Shown in pieces: positions 1 to 64,000 of a stretch of 64,000 nucleotides of DNA; the first letter of the stretch is position 1, and each line of letters begins with the position of its first letter. Under the pieces are notes generated by a model. The model saw only the letters and a list, made by a program, of their open reading frames with translations. It ran no database searches and was not told the DNA's origin. The stretch spans positions 1-64,000 of the forward strand of contig NZ_CP018799.1 of NCBI RefSeq assembly GCF_002795805.1. The letters are read 5' to 3'. This stretch comes from Mariprofundus aestuarium (lineage in GTDB: Bacteria > Pseudomonadota > Zetaproteobacteria > Mariprofundales > Mariprofundaceae). Position numbers and translations under genes: made by a program.

Positions 1-119
1 TGATAAGCAGTCGCTTAAAAAGGGTCGCGCATGATAAATACCACCGCAATGGTGTCAAGGAATCATCGCGAATCATCTATGGGCTGGATGAAGCCGGGCA
101 AGCATGTACTATTCTGACA
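1..119. other. Non-coding stretch upstream of dnaA
   Basis: The bases before dnaA hold no convincing gene. There is a short direct repeat AATCATC separated by GCG around positions 61-77. The dnaA promoter probably lies here or just outside the window, but no clear -35/-10 pair stands out. Confidence 0.4.
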
Positions 120-1451
120 ATGACAACAACCGAAACGGAATCTTACTGGGATAAAATCAAGGATGCGCTGATGGATGAGATCCCGGCATCGCGCTTTGAT
201 GCATGGATTCGTCCGTTAACTGCGCATTGCGATGACAATGGCTTAACCATTAAGGTACCCAACCGTTTTTTCCTTGATGGACTGAAAGCAAGCTACGGCA
301 AACGCATGACTGAGCTGACGGCTTCCCTGCTGGGAAAAGAGACAACCATTATCTATGATGTGGATACCAACCTCGCTGCTGCTGAAGAAACCAGTCAGCC
401 AAAGAGTGAAGTTGTAAAAACAGAATCCAATGTGGATGGATATATCGATCCACGTTTCACCTTTGAAAATTTTGTCGTCGGTTCGGGTAATGAGTTTTGC
501 CATGCAGCCAGCAGGGCTGTGGCTGATAAACCAGGCGAGAGCTACAACCCGCTTTACCTCTATGGTGGTGTCGGATTAGGTAAAACACACCTGATCAATG
601 CAGTTGCCAATGAGCTCCTTAGTAAAAATAATACCCGCATTGCCTACCGCACCGGGGAACGCTTCACCAATGAGCTGATCCAGGCTATTCGTAACGGTTC
701 AACCGATGCATTCCGTAATCAGTATCGCAAGGTTGATGTGCTGATTATCGATGATATCCAGTTTATTGCTGGTAAGGACCGAACGCAGGAGGAGTTCTTT
801 CATACCTTCAATGCACTTTATGAGGTCAAAAAACAGATTATCCTCACCTCTGATCGAAGCCCTCGCGATCTGACCAATCTCATGGAGAGATTGCGCTCCC
901 GCTTTAACTGGGGCTTGGTCGCCGATATCCAGCCACCCGATCTTGAGACCCGTCTGGCGATTCTATCCAGTAAAGCGGAATTGGCTGGTATCCAGCTTGA
1001 TAAGGATGTCGCTCATCTGCTGGCTTCACGCATCACCAATAACGTTCGTGAACTTGAAGGTGCCCTGACCCGCCTGACCGCGCACTCCACACTGACTGGT
1101 CGTACAATCGATATCGCTTTTGCTCGTCATGTACTGCGCGATCTTTTACATGAAGAGGTTCGCGCGATTTCTGTAGAGGATATCCAGAAGAAGGTGGCCT
1201 CCTACTTCAATATCAACATACGTGAAATGTCTTCAAGCAAACGCAGTAGAACGATTGCATTCCCGCGACAGATCGCGATGTACGCCACAAAAGAACTGAC
1301 CTCCCTCTCCTTGCCGGAGATTGGTAGCCGCTTCGGTGGTAAGGACCATACGACAGTCCTCTATGCCGTACGTAAGATTGATGCCAAGCGTAAAGATTCG
1401 GATGATTTTGATGAAGAGATGGATCGAATCATGGCCCTGCTCAAACAGTAG
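120..1451 (+). CDS. dnaA: Chromosomal replication initiator DnaA
   Basis: DnaA is the AAA+ ATPase that binds DnaA boxes at oriC, melts the origin and loads the replicative helicase; it also represses its own gene. The 443-residue product has the expected four-part layout. Domain I is near the N-terminus (helicase-contact region, about 1-80), followed by a short linker. The AAA+ core carries Walker A GGVGLGKTHL and Walker B VLIIDDIQF. The C-terminal DNA-binding domain carries the signature GGKDHTTVLYAVRKI. Length is normal for proteobacteria. The start at 120 has no strong Shine-Dalgarno sequence, but the N-terminal sequence fits the family. It is followed by a likely terminator and the origin-like spacer, so dnaN is probably transcribed from its own promoter. 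Confidence 0.98.
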   Translation: MTTTETESYWDKIKDALMDEIPASRFDAWIRPLTAHCDDNGLTIKVPNRFFLDGLKASYGKRMTELTASLLGKETTIIYDVDTNLAAAEETSQPKSEVVKTESNVDGYIDPRFTFENFVVGSGNEFCHAASRAVADKPGESYNPLYLYGGVGLGKTHLINAVANELLSKNNTRIAYRTGERFTNELIQAIRNGSTDAFRNQYRKVDVLIIDDIQFIAGKDRTQEEFFHTFNALYEVKKQIILTSDRSPRDLTNLMERLRSRFNWGLVADIQPPDLETRLAILSSKAELAGIQLDKDVAHLLASRITNNVRELEGALTRLTAHSTLTGRTIDIAFARHVLRDLLHEEVRAISVEDIQKKVASYFNINIREMSSSKRSRTIAFPRQIAMYATKELTSLSLPEIGSRFGGKDHTTVLYAVRKIDAKRKDSDDFDEEMDRIMALLKQ

Positions 1452-1456
1452 TCGCA

Positions 1457-1488
1457 GGGAGGCTCTTTTTTAGGAGTCCCCCTTTTTT
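1457..1488 (+). terminator. Probable intrinsic terminator after dnaA
   Basis: An imperfect GC-rich stem (GGGAGGCTC pairing with GAGTCCC, one bulged A and one G-T wobble) with a T-rich loop is followed by six T residues, starting just after the dnaA stop codon. Confidence 0.5.
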
Positions 1489-1722
1489 ATATCCTTTAAC
1501 ACCTTATCTACATCACCGGCTACCGCACACCTTCAGGTGCAGGGTGGTATTAATTATTTACACCACTCCCTTAACGAGGCTTCAGAGAGGGTTGCCACCA
1601 CTAATACAACCATCACCACAGGGTTTACTCGCACCCCTCTCCATAATAATCATTTAACACACTGTTATTAAATTTATTTCCGAACGAATGACTACGCCTT
1701 ACAAGCTGAAAATATTTTCACC

Positions 1723-1972
1723 TAAGAAGATGTGAGTCTATCCCCTCAGAGCCTGTGGATGGTTTGAGTATAAAGTTATTTCACTGCAATATTTTACTGA
1801 CCTTGGATACTTATCCACATCTAGCTCACACCCTCTCCTGAATCCGCACACAGTTCACAGAGGAGATAAATTCAAGTGAACAGTGAGTAATCATGGTTTA
1901 TACACAATACTCACAGCACCTATGATGACTATGAACTCTTATATATATAAAAGGGTATTAAGTAGTATGTGA
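1723..1972 (+). repeat. Origin-spacer repeat, copy 1
   Basis: This is the first copy of an imperfect direct repeat whose partner lies 488 bp downstream. It starts with TAAGAAGATGTGAGT and includes one TTATCCACA box and one TTATACACA box. A 39-bp block (1896-1934) is identical in both copies. It ends with a dnaN-like leader GTAGTATGTGA in which the ATG is followed directly by a stop codon, so the copy carries a dead start. Confidence 0.9.
1811..1906 (+). promoter_or_regulatory. DnaA box pair in repeat copy 1
   Basis: A perfect TTATCCACA lies at 1811-1819 and the common variant TTATACACA at 1898-1906, both on the plus strand, followed by the AT-rich run TATATATAAAA. Confidence 0.75.
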
Positions 1973-2210
1973 GACATGCAACCTTCAAATCAGCTTGGAT
2001 AGCCCCTCTCCAACAAATATCTTTTCAATTGTAACCATCCTCAAAACAAAAACTGCATTAACCAATGTAACTCTTAATTATTATATATAAGACTTATTCA
2101 TCATCTTTAAAATGGAACGATGCCAGTAGTGAATACAAATAAATTTGATACGCTAACTCTCATGCTTGGATGTTTTTCACAGTGCAATAAAACAACACTT
2201 CTCTTTTGTC

Positions 2211-2460
2211 TAAGAAGATGTGAGTTTATCCCCTCAGAGCCTGTGGATCATTTGAGTATAAAGTGATTGACCGGTAACATTCGACTGTCCATGGTTTTTT
2301 ATCCACACCCTGTTCACACTCTCTCCTGAATTAACACACAGCTTTGAGGGGATGAATAACAAAGTGAATAGAGGATAATCGGGGTTTATACACAATACTC
2401 ACAGCACCTATGATGACTATGAGTTTTTATAAATATAAAGGGGATTAGGTAGTAGATATG
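2211..2460 (+). repeat. Origin-spacer repeat, copy 2, running into the dnaN start
   Basis: This is the second copy of the origin-spacer repeat. The offset is a constant 488 bp over most of its length, with about one small indel near the 3' end. The 39-bp identical block lies at 2384-2422. The copy ends exactly at the dnaN start codon, so the duplicated unit looks like the native dnaN upstream region. Confidence 0.9.
2299..2394 (+). promoter_or_regulatory. DnaA box pair in repeat copy 2
   Basis: TTATCCACA at 2299-2307 and TTATACACA at 2386-2394 keep the same 87-bp spacing as in copy 1, about 65-160 bp upstream of the dnaN start. They could serve both origin function and DnaA control of dnaN. 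Confidence 0.75.
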
Positions 2461-3558
2461 AACATTACATTGTCCAGAGCATCTTTGTTGCAGGCAGTGC
2501 AGCGTTGTCAGAGTATTGTTGAGAAGCGCCATACCATCCCAATTCTTGCTAATATTCTGCTTCAGGCAGAAAACGATACATTGCACATTACAGCTACAGA
2601 CCTTGAAGTTGGCATTCGCTCTCAAGCACCTGCCACCGTTTCTTCTGCAGGGTCGATTACAGTCTCTGCAAAAAAACTATTCGATATTATCAAGGAGTTG
2701 GATCCTGATCAGGATGTAACGCTGGAAACTGGTGAAACATTCGTATCTATTCGTAGTGGTCGTTCCCGTTTTCGTCTTGCCTGCCTGGCTGCAGGTGAGT
2801 ATCCAGCCCTGACAGAAGAACAGGGCGGAAGCTCCATCACACTCTCAGGCTCAACGCTTTCAGATATGGTTTCAGCCACTTCTTTCGCCATGTCCAGTGA
2901 TGAAACCCGAAAGTACCTGACCGGTAGCCTGTTTGAGGTAGATGTTGAGCATATGCTCAGGCTGGTAACCACCGATGGTCACAGGTTAGCCCTTTCCGAG
3001 GTTCGTCTGCAGCAGGCAACAGAGGCGGTGAAATGCATTGTCCCGAGAAAGGCTGTGATGGAGATCAAAAAGCTGTGTGATGAGTGCCAGGGGCAGATTG
3101 AACTGTTTCTGGGCGAGCGTCAGATACGCCTGGTGGCTGATTCCAATATTCTCACCTCAAAACTGATTGATGCCCGTTTCCCTGTTTATCAGGATGTGAT
3201 TCCTGCCAATAACCCATCGCAGGTGGTTATTGCCAGAGGTGAATTCGATCAGGTACTGCGTCGCAGTATGATTGTAGCCAATGAATTTACTCACGATGTA
3301 CGACTCACCTTCAAAGAGAGCGGGATCGATATTTCTGCGCACAATACCGAACAGGAAGAAGCAGAAGAACATATCGCAGCAGAATACAACGGTCAGGAGG
3401 TCGCTATCGGCTTTAATGGTCGTTATCTCAGGGATACGCTGGGAGCAATCCGCTCTGCAGCGGTTTATATCGAGCTTAAAGATGAGTTATCACCAGTACT
3501 TGTACGTGGTGAAGATGCAGATGGATCGCGCTATGTCATTATGCCGATGAGGATTTAA
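2458..3558 (+). CDS. dnaN: DNA polymerase III beta sliding clamp DnaN
   Basis: DnaN forms the ring-shaped dimer that tethers DNA polymerase III and many repair proteins to DNA. The 366-residue product shows the three-fold repeated clamp domain architecture over its full length. It starts MNITLSRASLLQAVQRCQSI and ends with the typical VIMPMRI tail that lines the protein-binding groove. The length matches the family (about 366). The start is an ATG immediately downstream of origin repeat copy 2. The gene lies 7 nt before recF, so the two are likely co-transcribed. Confidence 0.98.
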   Translation: MNITLSRASLLQAVQRCQSIVEKRHTIPILANILLQAENDTLHITATDLEVGIRSQAPATVSSAGSITVSAKKLFDIIKELDPDQDVTLETGETFVSIRSGRSRFRLACLAAGEYPALTEEQGGSSITLSGSTLSDMVSATSFAMSSDETRKYLTGSLFEVDVEHMLRLVTTDGHRLALSEVRLQQATEAVKCIVPRKAVMEIKKLCDECQGQIELFLGERQIRLVADSNILTSKLIDARFPVYQDVIPANNPSQVVIARGEFDQVLRRSMIVANEFTHDVRLTFKESGIDISAHNTEQEEAEEHIAAEYNGQEVAIGFNGRYLRDTLGAIRSAAVYIELKDELSPVLVRGEDADGSRYVIMPMRI

Positions 3559-3565
3559 GCGAGAG

Positions 3566-7122
<3,557 letters not shown>

Positions 7123-7134
7123 GGGAAGCTGAAA

Positions 7135-8187
7135 GTGAGTGCTACAGACAAGAGTAAACTAAGCTATGCCGATTGCGGTGTGGATATTGATGCCGGAAAC
7201 GCCTTTGTTGGCCGCATCAAAAAAGCGGTGAACAGCACCATGCGTCCGGAAGTACTGTCCGGACTTGGTGGTTTTGGTGGCCTGTTCAAACCGGATTTTT
7301 CAAATATGGAAGAGCCGGTACTGGTATCGGGCACAGACGGCGTTGGTACCAAGCTGTTGCTGCTGCAGGAGTATGACAGGCCGCATGTTGCCGGTATTGA
7401 TGCAGTAGCCATGTGTGTCAATGACCTGGCTGCATTGGGCGCTACCCCGCTCTTCTTCCTCGATTATCTGGCTACTGGAAAACTTGCCGGTGAAACACTG
7501 GCTGGTGTGGTTGAAGGTATTGCCGATGCATGCCGCACCTGTGACTGCTCACTGGTGGGTGGCGAAACAGCCGAGATGCCTGGCATGTATGCACCGGGCC
7601 ACTACGATATCGGCGGCTTCTGCGTTGGTGTGGTGGATCGACCGAAGATGGTGGATGGCAGCAAAATCACCGCCGGCGACATCATTATCGGTGTGGCCTC
7701 CAATGGCCCGCACTCCAATGGTTTCTCCATGGTGCGCAAGCTGCTAGAGCTTGGTGGTGCTGATCTGAATAACGACCTGCTTTCTGATGGCCGCAAGGCT
7801 GTAGAAGGCGTTCTCTCCCCAACCCGCCTCTATGTTCCTTCTGTGAATGCTTTGATGAAGTCCGATACCGAGATCCATGGCTTCTCTCACATTACCGGCG
7901 GCGGCATGTTCGATAATTTCGAGCGCCTGCTGACCGATGATCTGGCAGTCACCATTGATGTCGGTTCATGGCCTGTGCCGCCTGCATTTGAATACCTGCT
8001 TAACTTTGCAGATGTGGAACGTGATGAGCGCTACCGCACCTTCAACATGGGTATCGGTTTTGCGGTGATTCTATCTGAGTCCGAAGCGGAGAAGGCCGAG
8101 GCCGTACTGAAGGAAGCTGGTGAAACCACCTACCGCATTGGTTCAGTTCATAAACGCGATGGCGAACCGGTCACGCTGATCGGCTGA
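7135..8187 (+). CDS. purM: Phosphoribosylformylglycinamidine cyclo-ligase (AIR synthetase) PurM
   Basis: PurM catalyses the ATP-dependent ring closure of FGAM to AIR, the fifth step of de novo purine synthesis. The 350-residue product carries the PurM-type ATP-binding fold with GTDGVGTKLLLLQEY and MCVNDLAALGATPLFFLDY near the N-terminus. GGETAEMPGMY, ASNGPHSNGFSMVRKL and HITGGGMFDN follow. The start is GTG at 7135 with AAGGGAAGCTGAAA upstream. It sits 12 nt after gyrB and 10 nt before purN, so purine genes may be read as an extension of the replication operon. Confidence 0.97.
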   Translation: MSATDKSKLSYADCGVDIDAGNAFVGRIKKAVNSTMRPEVLSGLGGFGGLFKPDFSNMEEPVLVSGTDGVGTKLLLLQEYDRPHVAGIDAVAMCVNDLAALGATPLFFLDYLATGKLAGETLAGVVEGIADACRTCDCSLVGGETAEMPGMYAPGHYDIGGFCVGVVDRPKMVDGSKITAGDIIIGVASNGPHSNGFSMVRKLLELGGADLNNDLLSDGRKAVEGVLSPTRLYVPSVNALMKSDTEIHGFSHITGGGMFDNFERLLTDDLAVTIDVGSWPVPPAFEYLLNFADVERDERYRTFNMGIGFAVILSESEAEKAEAVLKEAGETTYRIGSVHKRDGEPVTLIG

Positions 8188-8197
8188 TCTCACGCTC

Positions 8198-8812
8198 ATG
8201 AGTTCCAAATCTATTGCAGTGATGGCCTCTGGCCGTGGCTCAAACCTGAAGGTGATTCTCGATGCCGTTGCGGCGGGCGACTGTCCTGTCGATGTGCAGC
8301 TGGTGATCTGTGACAGAGGTGATGCTGCAGCACTCGATATTGCTCGTGCTACAGGCGTACCCCATGTGATTCATGTGAACCCGAAAGATTATGAGGGTCG
8401 TGAGCAGTACGATGCAGAATGTGCAGATCTTCTGGACAGGTACGGCTGCCAGTGGATCGTTCTGGCTGGATACATGCGCATCCTATCCTCATCATTCGTG
8501 CGCCGTTTTCGCGGCCGCATCATCAATATTCACCCTTCAATCCTGCCCGCCTTTGCCGGCGCCAGAGCTGTAGAGGATGCGCTTGCTTATGGTGTTAAGG
8601 TCTCAGGCTGCACGGTTCACCTCGTCGATGAGGTGCTTGATGGTGGTTCAATCCTTGCCCAGTCGGTAGTCCCTGTACTTGATGACGACACCCGCGACTC
8701 CCTGCATGCCCGCATCCAGATCGAGGAGCACAAGCTCTATCCGGCAACCCTGAAACGTATGGTTGAAGAGGGTTTTACCATCGAAGGCCGCCGTATCATC
8801 TGGTCTAAATAA
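8198..8812 (+). CDS. purN: Phosphoribosylglycinamide formyltransferase PurN
   Basis: PurN transfers a formyl group from 10-formyltetrahydrofolate to GAR in purine synthesis. The 204-residue product has the N-terminal SGRGSNLKVIL nucleotide motif and the catalytic NIHPSILPAFAGARAVEDAL stretch containing the Asn and His. The catalytic Asp is in VDEVLDGGSILAQ. Length is normal. One difference from the usual family pattern is AFAGARA where most homologues have the F.G..A form; this looks tolerated. It follows purM by 10 nt. Confidence 0.96.
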   Translation: MSSKSIAVMASGRGSNLKVILDAVAAGDCPVDVQLVICDRGDAAALDIARATGVPHVIHVNPKDYEGREQYDAECADLLDRYGCQWIVLAGYMRILSSSFVRRFRGRIINIHPSILPAFAGARAVEDALAYGVKVSGCTVHLVDEVLDGGSILAQSVVPVLDDDTRDSLHARIQIEEHKLYPATLKRMVEEGFTIEGRRIIWSK

Positions 8813-8876
8813 ACAAATTGGACCTGAACGCCTGCTTCCGGTTGAGATCACCGTCGGAATCAGTCATTCAAGTAAG

Positions 8877-10382
8877 TCATGATTTTCCGTTCTCAGGGTC
8901 TATCAGGATATTGTCGAGTCGTTTGAGGTGGCTGGGATCGGCACCGGCCAGTGGCAGTCGGATGATGAAGGTCGCTCCTTCACCCGGTTTGCTCTCTACC
9001 TTGATCTTGCCAGCATGGGCTTCAACAATGCGTTTGCAGATAGCCAGACCAAGGCCAGCACCCTCGCCCTCTTTACGGCAGCGTGCATCATCAGCGCGGA
9101 AGAAACGGTCGAACAGGTGGCCCTGCTGCTCTTTGGCAATGCCCGGCCCTTCATCGCGCACAGCGATGATCGCAGAGCCATTCCGTGTTCTGGCACTCAA
9201 GTGGATGGTTGAATGCTCTGGCGCGTGCTTAAAGGCGTTGGAAAGCAGGTTCATCATCGTGCGCTCCAGCTGGTCAGCCTCACCCGTGACCTCCATGTCA
9301 TCCTCGATATCCATTTCGAGGGTAACATTCTGACTATCAAACAGGATCAGGTGCTGCTGGCCGATCTCCTGCAGTAGCAGTGAAAGGTCGACCGGAGCCT
9401 GCACCAGCTCAAGCTGGCCGGCATCGGAGCGGGCAAGGGTTAGCAGGTCATTTACGATGCGCTGGATGCGGTCGATGGTGCCAAGCTGCTGGCGAAGTAT
9501 TTGCTGATACTCCTCTTCAGAACGTGGGTGGCGCAGCGCCACTTCGATTTCACCCTTGAGTATGGTCAGCGGCAGGCGCAATTCATGCGAGGCATCGGCG
9601 GTAAAGCGTTTCTGGCCCTGAAAGCTTTCTTCGAGATCAGTAAACATCTTGTTTAACACGCGTACCAGCACGCGAATCTCTTTATCCTGCGATTTGGACT
9701 TCAGGCGGCGGGAGAGGTCGCCTGCTGCCACGCCTCGCGCGGTCGATGTGATCTCTTGAATCGGTTCAAGCGCACGCTTGGCCATGTAGTAACCGGCAAC
9801 CGCACTGATGACGATAGAGAATACGCCTAGGATACCGCCCAGAATATAGAGCAGGTTGAAAACAGAGCGGATATCGCTGGTGCTGTGGCCCAGCATCAGG
9901 GTGGCAACGACACGGCCATCACGATGAATAGGGAAGGCGATAACGCGGATATTACCCTTGTTCAGCAGTGATTCGGTTGAGGCGAAGGAGGGGATTCCGT
10001 TTCGAAATGCCTGGCCAAGGGCGCGACTGACATCGTTGCCACCCTTGTCGATCAACGAACGGTCAGAGCGGAAGAGGATGAGTCCATTGGCTCCAACCAG
10101 CTGGATGGCACCGGGATAGTGGTTGGCAAAGCTGCCCAGGTGGCCTGACCAGAAATAGAATGGCGAACTCTCCAGCTCATTGGAGAGAGAGGTGGCCTGA
10201 CTGATCAACTGCTCATCCACCTCGTAGTAAACGCGGTTGGCGAGTGCGGTATAAAGTACGGCAGCGGCAAAGATAAGAATGCCGAGTTCAAGTCCAATAT
10301 AGAGCAGCGCAAGCCTGCCGCGAAATGTGCGGAACAGGTTGGAGCGAATCCAGTTGATAAAAGCCAGAGGGTTAAGGGTCAG
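8877..10382 (-). CDS. Membrane sensor histidine kinase (OmpR-family partner)
   Basis: The layout is a classical membrane sensor kinase. TM1 spans about residues 24-48. A periplasmic sensor region of roughly 130 residues follows, then TM2 near 177-201. A HAMP linker starts at PIQEITSTARGVAAGDLSRR. The HisKA H-box is ADASHELRLPLT, and the HATPase domain has an N-box (MMNLLSNAFKHAPEHS) and G-boxes (DEGPGIA, GAGLGLAICKRIVEAH). The first ATG/GTG/TTG in frame is the GTG at 10220, but that start would remove TM1. The frame stays open to the stop codon of the upstream response regulator. A CTG at 10382 with GGGAG six bases before it gives a complete 501-residue kinase, so I prefer that start. No sensor ligand can be assigned. 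Confidence 0.85.
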   Translation of the reverse strand: MTLNPLAFINWIRSNLFRTFRGRLALLYIGLELGILIFAAAVLYTALANRVYYEVDEQLISQATSLSNELESSPFYFWSGHLGSFANHYPGAIQLVGANGLILFRSDRSLIDKGGNDVSRALGQAFRNGIPSFASTESLLNKGNIRVIAFPIHRDGRVVATLMLGHSTSDIRSVFNLLYILGGILGVFSIVISAVAGYYMAKRALEPIQEITSTARGVAAGDLSRRLKSKSQDKEIRVLVRVLNKMFTDLEESFQGQKRFTADASHELRLPLTILKGEIEVALRHPRSEEEYQQILRQQLGTIDRIQRIVNDLLTLARSDAGQLELVQAPVDLSLLLQEIGQQHLILFDSQNVTLEMDIEDDMEVTGEADQLERTMMNLLSNAFKHAPEHSTIHLSARTRNGSAIIAVRDEGPGIAKEQQGHLFDRFFRADDARCRKEGEGAGLGLAICKRIVEAHAGKIKVESKPGEGATFIIRLPLAGADPSHLKRLDNILIDPENGKS

Positions 10383-10394
10383 GAGAAGCTCCCG

Positions 10395-11078
10395 TTAAAC
10401 GGGTGGTGAGTCGTCGCTGAGCAGGTAACCCTGGCCGCGCAGGGTGTGCAGCAGTGCCGGCTCATAACCTTTGTCGATCTTGGCACGCAGGTGACTGACA
10501 TACACATCAATAACATTGCTCTCCGGATCGAAGTTCATGTCCCAGACATGCTCACCGATCAGGGTACGCGAAAGAACCTTATCCTGGTTGCGCATCAGGT
10601 ACTCTAGCAGCGCATACTCTTTGGTGGTCAGGCGGATTGCTTTGCCACGACGGGAAACGCGACGACTGATCGGATCAAGCTCCAGATCAGCAAGTTTAAG
10701 AACTGGAGATTTGCTATCTGACTGGCGGCGCAGCAGAGCACGTACGCGGGCCAGAAGCTCCTCGAAAGCGAATGGTTTAGGCAAGTAATCATCGGCACCT
10801 GCATCCAGGCCGCGAACCTTGTCTTCCACCGAATCACGGGCGGTAAGCATCAGTACCGGTGTTGCCACGCCACTGGCGCGCAGTTCGCGGCAGACCACAA
10901 TACCGTTCTTCTTGGGCAGCATCAGATCGAGAATGATCAGGTCGTAATCGTTCACCTCGGCAAGAAATTCGCCGTCCTCACCGTCGTAGGAAACATCTAC
11001 GGCGTGCCCCTCTTCCTTCAGTCCCTTCTGAATGAAGTGTGCAACGCGCTCTTCGTCTTCAACCACCAGAATCTTCAT
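10395..11078 (-). CDS. OmpR/PhoB-family response regulator
   Basis: The 227-residue protein has a receiver domain with acidic pocket E7-D8, phosphoacceptor D51 in LIILDLMLP, the conserved Thr in MLTARDSVEDKVRGLDAGAD, and Lys in YLPKPF. A C-terminal winged-helix domain follows with EYALLEYLMRNQDKVLSR and VDVYVSHLRAKID. It is a DNA-binding regulator that probably controls its own operon. The kinase gene follows in the same frame with only about a dozen bases between the regulator's stop and the kinase start. Close relatives with this length include QseB, PmrA and CusR types, but sequence alone does not pick one. Confidence 0.95.
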   Translation of the reverse strand: MKILVVEDEERVAHFIQKGLKEEGHAVDVSYDGEDGEFLAEVNDYDLIILDLMLPKKNGIVVCRELRASGVATPVLMLTARDSVEDKVRGLDAGADDYLPKPFAFEELLARVRALLRRQSDSKSPVLKLADLELDPISRRVSRRGKAIRLTTKEYALLEYLMRNQDKVLSRTLIGEHVWDMNFDPESNVIDVYVSHLRAKIDKGYEPALLHTLRGQGYLLSDDSPPV

Positions 11079-11154
11079 GGGGCTTACTGTAGCAGTTAAG
11101 GATACTCTGACAAAGCGGCATTATTCCGGAATTCGTTATAAGCGTGGGAACTCA

Positions 11155-11163
11155 TGTTATGAT
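11155..11163 (+). promoter_or_regulatory. Possible extended -10 promoter of the Nudix gene
   Basis: TGTTATGAT has the TG-n-TATGAT form of an extended -10 element, 29 bp before the start codon. No good -35 is visible, as expected for this class. Confidence 0.4.
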
Positions 11164-11191
11164 ACGTGAACTCTGAAGGGGAGATGCTGCC

Positions 11192-11782
11192 ATGGATTAT
11201 CAGATCAAGAAAAAAGAACGGGTCTATCAGGGCTTTTTTGCCATGGATAAATATACCGTCGAACACGACCGCTTCGATGGTGGCGCCCTTACGATCACAA
11301 GGGAAAACATGGAGCGCGGAGATGCGGCAGCGATGCTGCTTTACGATCCTGATGCAGATGAAGTGCTGTTGTTGGAGCAGTTTCGCATCGGACCGGTAGC
11401 ACGCGATGACAAGCCGTGGCTGATCGAGATTGTCGCGGGCATCATTGATGAGGGTGAGAGCGCTGAAGAGGCGGTGATCCGTGAGTCAAAGGAGGAGGCA
11501 GGCTTCCTGCCTTACGAAACCCGTTTCCTGGGCCGTTACTACACCACACCCGGCGGTTGCTCGGAGTGCATTGATCTTTTTCTTGGGTTGGTGGATAAAA
11601 ACAGCCCGGTAAGTGATGGCGGTGGCTGCGATCATGAACAGGAAGATATCCGCCTCTTCTGGGTCAAGCGCGAAGAGGCGCTTACGATGCTCGATGAAGG
11701 AAAGATCGGCTCCGGTGCTCCGATGCTCGCCCTTCTTCTCGCCTTCGGCTGGAAAGGTGTGGTAACCGAAGGGAATACTTAA
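11192..11782 (+). CDS. nudF: Nudix hydrolase, ADP-ribose pyrophosphatase type
   Basis: This 196-residue protein belongs to the Nudix family that hydrolyses ADP-ribose and related nucleoside diphosphates. The Nudix box is complete (GIIDEGESAEEAVIRESKEE, then AGF), matching G-x5-E-x7-RE-x2-EE-x-G. Upstream sequence VLLLEQFRIG and downstream YYTTPGGCSECIDLFLG match the NudF/ADPRase subgroup, including the SE.I.LF loop. The start at 11192 is preceded by GGGGAG at a suitable distance. It converges on bioD with a 4-nt overlap of the 3' ends. Confidence 0.88.
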   Translation: MDYQIKKKERVYQGFFAMDKYTVEHDRFDGGALTITRENMERGDAAAMLLYDPDADEVLLLEQFRIGPVARDDKPWLIEIVAGIIDEGESAEEAVIRESKEEAGFLPYETRFLGRYYTTPGGCSECIDLFLGLVDKNSPVSDGGGCDHEQEDIRLFWVKREEALTMLDEGKIGSGAPMLALLLAFGWKGVVTEGNT

Positions 11783-12423
11783 GCAGTTAAACCCGTTGTT
11801 TCACCGTACTTCAGGCAATCAATGGTGCAACCCTGATTCAGGAAAGGTTCAACCGCTTTTCGAGTTGGTGCAACCCAGTCGTTCTGTTCCGGTTTTGTGG
11901 CATTGAAGAAGATACGAGTCGGTGAACGACCCATCTGTTTGAGTTTTTCCAGTGTTAATAACGTCTGGTTGATGGCACCGAGCTTGCAGCCTACGACAAG
12001 CCACACCTCAGCATCGGGCATGGCCTCGATCCAGTCGGAAAGCAGCCAGCTGTCGGTGATCGGCACCATCAGACCGCCTACGCCTTCGATCAGGCAGGTT
12101 TCAACATCATCTGATTGGGCTTCACACCATTTAACCAGTTTGTCCGTATCAACAGCCTGACCTTCTGCTGCGGCAGCCTGTGAAGGTGCTGCTGGAAGAG
12201 CGTAGCGAAAGAGACTGATCTGATCTGCATCGTCCAGGTTTTGGGCGGAAAGCAGGGTTTCGATATCCTCGTTTTTACCCGCCTTATCCAGACCGCAGGC
12301 GATCGCTTTCAATGCCTTGGCACTACTGCGCCCCTCTTTCAGCAGCGACCGAATGACCGAGGCCGTCACCCAGGTTTTTCCGGCATCGGTGTCGGTGGCT
12401 GTTACGAAAACCTTAGATGCCAT
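11779..12423 (-). CDS. bioD: Dethiobiotin synthetase BioD
   Basis: BioD carboxylates 7,8-diaminopelargonic acid with CO2 and ATP to make dethiobiotin. The 214-residue product starts with a P-loop variant ATDTDAGKTWVTA and has the substrate-binding Lys in LKAIACG. It also has the Glu motif CLIEGVGGLMVPITD, all typical of BioD. Length is slightly short but normal. It is the last gene of bioF-bioH-bioC-bioD and overlaps the end of bioC by 11 nt. bioA and bioB are not in this window. Confidence 0.93.
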   Translation of the reverse strand: MASKVFVTATDTDAGKTWVTASVIRSLLKEGRSSAKALKAIACGLDKAGKNEDIETLLSAQNLDDADQISLFRYALPAAPSQAAAAEGQAVDTDKLVKWCEAQSDDVETCLIEGVGGLMVPITDSWLLSDWIEAMPDAEVWLVVGCKLGAINQTLLTLEKLKQMGRSPTRIFFNATKPEQNDWVAPTRKAVEPFLNQGCTIDCLKYGETTGLTA

Positions 12424-13324
12424 CGATTTTCATGTCCCCTTCCACCTTGATAGGGATGATGCCATCGCGATGTTCGAAACCCTCCTCTTTGTACCATGCC
12501 TGCGCATAGAGCGCTTCGAAGGTGGCGCGAATGCGTCCGTTCTCATCGCGATAACGCTCAGAGTACTGTTTCTCCAGTTTTCTGATCAGGGCGCGTCCAT
12601 AGAGACCGCTCTTGCGACCACGGATTGCTGCGGCGGAAGCGCCCAAACCCTTGAGTTCGCGTACCAGGGAGATGGTATCGGGATAGGTGAGCGTGAAGAG
12701 ATCGGCATCAGTAACCGGTGTTTCAACGGCAAGTTTCATGATCGCATCACCCAGACTCATCACATCGGGGAACGGCAGTACATGGCCGGCATTGCCCGGA
12801 TCGATCTCAGCCAGTGACTGGCGCAGTTCGGAGAGTGTGCGACGACCAAAGGTGGAGAAGAGAATCAGCCCGCCCGGTGCCAGTACCCGACGCATCTCGG
12901 CCAGCATCAATTCAGGTTCAGGAACCCACTGCATGGCAAGGTTGGAAGTGACCAGATCGAATGAGCCGGACTTGAACGGCAGGGAAGCCGCATTGCCGGA
13001 GGCATGATGGTGACGCCCGTGCCACGGCAGGCGGCGAGAATGAGCCTTGCGGGTTGTTGCAACCATTGATTCAGAGAGGTCGAAGGCCGTGATATCGGCC
13101 TTTTTGAACTTTCCACGCAACAGGCGGGTGAAATAACCGGTGCCACAACCGATATCGAGGATGCGTTTCGGATCGATCCTGGTGAAGTTGAGGTGTCCGA
13201 TCAGGCGATCGCCGATCTCGCGTTGCAGTACGGCGTGTTCATCATAACTGTCAGAGGCTGAGGAGAATGCGCGTTTGACCTGGCCGGCATGTATATGACT
13301 GTTTTTCACTGTTTCAACCACCAT
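12413..13324 (-). CDS. bioC: Malonyl-ACP O-methyltransferase BioC
   Basis: BioC methylates malonyl-ACP so that fatty acid synthase can build the pimeloyl moiety of biotin. The 303-residue product has the BioC N-terminal region VKRAFSSASDSYDEHAVLQREIGDRL. A class I SAM domain follows with motif I ILDIGCGTGYFTRLL, the acidic TAFDLSESM and the post-motif SNLAMQWV. Later motifs (GGLILFSTFGRRTLSELRQSL) also fit BioC rather than UbiE or Tam. It overlaps bioH by 19 nt and bioD by 11 nt, which points to tight coupling. Confidence 0.93.
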   Translation of the reverse strand: MVVETVKNSHIHAGQVKRAFSSASDSYDEHAVLQREIGDRLIGHLNFTRIDPKRILDIGCGTGYFTRLLRGKFKKADITAFDLSESMVATTRKAHSRRLPWHGRHHHASGNAASLPFKSGSFDLVTSNLAMQWVPEPELMLAEMRRVLAPGGLILFSTFGRRTLSELRQSLAEIDPGNAGHVLPFPDVMSLGDAIMKLAVETPVTDADLFTLTYPDTISLVRELKGLGASAAAIRGRKSGLYGRALIRKLEKQYSERYRDENGRIRATFEALYAQAWYKEEGFEHRDGIIPIKVEGDMKIDGI

Positions 13325-14034
13325 GTTTGAACTGTTTTGTTAAATTTGTCTTCCTGAGTGAGGAACGGTGCATGACCGCAGGTATTAAATAGTTGCTGTT
13401 GGCTGTTCGGGATCATATCGGCCAGCCACTGGCCCGCCTCAACAGGCACGATTGCATCACCCTCACCATGGATGACCAGTGTCGGCTGTTTGATGGCTTT
13501 GACCAGCTCACGCAGGTCGAGTTGCTCCAGCAGTTCAAGCCCACCCTTCAATCCTGCCTCACTTACCCTCTTCTCCCGATCTACTGCTGCTTTAGCCAGC
13601 CGGTTGTAGTCGCTGCGGTTGAGTTCGTCACCGTGCAGCATCAGGGCAAAGAAGCGGTTCAGCGCCTTGGGTGAAGCGGATTCAACAGCCATCCTGAAAC
13701 CGTTAAACACCTCACTGCTGCTGCCAAACGGCCAGTTTTCACCAATTCTGAAACGGGGTGTAGTGGAAACAAGGGCAAGCGAGGCAATACGTTCCGGAAA
13801 AGCTGCTGCAATCTGCATGGCCAGCATGCCGCCCAGAGACCAGCCGACCAGGTGGCAGGGTTTGTCAGGCAGCTGCTCCACAATGGTTTCAACCCACGCA
13901 TCGGCAGGGAAGTCTGCTGCGCCGCCATGACCCGGAAGGTTAAGGAACAGGGCATCAGCGAAGGTTTCAAGCTGATTGCACCAGATTTGGCGGGATTGCG
14001 CCCAGCCATGCAGGAAAACGACAGGTCTGTTCAC
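13306..14034 (-). CDS. bioH: Pimeloyl-ACP methyl ester carboxylesterase BioH
   Basis: BioH is the alpha/beta hydrolase that removes the methyl group from pimeloyl-ACP methyl ester, ending chain building before BioF acts. The 242-residue product has oxyanion-hole HGWAQSRQIW, nucleophile elbow GWSLGG, the catalytic Asp in IHGEGDAIVP, and the catalytic His in CGHAPFLTQ. The start is a GTG. It overlaps bioF by 4 nt. The operon position between bioF and bioC supports BioH over a generic esterase. Confidence 0.92.
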   Translation of the reverse strand: MNRPVVFLHGWAQSRQIWCNQLETFADALFLNLPGHGGAADFPADAWVETIVEQLPDKPCHLVGWSLGGMLAMQIAAAFPERIASLALVSTTPRFRIGENWPFGSSSEVFNGFRMAVESASPKALNRFFALMLHGDELNRSDYNRLAKAAVDREKRVSEAGLKGGLELLEQLDLRELVKAIKQPTLVIHGEGDAIVPVEAGQWLADMIPNSQQQLFNTCGHAPFLTQEDKFNKTVQTWWLKQ

Positions 14035-15182
14035 AGCAGTGCTCGCAGGCAGGTCGATAGTTTCTCAATCATTTCCTCGCTGTGGCCTGCGCTGAGGGTA
14101 AAACGCAGGCGCGCTGTACCTTCGGGCACAGTCGGAGGCCTGATCGCAGGCACGAAGAAAGCGGCGTCACGCAGGGCGGTGGCCATCTGCAGGGCTTTCT
14201 CATCACTGCCAACTACCAGAGGCTGAATAGGGCTGTCAGAAACCATGAATCCAAGCCCTGCTGTCAACTGTTTGAACAGCTTAAGATTTCGCTTCAACTG
14301 CTGCCGCTGCTCGCCAGACTGGATCAGTTCAAGTGCAGTTTCTGCCGCAGCAACCATGGCAACGGGCAGTGCGGTAGAGTAGATCACGGTGCGCTGTCGC
14401 TGCCTCAACCCCTCAATCAATTCACGGGTTCCGAGAATAAATGCGCCGTATGAGCCAAACGCCTTGCCGAAGGTGCCGACCTCGATCAGGCGAGCATGGC
14501 CGGAGATCGTATCACCACCTGTGATGCCTTTACCTTCCGGACCCATGCAGCCTGTGCCGTGGGCATCATCAATCACCAGCAGTGTATCGTATGCTTCGGC
14601 AAGTTTGAGCAGGCCGGCAGCATCGGCACTATCCCCGTCCATGCTGAAGATACCGTCTGAGACGATGATGCGCCTGGCTGCGGGATGTTTGTTCAGCTGC
14701 AATTCAAGCTGTTGGTTGCTCAGGTGGGCATAGCGGTGCGATTGCCCACCGGAAAGGCGCACCCCATCCACCAGCGAAGCGTGGTTTAGTTTGTCGGAAA
14801 AAACATGCGTGTGGCGATCGGCCAGCGCCTGCAGCAGCCCGATATTGGCCAGCATACCGGAACCGGCGATAAGGCACGCCTCATAGCCTTTCCAGCTCGC
14901 AAGCTTCTCCTCAAGCCGGTGCAGCACGGGATCATCCCCTGAAACCAGGCGTGATGCCCCACTGCCGACCGCGTCATCGAGCGCACCTCTAGCAACCATG
15001 CAGACATCCGGATGAAAGCTGAGCCCAAGATAATCGTTGCTGGCGAAGTTGATCAGCCTCTTACCATTAAGATGGATATACACGCCCTGACGTCGCGAGG
15101 CGGTAAAGCGCCTGCGGCGAGTCTCGGGGGTTTCAGGAAACCAATTGCGCGAATCGGGCATGTCCGGCATGCTGGTAGGCAT
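14031..15182 (-). CDS. bioF: 8-amino-7-oxononanoate synthase BioF
   Basis: BioF is the PLP enzyme that condenses pimeloyl-ACP with L-alanine to form KAPA, the first committed step of the biotin ring. The frame shows LINFASNDYLGL, GSGASRLVSGDDPVLHRLEEK, VIDDAHGTGCMGPEGKG and the PLP-lysine region GTFGKAFGSYGAF. Starting at the ATG at 15182 gives 383 residues, normal for BioF; ATGs at 15170 and 15161 are alternatives. The frame remains open upstream to an ATG at 15326, but that extension lies across comF coding sequence on the other strand, so I reject it. First gene of the bioFHCD operon. Confidence 0.93.
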   Translation of the reverse strand: MPTSMPDMPDSRNWFPETPETRRRRFTASRRQGVYIHLNGKRLINFASNDYLGLSFHPDVCMVARGALDDAVGSGASRLVSGDDPVLHRLEEKLASWKGYEACLIAGSGMLANIGLLQALADRHTHVFSDKLNHASLVDGVRLSGGQSHRYAHLSNQQLELQLNKHPAARRIIVSDGIFSMDGDSADAAGLLKLAEAYDTLLVIDDAHGTGCMGPEGKGITGGDTISGHARLIEVGTFGKAFGSYGAFILGTRELIEGLRQRQRTVIYSTALPVAMVAAAETALELIQSGEQRQQLKRNLKLFKQLTAGLGFMVSDSPIQPLVVGSDEKALQMATALRDAAFFVPAIRPPTVPEGTARLRFTLSAGHSEEMIEKLSTCLRALL

Positions 15183-15928
15183 GAAGGGACTGTCAACCAA
15201 AGCCTTTAATCTGGTTAACGGGGTGCGAAGCCTCCTGTTTCCCCCGGCCTGTCTATTTTGCCAGCAACCGCTTGAGACGCTGGCAGGCAACAGCTGTTGT
15301 TCGTCATGCTTTGAAAAGATCACCATCTGGCCACGCTCAGTCTGCCACAGTTACGGAGCTGAGCTACCTGAGGCGATGGTACCGGGGCCATGCGGCATTT
15401 GCCTTAACCGCCCACCCGCACAGACAGAGACCCGAAGCATCTATGCCTATCGTGGCCCGGTTCGAGATGCGATCCTGAACTGGAAACTGCAGGGCATGGA
15501 TGGGGGCGTACGCTGGCTTCTGGAGTCCGCCATGCCCCATGCCTCAGAACTGATCGGCAAGGATGACCTGTTGATTCCGGTGCCTATGCCGCTGGCACGT
15601 ATGCGCAAAAGTGGTCGTCACCACGCTGCTGACCTGCCGCTGGCTGGCGGACGGAGTCAACTGCAACTGGGATTGGCAACTGTCGCACAGGGTCGGTGAG
15701 CAGCCGCGCCAGTCGGCACTTTCCGGGTTGGTCCGGCGAAAAAACCTGCGTGGGGCTTTTGCACTCTGCGACGACTATCACGAGCGCATCCCGGATAAGA
15801 GAACGGTCTGGATTGTTGACGATATTCTGACGACAGGTTCAACGCTGAACTTTGCCGCCAGAGCTTGCAGGCCGCTGAAAGCAGAGGTGAAGCTGTTGTC
15901 GCTGGCGCGTACATTACATAGAGGATAG
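15181..15928 (+). pseudogene. comF: ComF-family phosphoribosyltransferase, frameshifted
   Basis: ComF-type proteins are needed for DNA uptake in several competent bacteria and carry a zinc-finger-like head and a phosphoribosyltransferase domain. The first frame gives the head (CLFCQQPLE, CCSSC, GPCGICL), then IYAYRGPVRDAILNWKLQG and LLIPVPMPLARMRKSGRHHA. After about 15645 the family match jumps to the next frame: PRQSALSGLVRRKNLRGAF and the PRPP loop TVWIVDDILTTGSTLNFAAR, ending at 15928. Together the parts equal one full-length ComF of about 248 residues. One surplus C (or two missing bases) near CTGCCGCTGG would explain the shift. It may be a true pseudogene or an assembly error. The 5' end overlaps that of divergent bioF. 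Confidence 0.85.
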
Positions 15929-15937
15929 GTTTTCCCC

Positions 15938-16195
15938 ATGGCTAATATTGAAATTTATTCGGGCGACTACTGCCCCTACTGCGTTCGGGCCAAGAGCCTG
16001 CTGAAAAACAAAGGCGTTGAGTTCACCGAATACAATGTGCAGCGCGACATCAATCGTCAGGCAGCAATGCTGGAGCGGACTGGCGGAATGCGCACGATCC
16101 CCCAGATATTTATCAACGGAAAGCATGTTGGTGGCTGTGACGAGCTCTATGCGCTCGATAGCCGGGGCGAACTGGACCCCATGCTGACGGATTGA
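15938..16195 (+). CDS. grxC: Glutaredoxin 3
   Basis: This 85-residue thioredoxin-fold protein uses glutathione to reduce protein disulfides. It has the dithiol active site C12-P-Y-C15, the cis-Pro region RTIPQIFINGKHVGGCDEL and normal GrxC length. It lies 9 nt after comF and 8 nt before the carbonic anhydrase gene, so these are probably co-transcribed. Confidence 0.95.
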   Translation: MANIEIYSGDYCPYCVRAKSLLKNKGVEFTEYNVQRDINRQAAMLERTGGMRTIPQIFINGKHVGGCDELYALDSRGELDPMLTD

Positions 16196-16203
16196 GGTAG
16201 ACT

Positions 16204-16863
16204 ATGTGTAGCCCGAAAACACTACTTGCGAATAACAGGGCATGGTCTGAGAAGTGCCTTCAGGAGAACCCGGATTTTTTTAATCGGCTATCAGCGCTCC
16301 AGTCACCGGATTTCCTCTGGATCGGTTGCTCCGACAGCCGTGTACCGGCCAACGAGATTACCGGCCTTGAGCCGGGGCAGGTTTTTGTTCACCGCAATGT
16401 TGGCAATCAGGTGCACCATACCGATCTGAACTGCCTCTCGGCGGCGCAATATGCGGTCGATGTGCTGGGCGTTAAGCATATTGTTATCACCGGCCACTAC
16501 GACTGCGGCGGCGTGCGTGCGGCGATGGCGGGTCAGCATCACGGCATTGTTGATAACTGGATTCGCAGTATTCGCGACACCTATATGCTGCACCAAAAAG
16601 ATCTGGAACTGCTGAGTGAAGATTCGCGCCTCGATAGACTGTGCGAGCTTAATGTGATTCGCCAGGTCGATAATATCTGCCACACCCGAATTGTGCAGAA
16701 TGCATGGGAGCGCGGCGATGCACTATCCGTGCACGGCTGGATTTACAGCGTGAAGGATGGCCTGCTGCACGATCTTAACGTGACAAAAAGTATGCCGGAA
16801 GATGTGGCACCGCTCTATCGCGTCACCGGCACTGAAACCAGTGCCTGGCCGGTTGCCAGTTAA
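16204..16863 (+). CDS. can: Beta-class carbonic anhydrase
   Basis: This enzyme interconverts CO2 and bicarbonate in the cytoplasm and supplies bicarbonate for carboxylations such as those by BioD and PurE. The 219-residue protein shows all beta-class zinc ligands: C42 and D44 in GCSDSR, H98 and C101 in GHYDCGG. The length and the ALSVHGWIYSVKDGLL region match the E. coli Can subgroup. It abuts rsmA, which runs in the opposite direction, with no spacer. Confidence 0.95.
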   Translation: MCSPKTLLANNRAWSEKCLQENPDFFNRLSALQSPDFLWIGCSDSRVPANEITGLEPGQVFVHRNVGNQVHHTDLNCLSAAQYAVDVLGVKHIVITGHYDCGGVRAAMAGQHHGIVDNWIRSIRDTYMLHQKDLELLSEDSRLDRLCELNVIRQVDNICHTRIVQNAWERGDALSVHGWIYSVKDGLLHDLNVTKSMPEDVAPLYRVTGTETSAWPVAS

Positions 16864-17637
16864 TTAATTTTTTAGGGCCAGAGCGATTCTTACCCAGGCA
16901 TCGTAATCGAGCTGCTCCGGGCGTTTGCGCGGATCAATTCCAATGGCCTCAAACTCTTCAGCACCAAGCTCGCCCCTGAAATTGTTGTTGATGGTCTTGC
17001 GCCGATGGGCAAAACCCTGACGTACTGTTTTCTGAAGCTGTTCATAGCTGCAGGCCGGTGTTTTGCCATGCGGCGTCATCAGAATCACGGCCGAATGCAC
17101 CTTGGGTGGCGGTACAAATGCACCGGGCGGCAGCGTCAGCAACCGTTTTACATCATAATAGTGGCGCACCAGCACCGAGAGACCGCCATACACCTTACTG
17201 CCAGGTTCTGACGCGATACGTTCAGCTACCTCGCGCTGATACATCAGCACCATGCCACCGGAGAGATTGAATCCGGCCAGTTTGGCGGTCAGCGGACCGC
17301 TGAGATTATAGGGGAGATTTCCCGCAATCCATTCAGGTTGAACCGAAGCTACAGCTCCCTCAAGCTCCTTCATGACATCACCGTGGATGACGGAGAGTTC
17401 CGAATTGTTCTTTGCCACATCCTGCCAATGGCTGGCAAAGCGGTCATCCATCTCGATTACGGTGAGTTTAATGGCTCGCGCCAGCAGTGATTCTGTAATT
17501 GCACCCGGCCCCGGGCCGATCTCGATGGCGATCGCTCCTTCAGGGATCGCGGATGCGATGCGGGCTATGGCATTGTGGTCGCGCAGAAAGTGCTGTCCGA
17601 GCGACTTTTTGGCGTGTTGTGAAGTGCTCTCTGTCAT
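16864..17637 (-). CDS. rsmA: 16S rRNA dimethyladenosine transferase RsmA (KsgA)
   Basis: RsmA dimethylates two adjacent adenosines (A1518 and A1519 in E. coli) in the 3' hairpin of 16S rRNA during small-subunit maturation. The protein begins KKSLGQHFLRDHNAIARI and has SAM motif I IEIGPGPGAITESLL. It also has the catalytic GNLPYNLSGPL (NLPY motif) and the FVPPPKVHSAVI stretch. Starting at the ATG at 17637 gives 257 residues; an in-frame ATG at 17670 adds 11 residues and cannot be excluded. Confidence 0.94.
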   Translation of the reverse strand: MTESTSQHAKKSLGQHFLRDHNAIARIASAIPEGAIAIEIGPGPGAITESLLARAIKLTVIEMDDRFASHWQDVAKNNSELSVIHGDVMKELEGAVASVQPEWIAGNLPYNLSGPLTAKLAGFNLSGGMVLMYQREVAERIASEPGSKVYGGLSVLVRHYYDVKRLLTLPPGAFVPPPKVHSAVILMTPHGKTPACSYEQLQKTVRQGFAHRRKTINNNFRGELGAEEFEAIGIDPRKRPEQLDYDAWVRIALALKN

Positions 17638-17688
17638 GGGGCAAGCGTAGCCGATATTGACGTAAAACATAGCCCCGCCGATTTCTCC

Positions 17689-17716
17689 TTGCCTTATATG
17701 GTAGGCTTCCTAGAAT
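17689..17716 (+). promoter_or_regulatory. Probable sigma-70 promoter of tpiA
   Basis: TTGCCT and TAGAAT are separated by 16 bp, 45 bp upstream of the tpiA start codon, in the gap between divergent rsmA and tpiA. Confidence 0.5.
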
Positions 17717-17761
17717 CCGCGACCGTTTTCGAGCCGTTGGTTCTATTCCGGGAGGTCTAAC

Positions 17762-18511
17762 ATGAGCAGTGAAAAGCGTAAGTTGATTGCGGGCAACTGG
17801 AAGATGAACGGGCTACTGCAGGAAGCGAAAGATTTCATGGATGCGTTTGGCAGTAACCCTGCGCCGGACCATATTGAAGTTGGTTTGATGCCGCCATTCA
17901 CGCTGTTGCATCCAATGGCAGACAGACTGGCAGAGATGGGCGTGGCACTGGGTGCGCAGAACGTTTACTACGAAGATAAGGGTGCTTTTACCGGCTCTAT
18001 CTGTCCGATGATGTTACGTGATGCCGGTTGCCACTATGTGATTCTTGGTCACTCTGAGCGTCGTAGTATTATTGGCGAGAGTAATGCCCAGATTCGTTCG
18101 AAGATGAATGCATCATGGCTGCATGGTCTTGAGCCGATTCTCTGCATCGGTGAAACACTGGAGCAGCGTGAGAAGGGTGTGACCAATACCGTTCTGGCTG
18201 AGCAGCTGGCTGTTCTCAAGGGTGCGCCGAAGAGTGCAGCGCTGACAGTTGCTTATGAGCCGGTATGGGCGATTGGTACTGGTTTGACCGCATCACCTGA
18301 GCAGGTGACTGAAACGCATGCATTTGTGCATGCAGAGTTGCAGCGTCTGGGTCATGATTGCCGCGTGCTTTACGGTGGTAGTGTGAATCCGAGCAACGCC
18401 GAGGAGTTGATGGGTTGCCCCGGCGTGGAAGGTGCGCTGGTAGGCGGCGCAAGTCTGAAGGCGGACTCGTTTATGGAAATTGTAAAGGCAGCTGCGAAAG
18501 CAGCGAGCTAA
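17762..18511 (+). CDS. tpiA: Triosephosphate isomerase TpiA
   Basis: TpiA interconverts dihydroxyacetone phosphate and glyceraldehyde 3-phosphate. The 249-residue TIM barrel begins with AGNWKMNG (catalytic Lys). It has the electrophile His in VILGHSERR and the catalytic Glu in AYEPVWAIGTG. The phosphate-binding end is VLYGGSVNPSNAEEL. A GGGAGG ribosome site lies 6 bases before the start. It is followed by secG after 15 nt, a common proteobacterial arrangement. Confidence 0.97.
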   Translation: MSSEKRKLIAGNWKMNGLLQEAKDFMDAFGSNPAPDHIEVGLMPPFTLLHPMADRLAEMGVALGAQNVYYEDKGAFTGSICPMMLRDAGCHYVILGHSERRSIIGESNAQIRSKMNASWLHGLEPILCIGETLEQREKGVTNTVLAEQLAVLKGAPKSAALTVAYEPVWAIGTGLTASPEQVTETHAFVHAELQRLGHDCRVLYGGSVNPSNAEELMGCPGVEGALVGGASLKADSFMEIVKAAAKAAS

Positions 18512-18526
18512 GGAGAACAAGAACAG

Positions 18527-18904
18527 ATGGCTACAGTTCTTATTATTATTCACGTGCTTATCGCCGCACTGCTGATCGGAGTAATTCTGGTTCAGCGCGG
18601 ACAGGGTGCAGATATCGGTGCCTCTTTCGGTGGCGGCGGTGCACAGACCCTGTTTGGTAGTCGCGGTTCCGGCTCCTTTCTGGGTAAGATGACCGGCGGT
18701 CTGGCAGCAGCCTTCATGGTGACCAGTCTGACACTGGCATTTTTCTCTCAACAGCAGACAGGTTCTGTTGTGGAACGTACCATTGTCGATGAAATTCCGG
18801 TTGAGGCTCCTGTAGAGTCACAGCCACAGCAGGGTGGTTTCGATCCATCCAAGCTGAAGAGCGATACAACTGCACCGGCCGATGGCCTTCCGGGCGCAGA
18901 ATAA
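18527..18904 (+). CDS. secG: Preprotein translocase subunit SecG
   Basis: SecG is the small inner-membrane partner of SecYE that stimulates export. The 125-residue protein has two hydrophobic segments (about 2-20 and 58-76) flanking the signature VQRGQGADIGASFGGGGAQT. It then has a variable acidic, proline-rich tail. A ribosome site AAGGAGAA precedes the start. It follows tpiA by 15 nt. Confidence 0.93.
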   Translation: MATVLIIIHVLIAALLIGVILVQRGQGADIGASFGGGGAQTLFGSRGSGSFLGKMTGGLAAAFMVTSLTLAFFSQQQTGSVVERTIVDEIPVEAPVESQPQQGGFDPSKLKSDTTAPADGLPGAE

Positions 18905-18940
18905 TCAGTTTTTTCGGGGCTTCTGTCCTGATAAAACAGC

Positions 18941-18989
18941 AACACGAAAGGGGGCGGGTAATTTAATGTTACTCGCCCCCTTTCGTGTT
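18941..18989 (+). terminator. Long inverted repeat after secG
   Basis: Two 21-base arms (18941-18961 and 18969-18989) are complementary apart from one G-T wobble, with a 7-base loop. The stem contains CGAAAGGGGGCG. There is no T-run after it on the plus strand, so it may act as an RNA-stabilising or Rho-independent-like hairpin rather than a textbook terminator. Confidence 0.6.
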
Positions 18990-19100
18990 AGGGATACCTG
19001 AAAAAAATCGTAACTTAATGTCGCCCCTCTTCTTTCATCTTAGTGAAATTGACTGTTCCACAGTTATAGTAAGTTACTTTTGTTTGACGTGGATGTGGTT

Positions 19101-19232
19101 ATGAAGTTTATTGCGATGTCACTGATGCTATTACTGGCCGCCTGCTCGATTCATGTCAGGCCGGTGCCGAATGTGAGCGTACATATCCCGGTTCCCGTTC
19201 CTTTAGATGCGGAACACTCTAATCAGGAGTGA
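19101..19232 (+). CDS. Tiny predicted lipoprotein (43 aa)
   Basis: This 43-codon frame encodes a lipoprotein-like peptide. It has a charged start (MKF), a hydrophobic core and the lipobox LLAAC, with the lipidated Cys at residue 15. A short tail follows, rich in Val, Pro and His and ending AEHSNQE. The mature peptide would be only about 29 residues. The ribosome site is weak. It faces the small cytochrome-like gene on the other strand. I do not recognise a named family. Confidence 0.6.
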   Translation: MKFIAMSLMLLLAACSIHVRPVPNVSVHIPVPVPLDAEHSNQE

Positions 19233-19249
19233 TTTCTGTAGTCGGGGCA

Positions 19250-19483
19250 TCAGTCACCCGATTCAGATTCCAGTTTTAACCTTCGATTGCGCATCTCTTC
19301 AGTCTCATGGGAAGCATTTATTTTAAATTCACGTCCGAACTTGTTCAGGCTCTTGTTGCCAATGAAGTGGCAAGTTCGGCAATCTGCTTGTATTTGACGA
19401 CTGAAAGAGGGGATGGCCTGAGCCGTAATGGGTAATGACAAACAGATAAATACCGATGACATCAATATGGAAAAAAGTCTCAT
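19250..19483 (-). CDS. Short exported single-heme c-type cytochrome-like protein
   Basis: The 77-residue product has a clear signal peptide (cleavage likely after AQA, about residue 23). One heme-binding CRTCH motif follows in the context IPSFSRQIQADCRTCH, then a LNKFGREFKIN segment. From memory, this context resembles the N-terminal cytochrome head of porin-cytochrome proteins such as Cyc2, where a Ser/Ala-F-x-RQ-x-C-x2-CH block is followed by FGR-x-FK. Here the protein stops after the head; no beta-barrel follows in any frame. A strong AAGGAGG ribosome site six bases before the ATG argues that it is translated. It could be a stand-alone small periplasmic cytochrome or a stable remnant. Confidence 0.75.
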   Translation of the reverse strand: MRLFSILMSSVFICLSLPITAQAIPSFSRQIQADCRTCHFIGNKSLNKFGREFKINASHETEEMRNRRLKLESESGD

Positions 19484-19699
19484 GTAACCTCCTTCTTTGA
19501 AGCAGATCAGCGCATAAGTAGCTTCTTGGTTAGTAAATCATTTTGAATAGCTGAGCATTAAGGTCGGGTTAACTCGGCCATAAATAGCCTTCAGAAAATC
19601 AGAGAGCTTGAAATAATCGGGTTCATCAATTTATGTCATTCAGTATCCATTCTGTTTGTAAGATGGCGTCGGGCTGATGTTTTACGTTAAAGTTCATCC

Positions 19700-20590
19700 A
19701 TGCTTGATCTTCTCTGTATTGGCCACGCCTCTTTCGACATCACCATGGCAACAGCAGCCCATCCGGGGCCGGATGAGAAGTTGTTTGCCGATTCCATGAT
19801 GCTTTCCGGCGGTGGACCTGCCGCCAATGCAGCCGTTTGTGTGAGAAGGCTTGGTGGTAAAGCCGGATTCTGCGGTTATCTCGGTAACGATCTCTTCGGC
19901 GATTTACATATTCGCGAGCTGGAAAACGAAGGTGTCGACTGTTCGCTGCTCGTACGTGGTTCTGGCCCCTCCCCCGTCTCTCAGATCCTCGCCAAACCGG
20001 ACGGCACACGTTCGCTGGTCAATTTCAAGGGGAATGCCCCCTGGCTGGCCGCCAATGCAGTTTCGATCCCTACCCCTCCAAAGGTAATCCTCTTCGATGG
20101 CCATGAGCCGCTACTCTCTGTGCATCTGTGTCACTGGGCAGCGGAACAGGGAATACCGACCGTGCTCGATGCGGGATCGCTGCACAGGGGTACTGAGGAG
20201 CTGGCCGGGATGGTTGATTACCTCGTGGCCTCGGAGAAGTTTGCGCGGCAGTGGTGTGATACCGTGGATATGACGAGGGCGCTGGATGAACTGGCAGCCA
20301 TATCGGAAAATGTGATAATAACACTTGGAGAGCGTGGTCTGATCTGGGCCAGGGAGAGAGGGCGTGGGATGCTCCCCGCTTTCAAAGTAGAAGCGATAGA
20401 CTCGACTGGTGCCGGTGATGGATTCCATGGCGCCTTTGCCTACGGCCTGTCACTGGATATGGCGTGGGAGGAGCTGCTTCGCTACGCCTCAGCCGTGGGT
20501 GCTCTGACCTGTACCAGGCTGGGGGCAAGGCCTGCCCTGCCCGAGGCAATTGATGTGATGCGGTTTACTGGAGGCGTGAGAAATGGATAG
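19700..20590 (+). CDS. PfkB-family carbohydrate/nucleoside kinase
   Basis: The 296-residue protein has both PfkB signatures. These are the N-terminal GGGPAANAAVCVRRLGGKAGFCGYLG and the C-terminal ATP/anion-hole motif DSTGAGDGFHGAFAYGL with its catalytic Asp. It probably phosphorylates a sugar or sugar phosphate (ribokinase/2-keto-3-deoxygluconate kinase/sulfofructose kinase type), but the substrate cannot be told from sequence. The first motif is quoted in two adjoining pieces of one run, GGGPAANAAVCVRR and LGGKAGFCGYLG. It overlaps the next gene by 8 nt. Confidence 0.88.
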   Translation: MLDLLCIGHASFDITMATAAHPGPDEKLFADSMMLSGGGPAANAAVCVRRLGGKAGFCGYLGNDLFGDLHIRELENEGVDCSLLVRGSGPSPVSQILAKPDGTRSLVNFKGNAPWLAANAVSIPTPPKVILFDGHEPLLSVHLCHWAAEQGIPTVLDAGSLHRGTEELAGMVDYLVASEKFARQWCDTVDMTRALDELAAISENVIITLGERGLIWARERGRGMLPAFKVEAIDSTGAGDGFHGAFAYGLSLDMAWEELLRYASAVGALTCTRLGARPALPEAIDVMRFTGGVRNG

Positions 20591-20921
20591 AAACTACAGT
20601 GATGAACAACTCTTACGCATTATCGACCAGGCGATGATTTACCAGTGCGCCTGCCCTGCCCAAGTGGCATCGGTTATGCGCGAACTTCGCAGGGTGGACT
20701 CTTATCAGCAAACGTGCCTCAACCTGAGCGGTACCGATAAACAGGTTCATCAGCGGATTTCAGAGGATGTAAGGAAGGCCCATGCAACAATGGAGAGTTG
20801 CCTTGAATCCGTGCTGCTGTTGGAGGGGTGGGATCTTGAAACGATGACCATGCCGGATAATTTAAAAAAACAGATGCGCCAGGCATTTTCACCGGATGGG
20901 CAGGACAATCATTCAGGTTAA
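20583..20921 (+). CDS. Conserved-looking hypothetical protein (112 aa)
   Basis: I do not recognise this 112-residue soluble protein. It is helical in character, with no signal peptide or membrane segment. The N-terminal part YSDEQLLRIIDQAMIYQCAC contains a CxC and a further Cys in QQTCLNL and MESCLES. The ribosome site GGAGG lies within the end of the upstream kinase gene, and the two overlap by 8 nt, so they are likely translationally coupled. Confidence 0.7.
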   Translation: MDRNYSDEQLLRIIDQAMIYQCACPAQVASVMRELRRVDSYQQTCLNLSGTDKQVHQRISEDVRKAHATMESCLESVLLLEGWDLETMTMPDNLKKQMRQAFSPDGQDNHSG

Positions 20922-20925
20922 CCCA

Positions 20926-21744
20926 TCAGTTGCTTTCGGCACGCGCTTCTGACGACCAGAAGCTCCACGCCATGCCAATGGTGGCCGAAATGTAATTTTT
21001 ATCTTTTACCAGTGGGCTGTTTACGATCACGCCCGGAGATAGGTTACGGTAACGGATCGCCGAAAAGAGAGAAATCGAGTCGCTGTACTGGTAGCGCAAG
21101 CTGGTCGTGAGCGACAATGAATGAAGCCCTGCACCTGCCCTGTAGGCTGGCCTTGCCGCTGTGGCATAGACCGGTGCTACACCGTAATAGGTATTGTGAA
21201 ACCCCTGAGAGCCGTAAAGAAGCCCCGCTGCAAGCGTCACTTTCATTATTTCACTGGCCTGATGCTCCAGCAGAAGATCGGGTTCCGATACCCAGCCCAG
21301 CCAACTGCCGGAAGTATTAATGACGCCGCGCCACGGTAACCTGAGCGTCAGCTTGGTTTGCTCATCTTCAAGCAGCCTCCAGTTCAGTCTCGGGCCAAGC
21401 TGGAAGCTAAACTTGAGGTCAGGCATACCGGCTCTTGCCCGGTTGGAGTTGCGAACCGGCAATCCAAATCCGAGTGAGAGATCCAGGTTGAGGTCCTTGA
21501 ATCCAAGCAGTTCACGCCTGATCCCAGAGCGGTCAATTTTAAGTCGATTGCCACGATAGATCAGATAGGGAATAGGAGCGCCAAAGAGATAGCGTTCATT
21601 GCTTCCCATGTAGTGTGGCAGGCTGGCCACACCAGCTGCGATGCCAACCTCCCAGAGCGGTTTGCCCGATGATTCGGTGGCGGTGGCAGCGTTTGCTGGT
21701 AGCAGCAGGCCGGGCAGAAGGATTGCGATCATTGAGCGCTTCAT
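20926..21744 (-). CDS. MipA/OmpV-family outer-membrane protein
   Basis: The 272-residue product has a signal peptide (cleavage near ANAATA, about residue 20-22). A beta-strand-rich barrel pattern follows with WEVGIAAGVASLPHYMGS near the mature N-terminus, the standard MipA/OmpV opening. The alternating hydrophobic pattern runs to the end, ending in a strand with WSFW. MipA was named as a scaffold for murein enzymes, but family members vary in role. It converges on the hypothetical gene with a 4-nt gap. Confidence 0.85.
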   Translation of the reverse strand: MKRSMIAILLPGLLLPANAATATESSGKPLWEVGIAAGVASLPHYMGSNERYLFGAPIPYLIYRGNRLKIDRSGIRRELLGFKDLNLDLSLGFGLPVRNSNRARAGMPDLKFSFQLGPRLNWRLLEDEQTKLTLRLPWRGVINTSGSWLGWVSEPDLLLEHQASEIMKVTLAAGLLYGSQGFHNTYYGVAPVYATAARPAYRAGAGLHSLSLTTSLRYQYSDSISLFSAIRYRNLSPGVIVNSPLVKDKNYISATIGMAWSFWSSEARAESN

Positions 21745-21820
21745 GAGTACGGATGATATACGCCTTGCCGATGATGAATAGTAGTTTCAACAGTCGGGTA
21801 GAGGCGTTACGCTGGCCACT

Positions 21821-22504
21821 ATGCGGATATGGGATGTGAATCCAGGCTATCTGGCCCGGCAGCAGTTGCTCGGTGAGCACCGGGAGCTGCACGGGCTTTT
21901 CAATGTTCTTACCATGGGCAAGAAGGGTTATGCCAATCATCCTGAGACGCTTCGCTGGGTTGGCTGCATCAGTGCGCTTACGATACGGCATCGGCAACTT
22001 ACGGCTGAGATGCAGTTGCGCGGTTACAACCACCACTCGCCTTTGCCTGATATTGCCGGTGCCGCGGCATGGCCCAACATATTTATCGATACCCTTGCCC
22101 ACCAGTTCGAACTGCTGGCTGGTAAATATGCCGCTGACGGGAGATCTGGCCGAATTCCGCTGCCTATGAACTGCCAGGAGCTCTGGGCCCAGCATAAATA
22201 TTCGGTGATGGCACACGATCCCAACCTTTATCGTGAGCTTGGCCCAGCTGTGGCGCATGGGGGGGAATACCATGACAATATTGAGGCGCTATCAACCCTG
22301 CTGATCAGAACACTCAGAAGTGAGCCTGAGCCGGGACACCTGATGAATGCACTGCAGCATATGTGGGGTTATTTGAAAGGTGAAACATCTCCGCCGCAGT
22401 CCCCCTCTGCACTGCTTGAAGCGATTCAGGCTGCTGCCATCAAACGTGACACGACTTACCTTATAAATTCCACTGCCCTTTCCGAGTTGGCGGTGTGGCT
22501 CTAG
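21821..22504 (+). CDS. Fusion of pyrimidine-dimer DNA glycosylase-like domain and DUF1722
   Basis: The 227-residue protein looks like two joined domains. Residues 1-95 (MRIWDVNPGYLARQQLLGEH, then RELHGLFNVL and GKKGYANHPETLRWVG) match the Pyr_excise family named after T4 endonuclease V. From memory of the T4 sequence, R21-E22 align with R22 and catalytic E23, while the catalytic N-terminal Thr is absent. Residues 117-226 (ELWAQHKYSVMAHDPNLYRE, then NALQHMWGYLKG) match DUF1722, the domain of YbgA/RudS. In RudS, DUF1722 is joined to a DUF523/TudS domain; here TudS is the next gene, 9 nt away. The likely role is in the UV response. Glycosylase activity is uncertain. Confidence 0.8.
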   Translation: MRIWDVNPGYLARQQLLGEHRELHGLFNVLTMGKKGYANHPETLRWVGCISALTIRHRQLTAEMQLRGYNHHSPLPDIAGAAAWPNIFIDTLAHQFELLAGKYAADGRSGRIPLPMNCQELWAQHKYSVMAHDPNLYRELGPAVAHGGEYHDNIEALSTLLIRTLRSEPEPGHLMNALQHMWGYLKGETSPPQSPSALLEAIQAAAIKRDTTYLINSTALSELAVWL

Positions 22505-22513
22505 GTTGAAGCG

Positions 22514-22984
22514 ATGCAGAAAATACTTGTAAGCGCTTGCCTGCTTGGTGAGAGGGTCCGTTATGATGGCGGTGACTGCCGTCAGTCAGGCCTTCTTAAG
22601 CAGTGGCAGGATGAAGGGCGATTGATTCCGATTTGCCCAGAGGTGGCCGGTGGCCTTCCGGTGCCAAGACCGCCGGCTGAGATTGTCACGGGTGATTCAG
22701 ATGCCGTGTTATGTGGCTGCGGAGTAGTGCAGCGACAAAGTGGTGAGGATGTGACCGATGCCTTTGTCGATGGAGCGGAACTGGCTCTTGCCCAGTGCAT
22801 GCGCCACCACATCAAGCTGGCAGTGCTGAAAGAGGGCAGCCCATCCTGCGGCGTTTCATATGTGAATGATGGAACGTTCTCAGGCGTTAAGATCAAAGGT
22901 GAGGGCATTACTGCCAGACTGTTGAAGCGCCATGGCATAAGGGTGTTCAGTGAGTTTGAAGTGGATAAGCTTAAATTACGCTGA
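22514..22984 (+). CDS. tudS: TudS-type (DUF523) [4Fe-4S] thiouracil/thiouridine desulfidase
   Basis: DUF523 proteins of the TudS family carry a labile [4Fe-4S] cluster that removes sulfur from thiouracil; fused to DUF1722 (RudS) they remove sulfur from 4-thiouridine in tRNA. The 156-residue product has the three conserved cysteine contexts: SACLLG (C9), ICPEVAGG (C41) and EGSPSCG (C112). It also has the VRYDGG and RPPAEI blocks. There is no DUF1722 part here; that domain is in the gene just upstream. The two probably work as a split RudS-like pair. Confidence 0.85.
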   Translation: MQKILVSACLLGERVRYDGGDCRQSGLLKQWQDEGRLIPICPEVAGGLPVPRPPAEIVTGDSDAVLCGCGVVQRQSGEDVTDAFVDGAELALAQCMRHHIKLAVLKEGSPSCGVSYVNDGTFSGVKIKGEGITARLLKRHGIRVFSEFEVDKLKLR

Positions 22985-23054
22985 ACGAATGAGGCCATGC
23001 AATCACTGCGGTTTCCGACTAAACTAAAATTAGTGGGGGAAAACAGGAGCGCCT

Positions 23055-23507
23055 ATGAAACTGATGGATGTTGTTGTGCCCACCGGCGTTGTGCTTCCGG
23101 GCATGAAAATCGGGGATGCGTTCCGCGAGTGTACGATTCATAACGTGGGCGGCCTGCCCTACTGCAATGCCGAGGGAAATATCGTCGGCCGGTTCTCGCT
23201 TCGGCATACCTTCAAATGCCTCTGTGTTCCTGACGACATGGCCCATCACGCTCACCTTCTCGGCGACAGGATCTGCAGTGAGAGTACGCCGGAGGTGGTC
23301 AGCGGTGAGATCCTGAATATGACGGTTGACCGCTACATTATCGAAAATGTTGCGACCATCACCCCCTCCTCCCCGGTGATCAAGGCGCTCTCCATCATGG
23401 AGAAGTTCAATTCCAACTATATATTCCTGCTCGACGGGGAGCGCTATGTCGGAGTGATAACGCGCATGGCGATTGCCGGCCTGCTGCTCAAATATCATAA
23501 ATTCTGA
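23055..23507 (+). CDS. CBS-domain pair protein
   Basis: The 150-residue soluble protein has two CBS-like halves. The first covers MKLMDVVVP to GNIVGRFSLRH and the second IIENVATITPSSPVIKALSI to GVITRMAIAG. CBS pairs bind adenine nucleotides and act as regulatory sensors. AGGAG lies upstream of the start. The gene ends 2 nt before the permease gene, so regulation of that transporter is a fair inference. Confidence 0.8.
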   Translation: MKLMDVVVPTGVVLPGMKIGDAFRECTIHNVGGLPYCNAEGNIVGRFSLRHTFKCLCVPDDMAHHAHLLGDRICSESTPEVVSGEILNMTVDRYIIENVATITPSSPVIKALSIMEKFNSNYIFLLDGERYVGVITRMAIAGLLLKYHKF

Positions 23508-23509
23508 TT

Positions 23510-24823
23510 ATGGTTGAATATTCCAATATGCTGACTACAGATATGTTGATCGCTCTGGCTGTAATGTTCGGGGCCTATGTCTTGATCTTCAGCGAGATAC
23601 TGCATCGCACCAGCGCCGCCATTATCGGCGCCGTGGTGATGATCGGGGTTGGTACCGCAGCAGGGTTCTATTCGCAGGATATGGCGATTGAGGCCATCGA
23701 TGGTAATACGATACTGCTGCTTACGGCGATGATGATGGTTGTGGCAAGGCTACGCCCGACCGGCGCCTTCGACTACATCGCTATCATGCTTTCCAAGTTT
23801 TCCAATGGTGATTCGAGGCTGCTGCTGATCTATCTCAGTCTGGCGGTAAGTATGATCAGTATGTTCCTCGATAATGTAACCACGGTAATCATCTTTGCCC
23901 CGATCACGGTGCTGATTGCCCGTATCCTTCAGATCAATCCACTGCCATTCCTGATGGCTGAGGCGATGCTCTCCAATATCGGCGGTGCAGCCACACTGGT
24001 CGGCGATCCCCCCAACCTTATGATCGGCACTGCAGGTGGCATCGATTTTAACCGCTTCCTCATTCACATGGGCCCTACTATTTTTCTGGTCTGGTTCTGC
24101 ACGGTGTTGTTGATTCTTTTTGTATTCCGTAGCTACCTCATTAAGGTTGAGAATCACATCGACCTGAATGAAAAGAAGGCCATTCGCGACCCCAGGGCAT
24201 TGATACAGGCATGTTTCGCCCTTGCTGTGATTATCGTGCTGTTTTTCCTGCATCACCATCTCCACCTCTATCCCGCCTATGTCGCATTTATTGGCCTCTG
24301 CATCGTACTTGTGCTGCAGCGGCCCGAGCCCAGCGTCCTGTTCGGGCAGGTGAACTGGTCGGTGCTCGCCTTCTTTGTCGGCCTGTTCATTATTGTCGGT
24401 GGCGTGGACAGCTCCGGGCTGTTGCGCTGGGTTGGCCTGCAACTTGTCGATATCGCCCGTGACCCGGAAAGGTTGATGCTGACAGGACTTGTAGTGATGT
24501 GGTGCGCTGCACTGTTGAGCGCGATCATCGATAACATTCCCTTCACGGTTACAATTATTCCGATCATTTTGGGGCTGGAAACGATGGGTGTTAATATCAC
24601 CCCGCTGTGGTGGGCGCTTGCGATTGGCGTTGGCCTTGGCGGCAACGGCACGCATATAGGGGCGACGGCCAACCTGATCGCAATCGCCGAATCGGAGCGC
24701 TGCGGAATTAAAGGGGCCGCTATTACGCCGGCCGGATGGATGAAGGTGGGTATTCCCACGATGTTTTTCAGTCTGATGATTGCCAGCATCGCCTATTCAC
24801 TTTTCTTCTCCACATTCTTATAG
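23510..24823 (+). CDS. ArsB/NhaD-type ion permease (SLC13-like, IT superfamily)
   Basis: The 437-residue inner-membrane protein has about 11-12 hydrophobic segments. Conserved blocks of the ArsB/P-protein branch are NVTTVIIFAPITVLIAR, SNIGGAATLVGDPPNLMIG and GGNGTHIGATANLIAIAES. These Asn/Gly/Pro-rich re-entrant motifs occur in the first and second halves of NhaD, ArsB and citrate transporter families. The substrate could be sodium/proton, arsenite or a di-/tricarboxylate; no ars genes are nearby, so I do not assign one. An ATG at 23528 is an alternative start. Confidence 0.85.
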   Translation: MVEYSNMLTTDMLIALAVMFGAYVLIFSEILHRTSAAIIGAVVMIGVGTAAGFYSQDMAIEAIDGNTILLLTAMMMVVARLRPTGAFDYIAIMLSKFSNGDSRLLLIYLSLAVSMISMFLDNVTTVIIFAPITVLIARILQINPLPFLMAEAMLSNIGGAATLVGDPPNLMIGTAGGIDFNRFLIHMGPTIFLVWFCTVLLILFVFRSYLIKVENHIDLNEKKAIRDPRALIQACFALAVIIVLFFLHHHLHLYPAYVAFIGLCIVLVLQRPEPSVLFGQVNWSVLAFFVGLFIIVGGVDSSGLLRWVGLQLVDIARDPERLMLTGLVVMWCAALLSAIIDNIPFTVTIIPIILGLETMGVNITPLWWALAIGVGLGGNGTHIGATANLIAIAESERCGIKGAAITPAGWMKVGIPTMFFSLMIASIAYSLFFSTFL

Positions 24824-24832
24824 GTGGCATAT

Positions 24833-25495
24833 ATGGCAAACCGCACGATTAACATGAACGAAAAACTTTACGAATACCTGCTTGAGATGGGGCTGCGTGA
24901 ACCGGAAGTGCTGGCTCGCCTGAGGCATGCGACCGAGGCTGAGGAGCTCTCTATCATGCGCTCTGCCCCTGAGCAGTGCCAGTTGATGGCAATGCTGATT
25001 CAGCTGACGGGTGCAAAGCGGGTGATCGAGGTTGGCACCTACACCGGTTATGCGACGCTCTGGATGGCGCTGGCCTTGCCTGATGATGGTGAGATCGTGA
25101 CCTGTGATGTCTCAGAGCGCTGGAGCTTTGTCGCCCGGAGATTCTGGGAGGATGCGGGCGTGCAGGATAAGGTTCAGCTTTACCTGCGCCCTGCCCTTGA
25201 AACACTCGATGAGCTACTGGAGTGCGATGAGGAGGAGAGCTTCGATTTCGCCTTTATTGATGCGGATAAAGAGAACTATGATCACTACTATGAGCGCTGC
25301 CTGAAGCTGCTTCGACCGGGCGGTTTGATGGTGGTTGATAATGTGCTGTGGGGTGGCAGTGTGATTGATAATAGCAACTGTACTGCAGCAACGGAGGCGA
25401 TTCGCATATTCAACAGTAAACTGAAGGTGGACGCACGCATCGACCTGGTCATGCTGCCTGTAGCAGACGGGGTGACACTGCTCATTAAGCGCTGA
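24833..25495 (+). CDS. Class I SAM-dependent O-methyltransferase (caffeoyl-CoA/catechol type)
   Basis: The protein has the motifs of the divalent-metal-dependent O-methyltransferase family: VIEVGTYTGYATLWMALALP for SAM binding, and FDFAFIDADKENYDHYYERC with metal-binding Asp residues. VVDNVLWGGSV follows. The start at 24833 (220 residues) is favoured because AGGTGG lies 5 bases before it; an in-frame GTG at 24824 would add three residues. The substrate is unknown; bacterial relatives act on catechols or other small phenolics. It follows the permease gene closely. Confidence 0.88.
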   Translation: MANRTINMNEKLYEYLLEMGLREPEVLARLRHATEAEELSIMRSAPEQCQLMAMLIQLTGAKRVIEVGTYTGYATLWMALALPDDGEIVTCDVSERWSFVARRFWEDAGVQDKVQLYLRPALETLDELLECDEEESFDFAFIDADKENYDHYYERCLKLLRPGGLMVVDNVLWGGSVIDNSNCTAATEAIRIFNSKLKVDARIDLVMLPVADGVTLLIKR

Positions 25496-25591
25496 AGGGG
25501 AATTTCTGCGAACAGTGGTGCTGCAATCCCGGCTGAATAGCTGGTCAAGCTGTTGCAGTATCTCAGGAGTAGCCGAAGCGGAGGTATACAG

Positions 25592-25915
25592 ATGAAACCA
25601 TTACATACGCTCGCAGTGGCGCTGCTGGCTCTTATGTTATCAGCCACTCCGGCTTTCGCGGGCGAAAGCAGTGCGGGCGCGTTCGATGCCAATGGCGATG
25701 GGCAGATTACCTTTGAAGAGGTGATGAAGCGGCTGGAGAAGTCAGCCCGAGCCACCTTCGACTCCATGGATCGAAACAAGGATGGAGTCATTTCGGATAA
25801 AGATTTTGACGATGTTCGCGAAGGTATGGATAAACTGGAAAAGTGGTTTGAAGATCTCCTGAGGCCGTTCCTGCCAGAGGAAGCTCCGGAGGAGCCGGAG
25901 CAGTTGGAGGTTTAG
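25592..25915 (+). CDS. Exported EF-hand protein (107 aa)
   Basis: After a signal peptide (cleavage near AFAG, about residue 23) there are two calcium-binding loops: DANGDGQITFEE and DRNKDGVISDKD. Both keep the expected oxygen ligands at positions 1, 3, 5, 9 and 12. The tail is acidic and Pro/Glu-rich. The ATG at 25592 is preceded by GGAGGT at good spacing, so the longer frame from 25553 is not used. It probably binds calcium in the periplasm; partner unknown. Confidence 0.88.
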   Translation: MKPLHTLAVALLALMLSATPAFAGESSAGAFDANGDGQITFEEVMKRLEKSARATFDSMDRNKDGVISDKDFDDVREGMDKLEKWFEDLLRPFLPEEAPEEPEQLEV

Positions 25916-25934
25916 CCGGCCACTTATCAAAATG

Positions 25935-25960
25935 ATGGCCGTGAGCGGGCTCACGGCCAT
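25935..25960. terminator. Perfect 12-bp inverted repeat after the EF-hand gene
   Basis: ATGGCCGTGAGC and its exact complement GCTCACGGCCAT are separated by GG. There is no T-run on either side, so this is a terminator-like or RNA-stabilising hairpin, or a protein-binding palindrome. Confidence 0.5.
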
Positions 25961-26010
25961 ACAGGGCTAACCGTGCCAGCCTCCCCTCCTTGAAGATGAA
26001 GGGAGGAAGC

Positions 26011-26652
26011 ATGGCTAATTTCAGGACCCACCTTACGGTTTCTGCTGCTGCTTCATTAGCAGCTACGGCGGTAGTCATGCAGGCTGAACCACTAACCCAG
26101 ATGGAAGCACTGCTGCTTTTTTTGCTCGGCCTGCACGCAGGATTACTTCCCGACATTGATTCCGATCACTCCATACCCACCAGGTTGCTGTTTACGATAT
26201 TCAGTTTTGCCACTGCAATTGCCGTACTGTTTCTCTTTTATACAGAATTAAGTCTCATCCCTTTGCTCCTTCTGGCACTGCTTGCGGCACTATCCGTGCG
26301 TTTTATTCTCTATCCTCTGTTTGCTGCCACGACGGAACACAGAGGTCTGTTTCATTCGGTTCCAGCAGCCTTGCTGTTCGGGATGGCCCTGTTCTTTGCA
26401 GGTGACCGTCTCTTTGGCTGGCAGGCTGAATTTGCCTGGTTGGCTGCAGGATTTGTCAGTGGTGGTTATCTTTTGCACCTGCTGCTCGACGAGATTTACA
26501 GTGTGAATTTTATAGGTGCTACGGTGAAGGACTCTTTTGGTACGGCGCTTACCCTGTTCAGCAGGAGGTCATGGTTCTCCTATATGCTTCTCTATGCGGC
26601 TGTAGGCATTGCCGTTTGGGTGGCGTCGCCTGCACAACTACTTATCCTCTAA
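26011..26652 (+). CDS. YdjM/DUF457-type membrane-bound metal-dependent hydrolase-like protein
   Basis: The 213-residue inner-membrane protein has about five or six hydrophobic segments and the DUF457/YdjM pattern. This includes NFRTHLTVSAAAS near the N-terminus, LPDIDSDHS, EHRGLFHSVPAAL and HLLLDEIYS. The His and Asp residues in these blocks could bind metal, as proposed for the family; the substrate is not known. The ATG at 26011 has a GGGAGGA ribosome site; a frame from TTG at 25990 is less likely. It lies between two EF-hand genes. Confidence 0.8.
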   Translation: MANFRTHLTVSAAASLAATAVVMQAEPLTQMEALLLFLLGLHAGLLPDIDSDHSIPTRLLFTIFSFATAIAVLFLFYTELSLIPLLLLALLAALSVRFILYPLFAATTEHRGLFHSVPAALLFGMALFFAGDRLFGWQAEFAWLAAGFVSGGYLLHLLLDEIYSVNFIGATVKDSFGTALTLFSRRSWFSYMLLYAAVGIAVWVASPAQLLIL

Positions 26653-26753
26653 GCGCATTCTGAATACCAGCGCAATATTTTAATTATATTTTAATTTGCT
26701 AATAAGAGGGTGCCGATAAGCTGCCGACAAATTTTCAGCCGGGCTTGTCACGG

Positions 26754-26782
26754 TTGGTGAACGCAAGTGCATGCGTTATGAT
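26754..26782 (+). promoter_or_regulatory. Possible sigma-70 promoter of the second EF-hand gene
   Basis: TTGGTG and TATGAT are separated by 17 bp, about 50 bp before the start codon, in a 180-bp intergenic gap. Confidence 0.45.
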
Positions 26783-26832
26783 TTGCGATGCTCGGAATTT
26801 AACGCTCAACTGCTGGAGAAAGGGGAATGTTG

Positions 26833-27333
26833 ATGAAAAAGTTTGTACTATTTGCAGGGTTTATGATGCTGGCGACGTCTGTTCAGGCAGCCTTTATGCC
26901 CTCCTATGACCCACAGGAGACGGCGGACCGGGTGATGAAGGTGAAGGATGCCAACCATGATGGTGTCATTGATCCTGCTGAGTTTGAAGCGATGGCGGTA
27001 CACAAGTTCAAAGAGATCGATACCAGCGGTGACGGTGTCATCAGCGGTGATGAGATGTTTGCGCATCGTTATGCAGGCCGCTCAGAGATGGATATCAAAA
27101 CGCCAGCCGTGAAAAAAAACATCATTAACAATATCATGAAGCGCTGGGATCACGATAAGGATGGCCAGATCAGCAAGGATGAGAAGTTGGAGCCAGCCCG
27201 TAATGAATTCATGCGTATTGATCGGGATCTGGATCATAAAATCACCCGTGATGAGCTTGTTTCACACTGGGAGCGCAAGCTGAGGGACCTCAAAAAAAGC
27301 CAGGACGAAGCTTCAGGTAAAGACGGTGATTAA
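26833..27333 (+). CDS. Exported protein with four EF-hands
   Basis: A signal peptide ends near VQAAFM (about residue 20). Four calcium-binding loops follow: DANHDGVIDPAE, DTSGDGVISGDE, DHDKDGQISKDE and the weaker DRDLDHKITRDE. The product is highly charged. The ATG at 26833 has AGGGGA at a good distance; an ATG two codons upstream (26827) is also possible. It resembles bacterial calmodulin-like (calerythrin-type) proteins, here sent to the periplasm. It has its own likely promoter and a strong terminator. Confidence 0.87.
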   Translation: MKKFVLFAGFMMLATSVQAAFMPSYDPQETADRVMKVKDANHDGVIDPAEFEAMAVHKFKEIDTSGDGVISGDEMFAHRYAGRSEMDIKTPAVKKNIINNIMKRWDHDKDGQISKDEKLEPARNEFMRIDRDLDHKITRDELVSHWERKLRDLKKSQDEASGKDGD

Positions 27334-27360
27334 TAGTTCATTCGCGTACGATGAACACTG

Positions 27361-27390
27361 CAGCCACCCAATAGGGTGGCTGTTTTTTTT
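27361..27390 (+). terminator. Strong intrinsic terminator
   Basis: A perfect 9-bp stem CAGCCACCC/GGGTGGCTG with a 4-base AATA loop is followed by eight T residues, ending the EF-hand transcript. The opposing reductase gene ends 13 bp further on. Confidence 0.95.
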
Positions 27391-27402
27391 GTCGCTAAAT
27401 CT

Positions 27403-28362
27403 TTAACCAAAGGCGTCGCTATGGATGGCTGATTCGTCCATACCATGGGTGACGCAGCTCTTGCGCATGGAGGTGACAACTTCTGAGTCGCCGCAGAGAA
27501 AAGCTACCCAGTTGCTGTCGGATGCAAGTTGGGCGGGGATATGGCTGTCGATCGGGCCGCTCAATCCACCTTCTGGAGCTGCCTCGTTCAACAGGCAGGG
27601 GATATAGCTGAAATTATTGTGCTTATCGGCCACTCCTCGTAACAGTTGATCGTAGTAGAGGCCATCACTGCTCAGGGCACCATGAAGCAGTCGAATCTGC
27701 TGGCTGTGGCCAGAGGCGAGGGCATCGCGAAGGATGCCATAAATAGGCGCCAGCCCTGTTCCGGTGCCGGCCAGCAGCAGGGGGCGATCGGCATACCCTT
27801 TGCGGTAACAGCAGTCGCCCATAGCATCGCTTAACAGTATCTCGGTGCCGCACTGCAGATGATCAATAAACCAGTTGCTCATTTTCCCGTCGGGCAACAG
27901 CCGGATATGAAACGCCAGTTCACCATCACTCGGGATACTTGCCAGTGAGTAGCTGCGCGCCAGTCCATCTTCAGGCCTGATCAGATTCACGAACTGGCCC
28001 GGCCGGTAGTTGAACCCATCCGGTCGCTTCGTTGTTAGCCGAATGACGGTTGGGTTCAGGTACTCCAGCCCGGTTACAGTAGCCGGAATAAATTCATCCC
28101 TTCTATCCGGAGGTGTGATTTCAAAATCGGATTCTGGTTTACAGAGGCAGGAGAGAAAGTAGCCCTTCTTCTTCATGGCGGGCCTGATGCCTGCCTGCGC
28201 TGCAGCAGGGGGCGTTCCTTTTACTGCTTTGACCATGCATGACTGACAGAAGCCGCCGCGACAGCCATAGGAGATCGTGCCGCCCTGCCTGTTTACGCCA
28301 TCAAGCAGGGTCTCATCACTTTCACATTCGTAGGCTTTCCCCTGATAAATCACTGTTGGCAT
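27403..28362 (-). CDS. 2Fe-2S ferredoxin-NAD(P)H oxidoreductase
   Basis: The 319-residue protein has an N-terminal plant-type 2Fe-2S domain with ligands in YGCRGGFCQSC and LSCLC. An FAD-binding domain follows with ARSYSLASIP (RxYSxAS motif). Next comes an NAD(P)-binding domain with AGTGTGLAPIYGILRDAL and the C-terminal FLCGDSEVV. This order matches phenol hydroxylase/CDP-6-deoxyglucoseen reductase-type proteins that pass electrons from NADH to an oxygenase or other partner. No partner oxygenase is adjacent, so the acceptor is unknown. Confidence 0.88.
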   Translation of the reverse strand: MPTVIYQGKAYECESDETLLDGVNRQGGTISYGCRGGFCQSCMVKAVKGTPPAAAQAGIRPAMKKKGYFLSCLCKPESDFEITPPDRRDEFIPATVTGLEYLNPTVIRLTTKRPDGFNYRPGQFVNLIRPEDGLARSYSLASIPSDGELAFHIRLLPDGKMSNWFIDHLQCGTEILLSDAMGDCCYRKGYADRPLLLAGTGTGLAPIYGILRDALASGHSQQIRLLHGALSSDGLYYDQLLRGVADKHNNFSYIPCLLNEAAPEGGLSGPIDSHIPAQLASDSNWVAFLCGDSEVVTSMRKSCVTHGMDESAIHSDAFG

Positions 28363-28475
28363 GAAAACTCCAAAACTTAAAAAATCTCAGCTACTCTGTA
28401 CCCAAAGGTTTGTAATTCAACGCAAAGACTTTGGGGCTATTGACCCGTGGGGTAGCCACTGGTGAGATGGCGCCC

Positions 28476-29732
28476 ATGTCATCTGAACATAACATGAGTA
28501 TATTGATCGTCGGAAGCCTCTGGCCTGAGCCCGTTTCATCGGGTGCGGGGCTTCGCATGCTGGAGCTAAGCCAGCTCTTTGTGCGGCAAGGGTGGCGAGT
28601 CACCTACGCTTCCACCGCTGCTGAAAGTGAACATTCGGTTGATCTTAAGCTGATTGGAGTAGGGGCCGCCGAAATTATGGTGAACGACAGCAGCTTCGAT
28701 GCATTCATCGCAGCCCTTCAGCCCGATATTGTGCTATTTGATCGCTTTACGATGGAGGAGCAGTTCGGCTGGCGGGTAGAAAAGGTGTGTCCGGATGCGA
28801 TGCGCATTGTTGAAACGATCGACCTGCATCTATTGCGTGATGCGCGCCATAACGCTTTCAAGCAGAGCCATGCGGTCACCTGCGAGCTATCAAAAAATGA
28901 GTTGTCCAATGAGGTCGCCATACGCGAAGTTGCATCACTCTTGCGTTCTGACCTCGCCATTCTGGTCTCAAGTTACGAGATGGACCTGCTCAAGGAGCAG
29001 TTCGGCATCGATCCCGCATTGATTCACTGCTGCCCCTTTATGTTTGATGAGAGCGATATTTGCAGTGAAACGCCTGAATTTGGCCAGCGCAGTAACTTTG
29101 TCACTATCGGTAACTTTCGCCACGCGCCGAACTGGGATGCGGTCTTGTGGTTGAAACAGGAGATCTGGCCGAAAATAAGGGCGGAACTTCCTGAGGCCGC
29201 GATGTTGATCTATGGTGCTTATATCCCGCCCAAAGCAACTGCACTGGATGATAAAAAAAGCGGTTTCCGGGTTCTTGGCCGCGCCGAAGATGTCTCTGTC
29301 GTCATGTCCCAGGCTCGTGTCTGCCTCGCACCGCTTCGTTTCGGAGCGGGCATCAAAACCAAACTGGCTGATGCCATGATGAACGGTACACCTAATGTCA
29401 CCACCTCTGTTGGTGCAGAGGGGATGCATGATGGATTGCCATGGAGCGGTTTGGTGGCCGATAGCGCTGAGGTATTTGCAGGAGCGGCAGTCTCGCTCTA
29501 CCGCGATGAGTCAGCTTGGATGGCTGCAAGGCAGCACGGCTTTGATATTGTGCAATCACTGTTCAGCGCTGAGAAGAATGGAGCGGCACTGGTGGCGCGC
29601 ATATTAGAGGTTCGCGGCAACCTTAAGCAGCACAGGCTCAATAATTTTACCGGCGCGATGTTGCGTCACCATCACCAGCGCAGCACGGAGTTTATGTCAC
29701 GCTGGATCGAAGCTAAAAACCGTAAGCTTTGA
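28476..29732 (+). CDS. Glycosyltransferase family 4-like protein
   Basis: The product of about 418 residues has a GT-B type pattern. The N-terminal MSILIVGSLWPEPVSSGAGL is an acceptor-side Rossmann segment, and the C-terminal donor-site region includes VCLAPLRFGAGIKTKLADAM followed by GTPNVTTSVGAEGM. This C-terminal block is typical of group 1 glycosyltransferases with nucleotide-sugar donors. Start at ATG 28476 is chosen because of GGTGAG nine bases upstream; ATGs at 28467 and 28494 are alternatives. Sugar and acceptor are unknown; no capsule or LPS cluster surrounds it. Confidence 0.78.
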   Translation: MSSEHNMSILIVGSLWPEPVSSGAGLRMLELSQLFVRQGWRVTYASTAAESEHSVDLKLIGVGAAEIMVNDSSFDAFIAALQPDIVLFDRFTMEEQFGWRVEKVCPDAMRIVETIDLHLLRDARHNAFKQSHAVTCELSKNELSNEVAIREVASLLRSDLAILVSSYEMDLLKEQFGIDPALIHCCPFMFDESDICSETPEFGQRSNFVTIGNFRHAPNWDAVLWLKQEIWPKIRAELPEAAMLIYGAYIPPKATALDDKKSGFRVLGRAEDVSVVMSQARVCLAPLRFGAGIKTKLADAMMNGTPNVTTSVGAEGMHDGLPWSGLVADSAEVFAGAAVSLYRDESAWMAARQHGFDIVQSLFSAEKNGAALVARILEVRGNLKQHRLNNFTGAMLRHHHQRSTEFMSRWIEAKNRKL

Positions 29733-29733
29733 A

Positions 29734-30660
29734 TTAGTGCCCTTCTGCGTAGAGCGCTTCGAGGATCGGACGGGCTCCGGCATCAAGTACCTCATTGGCC
29801 AGTGCAGTGCCGATAGCTTCGGCATCTCTGCTATGCCCTGTTGCTTCGCGAACAATGACAACCTTACCGTCGACTGAACCGACCAAGCCTTTCAGATGCA
29901 AAGCATCACCATCGAGTGTGGCGTATGCGGCAATCGGTACCTGACAGCCGCCTTCAAGGGTGGCCAGAAAAGCGCGTTCGGCTTTGGTACGAACGACGGT
30001 TTCAGGGTCATTCATCTGATCAACCAGTGCATTGATCAACTCATCGGCATCGCGGGTCTGAATGCCAAGCGTGCCCTGTGCTACCGCCGGTAACATCACT
30101 TCGGTATCGATGAACTCGTGCATCTGCGCCGCCATATCCATGCGGCATACACCTGCTGCAGCCAGAATCACTGCATCGACCTCTACGCCAAGCTTGGAGA
30201 GGCGAGTCTGGATGTTGCCGCGAATGGAGGTGAAAATGAACGAGGGGTATTTAGCCTGAAGCTGGGCGATACGGCGCAGGCTCGAGGTGCCGATTGTTGA
30301 CCCTTTAGGCAGCGAGTCCAGGCCACCGCCAGTAATGGTTGCGATGGCGTCACGCGGATCTTCGCGTTTTGGATGGGCGCGAATACTGGTTCCTTCCGGC
30401 AAAGCAGTAGGCACATCTTTCATCGAATGCACTGCGATATCAGCACGGCCATCAAGCAGTGCCTCATCAATCTCTTTGGTAAACAGCCCTTTGCCACCCA
30501 CCTGTGCCAGCGGCACATCGAGAATTTTATCACCTTTGGTGACAATCTTGACCAGCTCGGTGGTGACGGATGGGTCGAGCCGCTTCAGTTCAGCCGATAC
30601 ATATTCAGCCTGCCACAGGGCAAGTGGGGAACGACGGGTCGCAATACGGATATGAGTCAC
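29734..30660 (-). CDS. hemC: Hydroxymethylbilane synthase HemC
   Basis: HemC (porphobilinogen deaminase) joins four porphobilinogen units into hydroxymethylbilane for heme and other tetrapyrroles. The 308-residue product begins RIATRRSPLALWQAEYV and has VHSMKDVPTALPEGT. It has the cofactor-binding Cys in LEGGCQVPIAAYA, carrying the dipyrromethane. The start is GTG at 30660 with AGGAGG upstream. It converges with the glycosyltransferase gene one base away. Confidence 0.97.
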   Translation of the reverse strand: MTHIRIATRRSPLALWQAEYVSAELKRLDPSVTTELVKIVTKGDKILDVPLAQVGGKGLFTKEIDEALLDGRADIAVHSMKDVPTALPEGTSIRAHPKREDPRDAIATITGGGLDSLPKGSTIGTSSLRRIAQLQAKYPSFIFTSIRGNIQTRLSKLGVEVDAVILAAAGVCRMDMAAQMHEFIDTEVMLPAVAQGTLGIQTRDADELINALVDQMNDPETVVRTKAERAFLATLEGGCQVPIAAYATLDGDALHLKGLVGSVDGKVVIVREATGHSRDAEAIGTALANEVLDAGARPILEALYAEGH

Positions 30661-30736
30661 AGTAACCTCCTGATCAGGAAGCGAACCGTAGCGTTGAAGC
30701 CTTTATTAGGAAACCTCTGATATAAATGCTCTGAAA

Positions 30737-31306
30737 TCAGGCGATTCGCGAAAGAAAGTGAAGGGTGGAATCACCGTAACGGCGGCTCTGTTTACATTGC
30801 CATCCAGCAGGCCAGAGAGGCTCCACGCGTGCCGACTCCTCAATCACCAGCTGTTCGCAACCGATCCCATGCTGGTCCAGCCACTGTGGCAGCCTGTCGG
30901 TAAAACCCTGCTGGTATGGGGGGTCGGCAAAGATCAGATCGAACTTCTGGCCGCTCAGCATGGCCAAGCCCTTCTCGACCGTAGCTGTTTTGATTTGCCA
31001 CGCCTCTTCAAGGCGCCATGTTGTTCGGATCGCTGAAAGGTTGCGAGTCAGGTTGCGATTTTGCTCGATTGAGAGTGCCGAAGCAGCGCCGCGCGATAGT
31101 GCCTCCAGCGCCATGACACCGGAGCCGGAAAAAAGGTCGAGCAGACTCAGTTCCTCGACAGAGCCGAGAATGTTGAACAGTGCCTGGCGAACCTTTGCCG
31201 GTGTCGGACGCAGCCCTTCAACATCAGGCACATTAAGCACCCGGCCGCGCAGAGAGCCAGCTGTAATTCTCACTTCAGACCTGCTCCGACCCGGACGCGA
31301 TTCCAC
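30737..31306 (-). CDS. rsmD: 16S rRNA (guanine966-N2)-methyltransferase RsmD
   Basis: RsmD methylates G966 of 16S rRNA during 30S maturation. The 189-residue protein begins RITAGSLRGR and RPTPAKVRQALFNIL, typical of the family. It has the SAM motif LDLFSGSGVMALEALSRGA and the N-methyltransferase motif FADPPYQQG. The GTG at 31306 overlaps the upstream peptidase gene by 37 nt; an internal GTG at 31273 overlapping its stop (GTGA) is an equally plausible start. Confidence 0.94.
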   Translation of the reverse strand: MESRPGRSRSEVRITAGSLRGRVLNVPDVEGLRPTPAKVRQALFNILGSVEELSLLDLFSGSGVMALEALSRGAASALSIEQNRNLTRNLSAIRTTWRLEEAWQIKTATVEKGLAMLSGQKFDLIFADPPYQQGFTDRLPQWLDQHGIGCEQLVIEESARVEPLWPAGWQCKQSRRYGDSTLHFLSRIA

Positions 31307-32577
31307 TCATCAGGGTTCAGGTAGGCGGCAGCCTGTTCGCGCAGCTGTTGCAGCGAGACGGCATCAATCCGTTCAGTCCAAACGCTGAGATAATCAAGCG
31401 GCAGGTTATAAAATCCGATCATGGCAATCAGTGAAACCCTTTCTCGGTTGGAGTCCATGCGCTGGGCGAAGCTGCCTGTAAGATTCTCCTTACTGGCGGT
31501 GAGCTGTTTTTTGGTGACTTTACCGGCAGCCATCTCTGCAAGCACAGTGCGAACCACCCCTTCAGCTTCACCGGCCTGATCGCCGCGCGTACTCAGGCTG
31601 ATTACGAAAGGACCGTTGGTCGCCAGCGGTGCAAAGTAGGAGTAGACGCCGTACACAAGGCCGCGCTTTTCACGCACCTCCTCCATCAGCCGTGAACCGA
31701 ATCCGCCACCACCCAGGATATGATTCAGGACAAAGGCCGGGAAAAAGTTCGCATCACCGCGCGTAGGCCCCAGGCGCAGCAGTTGAACCTGTGTCTGGCT
31801 GGTTGGCAGTTGCACATCCGCATGTTTGCCGCGTACAGCCTGTGGCGGAATGATATCATTCAACCCTTTGGCGGGAGCACCTCTCCAGTCAGCCAGCTTT
31901 TTCTCCAGCAGCGGCCTCAGTTCATCCATCGTAATGTCGCCGCTGACGGCAAGCACAGCCCCCTGCGGTTTGACCTGGCTGGCATAGAGTCTTTTGAGGT
32001 CATCGAGTTCAATCTGAGAGAGTGATGCCAGGGAGCCATTCGGACGATGGCCGTAGGGGTGGCCGGCAAAGAGCAGCCCGGCCGCAGCTTCTGATGCCTG
32101 GGCACCCGCATCCTCCAGCTCTTTCTGGGCCGATGCCAGGGCGTCCTGTTTCATGATGGCAAAGCGCTTGCTGTTCCAGCCCGGCTGCAGCAGTGCTTCG
32201 GCAAGTGCATCAATGCCCGGCTTCAGAACATCCTTGAGGGTGGTGAGTGACAGGTTTAGCTCATCACGGCCGACATCGCTGCCCAGCTGGATTGCATCGC
32301 TATCGAGGAGGTCGGCCCATGTCTCGTGGGCATGTTGTGAGGTATGGTCGGAGAGCATTGAGGCCAGCAGGCTGGCTGTGCCCCCCTTGTTCGCGGCATC
32401 AAAACGGGAACCTGCCGCCATGGTAAGGCGCATCGACACCATCGGTACGTTGTGCGCCTCCATCAGCAGAATACGAAGGCCGTTTTCAAGGTGCGCCTCC
32501 TGAATCGCCGGCACGGCATGTGCCGAAGGTGTGAAAGGCAAAAGCAGCAGTACGAGTGTAAACAGGCGATACCTCAT
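31270..32577 (-). CDS. M16 peptidase-family protein lacking the zinc motif (partner subunit)
   Basis: The 435-residue exported protein has a signal peptide (cleavage after AHA, about residue 21) and the two-domain M16 fold. At the zinc site, where active members have HxxEH, it reads GTASLLASMLSDHTSQHA, so it cannot bind zinc in the usual way. The C-terminal part keeps the RRxxY-like region EVREKRGLVYGVYSYFAP used in substrate binding. It most likely pairs with the active subunit encoded just upstream. The genes overlap by 4 nt. Confidence 0.9.
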   Translation of the reverse strand: MRYRLFTLVLLLLPFTPSAHAVPAIQEAHLENGLRILLMEAHNVPMVSMRLTMAAGSRFDAANKGGTASLLASMLSDHTSQHAHETWADLLDSDAIQLGSDVGRDELNLSLTTLKDVLKPGIDALAEALLQPGWNSKRFAIMKQDALASAQKELEDAGAQASEAAAGLLFAGHPYGHRPNGSLASLSQIELDDLKRLYASQVKPQGAVLAVSGDITMDELRPLLEKKLADWRGAPAKGLNDIIPPQAVRGKHADVQLPTSQTQVQLLRLGPTRGDANFFPAFVLNHILGGGGFGSRLMEEVREKRGLVYGVYSYFAPLATNGPFVISLSTRGDQAGEAEGVVRTVLAEMAAGKVTKKQLTASKENLTGSFAQRMDSNRERVSLIAMIGFYNLPLDYLSVWTERIDAVSLQQLREQAAAYLNPDEWNRVRVGAGLK

Positions 32578-33896
32578 GATTTCACCTCCGGCAGCAGAAC
32601 ACCTGTGGTGGAGCGCTCCCGCTTCAGCCAGCGGCCCATAGCCTGCTTGATATCATCAGTCGTAACGCTGCGGATCGATTCCAGCCAAAGATTGCGGTTG
32701 TTGGCGCCAATGCCGACCACCTCCATGCGACCGATCTCTTTGGCGCGCAGATAGAGCGAATCCTGAGCGAAGACCTCCGCGGCGATGATGTTGCGCTTGG
32801 CCGCATTCAGCCTTTTTTCATCAACCTCATGGTTCGCCATGTTATCCAGCAGTGACCAAAGGCTTTTCTCAAAAGCTTCCGGCGTCTGGCCGGGACCGAG
32901 CATGCCATAGGCATACCAGAGGTCGAGCCCCATACCATGAGCATCGTATCCTGCACCCGCAGCAAACGCCTTGCGCTGCTCATCCACCAGTTCGCGCTGC
33001 AGGCGTGCTGCCCTGCCCCCGGCAAGTATCTGGGTCGCAAGTGTAAGTGCTGCTGCCTCACGATCATTTTCGCCCGGCTTCCAGACAGGCACAGGCACGG
33101 TGATGGCCAGCATCGGCAGCTGGGCCGGAAGAGTTACCTGAATACGCTTGGCGCCAAACGTTTTGGGCTCGACCGGATTAAAGCGGGCGGGAACCGGCCG
33201 TGCTTTCATGCGGCCGAAGGTATTAGCCACTGTTTTCTTCGCCTGCTCAAAATCAACATCGCCAACCACGACCACGACGACATTGCCCGCAACGTAGTGC
33301 TTTTTGTAAAAGGCTTTCACATCCTCGATGGTCAGTTTTTCCAGATCCTGCATCCAGCCGATCACCGGGTTGCGGTAAGGGTGCAGGCGCAGGGAAGCTG
33401 CGGAGAGCTCCTCGAACATGTGGCTGTTGGGATCATCCTCGGTGCGCATGCGCCGCTCCTCCATGATCACCTTGATCTCCTTCTGGAAATCCGCATCGCG
33501 CAGCTTGAGGTTGGCGAAGCGCTCGGCCTCCATCGCCAGCACCTCATCGATGCGCTTGGCTGGCACGGTCTGGAAATAGGCGGTGTAGTCGGTTGAGGTG
33601 AAGGCGTTGTCGTTGCCTCCCATTGCCGAGATGCGTTTGCTGTATTCGCCCGGTCCGAGTTTGTTGGAGCCCTTGAACATCATATGCTCGAACACATGTG
33701 CCAACCCCGTTTTGCCCGGTAGTTCGTCACGCCCGCCCACCTTAAGCCAGACCTGCACCATGGCAACGGGGGCCGAGTGGTCCTCTTCTACGATCAGTTT
33801 GACGCCGTTTTTGTAGGTTGCTTCTTTAAGTTCCGCTGCCTGAACAACGGGTGTCAGGCTTATCAGCAACAGAAATGTTAGCAGTAGCTTGGGCAT
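32574..33896 (-). CDS. M16 zinc peptidase (insulinase family), catalytic subunit
   Basis: The 440-residue protein has a signal peptide (cleavage near VQAAEL, about residue 20). Its zinc motif is HVFEH in KTGLAHVFEHMMFKG, with the distal Glu in VLAMEAERFANL. The start at 33896 is preceded by GGAGAG and opens directly into the signal peptide; a longer frame from 34049 is not supported. With the next gene it forms a catalytic plus non-catalytic pair like mitochondrial processing peptidase or periplasmic PqqF-like dimers. It probably degrades peptides in the periplasm. Confidence 0.92.
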   Translation of the reverse strand: MPKLLLTFLLLISLTPVVQAAELKEATYKNGVKLIVEEDHSAPVAMVQVWLKVGGRDELPGKTGLAHVFEHMMFKGSNKLGPGEYSKRISAMGGNDNAFTSTDYTAYFQTVPAKRIDEVLAMEAERFANLKLRDADFQKEIKVIMEERRMRTEDDPNSHMFEELSAASLRLHPYRNPVIGWMQDLEKLTIEDVKAFYKKHYVAGNVVVVVVGDVDFEQAKKTVANTFGRMKARPVPARFNPVEPKTFGAKRIQVTLPAQLPMLAITVPVPVWKPGENDREAAALTLATQILAGGRAARLQRELVDEQRKAFAAGAGYDAHGMGLDLWYAYGMLGPGQTPEAFEKSLWSLLDNMANHEVDEKRLNAAKRNIIAAEVFAQDSLYLRAKEIGRMEVVGIGANNRNLWLESIRSVTTDDIKQAMGRWLKRERSTTGVLLPEVKS

Positions 33897-34037
33897 GGGC
33901 TCTCCGGTAGGGAATTTGTCAGGGTGGCGATCATGATTCAAAGCCGGTTGGCGTGCAAATCGGTATGATTGCATCAGCAGCGTAAACTTTTCGCGCTTCC
34001 ACATGAGAAATGACCCATAAAGCTTAAATTTGTCTGC

Positions 34038-34043
34038 TATAAT
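34038..34043 (+). promoter_or_regulatory. Perfect -10 hexamer next to the GGDEF gene start
   Basis: TATAAT ends six bases before the ATG at 34050. Transcription starting the usual distance downstream would begin at or next to the ATG, giving a leaderless mRNA. No good -35 or ribosome site is visible. The hexamer sits inside a small palindrome GTCT...AGAC. Confidence 0.45.
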
Positions 34044-34049
34044 AGACAT

Positions 34050-35453
34050 ATGCTCCGTCGCTCCCTAGCTGCTCAGGTTGCCCTGATTCTTGTTGCCACC
34101 TTCCTTCTCAGCGGGCTGGCATACAGTCTCCTTTATCACCGTTTCGAACATGACGCTGTAGAAGGCCTCATGCTTTCCCAGTCGAAGGTGCTGTTCCGTC
34201 AGATCCAGCTCACCCGCCACTGGAACTCTAATTATGGCGGGGTTTATGTGCTCAAACGCTCGGGCATGGAGACCAACCCCTATCTCTATGAGGTGGGACC
34301 GAAAGAGGGGGAGAAGGCGGATATCCGACCCGAGATCACCGATCTCGATGGTCATGTCTATACCCTCAAGAATCCTGCCCTTATGGCGCGCGAGCTTTCG
34401 GAGCTGAGCGGTGCCCGATCAGACATTCGTTATCACCTTACAAGCCTTAAGCCGATTAACCCGGGAAACAGCCCAGATGCCTTTGAGCAGGAAGCGCTCG
34501 AAGCGTTTGAGAGCGGAATAGGCGAGTGGTTCGGTGTTGATGAGGATGATGAGCGGTTTCGATACATGGCTCCTTTGAAGGTGGAAAAGTCGTGTCTCAA
34601 GTGCCACGGTTTTCAGGGTTATAAGCTTAACGGTATTCGCGGTGGACTTGCCATCAGCCTGCCAATGAAGAGTGCCATCGAGATGACGCAGGCTGGGCGG
34701 ATGATCACGATTGCAGGCGGCGTTGCTGCTATTCTATCCGTGCTTCTGGTGCTGTGGGTTCTGCTGAAGCGGCTGATCCTTCGGCCGATCAAGATGATGG
34801 AGTTGTTCGCATCCCGTATAGGTTCAGTCGATGAGGTCGGTTTCGAACTGCCTGCTCGCGACGATGAGATAGGAAGGCTGTCGCGTGTGCTGGCCACTAC
34901 CGAGAAAGAGGTGCGCAGGCAGCAGCAGGAGTTATTGGCACAGGCAAAGAGCATGGATTATGATCGACGGCACGATCAACTGACAGGGCTCCATAATCGC
35001 CGCCACCTCCATCTTGAGGGAGAGGTGCTTTTTGCTCTGGCGCGTCGCGAAGGATTTGAAGTCAGCGTCATGATCCTCGATATTGATCATTTCAAGGAGC
35101 TGAATGCCAGCCATGGACATGCCGCCGGTGACAAGGTGCTGGTTGAGATCGCTCAAATGCTGCTCGGGCACAGCCGCACCTACGACCTTCTGGTTCGCTT
35201 TGGAACTGGGGAATTCGCCATTGTTGTGCAGCATTGCAACACGGTTGAAGCCAATCATATCGCAGATAGATTCCGTAAAGATGTGGCGGAGCTCAAAGTC
35301 CATTGCGAAGCTGAGGTCATTCAGGTTACCTGCAGTATTGGTGTCTGCAGCAGTCGTGTGAAGGAGCTTGAGCAGATGATTCTTGCCGCTACCGAGGCGA
35401 CCTACAAAGCCAAGGCTGATGGCAGAAACAGGGTGTGCCACTCAAAAAAATAA
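34050..35453 (+). CDS. Membrane heme-sensor GGDEF-domain protein with degenerate active site
   Basis: The 467-residue protein has TM1 (about 8-28) and a periplasmic DUF3365/Tll0287-like domain with the c-type heme motif CLKCH near residue 188. TM2 lies around 220-245, then a HAMP linker and a GGDEF domain. The signature that should read GGDEF or GGEEF is GTGEF (RFGTGEFAIV), so diguanylate cyclase activity is doubtful. The inhibitory c-di-GMP site RxxD is intact (RTYD, five residues upstream). It may be a redox- or ligand-sensing protein that binds c-di-GMP without making it. Confidence 0.88.
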   Translation: MLRRSLAAQVALILVATFLLSGLAYSLLYHRFEHDAVEGLMLSQSKVLFRQIQLTRHWNSNYGGVYVLKRSGMETNPYLYEVGPKEGEKADIRPEITDLDGHVYTLKNPALMARELSELSGARSDIRYHLTSLKPINPGNSPDAFEQEALEAFESGIGEWFGVDEDDERFRYMAPLKVEKSCLKCHGFQGYKLNGIRGGLAISLPMKSAIEMTQAGRMITIAGGVAAILSVLLVLWVLLKRLILRPIKMMELFASRIGSVDEVGFELPARDDEIGRLSRVLATTEKEVRRQQQELLAQAKSMDYDRRHDQLTGLHNRRHLHLEGEVLFALARREGFEVSVMILDIDHFKELNASHGHAAGDKVLVEIAQMLLGHSRTYDLLVRFGTGEFAIVVQHCNTVEANHIADRFRKDVAELKVHCEAEVIQVTCSIGVCSSRVKELEQMILAATEATYKAKADGRNRVCHSKK

Positions 35454-35682
35454 ATAAGTCAGAAGTGAGCTGTTCGCATCGAAACCCTTGATTTATCAGT
35501 TGGTTGAAAGGTTTGAAGGCCGGCCTTGGCCGATTTGCCACAGTTCAGCGAAACAGAGGTTGCGTAAATAGGCTTGAGGCGCGTGAAGCCAGAAGTCGTT
35601 GCATGTGCTGTTCTTTGTTGCTTCCCAACGGCCAATGCGTAGCCTTCCGATCCCTTTTATTTTCCATTTCGGAGTGGCTCAC

Positions 35683-37236
35683 ATGGCTTCTATCAAACAG
35701 GCGCTGATCAGCGTTTCAGACAAAACAGGCGTGGAGGTTTTTGCCAGAGCGCTGGCTGACCGCGGCGTAAAAATCCTCTCCACCGGTGGCACGGCCAAGC
35801 TGCTGCGCGAGGTCGGGATCCAATGCCGCGACGTATCGGACTACACCGGATTCCCTGAGATGATGGATGGCCGCGTCAAAACGCTGAATCCGAAGGTGCA
35901 TGGCGGTATTCTTGCCCGCCGCGACAACGAGGGTGACCTTGCATCGATGGCTGAGCACGGTATCGAGCAGATCGATCTGGTCTGCGTTAATCTCTACCCT
36001 TTCCGTGAAGCGGTGGCTAAAGATGGATGCACGATTGATGATGCGATTGAGAATATCGATATTGGTGGCCCCTGCATGGTTCGTGCCTCTGCCAAAAACC
36101 ACAAGTTTGTTACCATCGTCGTTGACCCCTCAGATTACGAAATGATTATCCACTCCATTGATGCCGACAGCCTGAATGAAGAGATCCGCCGCGGACTGGC
36201 GACCAAGGCCTTTGCCCATACGGCTGCCTACGACGGGGCGATTGCCAACCACTTTTCGGCCCTGAATACAGACGGCTCCAAGCGCAAATTTCCTGACATC
36301 TTTACGCGTCAGTTTATCAAGACGGCCGATGAGCTACGTTACGGTGAGAACCCGCATCAGGATGGTGCCTTCTATGCGGATATCGAAGATGAGGGCCTCT
36401 CTCTCGCTGACTGCGAAGTGCTGCAGGGCAAGGCACTCTCCTACAACAATATTGCTGATGCTGATGCTGCATTCGCCTGCGTACGCGACTTCTCTGACAA
36501 TGCAGCCGTGATCGTTAAGCATGCCAACCCATGCGGTGTGGCCGTAGGCGGTTCACAGGAAGAGGTTTACGAGCGCGCTCGTGCCGCTGATGCCACCTCT
36601 GCATTCGGTGGTATTGCTGCCTTCAATCGTCCGCTTGAGGTAGAGGCTGCAAAGTTGATTGCCGAAACCTTTATGGAGGTGGTGATTGCACCGGGCTTCT
36701 CCGAAGCTGCCCGTGAGGCGCTGGCTGCCAAGAAGAATCTTCGCCTGTTGTTGGCGCCATCGGTTGATGCGGTATCCGGGGGCTGGGAGTTTAAACGTGT
36801 GAACGGTGGCCTGCTGGTGCAGGAGCGTGATGCGCATATCCTTGATCGCGATGCATGCCGGGTAGTGACTGAGCGCGCCCCTACAGAAGCGGAATGGAAC
36901 GATATGCTCTTTGCCTGGTCTGTAGCTAAACATGTGAAATCTAACGCCATTGTCTTTGCCAAGAATGGTACTACGCTCGGTGTGGGTGCGGGCCAGATGA
37001 ATCGTGTGAACTCTACCCGTATCGCTGCGTTTCATGGTGGTGATGCAATCATCGGTTCAGCAGTAGCTTCCGATGCATTCTTCCCATTCCGTGACGGTGT
37101 TGATGCACTGGCTGATGCAGGTGCAAAAGCGGTGATTCAGCCGGGTGGCTCGATGCGTGATGACGAGGTGATTGCGGCAGCGAACGAACACGGACTGGCG
37201 ATGATCTTCACCGGCATCCGCCACTTCAGGCATTAA
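35683..37236 (+). CDS. purH: Bifunctional AICAR formyltransferase/IMP cyclohydrolase PurH
   Basis: PurH performs the last two steps of purine synthesis, AICAR to FAICAR to IMP. The 517-residue product has the N-terminal IMP cyclohydrolase with [15 protein letters not shown] and [11 protein letters not shown], and the C-terminal formyltransferase with [13 protein letters not shown] and [12 protein letters not shown]. The catalytic Lys-His is in this last motif (KH). The start at 35683 is chosen for the GGAG ribosome site; the frame is open further upstream without homology. It heads the purH-purD-purE-tsaC operon. Confidence 0.97.
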
Positions 37237-37246
37237 GGAGCACTGA

Positions 37247-38524
37247 ATGAAAGTATTGGTTGTCGGCGGCGGTGGTCGCGAACATGCACTATGCTGGAAG
37301 CTGAAGCGCTCCCCCAGTGTCTCTGAGGTGGTTTGTGCTCCTGGTAACCCAGGCATAACCCGCGATGCGCGCTGTGTGGATATCAGTGCCGAAGATGTCG
37401 ATGGTCTGATGGGCCTTGCTTTGGCAGAGAAGCCAGATCTGGTGGTGATAGGCCCTGAAGTGCCTCTGGTGCTGGGGCTGGGCAACCAGTTGCGTGCCGA
37501 AGGGTTTCCCGTTTTCGGCCCGGACAAGGCGGCAGCGAATCTCGAGGGTAGTAAATCCTTCTCCAAACGCTTGATGTATGAAGCAGGCGTGCCGACTGCG
37601 CGTTTTGAGGTGCATGTCGATGTCGATGAGGCTGTAGATACGATCCGTTCATGGGGGGCTCCAATTGTGGTGAAGGCCTCAGGTCTTGCTGCCGGCAAGG
37701 GCGTTGTTGTAGCGCAGACGGAGAAAGAGGCGATTGATGCGGTGCGTGATATGCTCTCTGGTAACAGTTTCGGCGATGCCGGTTCCCAGGTCGTGATTGA
37801 GGAGTGCCTGATTGGAGAAGAGGCAAGTTGCCTGTTCATCGTTTCTGGCGACACCATTCTTCCGCTGGCCTCTTCGCAGGATCACAAGGCGCTGCTTGAT
37901 GGTGATAAGGGGCCTAATACCGGTGGCATGGGCGCTTACTCCCCTGCCCCATGTGTGACCGCGGATGTGGAAAGCGTGGTGCTGGAAACGATCGCCCGGC
38001 CTATTATCGCGGCACTGAAAAAGCGCGGCGCAGAGTTCATCGGAATCCTCTACGCCGGTGTGATGCTGACTGAAGAGGGGCCTAAGACACTGGAGTTCAA
38101 TGTGCGTTTCGGTGATCCAGAGTGCCAGCCGCTGATGAGCCGGTTGAAATCCGACCTTGGCCTGGTGCTGTTGGCTGCTGCCAACAAGGCGCTGGATGGG
38201 GTGACGCTGGAATGGGAAGAGGGAACGGCGCTCTGCGTGGTGGTAACCTCTGAGGGTTATCCCGCAAGCTTCGAGAAAGGCCAGGTCATTGGCGGCCTCG
38301 ATGCCGTTGAGGCAGCCGGCGCTGCTGTTTTTCATGCAGGTACTGCTGAAAAGGATGGTGCTATCGTCAATGCAGGTGGTCGTGTGCTGGGTGTTACAGC
38401 TGTAGCGCCGACGGTGAAAGAGGCACAGTCCATCGTTTATGGGGCGCTCGAAAAGCTGGAATGGCCGGGTGCTTTTTATAGAAAAGATATTGGCTACCGC
38501 GCAGTAGCCAGAGGAGAGGGTTAA
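37247..38524 (+). CDS. purD: Phosphoribosylamine-glycine ligase PurD
   Basis: PurD is the ATP-grasp enzyme that joins glycine to phosphoribosylamine, making GAR. The 425-residue product begins KVLVVGGGGREHALCWKL and has VVKASGLAAGKGVVVA and MGAYSPAPCVT. Metal-binding LEFNVRFGDPECQ is also present. Length and motif order match the family. It lies 10 nt after purH and one nucleotide before purE. Confidence 0.97.
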   Translation: MKVLVVGGGGREHALCWKLKRSPSVSEVVCAPGNPGITRDARCVDISAEDVDGLMGLALAEKPDLVVIGPEVPLVLGLGNQLRAEGFPVFGPDKAAANLEGSKSFSKRLMYEAGVPTARFEVHVDVDEAVDTIRSWGAPIVVKASGLAAGKGVVVAQTEKEAIDAVRDMLSGNSFGDAGSQVVIEECLIGEEASCLFIVSGDTILPLASSQDHKALLDGDKGPNTGGMGAYSPAPCVTADVESVVLETIARPIIAALKKRGAEFIGILYAGVMLTEEGPKTLEFNVRFGDPECQPLMSRLKSDLGLVLLAAANKALDGVTLEWEEGTALCVVVTSEGYPASFEKGQVIGGLDAVEAAGAAVFHAGTAEKDGAIVNAGGRVLGVTAVAPTVKEAQSIVYGALEKLEWPGAFYRKDIGYRAVARGEG

Positions 38525-38525
38525 C

Positions 38526-38999
38526 ATGGAAGCGATTAAAGTATTGATCCTGATGGGCAGCAAATCCGACATGCCTGTGATGCAGAAAACAGAGGGTGTG
38601 CTGGAAGAGTTCGGCGTTCCTTACAAGACGATGATTCGTTCGGCTCACCGGACGCCTGAAGCGACCGTGCAGGCGGTTAAAGAGGCTGAAGAGGCGGGAT
38701 GTAAGGTGTTTATCTGTGCCGCAGGCATGGCTGCGCATCTGGCTGGCGTAGTCTGCTCCAAGACTGTGAAGCCGGTCATTGGTGTTCCGATAGCATCAGG
38801 CCCCCTGAACGGAGAGGACGCGCTGCACTCCACTGTCATGATGCCGCCGGGATTGCCGGTGGCGACGGTGGGTATCAATGCCGCCAAGAATGCCGGTCTT
38901 CTGGCCGTGCAGATGCTGGCCCAGAACGATGAGCGGTTGGCAGATTTACTGAAGGCTGATCGAGTTGCACAGGCAGAGGCGATTCTCGCTGAAGACTAA
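38526..38999 (+). CDS. purE: N5-CAIR mutase PurE
   Basis: PurE (class I) converts N5-CAIR to CAIR in purine synthesis. The 157-residue product has the substrate phosphate-binding MGSKSDMPVMQKT, SAHRTPEA, and the active-site AAGMAAHLAGVVCSKT and MPPGLPVATVGIN. No purK is in this window; class I PurE needs PurK, so purK is expected elsewhere. The following tsaC-like gene overlaps its 3' end by 35 nt if translation starts at the TTG at 38965. Confidence 0.96.
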   Translation: MEAIKVLILMGSKSDMPVMQKTEGVLEEFGVPYKTMIRSAHRTPEATVQAVKEAEEAGCKVFICAAGMAAHLAGVVCSKTVKPVIGVPIASGPLNGEDALHSTVMMPPGLPVATVGINAAKNAGLLAVQMLAQNDERLADLLKADRVAQAEAILAED

Positions 39000-39552
39000 G
39001 GTCAGCCAGAAGCTTGCCGCCCTCAGGGTGGCGAAAGTGCTGAAGCAGGGCGGGGTGATTGCGCATCATACACACACTCTGCCGGGTGTGGCGGCAGACC
39101 CGCATATCCCCGCCGCAGTGGACAAGCTGGTTTCTTTCAAGCGACGTATGGGCCCCTTTCTCCTGCTGGCCGATTCGGTGCAGACGGCAACCGGGTTGAT
39201 CCGTTTTTATTCGCCGGAGCTGCGCAGAATCATCCGCCGTTCGTGGCCAGGTCCCTTTACGCTGGTGATACCTGCAAAGCCAGGGCTGACACCGATTTGC
39301 TATCGCAACAGCACACTTGCCGTACGGGTTGATGCAAGTATTCAGACCCGGCAGCTGGCCGCGGCCTGCGGAGGACTGTTGCTATCCTCCAGTCTTAACC
39401 GCAAAGGCGGAGCCCCAACGGAGCCTGGCCGCAAACTTCGCATGCGCTGGAATCGGCACCTTGATGCTGTGCTGCAAGGAGCTGTCAGTACAGGCAAAGC
39501 CTCAACTCTATTGCGTGTATGGCGCAATGATTGCACCACAATTCGGCCATGA
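38965..39552 (+). CDS. tsaC: YrdC/Sua5-family threonylcarbamoyl-AMP synthase (divergent TsaC)
   Basis: TsaC makes threonylcarbamoyl-AMP for the t6A37 modification of ANN-decoding tRNAs. The protein has the YrdC fold signatures: KQGGVIAHHTHTLPGVAADP, KRRMGPFLLLADS, SWPGPFTLVIPA, and the Ser-rich GGLLLSSSLNRKGGAPTEP. The usual YPT(E/D)T...YGLG motif is altered to HHTHTLPGVA, so it is a divergent member, but the KxR and SWPGP blocks are kept. The start is uncertain: TTG at 38965, or GTG at 39027 or 39036. tsaB is 4 kb downstream. Confidence 0.82.
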   Translation: MHRQRRFSLKTKVSQKLAALRVAKVLKQGGVIAHHTHTLPGVAADPHIPAAVDKLVSFKRRMGPFLLLADSVQTATGLIRFYSPELRRIIRRSWPGPFTLVIPAKPGLTPICYRNSTLAVRVDASIQTRQLAAACGGLLLSSSLNRKGGAPTEPGRKLRMRWNRHLDAVLQGAVSTGKASTLLRVWRNDCTTIRP

Positions 39553-39583
39553 CGCCGCGCTGATGAATGGCTAACATGCCGAC

Positions 39584-41260
39584 ATGAATTCTTTCTCCGA
39601 TTTTTTGAAACAGTTGTGGCAGAGGCTTGGTTCGATGTCACTGGCCATTGTACTGCTCATGGTACTCTCTATTGCATCGGTCATCGGTACCGTGCTGCTG
39701 CAGAATCAGGATCAAACCGATTACCTGCAACAGTTTGGGCCGCTCTGGTACTGGGTGTTCCGCTCGTTGGGTCTGTTCGACATGTACCATACATGGTGGT
39801 TCCTCACCCTGCTCGGCTTCCTGATGCTTTCACTGACTGCCTGCCTGTGGCGCAATGTTCCGAAGATGCTCAAGGAGATGCGCAGCAATAAGGTGACGCT
39901 CAACGAGCGCTCGCTTAAGCGCATGGAGCTTCTACAGCACTGGAAACTGAAATCGGTGATGTCGGTGGAAGAGCTGGAGCAGGCCTTTCGCAAGCAGCTC
40001 TACGGTTGGAACTTCAAAGCAGTTGAAGAGAATGGCCAGCACTTTGTCCGCGCTGATAAGGGGCGGAACCACAAATGGGGTTACATCCTGGTGCATTCGG
40101 CGATCCTGATCGTTCTTGTGGGTGGCTGGATAAGTGTGCAGTTCGGTTTCCGCGGCAACATGGCTGTGGCTGAAGGCTCCATGGAGAAGCAGATCTCCTT
40201 TTTGAAGGGGACCGAATCGGCAACACTCGACATGCCATTTCAGGTGCGCTGTAACTCGTTCGATATTGACTTCTTCCAGACTGGTGCGCCGAAAGAGTTT
40301 CGCAGCAACCTGACCATTATTGATGAGGGTAAAGAGGTGCTTACCTCCGATATCATCGTCAACGAACCGCTTTTCTACAAAGGCGTCTATATCTACCAGG
40401 CAAGCTTTGGAGATGGTGGTTCCGATATCACCTTCAAGCTGTTCCACATGGACGGTAGCCAGAAGACACGCATGGCACAAACCGGAGTTTACAAAACCTG
40501 GAAGGATCCGGAGACCGGTATATCGCTGGAGGTGACCGACTTCAGACCCTACAACGTCGAGAATATTGCCGAAAATCTTGGTGAGAAAAAGTTTAAAGAT
40601 ATCGGGCCATCCGTTGAGTATGTGATCCGTGGCTCCGGCATCAAACCGGTCAAGGTTAAGTCGTACATGAACCCTTATATGGGGCCTGACGGGCAGAACC
40701 AAGGCTCGTGGATGATGGTTTCTCTTACCGGTGATGCCAAGGATTACCAGCCGGTAGCGCTGGGATTGGATATGACCAGTCCTGATGAGTGGAAGCTGTA
40801 CAACGCTTTTATCAGCCACCTCTCCAAGCTACAGGAGACGTCAGATAATAAGGCGAAATACGAAGCGTTCCAAAAAGCCACTCATGATGTTTATGGTGAT
40901 TCTCCTCCCGAGAATATCCGGGATATTAGCATACGTACGGTGCAGGCAGTAAACATGCTCCCGCAGCTGCCATGGCCAGTGATTCCTATGCTGGATGATT
41001 TTGAGCACGTCTATTACACCGGCCTGCAGCTGGCCAAAGACCCCGGAATGAATGTGGTTTGGATCGGCAGCGCAATCCTTGTTTTCGGCCTCTGCATCAT
41101 GTTTTATATGCCGCATCGCAAGCTGTGGCTCGTTATTCGCGCCACTGAAGCTGGCGCAGAGGTTTCTCTGGCAGGCATGACCAACCGTAATCAGATCGCT
41201 TTTAAAGAAACCTTTAACGATCTGTTCATAAAACTTGATAAAGAGTTTGGCCGCAGCTGA
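39584..41260 (+). CDS. resB: Cytochrome c biogenesis protein ResB (Ccs1)
   Basis: ResB is one half of the system II cytochrome c synthase that exports heme and attaches it to CxxCH motifs. The 558-residue membrane protein has three N-terminal hydrophobic segments. These lie at about 18-38 (LAIVLLMVLSIASVIGTVLLQ), 75-95 and 160-180. A large periplasmic domain follows, then a final segment near residue 490-510 with an FYMPHRKLWL motif. This matches the ResB layout. ccsA follows 52 nt later. It would serve the c-type heme proteins seen in this window. Confidence 0.93.
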   Translation: MNSFSDFLKQLWQRLGSMSLAIVLLMVLSIASVIGTVLLQNQDQTDYLQQFGPLWYWVFRSLGLFDMYHTWWFLTLLGFLMLSLTACLWRNVPKMLKEMRSNKVTLNERSLKRMELLQHWKLKSVMSVEELEQAFRKQLYGWNFKAVEENGQHFVRADKGRNHKWGYILVHSAILIVLVGGWISVQFGFRGNMAVAEGSMEKQISFLKGTESATLDMPFQVRCNSFDIDFFQTGAPKEFRSNLTIIDEGKEVLTSDIIVNEPLFYKGVYIYQASFGDGGSDITFKLFHMDGSQKTRMAQTGVYKTWKDPETGISLEVTDFRPYNVENIAENLGEKKFKDIGPSVEYVIRGSGIKPVKVKSYMNPYMGPDGQNQGSWMMVSLTGDAKDYQPVALGLDMTSPDEWKLYNAFISHLSKLQETSDNKAKYEAFQKATHDVYGDSPPENIRDISIRTVQAVNMLPQLPWPVIPMLDDFEHVYYTGLQLAKDPGMNVVWIGSAILVFGLCIMFYMPHRKLWLVIRATEAGAEVSLAGMTNRNQIAFKETFNDLFIKLDKEFGRS

Positions 41261-41312
41261 AGCCTGACCGAATCTGTTGCCGGCCCGGAGTGGGCCAAAA
41301 AAGGAGAAATGC

Positions 41313-42554
41313 ATGACTGCAATGACTGCTGAACCGTCGATCTGGGAGTTGGTGAATCGCGGGCGCTGGGCGTTCCTTCGCTTCTATGCCTATATTGGAG
41401 CATCGCTCGGTATCTCGGCCATGGCGATGTATGCACAGGGAGGCTATAACGAGGATGCGTTTCTCTATCAGATTCTCAGCACTCAGGGGCTGCTATGGGG
41501 CGGAACCGGCGCCCTGATTGGCGCAGCTCTTGCCGCAGTTGTGATCACCATAAAGCCAGCCCTGCTTCAGGGTCGCGTAGCTCCAAACACTGTGCCGTGG
41601 CTGGATGGCATGCTGCTGATGGTAATTCTTGCTGCTATTGCCGCACTGTTTGAGCCTGATGCCAGCCAGATCTCCTATGAAGACCAGTCCAACCTTATTG
41701 CTGGCAGCATTATCATGGCCATGAATGTCGTATTTATCTTCTCAGCCGTGGCTTACATCGCTTATCTGTTTGCACCTGAGAACTTCATTGGCCGTATTGC
41801 CACCGGCTCGGCTTACTTCGGTATTTATGCCGGCGGCACTGCCCTGCTGCTGCGCTGGCATGAGTCCTATATGATTGATGTAGAGATCGGACACGCGCCA
41901 GTTTCCAACCTGTATGAAGTGTTCATCGTACTGTTCATGATTACAGCGGCCGTTTACCTCTCGTTTGAGCGCCGCTATGGAGCCAAGGGCATGGGGGCCT
42001 TCGTCATGTTCCTTGTTTCCGCAGGTGTATTCTTCGGTGTCTGGTTGGACTCGATTGGACAGGCTGATATCAAGCCGCTTGTGCCTGCCCTGCAGTCTTA
42101 CTGGATGAAGATTCATGTGCCGATGAACTTTGTCGGTTACGGTGCATTCGCAGTCGCTTGCGCAGCTGGAATGGCCTATCTGCTGCGTCATGGAATGGAG
42201 GCACGAGGCAGCAGTTCGAAGATGTTGAAAGTTCTCCCGACTCTGGAGCAGCTTGACCAGCTTGCTTACAAGTCCGTTGCTGTCGGGTTCCCCGCCTTTA
42301 CGCTGGCAACCATTCTCGGTGCAGCCTGGGCTGCTGAAGCTTGGGGTGGTTACTGGTCCTGGGATCCAAAAGAGACCTGGGCACTGATCGTATGGCTGGT
42401 TTACGGTGCTTACCTGCATGCCCGCGTTTCACATGGCTGGCATGGCAAAGCTCTGGCCTGGTGGGCCGTGGCCGGGTTCCTGGTGACTATTTTCTGCTTC
42501 CTAGGTGTGAACATGTACCTTTCCGGCCTGCACTCCTACGGCCGCCTCAGCTGA
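41313..42554 (+). CDS. ccsA: Cytochrome c biogenesis protein CcsA (ResC)
   Basis: CcsA is the heme-handling half of the system II synthase. The 413-residue inner-membrane protein has about eight hydrophobic segments. It carries the tryptophan-rich WWD motif AEAWGGYWSWDPKETWALIV near its C-terminus, and the conserved His residues in KIHVPMNFVGYGAFAVA and YLHARVSHGWHG. The start at 41313 has AAGGAG upstream; the longer frame from 41277 is not needed. Confidence 0.93.
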   Translation: MTAMTAEPSIWELVNRGRWAFLRFYAYIGASLGISAMAMYAQGGYNEDAFLYQILSTQGLLWGGTGALIGAALAAVVITIKPALLQGRVAPNTVPWLDGMLLMVILAAIAALFEPDASQISYEDQSNLIAGSIIMAMNVVFIFSAVAYIAYLFAPENFIGRIATGSAYFGIYAGGTALLLRWHESYMIDVEIGHAPVSNLYEVFIVLFMITAAVYLSFERRYGAKGMGAFVMFLVSAGVFFGVWLDSIGQADIKPLVPALQSYWMKIHVPMNFVGYGAFAVACAAGMAYLLRHGMEARGSSSKMLKVLPTLEQLDQLAYKSVAVGFPAFTLATILGAAWAAEAWGGYWSWDPKETWALIVWLVYGAYLHARVSHGWHGKALAWWAVAGFLVTIFCFLGVNMYLSGLHSYGRLS

Positions 42555-42606
42555 TCGGAAAGCTTTGTGCTATACTGGGAATCATTAAGTTAAGAGGGAT
42601 CCCAAC

Positions 42607-43470
42607 ATGAAACCGTTACGCAAAATTATCTTCCCGGCCGCAGGGCTTGGCACCCGTTTCCTGCCCGCCACCAAGGCGAGCCCCAAGGAGATGCTGACGA
42701 TTGTCGATAAGCCGCTGATTCAGTATGGGGTCGAAGAGGCGATTGCCGCCGGTATGGGTGAGATCATCATGGTTACAGGTCGCGGCAAGCGCGCCATTGA
42801 GGATCATTTTGATATTTCGGCGGAGCTCGAAGCCAATCTTAAAAGTGCTGGCAAGAGCGCTCTCTACAAAGAGGTTTCACGTGTGGCACGAATGGCGGAG
42901 GTGATCTACCTTCGCCAGAAAGAGGCGCTGGGCCTCGGCCACGCGGTGCTTTGCGCGCGCCACTGGGTGAGTGACGAGCCGTTCGGTGTGTCACTAGCTG
43001 ATGAGTTGATCATCCATGAGAAACCGGCAATGCAGCAGTTGCGTGAGGTCTACGACCAAACGGGCTGCTCGGTGATCGGCCTTATTCAGGTGCCAGCCAG
43101 CGAGGTTTCCAAGTACGGCATTGTTGATTACACGACTGAAGAGGGAGGACTGTTGCGGCTAACCGACATGGTTGAGAAGCCTGGCATGGATGAAGCGCCC
43201 TCCGATATGGCAATGGTAGGCCGATATATATTCACGCCGCGGTTGATGCAGCTTCTGAAAGCGGTGCAGCCAGGCAAGGGTGGCGAGATTCAGCTTACTG
43301 ATGCCATTGCAGTGCTGGCGAAAGAGGAGCCTGTCTACGGTGTCTTACTGGAAGGACAGCGTTTCGATGCCGGTAATCCGGAAGGTTTTTTACTGGCCAA
43401 TGCAGTCATTGGTTTGCAGCACGCAGAGTATGGCGAATCGTTGCGCAAATCTCTGCAAGAGTACTTGTGA
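42607..43470 (+). CDS. galU: UTP-glucose-1-phosphate uridylyltransferase GalU
   Basis: GalU makes UDP-glucose for envelope sugars and osmoprotectants. The 287-residue product begins KIIFPAAGLGTRFLPATKAS, the pyrophosphorylase signature, with the substrate Lys in YGIVDYTTEEGGLLRLTDMV. VEKPGMDEAPSDMAMVGRYI and RFDAGNPEGFLLANAVIG follow. GAGGGAT precedes the start. Its stop overlaps the GTG start of tsaB by 4 nt. Confidence 0.96.
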   Translation: MKPLRKIIFPAAGLGTRFLPATKASPKEMLTIVDKPLIQYGVEEAIAAGMGEIIMVTGRGKRAIEDHFDISAELEANLKSAGKSALYKEVSRVARMAEVIYLRQKEALGLGHAVLCARHWVSDEPFGVSLADELIIHEKPAMQQLREVYDQTGCSVIGLIQVPASEVSKYGIVDYTTEEGGLLRLTDMVEKPGMDEAPSDMAMVGRYIFTPRLMQLLKAVQPGKGGEIQLTDAIAVLAKEEPVYGVLLEGQRFDAGNPEGFLLANAVIGLQHAEYGESLRKSLQEYL

Positions 43471-44120
43471 AGCCCGATAATATTCTGGCGCTGGATACGG
43501 CGTTCGGTGAGATATCGGCCTGTATTCATACGGCTGAAGGCTCCTTTCTGTCAGCGGCTGCCACAGAACACGGAAAAACCCGTTCAACCAGTATCGTACC
43601 GATGCTCAATGGACTGCTGAACCGGGCGGGACTTACGTGGAATCAACTTGACCTTATGGCACTGGGAGCAGGTCCCGGTTCATTTACCGGTCTGCGTATT
43701 GCAGCTGCGACTCTGGCAGGCATCAACAGCGGCATGAAGCTGCCGATCCTGCATCTCTCTTCTCTGGCAATTACCGCAAGACAGGCTGATGTAAGCGACC
43801 CACTCTGGGTGCTTGAGGATGCGCGTGCCGGCGAGGCCTTTGCCGGTTTATATCAAGAGGACCTGGTAGTTGGTGAAGACCGCTGCCTTAGGTGGGATGA
43901 GGTGATTGCGGAGCTGGAGCCCGGGTTGTTTGCCTGCCATAACGAGCCACCAGTAACGCTGGCGGGCTGGCAGCGGATGCCGTTGACTATGACGCGCTCA
44001 GAAGCACTTCTGGCTGCGGCACTGGCTGAGTTGGAGCGGGCTGATCTACCAACGCTGCCCTGTTATCCAGAGCCGGTTTATCTGCAGCGCTCACAGGCGG
44101 AGAAGAATATCTATGGCTGA
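43467..44120 (+). CDS. tsaB: tRNA t6A synthesis protein TsaB
   Basis: TsaB is the ASKHA-fold partner of TsaD in the complex that transfers threonylcarbamoyl to A37 of tRNA. The 217-residue protein has LALDTAFGEISACI near the N-terminus and the characteristic GAGPGSFTGLRIAAATLAGI loop. It lacks the metal-binding His pair of TsaD and is the short TsaB form. It starts with GTG overlapping galU and overlaps the next gene by 8 nt. Confidence 0.93.
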   Translation: MKPDNILALDTAFGEISACIHTAEGSFLSAAATEHGKTRSTSIVPMLNGLLNRAGLTWNQLDLMALGAGPGSFTGLRIAAATLAGINSGMKLPILHLSSLAITARQADVSDPLWVLEDARAGEAFAGLYQEDLVVGEDRCLRWDEVIAELEPGLFACHNEPPVTLAGWQRMPLTMTRSEALLAAALAELERADLPTLPCYPEPVYLQRSQAEKNIYG

Positions 44121-44592
44121 AAATCATAAAGAGAAGGTCCTGTTTGTCTGCCTTGGCAATATCTGCCGCTCACCCTTAGCGGAAGTTGTTGTACGTGGCG
44201 TAGCAGCGCAGCGCGGACTCAATCGTTACCATTTCGAGTCTGCAGGCACAGGTGACTGGCATGTTGGTGGCCCTGCTGATCCCCGTTCTGCAGCCAAGGC
44301 GAAAGAGAAGGGATTGGACTTAAGTCGCCATCGCGCACAGCAGGTTACTGCCCGAAATTGCCAGCAATGGGACTGGATGATCGCTATGGATAGTGACAAC
44401 AGAGCCAACCTGCTGCGTCTGGGAGTACCCGAATCACGCATTCTGATGATGCGCCAGTTTGAGGTTGAGACTGGCCACGCCCCTGATGTGCCCGACCCCT
44501 ACTACGGCGGTCCGGATGGCTTTGAAGATGCCTATCTGATGTTGGTGGCTAATGCTGAGAAGTTGTTAAATCATCTGGAGAGCTTCAAATAA
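44113..44592 (+). CDS. Low-molecular-weight protein tyrosine phosphatase
   Basis: The 159-residue cytoplasmic phosphatase has its P-loop C13-LGNIC-R19-S20 near the N-terminus and the general acid Asp in DVPDPYYGG near residue 126. The length matches YfkJ/Wzb-type enzymes. No tyrosine kinase or polysaccharide export gene is nearby, so its target is unknown. It overlaps tsaB by 8 nt. Confidence 0.93.
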   Translation: MAENHKEKVLFVCLGNICRSPLAEVVVRGVAAQRGLNRYHFESAGTGDWHVGGPADPRSAAKAKEKGLDLSRHRAQQVTARNCQQWDWMIAMDSDNRANLLRLGVPESRILMMRQFEVETGHAPDVPDPYYGGPDGFEDAYLMLVANAEKLLNHLESFK

Positions 44593-44631
44593 GGGCTGTA
44601 CCCTTGTGGCGAGCATAACACGGTTTTTTAG

Positions 44632-45381
44632 CTAATTGTTACGTTTCAACCCCAGTAGGTACTCAACATTACCCTTGGGCCCGTGGATTGGAGACTCTTC
44701 AATGCCGATGATCTCTGCGCCGAAGAGTTCGGACTCCACCATCGTGGTTACCCGGCCAATAGCCCACTGACGCCACTCATCCTCACGCACCACACCTTTA
44801 ATCAGGTGATTGGGGTCAACTTCAAACTGCGGTTTAATAAGCGCCACGCACCAGCCTCCCGCTTTTACGAAAGGCCATGCACATGGAAGTACACGGGTCA
44901 GCGATATGAATGAGGTGTCGATGACCAGTGCATCAATGGCTTCTGGGATCAGTTCAGGGGAAAGTTTTCGAACATGCGTTTTTTCTAGGTTAATGACGCG
45001 CTCATCATTCTGGAGCTTGTAGTGCAGCTGCCCGTGGCCAACATCAACAGCATATACTTTGACTGCCCCGTTCTGCAGCAGCACATCGGTAAAGCCGCCG
45101 GTGGATGCGCCGACATCAAGCGCCACTATGCCATGGGTATTGAACGGAAATACTTCCAGAGCTCTCTCAAGTTTGAGGCCGCCGCGCGACACATAACGCA
45201 GCACCTCGCGAACCTCAATCTCGGCATCTTCGCGGAACTGCATGCCTGGTTTGTCCGCCTTCTGACCTGCAACATAGACAAGTCCGGCCATAATCATGCG
45301 GGCAGCCAGATCGGCTGAGTCACTCAGCCCCCTATCGAAGAGGATCTGATCAAGGCGCCGTTTTTTTGCTTTTGCTGCCAA
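44632..45381 (-). CDS. tlyA: rRNA 2'-O-methyltransferase TlyA (hemolysin A family)
   Basis: TlyA-type enzymes methylate ribose 2'-OH of rRNA cytidines in 23S (and in some species also 16S) rRNA. The 249-residue protein has an N-terminal S4 RNA-binding domain (RRLDQILFDRGLSDSADLAA) with VSRGGLKLERAL. The FtsJ-like SAM domain follows with ALDVGASTGGFTDVLLQNGA and the catalytic-region Lys/Glu pattern, including ALIKPQFE. It is the last gene of xseB-ispA-dxs-tlyA, two bases after dxs. Despite the old name, haemolysin activity is not implied. Confidence 0.93.
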   Translation of the reverse strand: MAAKAKKRRLDQILFDRGLSDSADLAARMIMAGLVYVAGQKADKPGMQFREDAEIEVREVLRYVSRGGLKLERALEVFPFNTHGIVALDVGASTGGFTDVLLQNGAVKVYAVDVGHGQLHYKLQNDERVINLEKTHVRKLSPELIPEAIDALVIDTSFISLTRVLPCAWPFVKAGGWCVALIKPQFEVDPNHLIKGVVREDEWRQWAIGRVTTMVESELFGAEIIGIEESPIHGPKGNVEYLLGLKRNN

Positions 45382-45383
45382 GG

Positions 45384-47237
45384 TTAATGGTCGCGCAGCT
45401 GCTTGAGTATGCCTTGTGAATCCATTTTTAGATCCCGAAGCAGTTCATTCTGGGTGCCATGGACAGGGAAATTGTCGGGCATGGCAATATGGATGAACGG
45501 CCCGCTCCACCCTGACTTCAGTGCGGCCACGGCAATCTCCTGACCGATACCTCCCTGAGCGATCCCCTCTTCAACCACCGCAAGCTGCTTACCCTGCTTC
45601 AGGTGAGAAAGAATGGCCTCCACATCCAGCGGTTTGATAAAACGAAGGTTCAGTAGTGTCAGTGCACGGCCATCTTCCTTGCGCAGGGTTTCAACCGCAG
45701 ACAGCGCGTCGCGAACGCGGCTGCCGACTGCAACCACCAGCCCGTCACTGCCCTCTTCAAGGACTTCGGCCTTGCCGACTGGCAGCACGGAGCTGCTGGA
45801 GATATCAACACCGTAACCGTTACCGCGAGGGTAACGGATGGTCACCGGCCCGTTGATTTTGCGGGAGGTGGCGAGCATCTTTTTGAGCTCAGCTTCATCC
45901 TTGGGAGCCATCACGGTCATGTTCGGAAGATTGCGCATAAAGGCGATATCGAACATGCCGGCATGCGTTGCGCCATCAGCGCCGACAATGCCTGCCCGAT
46001 CAAGACAGAAGGTGACCGGAAGGTTCTGGATGCAGATATCGTGAATGATCTGATCGTAACCGCGCTGCATAAAGGTGGAGTAGATCGCCACATAGGGGCG
46101 TTTACCCGCGACGGCCAGTCCACCAGCAAAGGTGACAGCATGCTGTTCGGCAATGCCAACATCAAAGCAGCGTTCAGGGTGACGCTTGGCAAACAGGGAA
46201 ATTCCGGTTCCTGCAGGCATCGCCGCAGTGATCGCTACGATTGACTCATCATGGTCGGCCATATCGGCCAGCGTATTACCGAACACCTGCGTATAGGTGG
46301 GAGGGCAGCCTGCACTTTTGTGCGGAATACCGGTCTCAACATTGTAGGGACCAAGGCCGTGCCAGGTTTCAGGATCCTCTTCAGCCGGGGAAAAGCCGAG
46401 CCCTTTCTTGGTCACCACATGCAGAAGCATCGGCCCATCCAGCTCCTTGCAGTTGGCCAGTGTCGGCAGCAGATGATCGAAATCATGACCATCAATAGGC
46501 CCGACATAGCGGAAGCCCATCTCCTCAAACAGCGTGCCCGGTGTGATCATGCCTTTGACATGTTCCTCCAGTCGTTTCGCCGCATCCAGTGCCCCCGGCA
46601 GTTTGCCGAGTATGCGTTTGGCAGTGTCCTTGGCCTGCGTGTAGGGCTTGCCGGTAATGATGCGGGCAAGGTAGGAGGACATGGCGCCAACATTGGGTGC
46701 AATCGACATCTCGTTGTCGTTAAGGATCACCAGTAGCCGATTATTGTGGGCACCTGCATGGTTGAGCGCTTCAAATGCCATGCCGCCAGTGAGTGCACCA
46801 TCACCGATGACGGCAACTACATGGTAGCCCTCATGGTTCAGGTCGCGGCCGGCAGCGATACCGTAAGCAGCCGAGATTGAAGTGGAAGCGTGGCCTGCAC
46901 CGAAAGGGTCGTGCTCGGATTCACTGCGCTTGGTGAAACCGCAGAGCCCGCCATACTGACGAATGGTAGGCATGCCAGCCAGGCGGCCTGTAAGAATCTT
47001 GTGTGGGTAGGCCTGATGACCTACATCCCAGACAATCTTGTCTTGTGGTGAATTGAAGAGGTAGTGCAGTGCGATGGAGAGTTCGACTACGCCGAGCCCT
47101 GCCCCAAGATGGCCGCCGATCGGGGCCAGCGTTTCAATTAGGTAGTGGCGCATCTCGTCGGCCAGTTGCGGCAACTGCTCGGGATAGAGCGCCTTGAGAT
47201 CGGCTGTGCCATGGATTCTGTTGAGAAGCTCAAACAT
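45384..47237 (-). CDS. dxs: 1-deoxy-D-xylulose-5-phosphate synthase Dxs
   Basis: Dxs is the thiamine diphosphate enzyme that starts the MEP isoprenoid pathway from pyruvate and glyceraldehyde 3-phosphate. The 617-residue product has the N-terminal GHQAYPHKILTGR (catalytic His). The ThDP motif is GDGALTGGMAFEALNHAG through LNDNEMSIAPNVGAM. The DVGIAEQHAVTFAGGLA block holds the catalytic Glu. Length is normal. Its start overlaps the stop of ispA by one base (TGATG). Confidence 0.97.
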   Translation of the reverse strand: MFELLNRIHGTADLKALYPEQLPQLADEMRHYLIETLAPIGGHLGAGLGVVELSIALHYLFNSPQDKIVWDVGHQAYPHKILTGRLAGMPTIRQYGGLCGFTKRSESEHDPFGAGHASTSISAAYGIAAGRDLNHEGYHVVAVIGDGALTGGMAFEALNHAGAHNNRLLVILNDNEMSIAPNVGAMSSYLARIITGKPYTQAKDTAKRILGKLPGALDAAKRLEEHVKGMITPGTLFEEMGFRYVGPIDGHDFDHLLPTLANCKELDGPMLLHVVTKKGLGFSPAEEDPETWHGLGPYNVETGIPHKSAGCPPTYTQVFGNTLADMADHDESIVAITAAMPAGTGISLFAKRHPERCFDVGIAEQHAVTFAGGLAVAGKRPYVAIYSTFMQRGYDQIIHDICIQNLPVTFCLDRAGIVGADGATHAGMFDIAFMRNLPNMTVMAPKDEAELKKMLATSRKINGPVTIRYPRGNGYGVDISSSSVLPVGKAEVLEEGSDGLVVAVGSRVRDALSAVETLRKEDGRALTLLNLRFIKPLDVEAILSHLKQGKQLAVVEEGIAQGGIGQEIAVAALKSGWSGPFIHIAMPDNFPVHGTQNELLRDLKMDSQGILKQLRDH

Positions 47238-48127
47238 CAGCTATCACGCTCCAAAATATAGTTGGCCAACGACTTTAGCTGGGTGCCGTTGCCGTTCAAT
47301 GCTTCGCAGGCGTTGATGGCAATCTCGCGCATTTCACCAGCCAGTTCTCTAGCGCGGGTCAGTCCCAGCAGTGATACGTAGGTGGCTTTATTCTGCGCCT
47401 CATCCTTGCCTGCGCTTTTGCCAAGTTTATCGGAGCTGGCTGTAACGTCGAGGATGTCATCGGCGATCTGAAACAGCAGGCCTACTGCCTTGCCGTAACG
47501 GGAACAGGCGTCGAACTGCTCTTCATTGGCTCCGGCCAGTAGCGCGCCCGCCTCGCAACACCAGCGCAGAAGTGCGCCGGTCTTGTGCAGGTGGATGCGC
47601 TCCACGGCGAGAATATCGATGCCGGAGCTGTCGCTTTCGCTCTGGATGTCGAGCATCTGTCCGCCAACCATACCCTGGCATCCAGAGGCTACAGCCAGTG
47701 TTCGGATCAGTTCGCAGCGTAGTTCCGCAGGTATTTCAGACGCCGCCAACAGTTCAAAGGCCAGCGCCTGCAGCGCATCGGCTGCCAGAACTGCAGTCGC
47801 CTCATCAAATTTCTTGTGACAGGTAGGGTTGCCCCGACGCAGGTCATCATCGTCCATGCAGGGTAGGTCATCGTGAATCAGCGAATAGGTGTGGATGCAC
47901 TCAATCGCCATGGCTGCAGCCATGGTTTTCTCAATCTCTTTGCCGCCACAGGCGTGGAAACATTCAACTACCAGCCCAGGGCGCACCCGTTTGCCACCTG
48001 CAAGCAGGCTGTAGGACATGGCATCGATCAGCCGCTCTGTCACTACTGATCTGCGTGTTTTAAGTGTGTTGATAAGCACCTTTTCCACATGCGATGCATG
48101 GGAGGCGAGAAATTCAGGAGCCTGCAT
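47237..48127 (-). CDS. ispA: Farnesyl diphosphate synthase IspA
   Basis: IspA condenses IPP with DMAPP and GPP to give FPP. The 296-residue all-helical prenyltransferase has the first aspartate-rich motif DDLPCMDDDDLRRGNPTCHK and the second QIADDILDVTAS. It also has GGKRVRPGLV near the N-terminus. Length and motif spacing fit bacterial short-chain synthases; geranylgeranyl or octaprenyl synthases are less likely. It lies between xseB and dxs, a common arrangement, with one-base overlaps on both sides. Confidence 0.95.
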   Translation of the reverse strand: MQAPEFLASHASHVEKVLINTLKTRRSVVTERLIDAMSYSLLAGGKRVRPGLVVECFHACGGKEIEKTMAAAMAIECIHTYSLIHDDLPCMDDDDLRRGNPTCHKKFDEATAVLAADALQALAFELLAASEIPAELRCELIRTLAVASGCQGMVGGQMLDIQSESDSSGIDILAVERIHLHKTGALLRWCCEAGALLAGANEEQFDACSRYGKAVGLLFQIADDILDVTASSDKLGKSAGKDEAQNKATYVSLLGLTRARELAGEMREIAINACEALNGNGTQLKSLANYILERDS

Positions 48128-48342
48128 CAGCTCTCGTCTTCGCTATTGCCCAGTACCTGCAGACGCTGTTCGGCTTTATCCAGCAGTGATTCGCAGCGGC
48201 GTGAGAGTTTTACGCCCTGCTCGAATGCAGCCACACTCTCTTCCAGAGGCAGCTCTCCTGACTCCAGCTTTTCGACCAGTTTGGTCATCTGCTTCAGAGA
48301 CTCTTCGAATGAGAGTGTGCTTGTATCTGTTTTGCTGCTCAC
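48127..48342 (-). CDS. xseB: Exodeoxyribonuclease VII small subunit XseB
   Basis: The 71-residue protein is the small helical subunit of exonuclease VII, which several copies use to support XseA. It has the family pattern [20 protein letters not shown] and [20 protein letters not shown]. The start is GTG at 48342. It heads the minus-strand xseB-ispA-dxs-tlyA operon. xseA is not in this window. Confidence 0.93.
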
Positions 48343-48433
48343 TGCTGGCCGCTCCTATTCCCTGAGGGGAAAAGCTGATTCTAGGAACCTATCCTCCTTG
48401 GTCAATGTGTATAACTCCGGCTAGGCTTCGCAG

Positions 48434-49042
48434 ATGCAGATTATCCGCCATGAGCGGCAGATTTATCCCGACTCACTGGCCGAACAGGAGGCTCTGGTTG
48501 CCGCTGTTCTGGCTGGTAAGGCCGAACCGGCGCTGATCCTTACCGAGCATCCGCCGGTTTATACGATCGGTTCATCTGGCAGCGAAAATGACGTGCTGGA
48601 TCGGGAGATTGATGGTGAGACAATAGTCGTTTACCCCACAGGTCGCGGCGGTGAAGTTACCTACCACGGCCCCGGCCAGCTCATCTGTTACGTGATTGCC
48701 GACCAGCGGATCGAGCAGGATTTGCATAAACATGTCTGGAGACTTGAGGAGATGGTAATCCGCACGCTGGCCGACTTCGGTATCACTGCTGAGCGCGACA
48801 AGCGCGGCATCGGCGTCTGGGTGGATGGCAACAAGATCGCTGCAGTGGGTGTGCGCTGCCGCAAATGGATTACCTATCACGGCATTGCCCTGAACATCAA
48901 CCCCAATCTCAAACACTTCTCAGGCATAGTCGCCTGCGGCATGAGCGATAGCCCTGTGACATCAATGTGGCAACAGGGTGCAGAGGCCAAACGCGAGGAC
49001 GTGGAGAGGGCAATTTACCAACACAGCTCAATTTTCTCTTAA
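48434..49042 (+). CDS. lipB: Octanoyl-[ACP]:protein N-octanoyltransferase LipB
   Basis: LipB moves octanoyl groups from ACP to the lipoyl domains of dehydrogenase complexes. The 202-residue product has PTGRGGEVTYHGPGQLICYV and the catalytic Lys in GNKIAAVGVRCRKWITYHGI. The catalytic Cys lies in the GIVACGM loop. TEHPPVYTIG near the N-terminus is also diagnostic. It diverges from xseB across a 91-bp gap. lipA is not present here. Confidence 0.95.
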   Translation: MQIIRHERQIYPDSLAEQEALVAAVLAGKAEPALILTEHPPVYTIGSSGSENDVLDREIDGETIVVYPTGRGGEVTYHGPGQLICYVIADQRIEQDLHKHVWRLEEMVIRTLADFGITAERDKRGIGVWVDGNKIAAVGVRCRKWITYHGIALNINPNLKHFSGIVACGMSDSPVTSMWQQGAEAKREDVERAIYQHSSIFS

Positions 49043-49250
49043 CTCTGGCGATAAATTGATTACATTTCAGAGCCTCGGAAAATCAGCTATTTAGAGCATG
49101 GTAAAATATTTGACTCAAAACATGCAAGCGGCCCGCTTAGTGGATTGCCGAAGCTTGCAGCAGACCTGGGCGATGATAAATTTAACAAAGCTTTACAGGC
49201 AGTGTCGATCGGATGATCGATGGTGATCTCGGCTTAGGAGCAGTTATTAA

Positions 49251-50369
49251 ATGAATTTAAAGATAAAGAAACATGGCCTGGTTTGTGCGCTTCTCGCCTG
49301 CTTTAGTGCAGCTCCGGCTCCGGCTCTGGCTGAAGATGGCGGTAGTGCAATTACAGCGGAGTTCAGCTATATCGCAGAGAGCGTGCGAAATTTTTCCGGA
49401 GGACTGCAGAAAGGTGTTAAAAATGAAGCAGCAGGTACTCTGGCTGCCACTATCGACCTTGAGAAGGCAATCGGATGGTCCGGCGCAACCGCCTATGGTG
49501 AATTTATCGTCAACCACGGAACGGATCCGAGCGGTTTACTCATCGGCGACTTCCAGACTGCCAGTAACATAGCTGATGGTAACCGTACGCGCCTGCAGCA
49601 GGCGTGGGTTGAGCAGCGGTTGATGGACGATGCAATCACCATCCTGGTTGGTACGCATGACCTGAACTCCGAATTTGATGTGTCCGAGTATGGTGGGCTG
49701 TTCACCAACTCATCCTTTGGCATTGGCCCTGAAATCAGTGGTAATGTGGCAACTTCGCTGTGGCCTGAAGCAGGTCTTGCTGCCCGGGTAGCACTGCAGT
49801 TGAACGATCAACTCTCCTTCCGTATTGCCGGTTATGACGGTGACCCTGCAACCAGAGGCTTGAGCGCTGCAGAGGGTTACCTCTACATCGCCGAAGCGGC
49901 CTATGCCAGCGAAGATGCTGCCTACAAGCTCGGCGTGTGGCGACACAGCAAGGCTCCGGTTCAGGGCGGCGGTACCGGCCTGACAGGAGGATACATCGTG
50001 GTCGACCAGCCCCTGATGGCATGGGATGGCGGTGCACTAGGCGTGTTCTTTCAGTATGGCCTTGCGCAGCGCTCTGCTGAAAACATCAAAAATTACCTCG
50101 GCGGCGGCTTGCATGTTAGTGGCCTGATTCCGGGGCGCGGCGACGATGAGGCAGGTGTTGCCGTAGCGCGGGCTGATTTCTCCAGTAATTACCGGACACT
50201 CAACGCCGGCTTCAAAAAGGCCGAGACCGTTTTTGAGCTGACTTACCGCGCCCAGCTATTTGACTGGTTGGCCCTCCAGCCCGCATTCCAGTATATCCTT
50301 TCACCCTCCGGCGATCCGGCACTGGCTAACGCCAAGGTTGGTATCCTGCGTGCAGAGGTAAGCCTGTAA
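49251..50369 (+). CDS. OprB-like carbohydrate-selective porin
   Basis: The 372-residue outer-membrane protein has a signal peptide (cleavage after ALA, about residue 26-28) and a beta-barrel pattern. Blocks such as QAWVEQRLMDDAITILVGTH, SEYGGLFTNSSFGIGPEIS and the terminal QPAFQYILSPSGDPA match the OprB porin family. OprB admits sugars in Pseudomonas, but related porins in autotrophs have unknown substrates. AGGAG lies 11 bases before the start. It ends in a short hairpin terminator. Confidence 0.87.
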   Translation: MNLKIKKHGLVCALLACFSAAPAPALAEDGGSAITAEFSYIAESVRNFSGGLQKGVKNEAAGTLAATIDLEKAIGWSGATAYGEFIVNHGTDPSGLLIGDFQTASNIADGNRTRLQQAWVEQRLMDDAITILVGTHDLNSEFDVSEYGGLFTNSSFGIGPEISGNVATSLWPEAGLAARVALQLNDQLSFRIAGYDGDPATRGLSAAEGYLYIAEAAYASEDAAYKLGVWRHSKAPVQGGGTGLTGGYIVVDQPLMAWDGGALGVFFQYGLAQRSAENIKNYLGGGLHVSGLIPGRGDDEAGVAVARADFSSNYRTLNAGFKKAETVFELTYRAQLFDWLALQPAFQYILSPSGDPALANAKVGILRAEVSL

Positions 50370-50463
50370 CGGCGAGAGCTACGTTCGTCACTATAAGGCA
50401 AGTCAGCGCCATCCATTACAGATTGATGGCCTGCGACAGGAGCAGCAAAAAAATATAAACGAG

Positions 50464-50488
50464 GCGGAGCAGCAATGCCCCGCTTTTT
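50464..50488 (+). terminator. Intrinsic terminator after the porin gene
   Basis: GCGGAGCA and TGCCCCGC form an 8-bp stem with one mismatch and a GCAA loop, followed by five T residues. Confidence 0.75.
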
Positions 50489-50634
50489 CGTTGCATCATG
50501 ATCGTATGATAACCAATTGGGTAAACTCATTGAGTGGTGACTCGTTCAGTCATATGGATGACTTGCTGCTGACATAAGGGTGCCCCTTTTCTTCGTATCG
50601 TTTCTGTAAAACGAGTTAAGAAAAGGAGGAACTT

Positions 50635-50799
50635 ATGTCACTTGATGCACTGAACCCCGATTCCGCACGATTTGAATTTATGAAGTGGGTAAGCGAGCAC
50701 AATGCACATATTCCAATATCCGAGCTGGAGTTTCTGATCGGTATTCCTGCGCTTGGCACGGAAGATGAATGCGAATTTGAGGATGGCGATTGGTATTGA
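50635..50799 (+). CDS. Small acidic protein of unknown function (54 aa)
   Basis: This 54-codon frame has an excellent ribosome site (AAAAGGAGG, five bases before the ATG). It encodes a soluble, strongly acidic peptide whose C-terminus is EDECEFEDGDWY. The middle part is an amphipathic segment, FMKWVSEHNAHIPISELEFL. There is no signal peptide. I know no family with this sequence. The ribosome site and lack of overlap with other genes make it likely to be translated. Confidence 0.6.
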   Translation: MSLDALNPDSARFEFMKWVSEHNAHIPISELEFLIGIPALGTEDECEFEDGDWY

Positions 50800-50865
50800 T
50801 GCAAGATTTAACGCCGGGGCTGCATCGGCATCGTGAAGCGGTTGCCAATAGCGGAAATTTGTCTA

Positions 50866-50894
50866 ACAAAAAAGGCCCCGATAATGGGGCCTTT
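50866..50894 (-). terminator. Intrinsic terminator of the TolB-like gene
   Basis: Read on the minus strand, a 9-bp perfect stem AAAGGCCCC/GGGGCCTTT with a 6-base ATTATC loop ends in a run of six T residues, 20 bp after the TolB-like stop codon. Confidence 0.9.
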
Positions 50895-50913
50895 CGAGAG
50901 GAGTCGTAGTGAC

Positions 50914-51972
50914 TTACTTACCAGTATTTGTAGGCCAAGCGATGGTCCAGATGTGGAAGCTGTGAGATTTCACAGATTTAACCTGGTGCTGCTCGCGTAT
51001 ATCTTTGCTGATGGCACGATCGGAATGGAAGTAGATGAGACCGTCTTTACCCATGCGCGCCGCACCATCGCGAGCTTCATCAAAGGTGATCTGAGTCAGG
51101 TTGCGTCCGTCAGTGCCGATAGCCCATACATCCCATTGTGATTTACCCTTATGACGCATGTCAGCTTCGGCACGGTTAGAGGTAAAGAGGATCCACTTGC
51201 CATCAGCACTCCATGAAGGCTGTGTATCCACACTTCTGGCATCTGTAATCTGAACCAGATCGGAGCCATCGGTGTTCATGCGAAACAGGTGTATGCTCCG
51301 GCCAGCCTGCATGGAGAACACAATTCGGGTGCCATCTGGTGAGAGGGAAGGGTTAATGCCTTCAGTTAGAACCTGCTGGGATCCACCTTTATTGATACGA
51401 ACAATATCTGTCGCAAAACCGGGGAATTCCCAGTTGTTAAAGGTGTCGAGCTTGGGCTTTTTCATTTTTGTATTTTTATAGTTCAGTGGCCTTGCCTGCA
51501 CCACAATGATGGACTCATCAGGCAGCAGGACTGGCTGGGTAAGTGATCCGTGCAGGGACTGGAGCCGGCGCTGCATGCCTTCACCATCTGAAATCTTCTC
51601 CCACAGGCCGAGGCCGCCAGCACGCTCAGAGAGGTAATAAATATGGCCGTCATCCTTCCAGCCGACAGATTCCACTGTGCGCACGTCGTCAGTCACCATG
51701 TTGACTGGGTCACCATTTTCGGTGAGACGGCGGGAAATCCAGGTTTGCTTGCCCTGTTGTGACAGGGTTAGGAAATATTTTCCACCGGGTGCCGGCAGCG
51801 GGTACATTTCACTCTCTTTGTTTTCCAGCGTAAGCAGACTGGCTGCATCCGCAGGCTCAATAGCTTTCTTTGTCGAGTTAACCGTTGAGTTTAACCATTC
51901 AAGTGCATTTTCAGCCTGTGCGGCTGGGGCAGCTATCAATAACCCAAGTGAAATAAGTAGGATTTTTTTCAT
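50914..51972 (-). CDS. Exported TolB-like beta-propeller (PD40) protein
   Basis: The 352-residue protein has a signal peptide (cleavage after AQA, about residue 20) and several WD40-like PD40 blades. These include PSLSPDGTRIVFSMQAGR, QPSWSADGKWILFTSNRAE and DVWAIGTDGRNLTQITFDEA. TolB in the Tol-Pal system has a similar propeller, but this protein lacks the TolB N-terminal domain and no tolQRA or pal genes are near. It is probably a periplasmic binding or scaffold protein. It is a single-gene unit with its own terminator. Confidence 0.82.
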   Translation of the reverse strand: MKKILLISLGLLIAAPAAQAENALEWLNSTVNSTKKAIEPADAASLLTLENKESEMYPLPAPGGKYFLTLSQQGKQTWISRRLTENGDPVNMVTDDVRTVESVGWKDDGHIYYLSERAGGLGLWEKISDGEGMQRRLQSLHGSLTQPVLLPDESIIVVQARPLNYKNTKMKKPKLDTFNNWEFPGFATDIVRINKGGSQQVLTEGINPSLSPDGTRIVFSMQAGRSIHLFRMNTDGSDLVQITDARSVDTQPSWSADGKWILFTSNRAEADMRHKGKSQWDVWAIGTDGRNLTQITFDEARDGAARMGKDGLIYFHSDRAISKDIREQHQVKSVKSHSFHIWTIAWPTNTGK

Positions 51973-52179
51973 GTTTTATTGACCCCTCCATCAAAAGATG
52001 GTGCAGACTGCGCTCTTGAAAATAAATATTACATGGCTCGAAAATTAATTTTTTTTAATGTTTTTTTCGGCTTTCGTGCACCCAATGTTATTTTTTCAGG
52101 ACAGTGATTTCGGGATTAGTTTGCCCGTTTGTTCTGTGTGTTGGAATGCCTGTTTCTTGAAAAAAATCGTAATTTGGAT

Positions 52180-52400
52180 TTAGCTGCAGGCGCGTGCGAG
52201 GAGCTCCAAATGATCAACACCGAAGAAGAGTTCACGGCTGCAGGTGAAGTGTTGCCGGGTAACTTCATCAGCTGGGGCAGGTTAAGTGGCAGCCAGTTAA
52301 TCTCTACCTGATGCTTCTGTGAAAAGCCTGGTAGCTGTGTCGCCGCCAAATAGCTGTACGGGCTGATAAAATCGAAATAGAAGTCGATACGCTTAGTCAT
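52180..52400 (-). pseudogene. Remnant of a 2-hydroxychromene-2-carboxylate isomerase-like (DsbA-fold) gene
   Basis: The frame starting at the ATG at 52400 begins KRIDFYFDFISPYSYLAATQ and reaches LMKLPGNTSPAAV, the standard N-terminal 60 residues of HCCA isomerase/kappa GST-like proteins. The next frame then gives ELFFGVDHLELLARACS and a stop, which is the standard C-terminal tail of the same family. About 130 internal residues are missing. This is an internal deletion with frameshift, so the product cannot fold normally. It overlaps the 3' end of the DUF4442 gene by 8 nt, so the two were an operon. Confidence 0.85.
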
Positions 52401-52896
52401 CGTGATGCTCAAATGGTGCAACATAACCTTCCGGGCGTATGGCGACAGTATTGAGGATTCGTGTACAGACCTTGCCATCCTCTCTTACAAACTGCATCTC
52501 AAAGCAGGGGGTGGCCCGCCCGTTCTCTTTTAACTCTTTTTCAATCTCAAGAAACTGCCTCTCGTCAAAATCGAAATGGAGCTTGAGATCGGAGCTTCCC
52601 ACTCGAATAAAATCAATCACCAGCTTTTTAGTCGCCACTCTGTAACCTGGAAACCTTTTCAGGCAGGCAAGTGCGGGTATCGGATCGGCAAGGCTGGCCT
52701 GATAGCCACCAAACATATTGCCCGCGGCATTGGCAGATACCCAGTTCAATGGCAGGCGAATACGCACGCTGCTCCAGTCATCTGCCAGCTCCTCTATCTT
52801 CACGCGCATCAGGAAGAAGGGGGGAAAGAGTTCAAAGCGCCTTCGGGATGAGAGGAAATGGAGCTTGGCTAGCAGGTGTAAGTTACTACGTCGCAT
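52393..52896 (-). CDS. DUF4442/hotdog-fold thioesterase-like protein
   Basis: The 167-residue protein has the hotdog-fold pattern of DUF4442 and PaaI-like thioesterases. This includes NWVSANAAGNMFGGYQASLA and IDFIRVGSSDLKLHFDF. The family is thought to hydrolyse acyl-CoA or acyl-ACP, but the substrate is not known. AGGAG lies eight bases before the ATG. It is divergent from the HxlR regulator gene and shares a short spacer full of repeats with it. Confidence 0.78.
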   Translation of the reverse strand: MRRSNLHLLAKLHFLSSRRRFELFPPFFLMRVKIEELADDWSSVRIRLPLNWVSANAAGNMFGGYQASLADPIPALACLKRFPGYRVATKKLVIDFIRVGSSDLKLHFDFDERQFLEIEKELKENGRATPCFEMQFVREDGKVCTRILNTVAIRPEGYVAPFEHHDD

Positions 52897-52931
52897 AACA
52901 TTTCTCCTCTCGCATCCGCATATTAGTGCCT

Positions 52932-53041
52932 ATTAGAGACCAATGATTGCCACAAGGTCTCTAATGGGTACTTATGTCATTACGATCGTCTCTAATAGAA
53001 ACTTACAATATATAGTAGGTTTCTTTTTGCAACCTGCTATA
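52932..53041. promoter_or_regulatory. Operator region between the DUF4442 gene and hxlR-type gene
   Basis: The divergent spacer has an inverted repeat ATTAGAGACC (52932) / GGTCTCTAAT (52956). A direct repeat GTCTCTAAT...ACTTA lies at 52957 and 52988. A second inverted repeat TATAGTAGGTT (53011) / AACCTGCTATA (53031) ends nine bases before the regulator's start codon. These are good candidates for binding by the HxlR protein. Confidence 0.7.
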
Positions 53042-53049
53042 TTGACGCC

Positions 53050-53505
53050 ATGAGCAGCGAACAACCAGTATCAGCTTCGTGCCCCATCTCTCGCCTGTTG
53101 GATATTGCTGGCGAGCGGTGGAGTTTTCTCATTCTACGGGATCTGTTTAATGGTGTCAGGCGTTTTGATGGCCTGCAGAAAAACCTCGGTATCTCCAAAA
53201 AGGTACTATCTCAGCGTTTAAGAAGGCTTGTAGAGGCCGGATTACTCAGTCGAGTTCCCTATCAGGAGCGCCCTCCGCGATTTGAATATCGGCTGACTGC
53301 CAAGGGGCGCGACTTTTTCCCGGTGCTGGTGGCGATGCTTAGCTGGAGCAATCGCTGGCTGTTTAATCAGGGTGAGCAGACCACTGAATTGACCCACCTA
53401 GAGTGCGGGCATCCTCTGGATGCAAAACTTGTTTGTGGCCATTGCAATGGTGCGGTAACCCCTGCTCGCATCAAAGCCATAGACACCATAAAGCGTGAGC
53501 AATAG
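53050..53505 (+). CDS. HxlR-family transcriptional regulator
   Basis: The 151-residue protein has a winged-helix HxlR domain. The N-terminal CPISRLLDIAGERWSFLILR holds the conserved Cys of many members. It is followed by RFDGLQKNLGISKKVLSQRL and the wing PPRFEYRLTAKGRDF. The C-terminal 40 residues add CGHPLDAKLVCGHCNG, a possible zinc-binding CxH...CxxC knob. HxlR proteins often sense thiol-reactive electrophiles. Its likely targets are itself and the divergent DUF4442 operon. Confidence 0.9.
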   Translation: MSSEQPVSASCPISRLLDIAGERWSFLILRDLFNGVRRFDGLQKNLGISKKVLSQRLRRLVEAGLLSRVPYQERPPRFEYRLTAKGRDFFPVLVAMLSWSNRWLFNQGEQTTELTHLECGHPLDAKLVCGHCNGAVTPARIKAIDTIKREQ

Positions 53506-53573
53506 CACAGTAACCACAATCGTATTATCATACTCTCTTGCCCGAATGAGAAAGGCCATCAGGGGAATGGGAA

Positions 53574-54851
53574 TTGACCAGCGAAACCGAGCTACTGGAG
53601 CATTTCAGAAAGGATAACGAACGTCTGCGTACAGCGTTGAAAATCAACCAGTTGATTGCTGGTGAGCTGAAGCTTGGCCCGCTGCTTAAACAGATCATGG
53701 AGATAACCCAGTCGCTGATGCAGGCGGAAAGCTGTTCACTCTTCCTGCATGATGAAACGAGTGGGGAACTTGTCTTCCACGCCTGCTCGGGTGAAAAAGA
53801 GAGCCAGCTCAAAGAGATCTGCAGGCTGCCGAAGGGCAGCGGTATAGCAGGTTGGGCCGCTGAAAACCTGCAGACACTGCGCCTGACGGATGTCTATGCA
53901 GACCCCCGCTTCAACTCCGAGTTCGACCGTGAAACAGGCTTTGTTACCCGCAATATGATCTGCACCCCGCTGATTGCACGCGGCAAACTGATCGGAGTAA
54001 GTCAGGTCATCAATCGTCAGGATGGCGACTTCTCAAAGGCGGATGAGCGACTTATGGAATCATTGGTTCAGATGGTGGCAATTGCCATCGACAATGCCCG
54101 CACCCACGAGCGCTTGATGGAACAACAGCTTCTGCAGCATGACCATGAGTTGGCCAAATCAATTCAGGAGTCGTTCCTGCCTAATGAAATGCCTGAGGTT
54201 GATGGCTATCAGGCTGCATTTCACATGAACTCCGCATTTGAAGTGGGTGGCGATTTTTACGATACAGTTCGACTTCCAGATGGTCGTTTTGCCTACCTGA
54301 TCGGGGATATCTCCGGTAAAGGTGTGTCAGCCGCAATGATCATGTCCACCGTGCTCAGCGATATCCGCATGGAGCTGACGCATGGAGGCAGCGCTGCAGA
54401 AGTTCTCAACAGATTTAATCTTTCGCTGTGTAAAAAAGCCCAGAATGGCATGTTTGTCAGCCTTGTTCTGATGATCCTGAATCCGGAAACGGGAGACCTT
54501 GAGATTGCCAATGCAGGGCACCTGCCACCGGTGAACATTCTCAGCCAACGTATCTGGCAGCATGATGAAGCCTCAGGACCACCAGCAGGAGTGATCCTCG
54601 ACGCCTGCTACGATTGCATGCGACTGGTTCTTGAGCCTGGCGAGATGGTGCTGCTCTATACCGACGGCATCACTGAGGCGCGCAATATCGATCACGAAAT
54701 ACTTGGGGCAGGAAGGCTTCTGGCTTGGTTAGGTGAGTGCCCTGACACTCCTGAGATGTGCATGGGGTACCTGATAGAACGCATCCGGCTGTTTACCGAT
54801 CAGGCTGCCCAGAGTGATGACATCACGCTACTCATTCTGGGCAGAATCTGA
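53574..54851 (+). CDS. GAF-domain PP2C-type (SpoIIE/RsbU) phosphatase
   Basis: The 425-residue cytosolic protein has a short coiled N-terminus (residues 1-30). A GAF domain spans about 35-180 (SCSLFLHDETSGELVFHACS, ICTPLIARGKLIGVSQVIN). A PP2C/SpoIIE domain spans about 195-425, with metal-binding Asp in EVGGDFYDTVRL and GDISGKGVSAAMIMSTVL and the terminal SDDITLLIL. Such enzymes dephosphorylate anti-sigma-factor antagonists. No antagonist or kinase is adjacent. The start is TTG at 53574 with AGGGGAATGGGAA upstream. Confidence 0.9.
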   Translation: MTSETELLEHFRKDNERLRTALKINQLIAGELKLGPLLKQIMEITQSLMQAESCSLFLHDETSGELVFHACSGEKESQLKEICRLPKGSGIAGWAAENLQTLRLTDVYADPRFNSEFDRETGFVTRNMICTPLIARGKLIGVSQVINRQDGDFSKADERLMESLVQMVAIAIDNARTHERLMEQQLLQHDHELAKSIQESFLPNEMPEVDGYQAAFHMNSAFEVGGDFYDTVRLPDGRFAYLIGDISGKGVSAAMIMSTVLSDIRMELTHGGSAAEVLNRFNLSLCKKAQNGMFVSLVLMILNPETGDLEIANAGHLPPVNILSQRIWQHDEASGPPAGVILDACYDCMRLVLEPGEMVLLYTDGITEARNIDHEILGAGRLLAWLGECPDTPEMCMGYLIERIRLFTDQAAQSDDITLLILGRI

Positions 54852-54869
54852 CGCAGTTAGTGCCGCAGC

Positions 54870-55430
54870 CTATTGCGCAGCATCAGGTGGTGGAACTTTG
54901 CCGGTTTTCTGAATCACCTTGAGAATTCCGATCAGTTCAGGAGAGGCCCACGGAAAAGCTCCTGCCACCTTTTCAACAACCACTCCATCCGCATTAAGGA
55001 TGTAGGTTTCAGGGAACATGAATGATTTCAGGATTGACTTGGCGATCTTTATACCACCCTCATCCCAGAACATCGGAAATGTAACATGTTGTTCGCTGAC
55101 GAATTTCTTCACATCTTCCAGATTGTTATCGACCGAGAGGCCGACCACGAGGAATTTATCTGCCGGCAGCAGTTGAGAGAGGCGTTGCAAGTCGGGCATC
55201 TCCTTACGGCATGGCGGACACCAGGTCGCCCAGGCATTGAGCACCACCACCTTGCCGGCAAATAGCTTCTGGCTGTCGACTATTTCACCAGAGAGCGACA
55301 TCATCTGGAAAGGTGGCATCTTTTCGCCCTTCGTAGCTATCGGAGAGGCCTCATCACTACTACATGCGGAAAGCCCCATCATCACGGCCAGCATCAAAGA
55401 AAAAGAAACTGATTTCATACGAAACAACAT
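54870..55430 (-). CDS. TlpA/ResA-like thioredoxin lipoprotein
   Basis: The 186-residue protein has a lipobox (GLSACSS; lipidated Cys about residue 23) and a thioredoxin fold with WATWCPPCRKEMPDLQ. The cis-Pro region is FMFPETYILN. TlpA/ResA proteins reduce disulfides in the periplasm, for example apocytochrome CxxCH or copper-binding sites. Located last in the cus operon, 9 nt after the DUF411 gene, it may keep copper-binding cysteines reduced. Confidence 0.9.
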   Translation of the reverse strand: MLFRMKSVSFSLMLAVMMGLSACSSDEASPIATKGEKMPPFQMMSLSGEIVDSQKLFAGKVVVLNAWATWCPPCRKEMPDLQRLSQLLPADKFLVVGLSVDNNLEDVKKFVSEQHVTFPMFWDEGGIKIAKSILKSFMFPETYILNADGVVVEKVAGAFPWASPELIGILKVIQKTGKVPPPDAAQ

Positions 55431-55439
55431 TATAAACCC

Positions 55440-55910
55440 CTAGTAAGCGTGATAAATGGCACTGTTGCCATTTTTATCAAAACTTAAAACGTCATAACCT
55501 TTTGGTGGAAGACCCGCCGCCTGCATGCCGGGAGAGTGCATCGGCATCCCCGGTGCGGTGAGGCCTGCCACATCAGGGCGCTCTTTCAACAATCGCTTAA
55601 CATCATCAGCAGGCACATGCCCCTCGATAATATAACCATCAATCAACGCGGTGTGGCAGGAGGCGAGTTTCGGTGCCACACCATATTTGGCCTTAATCGC
55701 GTCCATATCGCTGCTCAACTTTTCAGTTACCGTAAAACCTTCACCCTCCAAATGTTTGGCCCAGTCGCCACAGCACCCACAGTTCGGATCCTTATACATG
55801 GTTACTTCTGTAGCCATGACAGCATCCGTTGCATTGCACGATATCAGCAGCGCGGCAAAAGCTGAGAGTAGAAAACCTGCTAAGCGTCCTTTTTTATGAT
55901 TACGTTTCAT
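55440..55910 (-). CDS. DUF411-family periplasmic metal-binding protein
   Basis: The 156-residue exported protein starts at 55910 with AGGAG upstream. After a signal/lipoprotein-like N-terminus (LLISCN) it has the DUF411 core. This comprises TMYKDPNCGCCGDWAKHLEG, the SCHTALIDGYIIEGHVPADD block and PGMPMHSPGM, a Met/His-rich segment. DUF411 proteins (CopG-like) are found in copper-resistance operons and bind copper through Cys and Met/His residues. It overlaps cusA by 11 nt. Confidence 0.88.
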   Translation of the reverse strand: MKRNHKKGRLAGFLLSAFAALLISCNATDAVMATEVTMYKDPNCGCCGDWAKHLEGEGFTVTEKLSSDMDAIKAKYGVAPKLASCHTALIDGYIIEGHVPADDVKRLLKERPDVAGLTAPGMPMHSPGMQAAGLPPKGYDVLSFDKNGNSAIYHAY

Positions 55911-58900
55911 CACTGCTCCTGTTAATAAACTCGTCCTGAGAACTGATCGAAGTTGGCCCATGCTGCCATTGAAGCAGCAGGCCATAAACAACCGGTAATA
56001 CGATCAGGCTGAGAATCGTAGTGCTAACCATGCCGCCGATCATTGGCGCTGCGATGCGCTGCATGACATCGGATCCCGTACCTGAACCCCACATAATGGG
56101 AAGCAGACCGGCAATGACCGCTGTTGCAGTCATTGAAATCGGCCGCACCCGCTTGCCAACACCTTCCTGCACCGCCTGCCAAAGGTCTTCATGGCTCAGT
56201 GAACCGGTTGCTTCCTCCCTTTTTTGCATGATGGACTGATCAATAAAGGTGAGTACCAGCACCCCGATTTCAGCTGCCACGCCGGCTAGTGCAATAAAAC
56301 CAACAGCCACAGCAACAGAAATGTTGTAATCCAGAACCCAGACCAGCCAGAAGCCTCCGATCAGTGCAAAGGGAATTGAGAGCATCACCGTCAGCGGCGC
56401 AACGATGTTGCGGAAATTTAACCAGAGCAGCAGGAAAATGATGGCCAGTGTTGCCGGAACCACCATCTTCAGCTTATCTGCAGCCCGTTGCATGTACTCA
56501 AACTGGCCAGACCATTCCACCGTGTAACCCACTGGAATCTTCACACTTTCATCCACGATCTGTTTGGCCTCCCGGACAAAGCCGCCGATATCGCTGGTTT
56601 TGATATCGATATAGACCCAAGCGTTGGGCCGTGCATTCTCGGTTTTGATCGATGGCGGGCCGCGCCGCAACTGCAGATCAGCAACGAGTGACAACGGCAC
56701 CTGTGCACCGGTCGGTGTAGGCACCAGAACACGCTTGAGTGACTGCAGGTTATCGCGCAATTCACGCGGATAACGCACACTCACCGGATAGCGTTCCAGC
56801 CCCTCGACTGTGGTGGTGACATTCATGCCGCCAATGGCGCTGGAGATGACATCCTGCACATCGCCGACAGTCAGTCCGTAACGGGCCGCCTCCTCGCGTT
56901 TGATATCGAAATCGAGATAGTAGCCGCCAGCCGCTTTATCGGCGAAAGAGGAGAGTGTATCCGGGTGGGCTTTGACTACCCGCTCAATATCCCCTGCCAC
57001 ATTCTCCAGCACATTCAGGTCAGGGCCGGAGACCTTGATGCCAATCGGTGTTTTGATGCCAGTAGAGAGCATGTCGATGCGCGTTTTGATCGGATATGTC
57101 CAGGCATTGGCAAGGCCGGGGAATTGAATCGCAGCATCCATGTCATCCATCAGCTGGCGCGTGGTTTTGGCAGAATCGGGCCATAAATTCCTCGGTTTTA
57201 GGCGGATTGTTGTTTCCAACATCGATAGCGGAGCAGGATCGGTTGCTGTTTCAGCGCGTCCAACCTTGCCGAACACCGACTCAACCTCGGGGAAAGTTTT
57301 CAGGATTTTATCGGTCTGCTGCAGCAACTCCCGCGCCTTGGTGATTGAGATGCCGGGGTAGGTGGTCGGCATATAGAGGATATCCCCTTCATCCAGCGGC
57401 GGCATAAACTCCGAACCGGTATTCATCACCGGGTAGGCAGTGAACGCCAGCAGAACCAAGGTCACCACCACGGTGAATGCACGCGCAGAGACCGCCAGCT
57501 GCAATAGTGGAGCATGCAGTTTTTTAAGCATGCGGTTCAGTGGGTTCTGCTCCTCCGACGGAATACGGCCTCGAATGAACAATCCCATTAGTACCGGAAC
57601 CAGTGTCACGGCAAGCAGGGCAGCCGCAGCCATGGCCCAGGTTTTGGTAAAGGCAAGCGGTGCAAAAAGCCGCCCTTCCTGTGCTTCCAGTGTAAACACT
57701 GGCAGGAAGGAGACCGTGATAATCAGCAGGCTGAAAAAGAGCGCAGGCCCCACCTCTTTGGTGGAGGCCAGAATCGCATCCCAGCGCTCAGAGGTGGAAA
57801 TGTTTTCGTTAGCCCGTTCAAGGTGTTTATGGGTATTCTCAATCATTACGATGGCACCATCGATCATCGCACCGATGGCGATGGCAATCCCTCCCAGGCT
57901 CATGATGTTGGCGGAGATGCCCTGCCACTGCATGATCATAAACGCCATCAGTATGCCGACAGGCAGCGAGATAATGGCCACCAGCGCACTGCGTGCATGC
58001 ATCAGGAAGAGCAGACAGATCAGTGCCACGACAATTGATTCCTCAATCAGTTTTTCAGTCAGGTTATCCACTGCGCGTTCGATCAGTGCACCGCGATCAT
58101 AGACCGGTACAACCTCCACGCCCTTGGGCAACCCTTTGGCCAGTTCATCTAGCTTGAGACGTACTTTTTCTATGGTGGCCTGTGCATTCTCACCGTAGCG
58201 CATGATCACAACACCACCAGCCACTTCACCTTCTCCGTTCAGATCAGCGGCGCCGCGCCGCAGTTCCGGTCCCAGGTGCACGTGCGCCACCTGCTTTAGA
58301 AAGATCGGCGTGCCGTGTGCATCTACACCGATGGGTGTGATTTCCAGGTCATGGATGGAGCGGATATAACCCAATCCGCGCACCATGTATTCGGTTTCGC
58401 CCATTTCGATCAGGCGACCGCCAACATCGTTGTTGCTGCGTGCAATGGCATGTTTCACTTTTGAGAGCGGGATGTTGAAGGCGGCCAGTGCATCGGGATC
58501 AACTTCGACCTGATACTGCTTAACGAACCCGCCGATGGAGGCGACTTCAGCTACCCCTTCGACCGTCTGCAGCGGATAAGAGATGTACCAGTCCTGCAGG
58601 CTTCTTAGCTGAGCCAGGTCGAGGTTGCCGGTTTTGTCGACCAACGCATACTCATAGATCCAGCCCACACCGGTAGCATCCGGGCCAAGCTTTGGTGAAA
58701 CAGCGATGGGCAGTCGATCACGGGCATAATTCAAATACTCCAGCACCCGCGTGCGCGCCCAGTACATATCCGTTTTGTCTTCGAAGATCACATAGACCAT
58801 TGAGAAGCCAAAGAAGGAGTAGCCGCGGACCACCTTGGTCTTGGGTACGGAGAGCATCGCTGTGGTCAGCGGATAGGTGACCTGATCCTCAACCACCTGG

Positions 58901-59073
58901 GGTGCCTGACCGGCATAATCAGTAAAGACTATCACCTGCACGTCGGAGAGATCGGGAATCGCATCCAGCGGCATGGCACGCATGGCCTGAATGCCCGCGA
59001 TGACGATGATGGCGGTTGCAACCAGCACCAGAAAGCGGTTCTTAACTGCAGTCTCGATCAGTTTGTGAATCAT
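55900..59073 (-). CDS. cusA: Heavy-metal efflux RND pump CusA/CzcA
   Basis: The 1057-residue inner-membrane RND transporter is full length. It begins KNRFLVLVATAIIVIAGIQA and has the CusA-type DAIPDLSDVQVIV. Large periplasmic porter domains follow, including TRIDMLSTGIKTPIGIKVSG, where the Met after Asp matches a copper-binding Met of E. coli CusA. The transmembrane helices include GGIAIAIGAMIDGAIVMIEN, which carries proton-relay acids. The CusA subgroup (Cu+/Ag+) is favoured over CzcA because of the Met context and the Met/His-rich partners. It is 27 nt after cusB. Confidence 0.95.
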   Translation of the reverse strand: MIHKLIETAVKNRFLVLVATAIIVIAGIQAMRAMPLDAIPDLSDVQVIVFTDYAGQAPQVVEDQVTYPLTTAMLSVPKTKVVRGYSFFGFSMVYVIFEDKTDMYWARTRVLEYLNYARDRLPIAVSPKLGPDATGVGWIYEYALVDKTGNLDLAQLRSLQDWYISYPLQTVEGVAEVASIGGFVKQYQVEVDPDALAAFNIPLSKVKHAIARSNNDVGGRLIEMGETEYMVRGLGYIRSIHDLEITPIGVDAHGTPIFLKQVAHVHLGPELRRGAADLNGEGEVAGGVVIMRYGENAQATIEKVRLKLDELAKGLPKGVEVVPVYDRGALIERAVDNLTEKLIEESIVVALICLLFLMHARSALVAIISLPVGILMAFMIMQWQGISANIMSLGGIAIAIGAMIDGAIVMIENTHKHLERANENISTSERWDAILASTKEVGPALFFSLLIITVSFLPVFTLEAQEGRLFAPLAFTKTWAMAAAALLAVTLVPVLMGLFIRGRIPSEEQNPLNRMLKKLHAPLLQLAVSARAFTVVVTLVLLAFTAYPVMNTGSEFMPPLDEGDILYMPTTYPGISITKARELLQQTDKILKTFPEVESVFGKVGRAETATDPAPLSMLETTIRLKPRNLWPDSAKTTRQLMDDMDAAIQFPGLANAWTYPIKTRIDMLSTGIKTPIGIKVSGPDLNVLENVAGDIERVVKAHPDTLSSFADKAAGGYYLDFDIKREEAARYGLTVGDVQDVISSAIGGMNVTTTVEGLERYPVSVRYPRELRDNLQSLKRVLVPTPTGAQVPLSLVADLQLRRGPPSIKTENARPNAWVYIDIKTSDIGGFVREAKQIVDESVKIPVGYTVEWSGQFEYMQRAADKLKMVVPATLAIIFLLLWLNFRNIVAPLTVMLSIPFALIGGFWLVWVLDYNISVAVAVGFIALAGVAAEIGVLVLTFIDQSIMQKREEATGSLSHEDLWQAVQEGVGKRVRPISMTATAVIAGLLPIMWGSGTGSDVMQRIAAPMIGGMVSTTILSLIVLPVVYGLLLQWQHGPTSISSQDEFINRSSDET

Positions 59074-59100
59074 GATTTTTTCACCGAGGAAAACAGTGCA

Positions 59101-60540
59101 TTATTCATGGCCTGCTCCGTGCATGTGTGAATGATCAGGCGGACTGGCAGGCATCGGCCCTCCGTGATCCATCGGTTTCGACTTCGGGACTGGTTGCTCA
59201 TTCATCTCCATCTGATCTAGTGCTTCTGCCGAATGGTTCATGCCGGAATCGGGAGTAGTAACCTGCTTGCCAGCTTCGACCATTTTGGCAGTGGCTTCTT
59301 TAAGTTTGGACTCCGAATCAATCAGGAACTGGCTGCTCGTTACCACCCTCTCCCCTGCCGCAATACCGGAAACAATCTGAACCTGACCATCGGCCTGCAG
59401 TCCCAGCACTACTTCACGCGGTTCGAACTTGCCCGGCTCCCGCTGCACAAACACCTGTTCACGCGCACCTGTTCGGACAATGGCCTCCGATGGTATGACC
59501 ACCGCATTTACCGTGCGTGATGCCTTTAGTGTGATATTGGCAAACATATCCGGTTTTAGCATCAGGTCTGAATTATCGAACTCAATGCGCACCTTGTTGG
59601 TGCGGGTTTTTCCGTCCAGATAGGGGTAGATGTAGCTCAGCCGCCCCGAAAAAACACGCCCCGGCACAGCCGGAAGACGCATCTGGGCCTCATCACCGAG
59701 CTGCACCCAGGGCAATTCATCCTCATAGATATCGACCTGCACCCAGATACGGGAGAGATCGGCGACCATGTAGAGTTCCGTTTCCGGGGTGATACGGCTG
59801 CCTTCGCGGGCACCGATATTCATCACAATGCCATCGAAGGGTGAATGGATATGCAGTGCTTTGGGTACGATGCCACTGTTGCGGATCTCTTTGAGCTGGT
59901 GCTCCGGAACATCCAGCAATTTCAGCCGATCCAGCGAACTCTGCAGCAGTCGCTTTGCACCCTCCCTGACATCAGCAAACGGACTATCTTTCAGGTTCTG
60001 CCAGTTTTTCAATGCCAGAAGATACTCCTCGCCACTGGCCACCAGCTGTGGTGAATAGATCGCCAGCAGCATTGTGCCTTTACCCACCAGTTCACCGGTT
60101 TTCTGCACGAACAACTTCTCCACCCACCCCTCAACCTTGGGGTGCAGGCGGGCCACGCGCTGTTCATCAAAGGTAACGCGACCAACGGTACGGATGTCGC
60201 GGGAGATCGTTTTCTGCTCAGCAAGCACAGTGCGAACACCGATGTTCTGCACCACGGTTGCATCGATACTGACGCTGCCGGCAGTCCCGGAATCACGCTC
60301 CCCGTCAGCACAGATCGGCAGGTAGTCCATGCCCATCTCATCCTGTGTGAAAACCGGAGATGTGATGGCTGGATTCATCGGGTTGCGCCATGCAAGCACC
60401 TCATCTCCGCCAGAACAGGGGCCATCGGCATGATGCTCCTGCCTCCCATTGCCGCTCGTAGAGCTGCCCGGCAATAGATAACCAACAGACAAGCCCACAG
60501 TCAATACAAAGGCCATCATCATTAGATTTTTTGGATTCAT
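59101..60540 (-). CDS. cusB: Periplasmic adaptor (membrane fusion protein) CusB
   Basis: The 479-residue protein has an N-terminal signal/anchor (about 8-26) and a heavy-metal-binding head containing YLPICADGE and MNPAITSPVFTQDEMGMDYL. The adaptor domains follow: RLHPKVEGWVEKLFVQKTGE, the hairpin, and the beta-barrel GDEAQMRLPAVPGRVFSGRL. The final 40 residues are unusually rich in Met, His and Pro (MDHGGPMPASPPDHSHMHGA), which may bind copper. No separate cusF is seen, so this tail could take its role. It overlaps cusC by 4 nt. Confidence 0.94.
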   Translation of the reverse strand: MNPKNLMMMAFVLTVGLSVGYLLPGSSTSGNGRQEHHADGPCSGGDEVLAWRNPMNPAITSPVFTQDEMGMDYLPICADGERDSGTAGSVSIDATVVQNIGVRTVLAEQKTISRDIRTVGRVTFDEQRVARLHPKVEGWVEKLFVQKTGELVGKGTMLLAIYSPQLVASGEEYLLALKNWQNLKDSPFADVREGAKRLLQSSLDRLKLLDVPEHQLKEIRNSGIVPKALHIHSPFDGIVMNIGAREGSRITPETELYMVADLSRIWVQVDIYEDELPWVQLGDEAQMRLPAVPGRVFSGRLSYIYPYLDGKTRTNKVRIEFDNSDLMLKPDMFANITLKASRTVNAVVIPSEAIVRTGAREQVFVQREPGKFEPREVVLGLQADGQVQIVSGIAAGERVVTSSQFLIDSESKLKEATAKMVEAGKQVTTPDSGMNHSAEALDQMEMNEQPVPKSKPMDHGGPMPASPPDHSHMHGAGHE

Positions 60541-61874
60541 TGGAGGCTCCCCATCTCATTTGTTTTTTCGTTGTGGCCAACGGCGCTATCGTGGACTGGA
60601 CGCCGCGGCTCTTTTCCAGATGCCGCAGCCAGCCGGGCCTGTGCCTGACCGGCGCGGGCGTAGAGGTGCCAGTATTGAATATCGTTATTGAATTCGTTGA
60701 GGCGGGCACGAATCAGATTGAGGAAGTCGACCTTATTCACCTGATAACCCGCCAGCATGGATGCGGTGGTCTGCCGCGCCTGCGGAATAATGCCGTGCTG
60801 AAACAGGGACAATTGCTCAAGCGTCATGGCAAGCTCTGCCGCAGCAATATCAATCTCCGCATACACCCGGTTCACGGCATCCTGCCTGGAGAGGCGGGCC
60901 CGCTCTCTCTCCGCACGGCGTTGATCGAATGCACTATCCTGTTTTCCGCCAAGGTTAAATGGCATATTCATCGACAGGCTTAGCGATGCCAGATCGGGCC
61001 GCGATTGGCGGTTAACCGGATTGATGCTCTGACGGAAACCATAAGCTGCTCCCAGTTTGAAATCGGGGTAATAATCCTTCCCGGCCAGCGAGACCAAGGC
61101 ATCGGCTGCCGCAATACGGCGCTCAAAACCGGCAAGCAATGGCCGGTGCTCTTCGGCCCAGACTTTCAAGCCTGCGATGTCGACAGGGGCTGTATCATGC
61201 TTTGGCAGGAAGTGAGGCAGAGCTATCGGCATAGCACTATCCCGGCCAAGAAGCCTGTTCAGTTCCGCCTGTTCCCGAACACGGTCCGATTTCAGAGAGA
61301 GCTCCCGTTCTAGCAGCTTGGATAGCTCCAGCTGTGCAAGCAGTACATCCTGCTGCAGCCCCGCACCGGTTTTGTACTTGGCTTCAGCCACCCGCACCAG
61401 GTGGCGCAGCAGTGTCTGGTTGCTCTGCAGCGTGGCCAGTGCCCGCTCCAGATAGGCAAGATTCCACCAGCGTATGCGCACATGGCTTACCAGCAGCAGT
61501 TGAAACTCTTCGGTGTCGCTACCCGCTGCTGCAGCCAGCTCTTCAGCGGCCTGTTGCCGCAAGCCAAGCTTGCCCGGGAAGGGCAGTGCTTGTGACAGAC
61601 CCACCTGCATCTGGGTCATGTTTTCCTGACTTGCAGAAAATGAGTCGACGGGAAGATTCAATGCATTCAGGCTAAGAACAGGGTCGGGAAGGCTGCCCAC
61701 CTGTGCCGGAATCGCGCGCATCGCTTCAGCCTGTTGGCCCTGAGCCTGCAGCCCCGGATGATGTTTCAATGCCAGTTGTTCTGCCTGCTTCAGGGTCAGC
61801 GGAGTCGCCGCAAAGGCTTGTGTGGTTAAGCTGAGAAGTACCGGCAACAACCAGCCGGTTTTGAGGACATGCAT
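60537..61874 (-). CDS. cusC: Outer-membrane efflux channel CusC (TolC family)
   Basis: The 445-residue protein has a signal peptide (cleavage near AFAATP, about residue 22). The TolC-family repeat pattern follows, LTLKQAEQLALKHHPGLQAQ and two helical hairpin regions. LSLSMNMPFNLGGKQDSAFD is in the outer-membrane part. It provides the exit duct for CusAB. AGGAGG lies six bases before the start. No lipobox is present, unlike E. coli CusC. Confidence 0.9.
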   Translation of the reverse strand: MHVLKTGWLLPVLLSLTTQAFAATPLTLKQAEQLALKHHPGLQAQGQQAEAMRAIPAQVGSLPDPVLSLNALNLPVDSFSASQENMTQMQVGLSQALPFPGKLGLRQQAAEELAAAAGSDTEEFQLLLVSHVRIRWWNLAYLERALATLQSNQTLLRHLVRVAEAKYKTGAGLQQDVLLAQLELSKLLERELSLKSDRVREQAELNRLLGRDSAMPIALPHFLPKHDTAPVDIAGLKVWAEEHRPLLAGFERRIAAADALVSLAGKDYYPDFKLGAAYGFRQSINPVNRQSRPDLASLSLSMNMPFNLGGKQDSAFDQRRAERERARLSRQDAVNRVYAEIDIAAAELAMTLEQLSLFQHGIIPQARQTTASMLAGYQVNKVDFLNLIRARLNEFNNDIQYWHLYARAGQAQARLAAASGKEPRRPVHDSAVGHNEKTNEMGSLQ

Positions 61875-61965
61875 ATCTGCCTCCTGCTAAAGAATATATG
61901 TGCGGACCGGAAACGGCAGCACACTCCCAAACCCACCGGGTCAGGGAATCAGCAAAAGGCGAGGG

Positions 61966-62391
61966 TCAAATACGGATGCGTTGTGTTGTGTTATAGAGAA
62001 GGGAGGAGCTTTTCGGTGGTCCGGTCGGCACCCGCGAAGTCAATCGCAGGGCGGGTTGAAAGACAGATATATCGTTCAGCGAATGCCCGATATAGGCAAT
62101 GAACAGCATATCACCATGCACAGGTGATTGGACATTCTGTAGCAGCTCATCGGGTTGGTTACAATGCGAGCATGCCGATTGATTTGTACCTGCATCCAGC
62201 GCATCAGCCACCGGAGGTGCACAGTGGTCAGCACTCATATCCATGCTGTGAGATGCAGTGTGAGAAGAGGTGGGCGGCATGGCATGCGTAGCGGGCACCA
62301 TCATGCAGAGTCCTGCGGCAAAAAGCTGCACAGCAAAAAGCCCGGAGATTAGCCGGGAAACACCTCGAATATGCAGTTTGCGCATGAACAT
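61966..62391 (-). CDS. Exported His/Met/Cys-rich protein (DUF2946-like), head of the cus operon
   Basis: The protein (about 141 residues from the ATG at 62391) has an N-terminal hydrophobic segment after Arg/Lys residues. A cluster of potential metal ligands follows: SHTASHSMDMSADHCAPP and SACSHCNQPDE. Such an N-terminal segment plus an HC...CxHC pair fits DUF2946-type small proteins found beside copper genes. It lies 91 nt upstream of cusC on the same strand. It probably binds copper or silver in the periplasm. An upstream ATG at 62427 and one at 62385 are alternative starts. Confidence 0.7.
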   Translation of the reverse strand: MFMRKLHIRGVSRLISGLFAVQLFAAGLCMMVPATHAMPPTSSHTASHSMDMSADHCAPPVADALDAGTNQSACSHCNQPDELLQNVQSPVHGDMLFIAYIGHSLNDISVFQPALRLTSRVPTGPPKSSSLLYNTTQRIRI

Positions 62392-62434
62392 AATTCGCAC
62401 TGTACGTTTTAAATTATTAACAAACAATGAATGT

Positions 62435-64000
62435 TTAGGGCGAAACCTTCAGGTTACAGACAGTAAACAGCGCGGGCTGGTTGCTCGAAAAGGCAAGCAG
62501 TTGCCCAAGCTGTCTGACCTCCTGCAGCCATGGTGCTGCCTTTGTCACAGCCGTCATCCCTGTAAATGGATCGCCGCCCAGCACCTGCGTAATCATAGCA
62601 TCTGCGCTGCCAAGCAGTTTCATCATCAGCATCTCCCTGAAGCTTTGCGGCGGCGTGATCCACACCGCAGAGTAGGATTCGACACCCGCATGCCTTGCTG
62701 CAGCTGCGACGGCATCGTCAAAGCCGCCGAGGCTATCGATTAGCCCCAGTCGCTTGGCATCCAAGCCTGTCCAGACCCTGCCCTCAGCAAGTTTCCCGAC
62801 TTCAGCAGGTTCTATGCCGCGATCCGTTGATACCAGGCCCAGAAAACGGCTATAAACATACTGGACCGAGAGTTGAATGACCTTTTTTAGCTCATCAGGC
62901 AGTGGCCTGTCGGCTCGCACACCACCTGCAACTGAGGTTGTTCCCAGCCCATCACTGTGGACACCGAGCTTTTCCAGCCCCTTGCCGACATTAGCCAGCA
63001 CCCCGAATGCGCCGATAGAGCCGGTAATCGTCGTAGGTGAGGCCCATATTTCGTCGGCAGGTGCTGCAATCATGTAGCCGCCAGAAGCCGCCATGCCACT
63101 CATGGATGCGATCACCGGCTTGCCCGCCGCCTTCAGTCGCAGAATTTCGCTGCGGATCATCTCTGAGGCCGGCGCACTGCCGCCGGGGCTGTCGATGCGC
63201 AACACCACCGCCTTGATGGCAGGATCGCGACGTGCCTCTGCCAACATCTCCAGCATCGAGGTGCTGCCAACACTGCCTGCCGGCTGTTTGCCATCCAGAA
63301 TCATGCCACTGGCGGAGATAATACCGATTCGGTTATCCTGCATCGTTTCAGGCTGGTCGCCGATCACAGCAAGGTACTCCTTGAAATCAACAGACGGGTA
63401 ATCGCCACTTTCAACACCCATGGCGCCTGCTATATAACTCTCAATACCGCCGGGGCTGGCCAGCTGATCGGCCAGTCCTTCTGCCTTGGCCAACTCGGCA
63501 AGGCTTCCGTTGTGCTGTGCCAGATAGAGGGAGGGGTGATCCAGCACCTGCTGTATCCGCTCCGGTTTGATATTGCGCAGAGCTGAGATGTCGTTTTTAT
63601 ACGCTGACCACAACTGGCCGAGAAGCACCTTATTGGCCTCACGGTCCTCTTTTGACATATCGTTGCGCACCAGTGGCTCAGCAGCTGCCTTATACTCTCC
63701 CGCCCTGAACAGCTGCACATCCACATCGAGCTTTTTCAGCGCATCCTTGAAATAGTTACGGTAGATGCTGAAACCCTCAATGGCCACAACCCCCAAAGGA
63801 TCGAGAAATACCCGGTCGGCCGTGGCTGCAAGGTAATACTGGGTCTGGCTATAGTTGGGACCTACAGCCACCACCATCTTGCCGGATGCCTTGAATGATT
63901 CGATAGCGCCCCGCAACTCCTGCAGCTTAGGCAGGGCCGCCCCTCCCATCTCATCCAGCTTGAGCACCATCATGCGAATTCGCTCATCATCTGCAGCATG
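62435..64000 (-). CDS. sppA: Signal peptide peptidase SppA (67K type), truncated by the window edge
   Basis: SppA is the inner-membrane Ser-Lys protease that degrades cleaved signal peptides. The visible part (about 521 residues) has the catalytic Lys in FRAGEYKAAAEPLV, in the N-terminal half. The nucleophile Ser is in SMSGMAASGGYMIAAPADE, in the C-terminal half, preceded by RIDSPGGSAPASEM. This two-domain arrangement is the long form. The frame is open to the window edge, so the first roughly 80 residues, including the membrane anchor, lie outside. Its 3' end precedes the cus-operon head gene by 43 nt. Confidence 0.95.
   Translation of the reverse strand, partial: HAADDERIRMMVLKLDEMGGAALPKLQELRGAIESFKASGKMVVAVGPNYSQTQYYLAATADRVFLDPLGVVAIEGFSIYRNYFKDALKKLDVDVQLFRAGEYKAAAEPLVRNDMSKEDREANKVLLGQLWSAYKNDISALRNIKPERIQQVLDHPSLYLAQHNGSLAELAKAEGLADQLASPGGIESYIAGAMGVESGDYPSVDFKEYLAVIGDQPETMQDNRIGIISASGMILDGKQPAGSVGSTSMLEMLAEARRDPAIKAVVLRIDSPGGSAPASEMIRSEILRLKAAGKPVIASMSGMAASGGYMIAAPADEIWASPTTITGSIGAFGVLANVGKGLEKLGVHSDGLGTTSVAGGVRADRPLPDELKKVIQLSVQYVYSRFLGLVSTDRGIEPAEVGKLAEGRVWTGLDAKRLGLIDSLGGFDDAVAAAARHAGVESYSAVWITPPQSFREMLMMKLLGSADAMITQVLGGDPFTGMTAVTKAAPWLQEVRQLGQLLAFSSNQPALFTVCNLKVSP

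Follow-up and report, generated by a model that had tools for sequence, protein, structure and literature searches.

Background

Light-independent glycosylases for pyrimidine dimers are most familiar from phages, algal viruses, and a small number of bacteria. In T4 endonuclease V (DenV), the nucleophile is a backbone alpha-amine, and removal of the initiator methionine exposes Thr2. More generally, lyases of this kind use a primary amine as their nucleophile, for instance the N-terminal alpha-amine (PMC12499884).

RudS removes 4-thiouridine (s4U) from tRNA and contacts the tRNA with R24-Y25-N26. Its DUF1722 domain helps to bind tRNA, which is the only experimental role of DUF1722. RudS genes are often in light-responsive operons with photolyases, and the authors raise the speculative possibility that some species carry a split RudS (PMC11417400). 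Stand-alone TudS recycles 4-thio-UMP, which it prefers, and there is no evidence that it acts on tRNA (PMC10611767).

A predicted dimer glycosylase fused to DUF1722

We analyzed the first 64,000 nucleotides (bases 1-64000, "the window") of the 2,537,610-base single contig of Mariprofundus aestuarium. A gene on the + strand (21821..22504) encodes a protein of 227 amino acids with two Pfam domains, both above their cut-offs. PF03013 (Pyr_excise) matches residues 1-75 at 93.1 bits (cut-off 23, E = 1.4e-26), and these residues cover the profile except for its final 2 positions, so the T4 endonuclease V-like domain that had been recognized from the sequence alone is present. PF08349 (DUF1722) matches residues 126-193 at 52.1 bits (cut-off 22.5, E = 9.6e-14). 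After a gap of 9 nt from the stop codon of the fusion to the next ATG (22505..22513, + strand), there is a stand-alone TudS gene (DUF523; 22514..22984, + strand; PF04463, 154 bits, E = 2.7e-45). The sequence-only reading was correct about both open reading frames, their coordinates and domains, and the spacing between them.

The AlphaFold2 model of the fusion, for which 81 sequences were aligned, is confident along its whole length (mean pLDDT 95.9). It has helices at residues 13-32, 50-66, and 92-106 of the core, and the helices of DUF1722 begin at residue 118. When the model was compared to the PDB with Foldseek, the top match was T4 endonuclease V (1eni with probability 0.99 and 2end with probability 0.98). 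For these two matches, the TM-scores normalized by the target were 0.55-0.58 and the E-values were weak (0.24 and 0.52). Among named viral proteins, the best match was the pyrimidine dimer glycosylase of the Chlorella virus (probability 1.00). Endonuclease V was recovered only by the fold search, and not by searches of PDB sequences with either the protein or the 81-row profile. From the Pfam match, the predicted helices, and the matches to 1eni and 2end, we infer that the core extends to residue 106 (residues 1-106; 21821..22138, + strand).

We assign residues 118-227 (22172..22501, + strand) to DUF1722, based on the Pfam hit and the alignment of the family. The core H-K and N-A-L-Q-H-x-x-G-Y motifs of DUF1722 are kept in this alignment, and the C-terminus is remodelled and ends in STALSEL..W. 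Because only positions 1-70 of the 117 positions in PF08349 are matched (the last 47 are not), the C-terminal third of the domain has diverged.

Predicted catalytic residues

An alignment to T4 DenV places Thr2-Arg3 and Arg22-Glu23 of the phage enzyme opposite Met1-Arg2 (21821..21826, + strand) and Arg21-Glu22 (21881..21886, + strand) of the fusion, with the same 21-residue spacing. The earlier identification of R21-E22 with the catalytic Arg-Glu pair therefore stands. Arginine after the initiator methionine should prevent its removal by methionine aminopeptidase, so Met1 should be retained in the mature protein, and its amine would occupy the position of the amine of Thr2. Judging from this alignment, the "missing" threonine is a one-residue register effect. 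Stand-alone cellular members of Pyr_excise also begin with Met-Arg-(Leu/Ile)-Trp. The sequence-only reading had suggested that the protein might bind damage rather than cut it, as the N-terminal threonine is absent, and the register of Met1 with Thr2 rules out this argument.

We scanned genomes with an alignment of ten members from the genus. At least 590 stretches matched and at least 445 of them encode a relative; we read the best 80. All 80 of these (the best 80 of at least 445) start at the same position as the fusion with methionine followed by arginine, and all 80 keep the Arg-Glu pair. Since the loci were searched for with the LGEHRELH pattern, part of its invariance comes from the search itself. 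In 61 of the same 80 relatives, there is no alternative in-frame start upstream. Arg26 of the T4 enzyme is replaced by Gly25 in the fusion, and the aromatic C-terminal tail has no counterpart in the alignment. We did not treat these two features as defining because cellular members of PF03013 lack them as well.

An old and widespread family

Both Pfam domains are present in 81 of 81 proteins (the window's protein and the best 80 of at least 445 relatives). The matches listed include Zetaproteobacteria, Desulfobulbaceae and other sulfate reducers, Gammaproteobacteria, Acidobacteria, Nitrospirota, Spirochaetaceae, Calditrichaeota, SAR324, and more. Full-length matches were found in 13 of 78 genomes from the window's class, and the fusion is encoded by 10 of 23 Mariprofundus genomes and by 36 of 193 genomes in our sample of one Desulfobulbia-type class. 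This is an old, widespread family that is neither local nor rare. None of the papers in the literature that we searched mentions both DUF1722 and pyrimidine dimers. The architecture is common and apparently undescribed in that literature; protein databases may already list it.

Pyr_excise domains also occur without DUF1722. Of 399 genomes sampled from the phylum, 46 have Pyr_excise, and the members outside of Zetaproteobacteria are mostly short stand-alone proteins. Viral contigs (L196-L208) encode short glycosylases of the LLGEHREL type, most of 108-121 amino acids, that lack DUF1722, so the core of the fusion does stand alone elsewhere. The C-termini of several of these viral proteins are rich in cysteine (KGCEC or CSHC, for example). 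In three loci from related Desulfobulbia-type genomes (L184, L185, and L186), the Pyr_excise half is intact and the DUF1722 half looks truncated or frameshifted, which suggests that the Pyr_excise half can be kept without the DUF1722 half. A gene with a metallo-beta-lactamase fold and a TudS gene lie downstream in these three loci, with the TudS about 1 kb from the fusion.

The adjoining TudS and the separate RudS

The TudS in the window matches the TudS of known structure (6z92; phmmer E = 8.4e-39), and its identity to RudS is about 31%. It keeps the three cluster cysteines C9, C41, and C112, as well as E43, S109, S111, and the phosphate-binding R16 (TudS_P numbering; PMC10611767), and it carries R16-Y17-D18 instead of the R-Y-N motif with which RudS contacts tRNA. 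TudS and DUF1722 are in separate chains at this locus, unlike in RudS. The same genome encodes a complete RudS elsewhere (G000:C1:672875-673771), which matches positions 1-117 of PF08349, unlike the fusion. A SOUL haem-binding gene directly follows this RudS (L001:847-2550, which is G000:C1:672767-674470).

Gene neighborhoods in Mariprofundus

The fusion lies in a slot that is bordered by PfkB/MipA on one side and by TudS and its downstream genes on the other. In the window, the left border is a divergent gene for a MipA-family outer membrane protein (20926..21744, - strand; PF06629 and synteny). Downstream of TudS, domain calls and synteny identify a CBS-domain protein, a CitMHS/ArsB-type transporter, and an O-methyltransferase (23055..25495, + strand). 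Some of the genes downstream of TudS persist in relatives that lack the fusion; in particular, TudS and its downstream methyltransferase are kept.

The contents of the slot vary. Upstream of TudS there is the fusion alone (the window, G012, and G004, and also G069 and G070 from another genus), the fusion and a lipocalin (G002), the fusion, RudS, and a lipocalin (G008 and G009), or a photolyase, RudS, and a lipocalin (G005). In G001, G003, G006, G007, G011, and G020-G022, the slot contains neither the fusion nor photolyase, RudS, or lipocalin. In several species (L128, L129, and L131), TudS is separated from RudS or from the fusion by a gene for a bacterial lipocalin. In six Mariprofundus slot loci, the next gene begins 9 nt past the stop codon of the fusion, regardless of whether it encodes TudS, lipocalin, or RudS.

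The fusion thus stands where photolyase stands in the slot upstream of TudS: it occupies the position before RudS in two species (G008/G009) that is taken by photolyase in G005. This exchange rests on the one species with photolyase in the slot. Across the 23 Mariprofundus genomes, ThiI domains are found in 22, TudS-family genes in 21, and class I photolyase in 6, and in all 6 genomes with photolyase it is directly upstream of RudS. We did not find a class I photolyase in the window's genome, which does contain ThiI. The fusion and photolyase are not significantly exclusive across the genus, as photolyase is present in 3 of 10 genomes with the fusion and in 3 of 13 without it.

The sequence-only reading had called for a comparison of neighbors, and the adjacency of the fusion and TudS is conserved in two genera. 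In a phylogenetic tree, the ten fusions from this lineage form one group (support 100/99), and fusion-TudS pairs are found on both sides of its first fork, which makes it probable that the adjacency is ancestral to both genera and was lost in G003 and G006. The fusions in G007/G019 and in G075 were probably acquired separately. The adjacency is real and is essentially confined to Zetaproteobacteria.

The sequence TACGCTG (21808..21814, + strand) lies about 7 nt 5' of the start of the fusion gene. It is nearly identical in six slot loci (the window and L004-L008), with TACCCTG in one of the six species, and we saw no Shine-Dalgarno sequence before the start of the fusion in these six loci. A consensus scan did not flag this element in the window. 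It may be the -10 element of a leaderless mRNA.

Gene neighborhoods outside of Zetaproteobacteria

In only one of 71 loci (L056) is a TudS-type gene within reach of the fusion, and it lies about 5.4 kb from the fusion on the opposite strand. A tally of the neighbors in about 70 loci revealed no conserved partner except for a short-chain dehydrogenase (SDR): the commonest upstream neighbor, present in 8 of the loci, is an SDR that carries Epimerase and DUF1731 domains (9 loci have the Epimerase domain). In a genome from another class (G603), RudS and a different SDR are encoded divergently from a stand-alone Pyr_excise gene. Within the sample of 193 genomes from one class, RudS is present in 4 of 36 genomes with the fusion as compared to 49 of 157 without it (P = 0.013, Fisher exact test), which is weak because these genomes are related to each other. 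Photolyase is clearly above the cut-off in just 3-5 genomes of the Desulfobulbia-type class sample.

A weakly ThiI-like protein (about 40-55 bits) is found in about 180 of the 193 genomes. It is a PP-loop protein of about 350 amino acids with a C-x-x-C motif (examples are L180:652-1713 and L181:94-1182). It is a candidate for an alternative s4U synthase, or it could be another tRNA thiolase.

Proposed function of the fusion

We propose that the fusion is a functional pyrimidine-dimer DNA glycosylase/AP lyase like T4 endonuclease V and that it serves as a light-independent substitute for photolyase within a UV gene set. We consider this full proposal to be reasonably likely. As it is spread over many phyla and is found in place of photolyase in one bacterial group, the fusion is probably an alternative UV-repair enzyme. 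The proposal draws on the computed fold, the order of the domains, the register of the residues, their conservation, and the photolyase exchange in one slot. From these we infer the retention of methionine, catalysis, the substrate, the role of DUF1722, and co-transcription.

In the proposed mechanism, the N-terminal alpha-amine of Met1 would attack C1' of the 5' base of the dimer. Glu22 would assist this attack, and Arg2 and Arg21 would have positioning roles. Beta-elimination would then nick the DNA strand. DUF1722 would replace the aromatic dimer-binding tail of the T4 enzyme as a module that holds nucleic acid. The fusion would belong to a near-UV/light-stress gene set whose usual members are photolyase and RudS, and it would be the light-independent stand-in for photolyase beside those genes. 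TudS would be an ordinary salvage enzyme for 4-thio-UMP that is co-transcribed with the fusion. It is the published properties of RudS (PMC11417400) and TudS (PMC10611767), along with the residues of the window's TudS, that lead us to read the fusion as a dimer glycosylase and TudS as a salvage enzyme.

The fusion represents a large cellular family, spread across many phyla, in which a dimer-glycosylase domain is joined to the one that assists RudS in binding tRNA. This suggests a wider role for DUF1722, which may serve UV responses as a general nucleic-acid module beyond the demodification of tRNA. The family offers a testable link between the repair of DNA photoproducts and the near-UV response of tRNA, and because it trades places with photolyase in one slot, a concrete prediction can be made about its function.

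Alternative explanations

The photoadduct that near-UV light forms in tRNA, s4U8-C13, is also a pyrimidine-pyrimidine adduct. The target of the fusion might then be tRNA: DUF1722 would hold the anticodon arm, the glycosylase fold would recognize this photoadduct and cleave or flag the tRNA that carries it, and TudS would salvage 4-thio-UMP from the products of tRNA decay. The tRNA-binding role of DUF1722 in RudS (PMC11417400), the recycling of 4-thio-UMP by stand-alone TudS (PMC10611767), which fits the adjacency in two genera, and the presence of ThiI in the window's genome are all consistent with this. However, the core agrees with DNA glycosylases in both fold and residues, and TudS is not a neighbor of the fusion outside of Zetaproteobacteria. 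Also, a strong match to ThiI is present in just 11 of 50 fusion-bearing genomes outside of Zetaproteobacteria and, for the Desulfobulbia-type class, in which RudS is nonetheless common, in 1 of 193. The scarcity of ThiI weakens this explanation because s4U in those bacteria would require another synthase. We view a tRNA target as unlikely.

The fusion might instead act on both targets. The endonuclease-V domain would excise dimers from DNA, DUF1722 would recruit the protein to s4U tRNA that was crosslinked by near-UV light, and TudS would recycle the thiolated nucleotide. This would physically join the responses to photodamage in DNA and tRNA, but we think that it is quite unlikely.

The sequence-only reading had proposed a split RudS: working in trans, the adjoining TudS and the DUF1722 of the fusion would together remove sulfur from s4U in tRNA. 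The 9-nt spacing, the adjacency in two genera, the two genomes that have the fusion and TudS and no RudS (G004 and G012), and the speculation that RudS has split in some species (PMC11417400) would fit. But the window's genome has a complete RudS, its TudS has R-Y-D and matches 6z92 at E = 8.4e-39 as against about 31% identity to RudS, many relatives have TudS without the fusion, and the fusion's DUF1722 lacks the last 47 positions of the profile. Furthermore, there is no evidence that the stand-alone TudS that was studied acts on tRNA (PMC10611767). The complete RudS, the TudS-type residues, and the persistence of TudS without the fusion rule this out as the main explanation, and overall we judge it to be very unlikely. 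What remains of the proposed link between DNA photoproducts and s4U is that a pyrimidine-dimer-glycosylase fold is tied to s4U and UV genes (photolyase is beside RudS in 6 of 6 genomes). The original observation is confirmed, and its interpretation is partly supported.

Finally, a damage sensor that binds photoproducts without cutting would fit the loss of the aromatic tail and of a counterpart to Arg26. It is very unlikely, however, as Met1, Arg2, Arg21, and Glu22 do not vary between phyla (in the best 80 of at least 445 relatives) and binding alone would not demand this.

Comparison to known systems

The proposed dimer glycosylase is most like T4 endonuclease V (DenV, PF03013; 1eni and 2end), with which it shares the fold, the N-terminal register, and a start without any extension. 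Arg3, Arg22, and Glu23 of the T4 enzyme have equivalents in Arg2, Arg21, and Glu22. The fusion differs in having an N-terminal methionine in place of threonine and an additional DUF1722 domain, and in lacking the equivalent of Arg26 and the aromatic tail. The stand-alone cellular Pyr_excise proteins (the MRLW...WREALLAQ type, about 145 amino acids) share the Met-Arg-(Leu/Ile)-Trp start and the Arg-Glu motif with the fusion, but they have no DUF1722 and their second half is different. Unlike theirs, the core of the fusion is of the LLGEHREL type that is common to phage proteins.

RudS has in common with the fusion the core motifs of DUF1722 and, in this genus, the neighborhoods with UV genes and photolyase. 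In contrast to RudS, the fusion has no desulfidase domain and the C-terminus of its DUF1722 has diverged, and a true RudS is encoded separately in the same genome. The window's TudS shares the cluster and catalytic residues and the phosphate-contacting arginine with TudS (6z92), and there is no notable difference between them.
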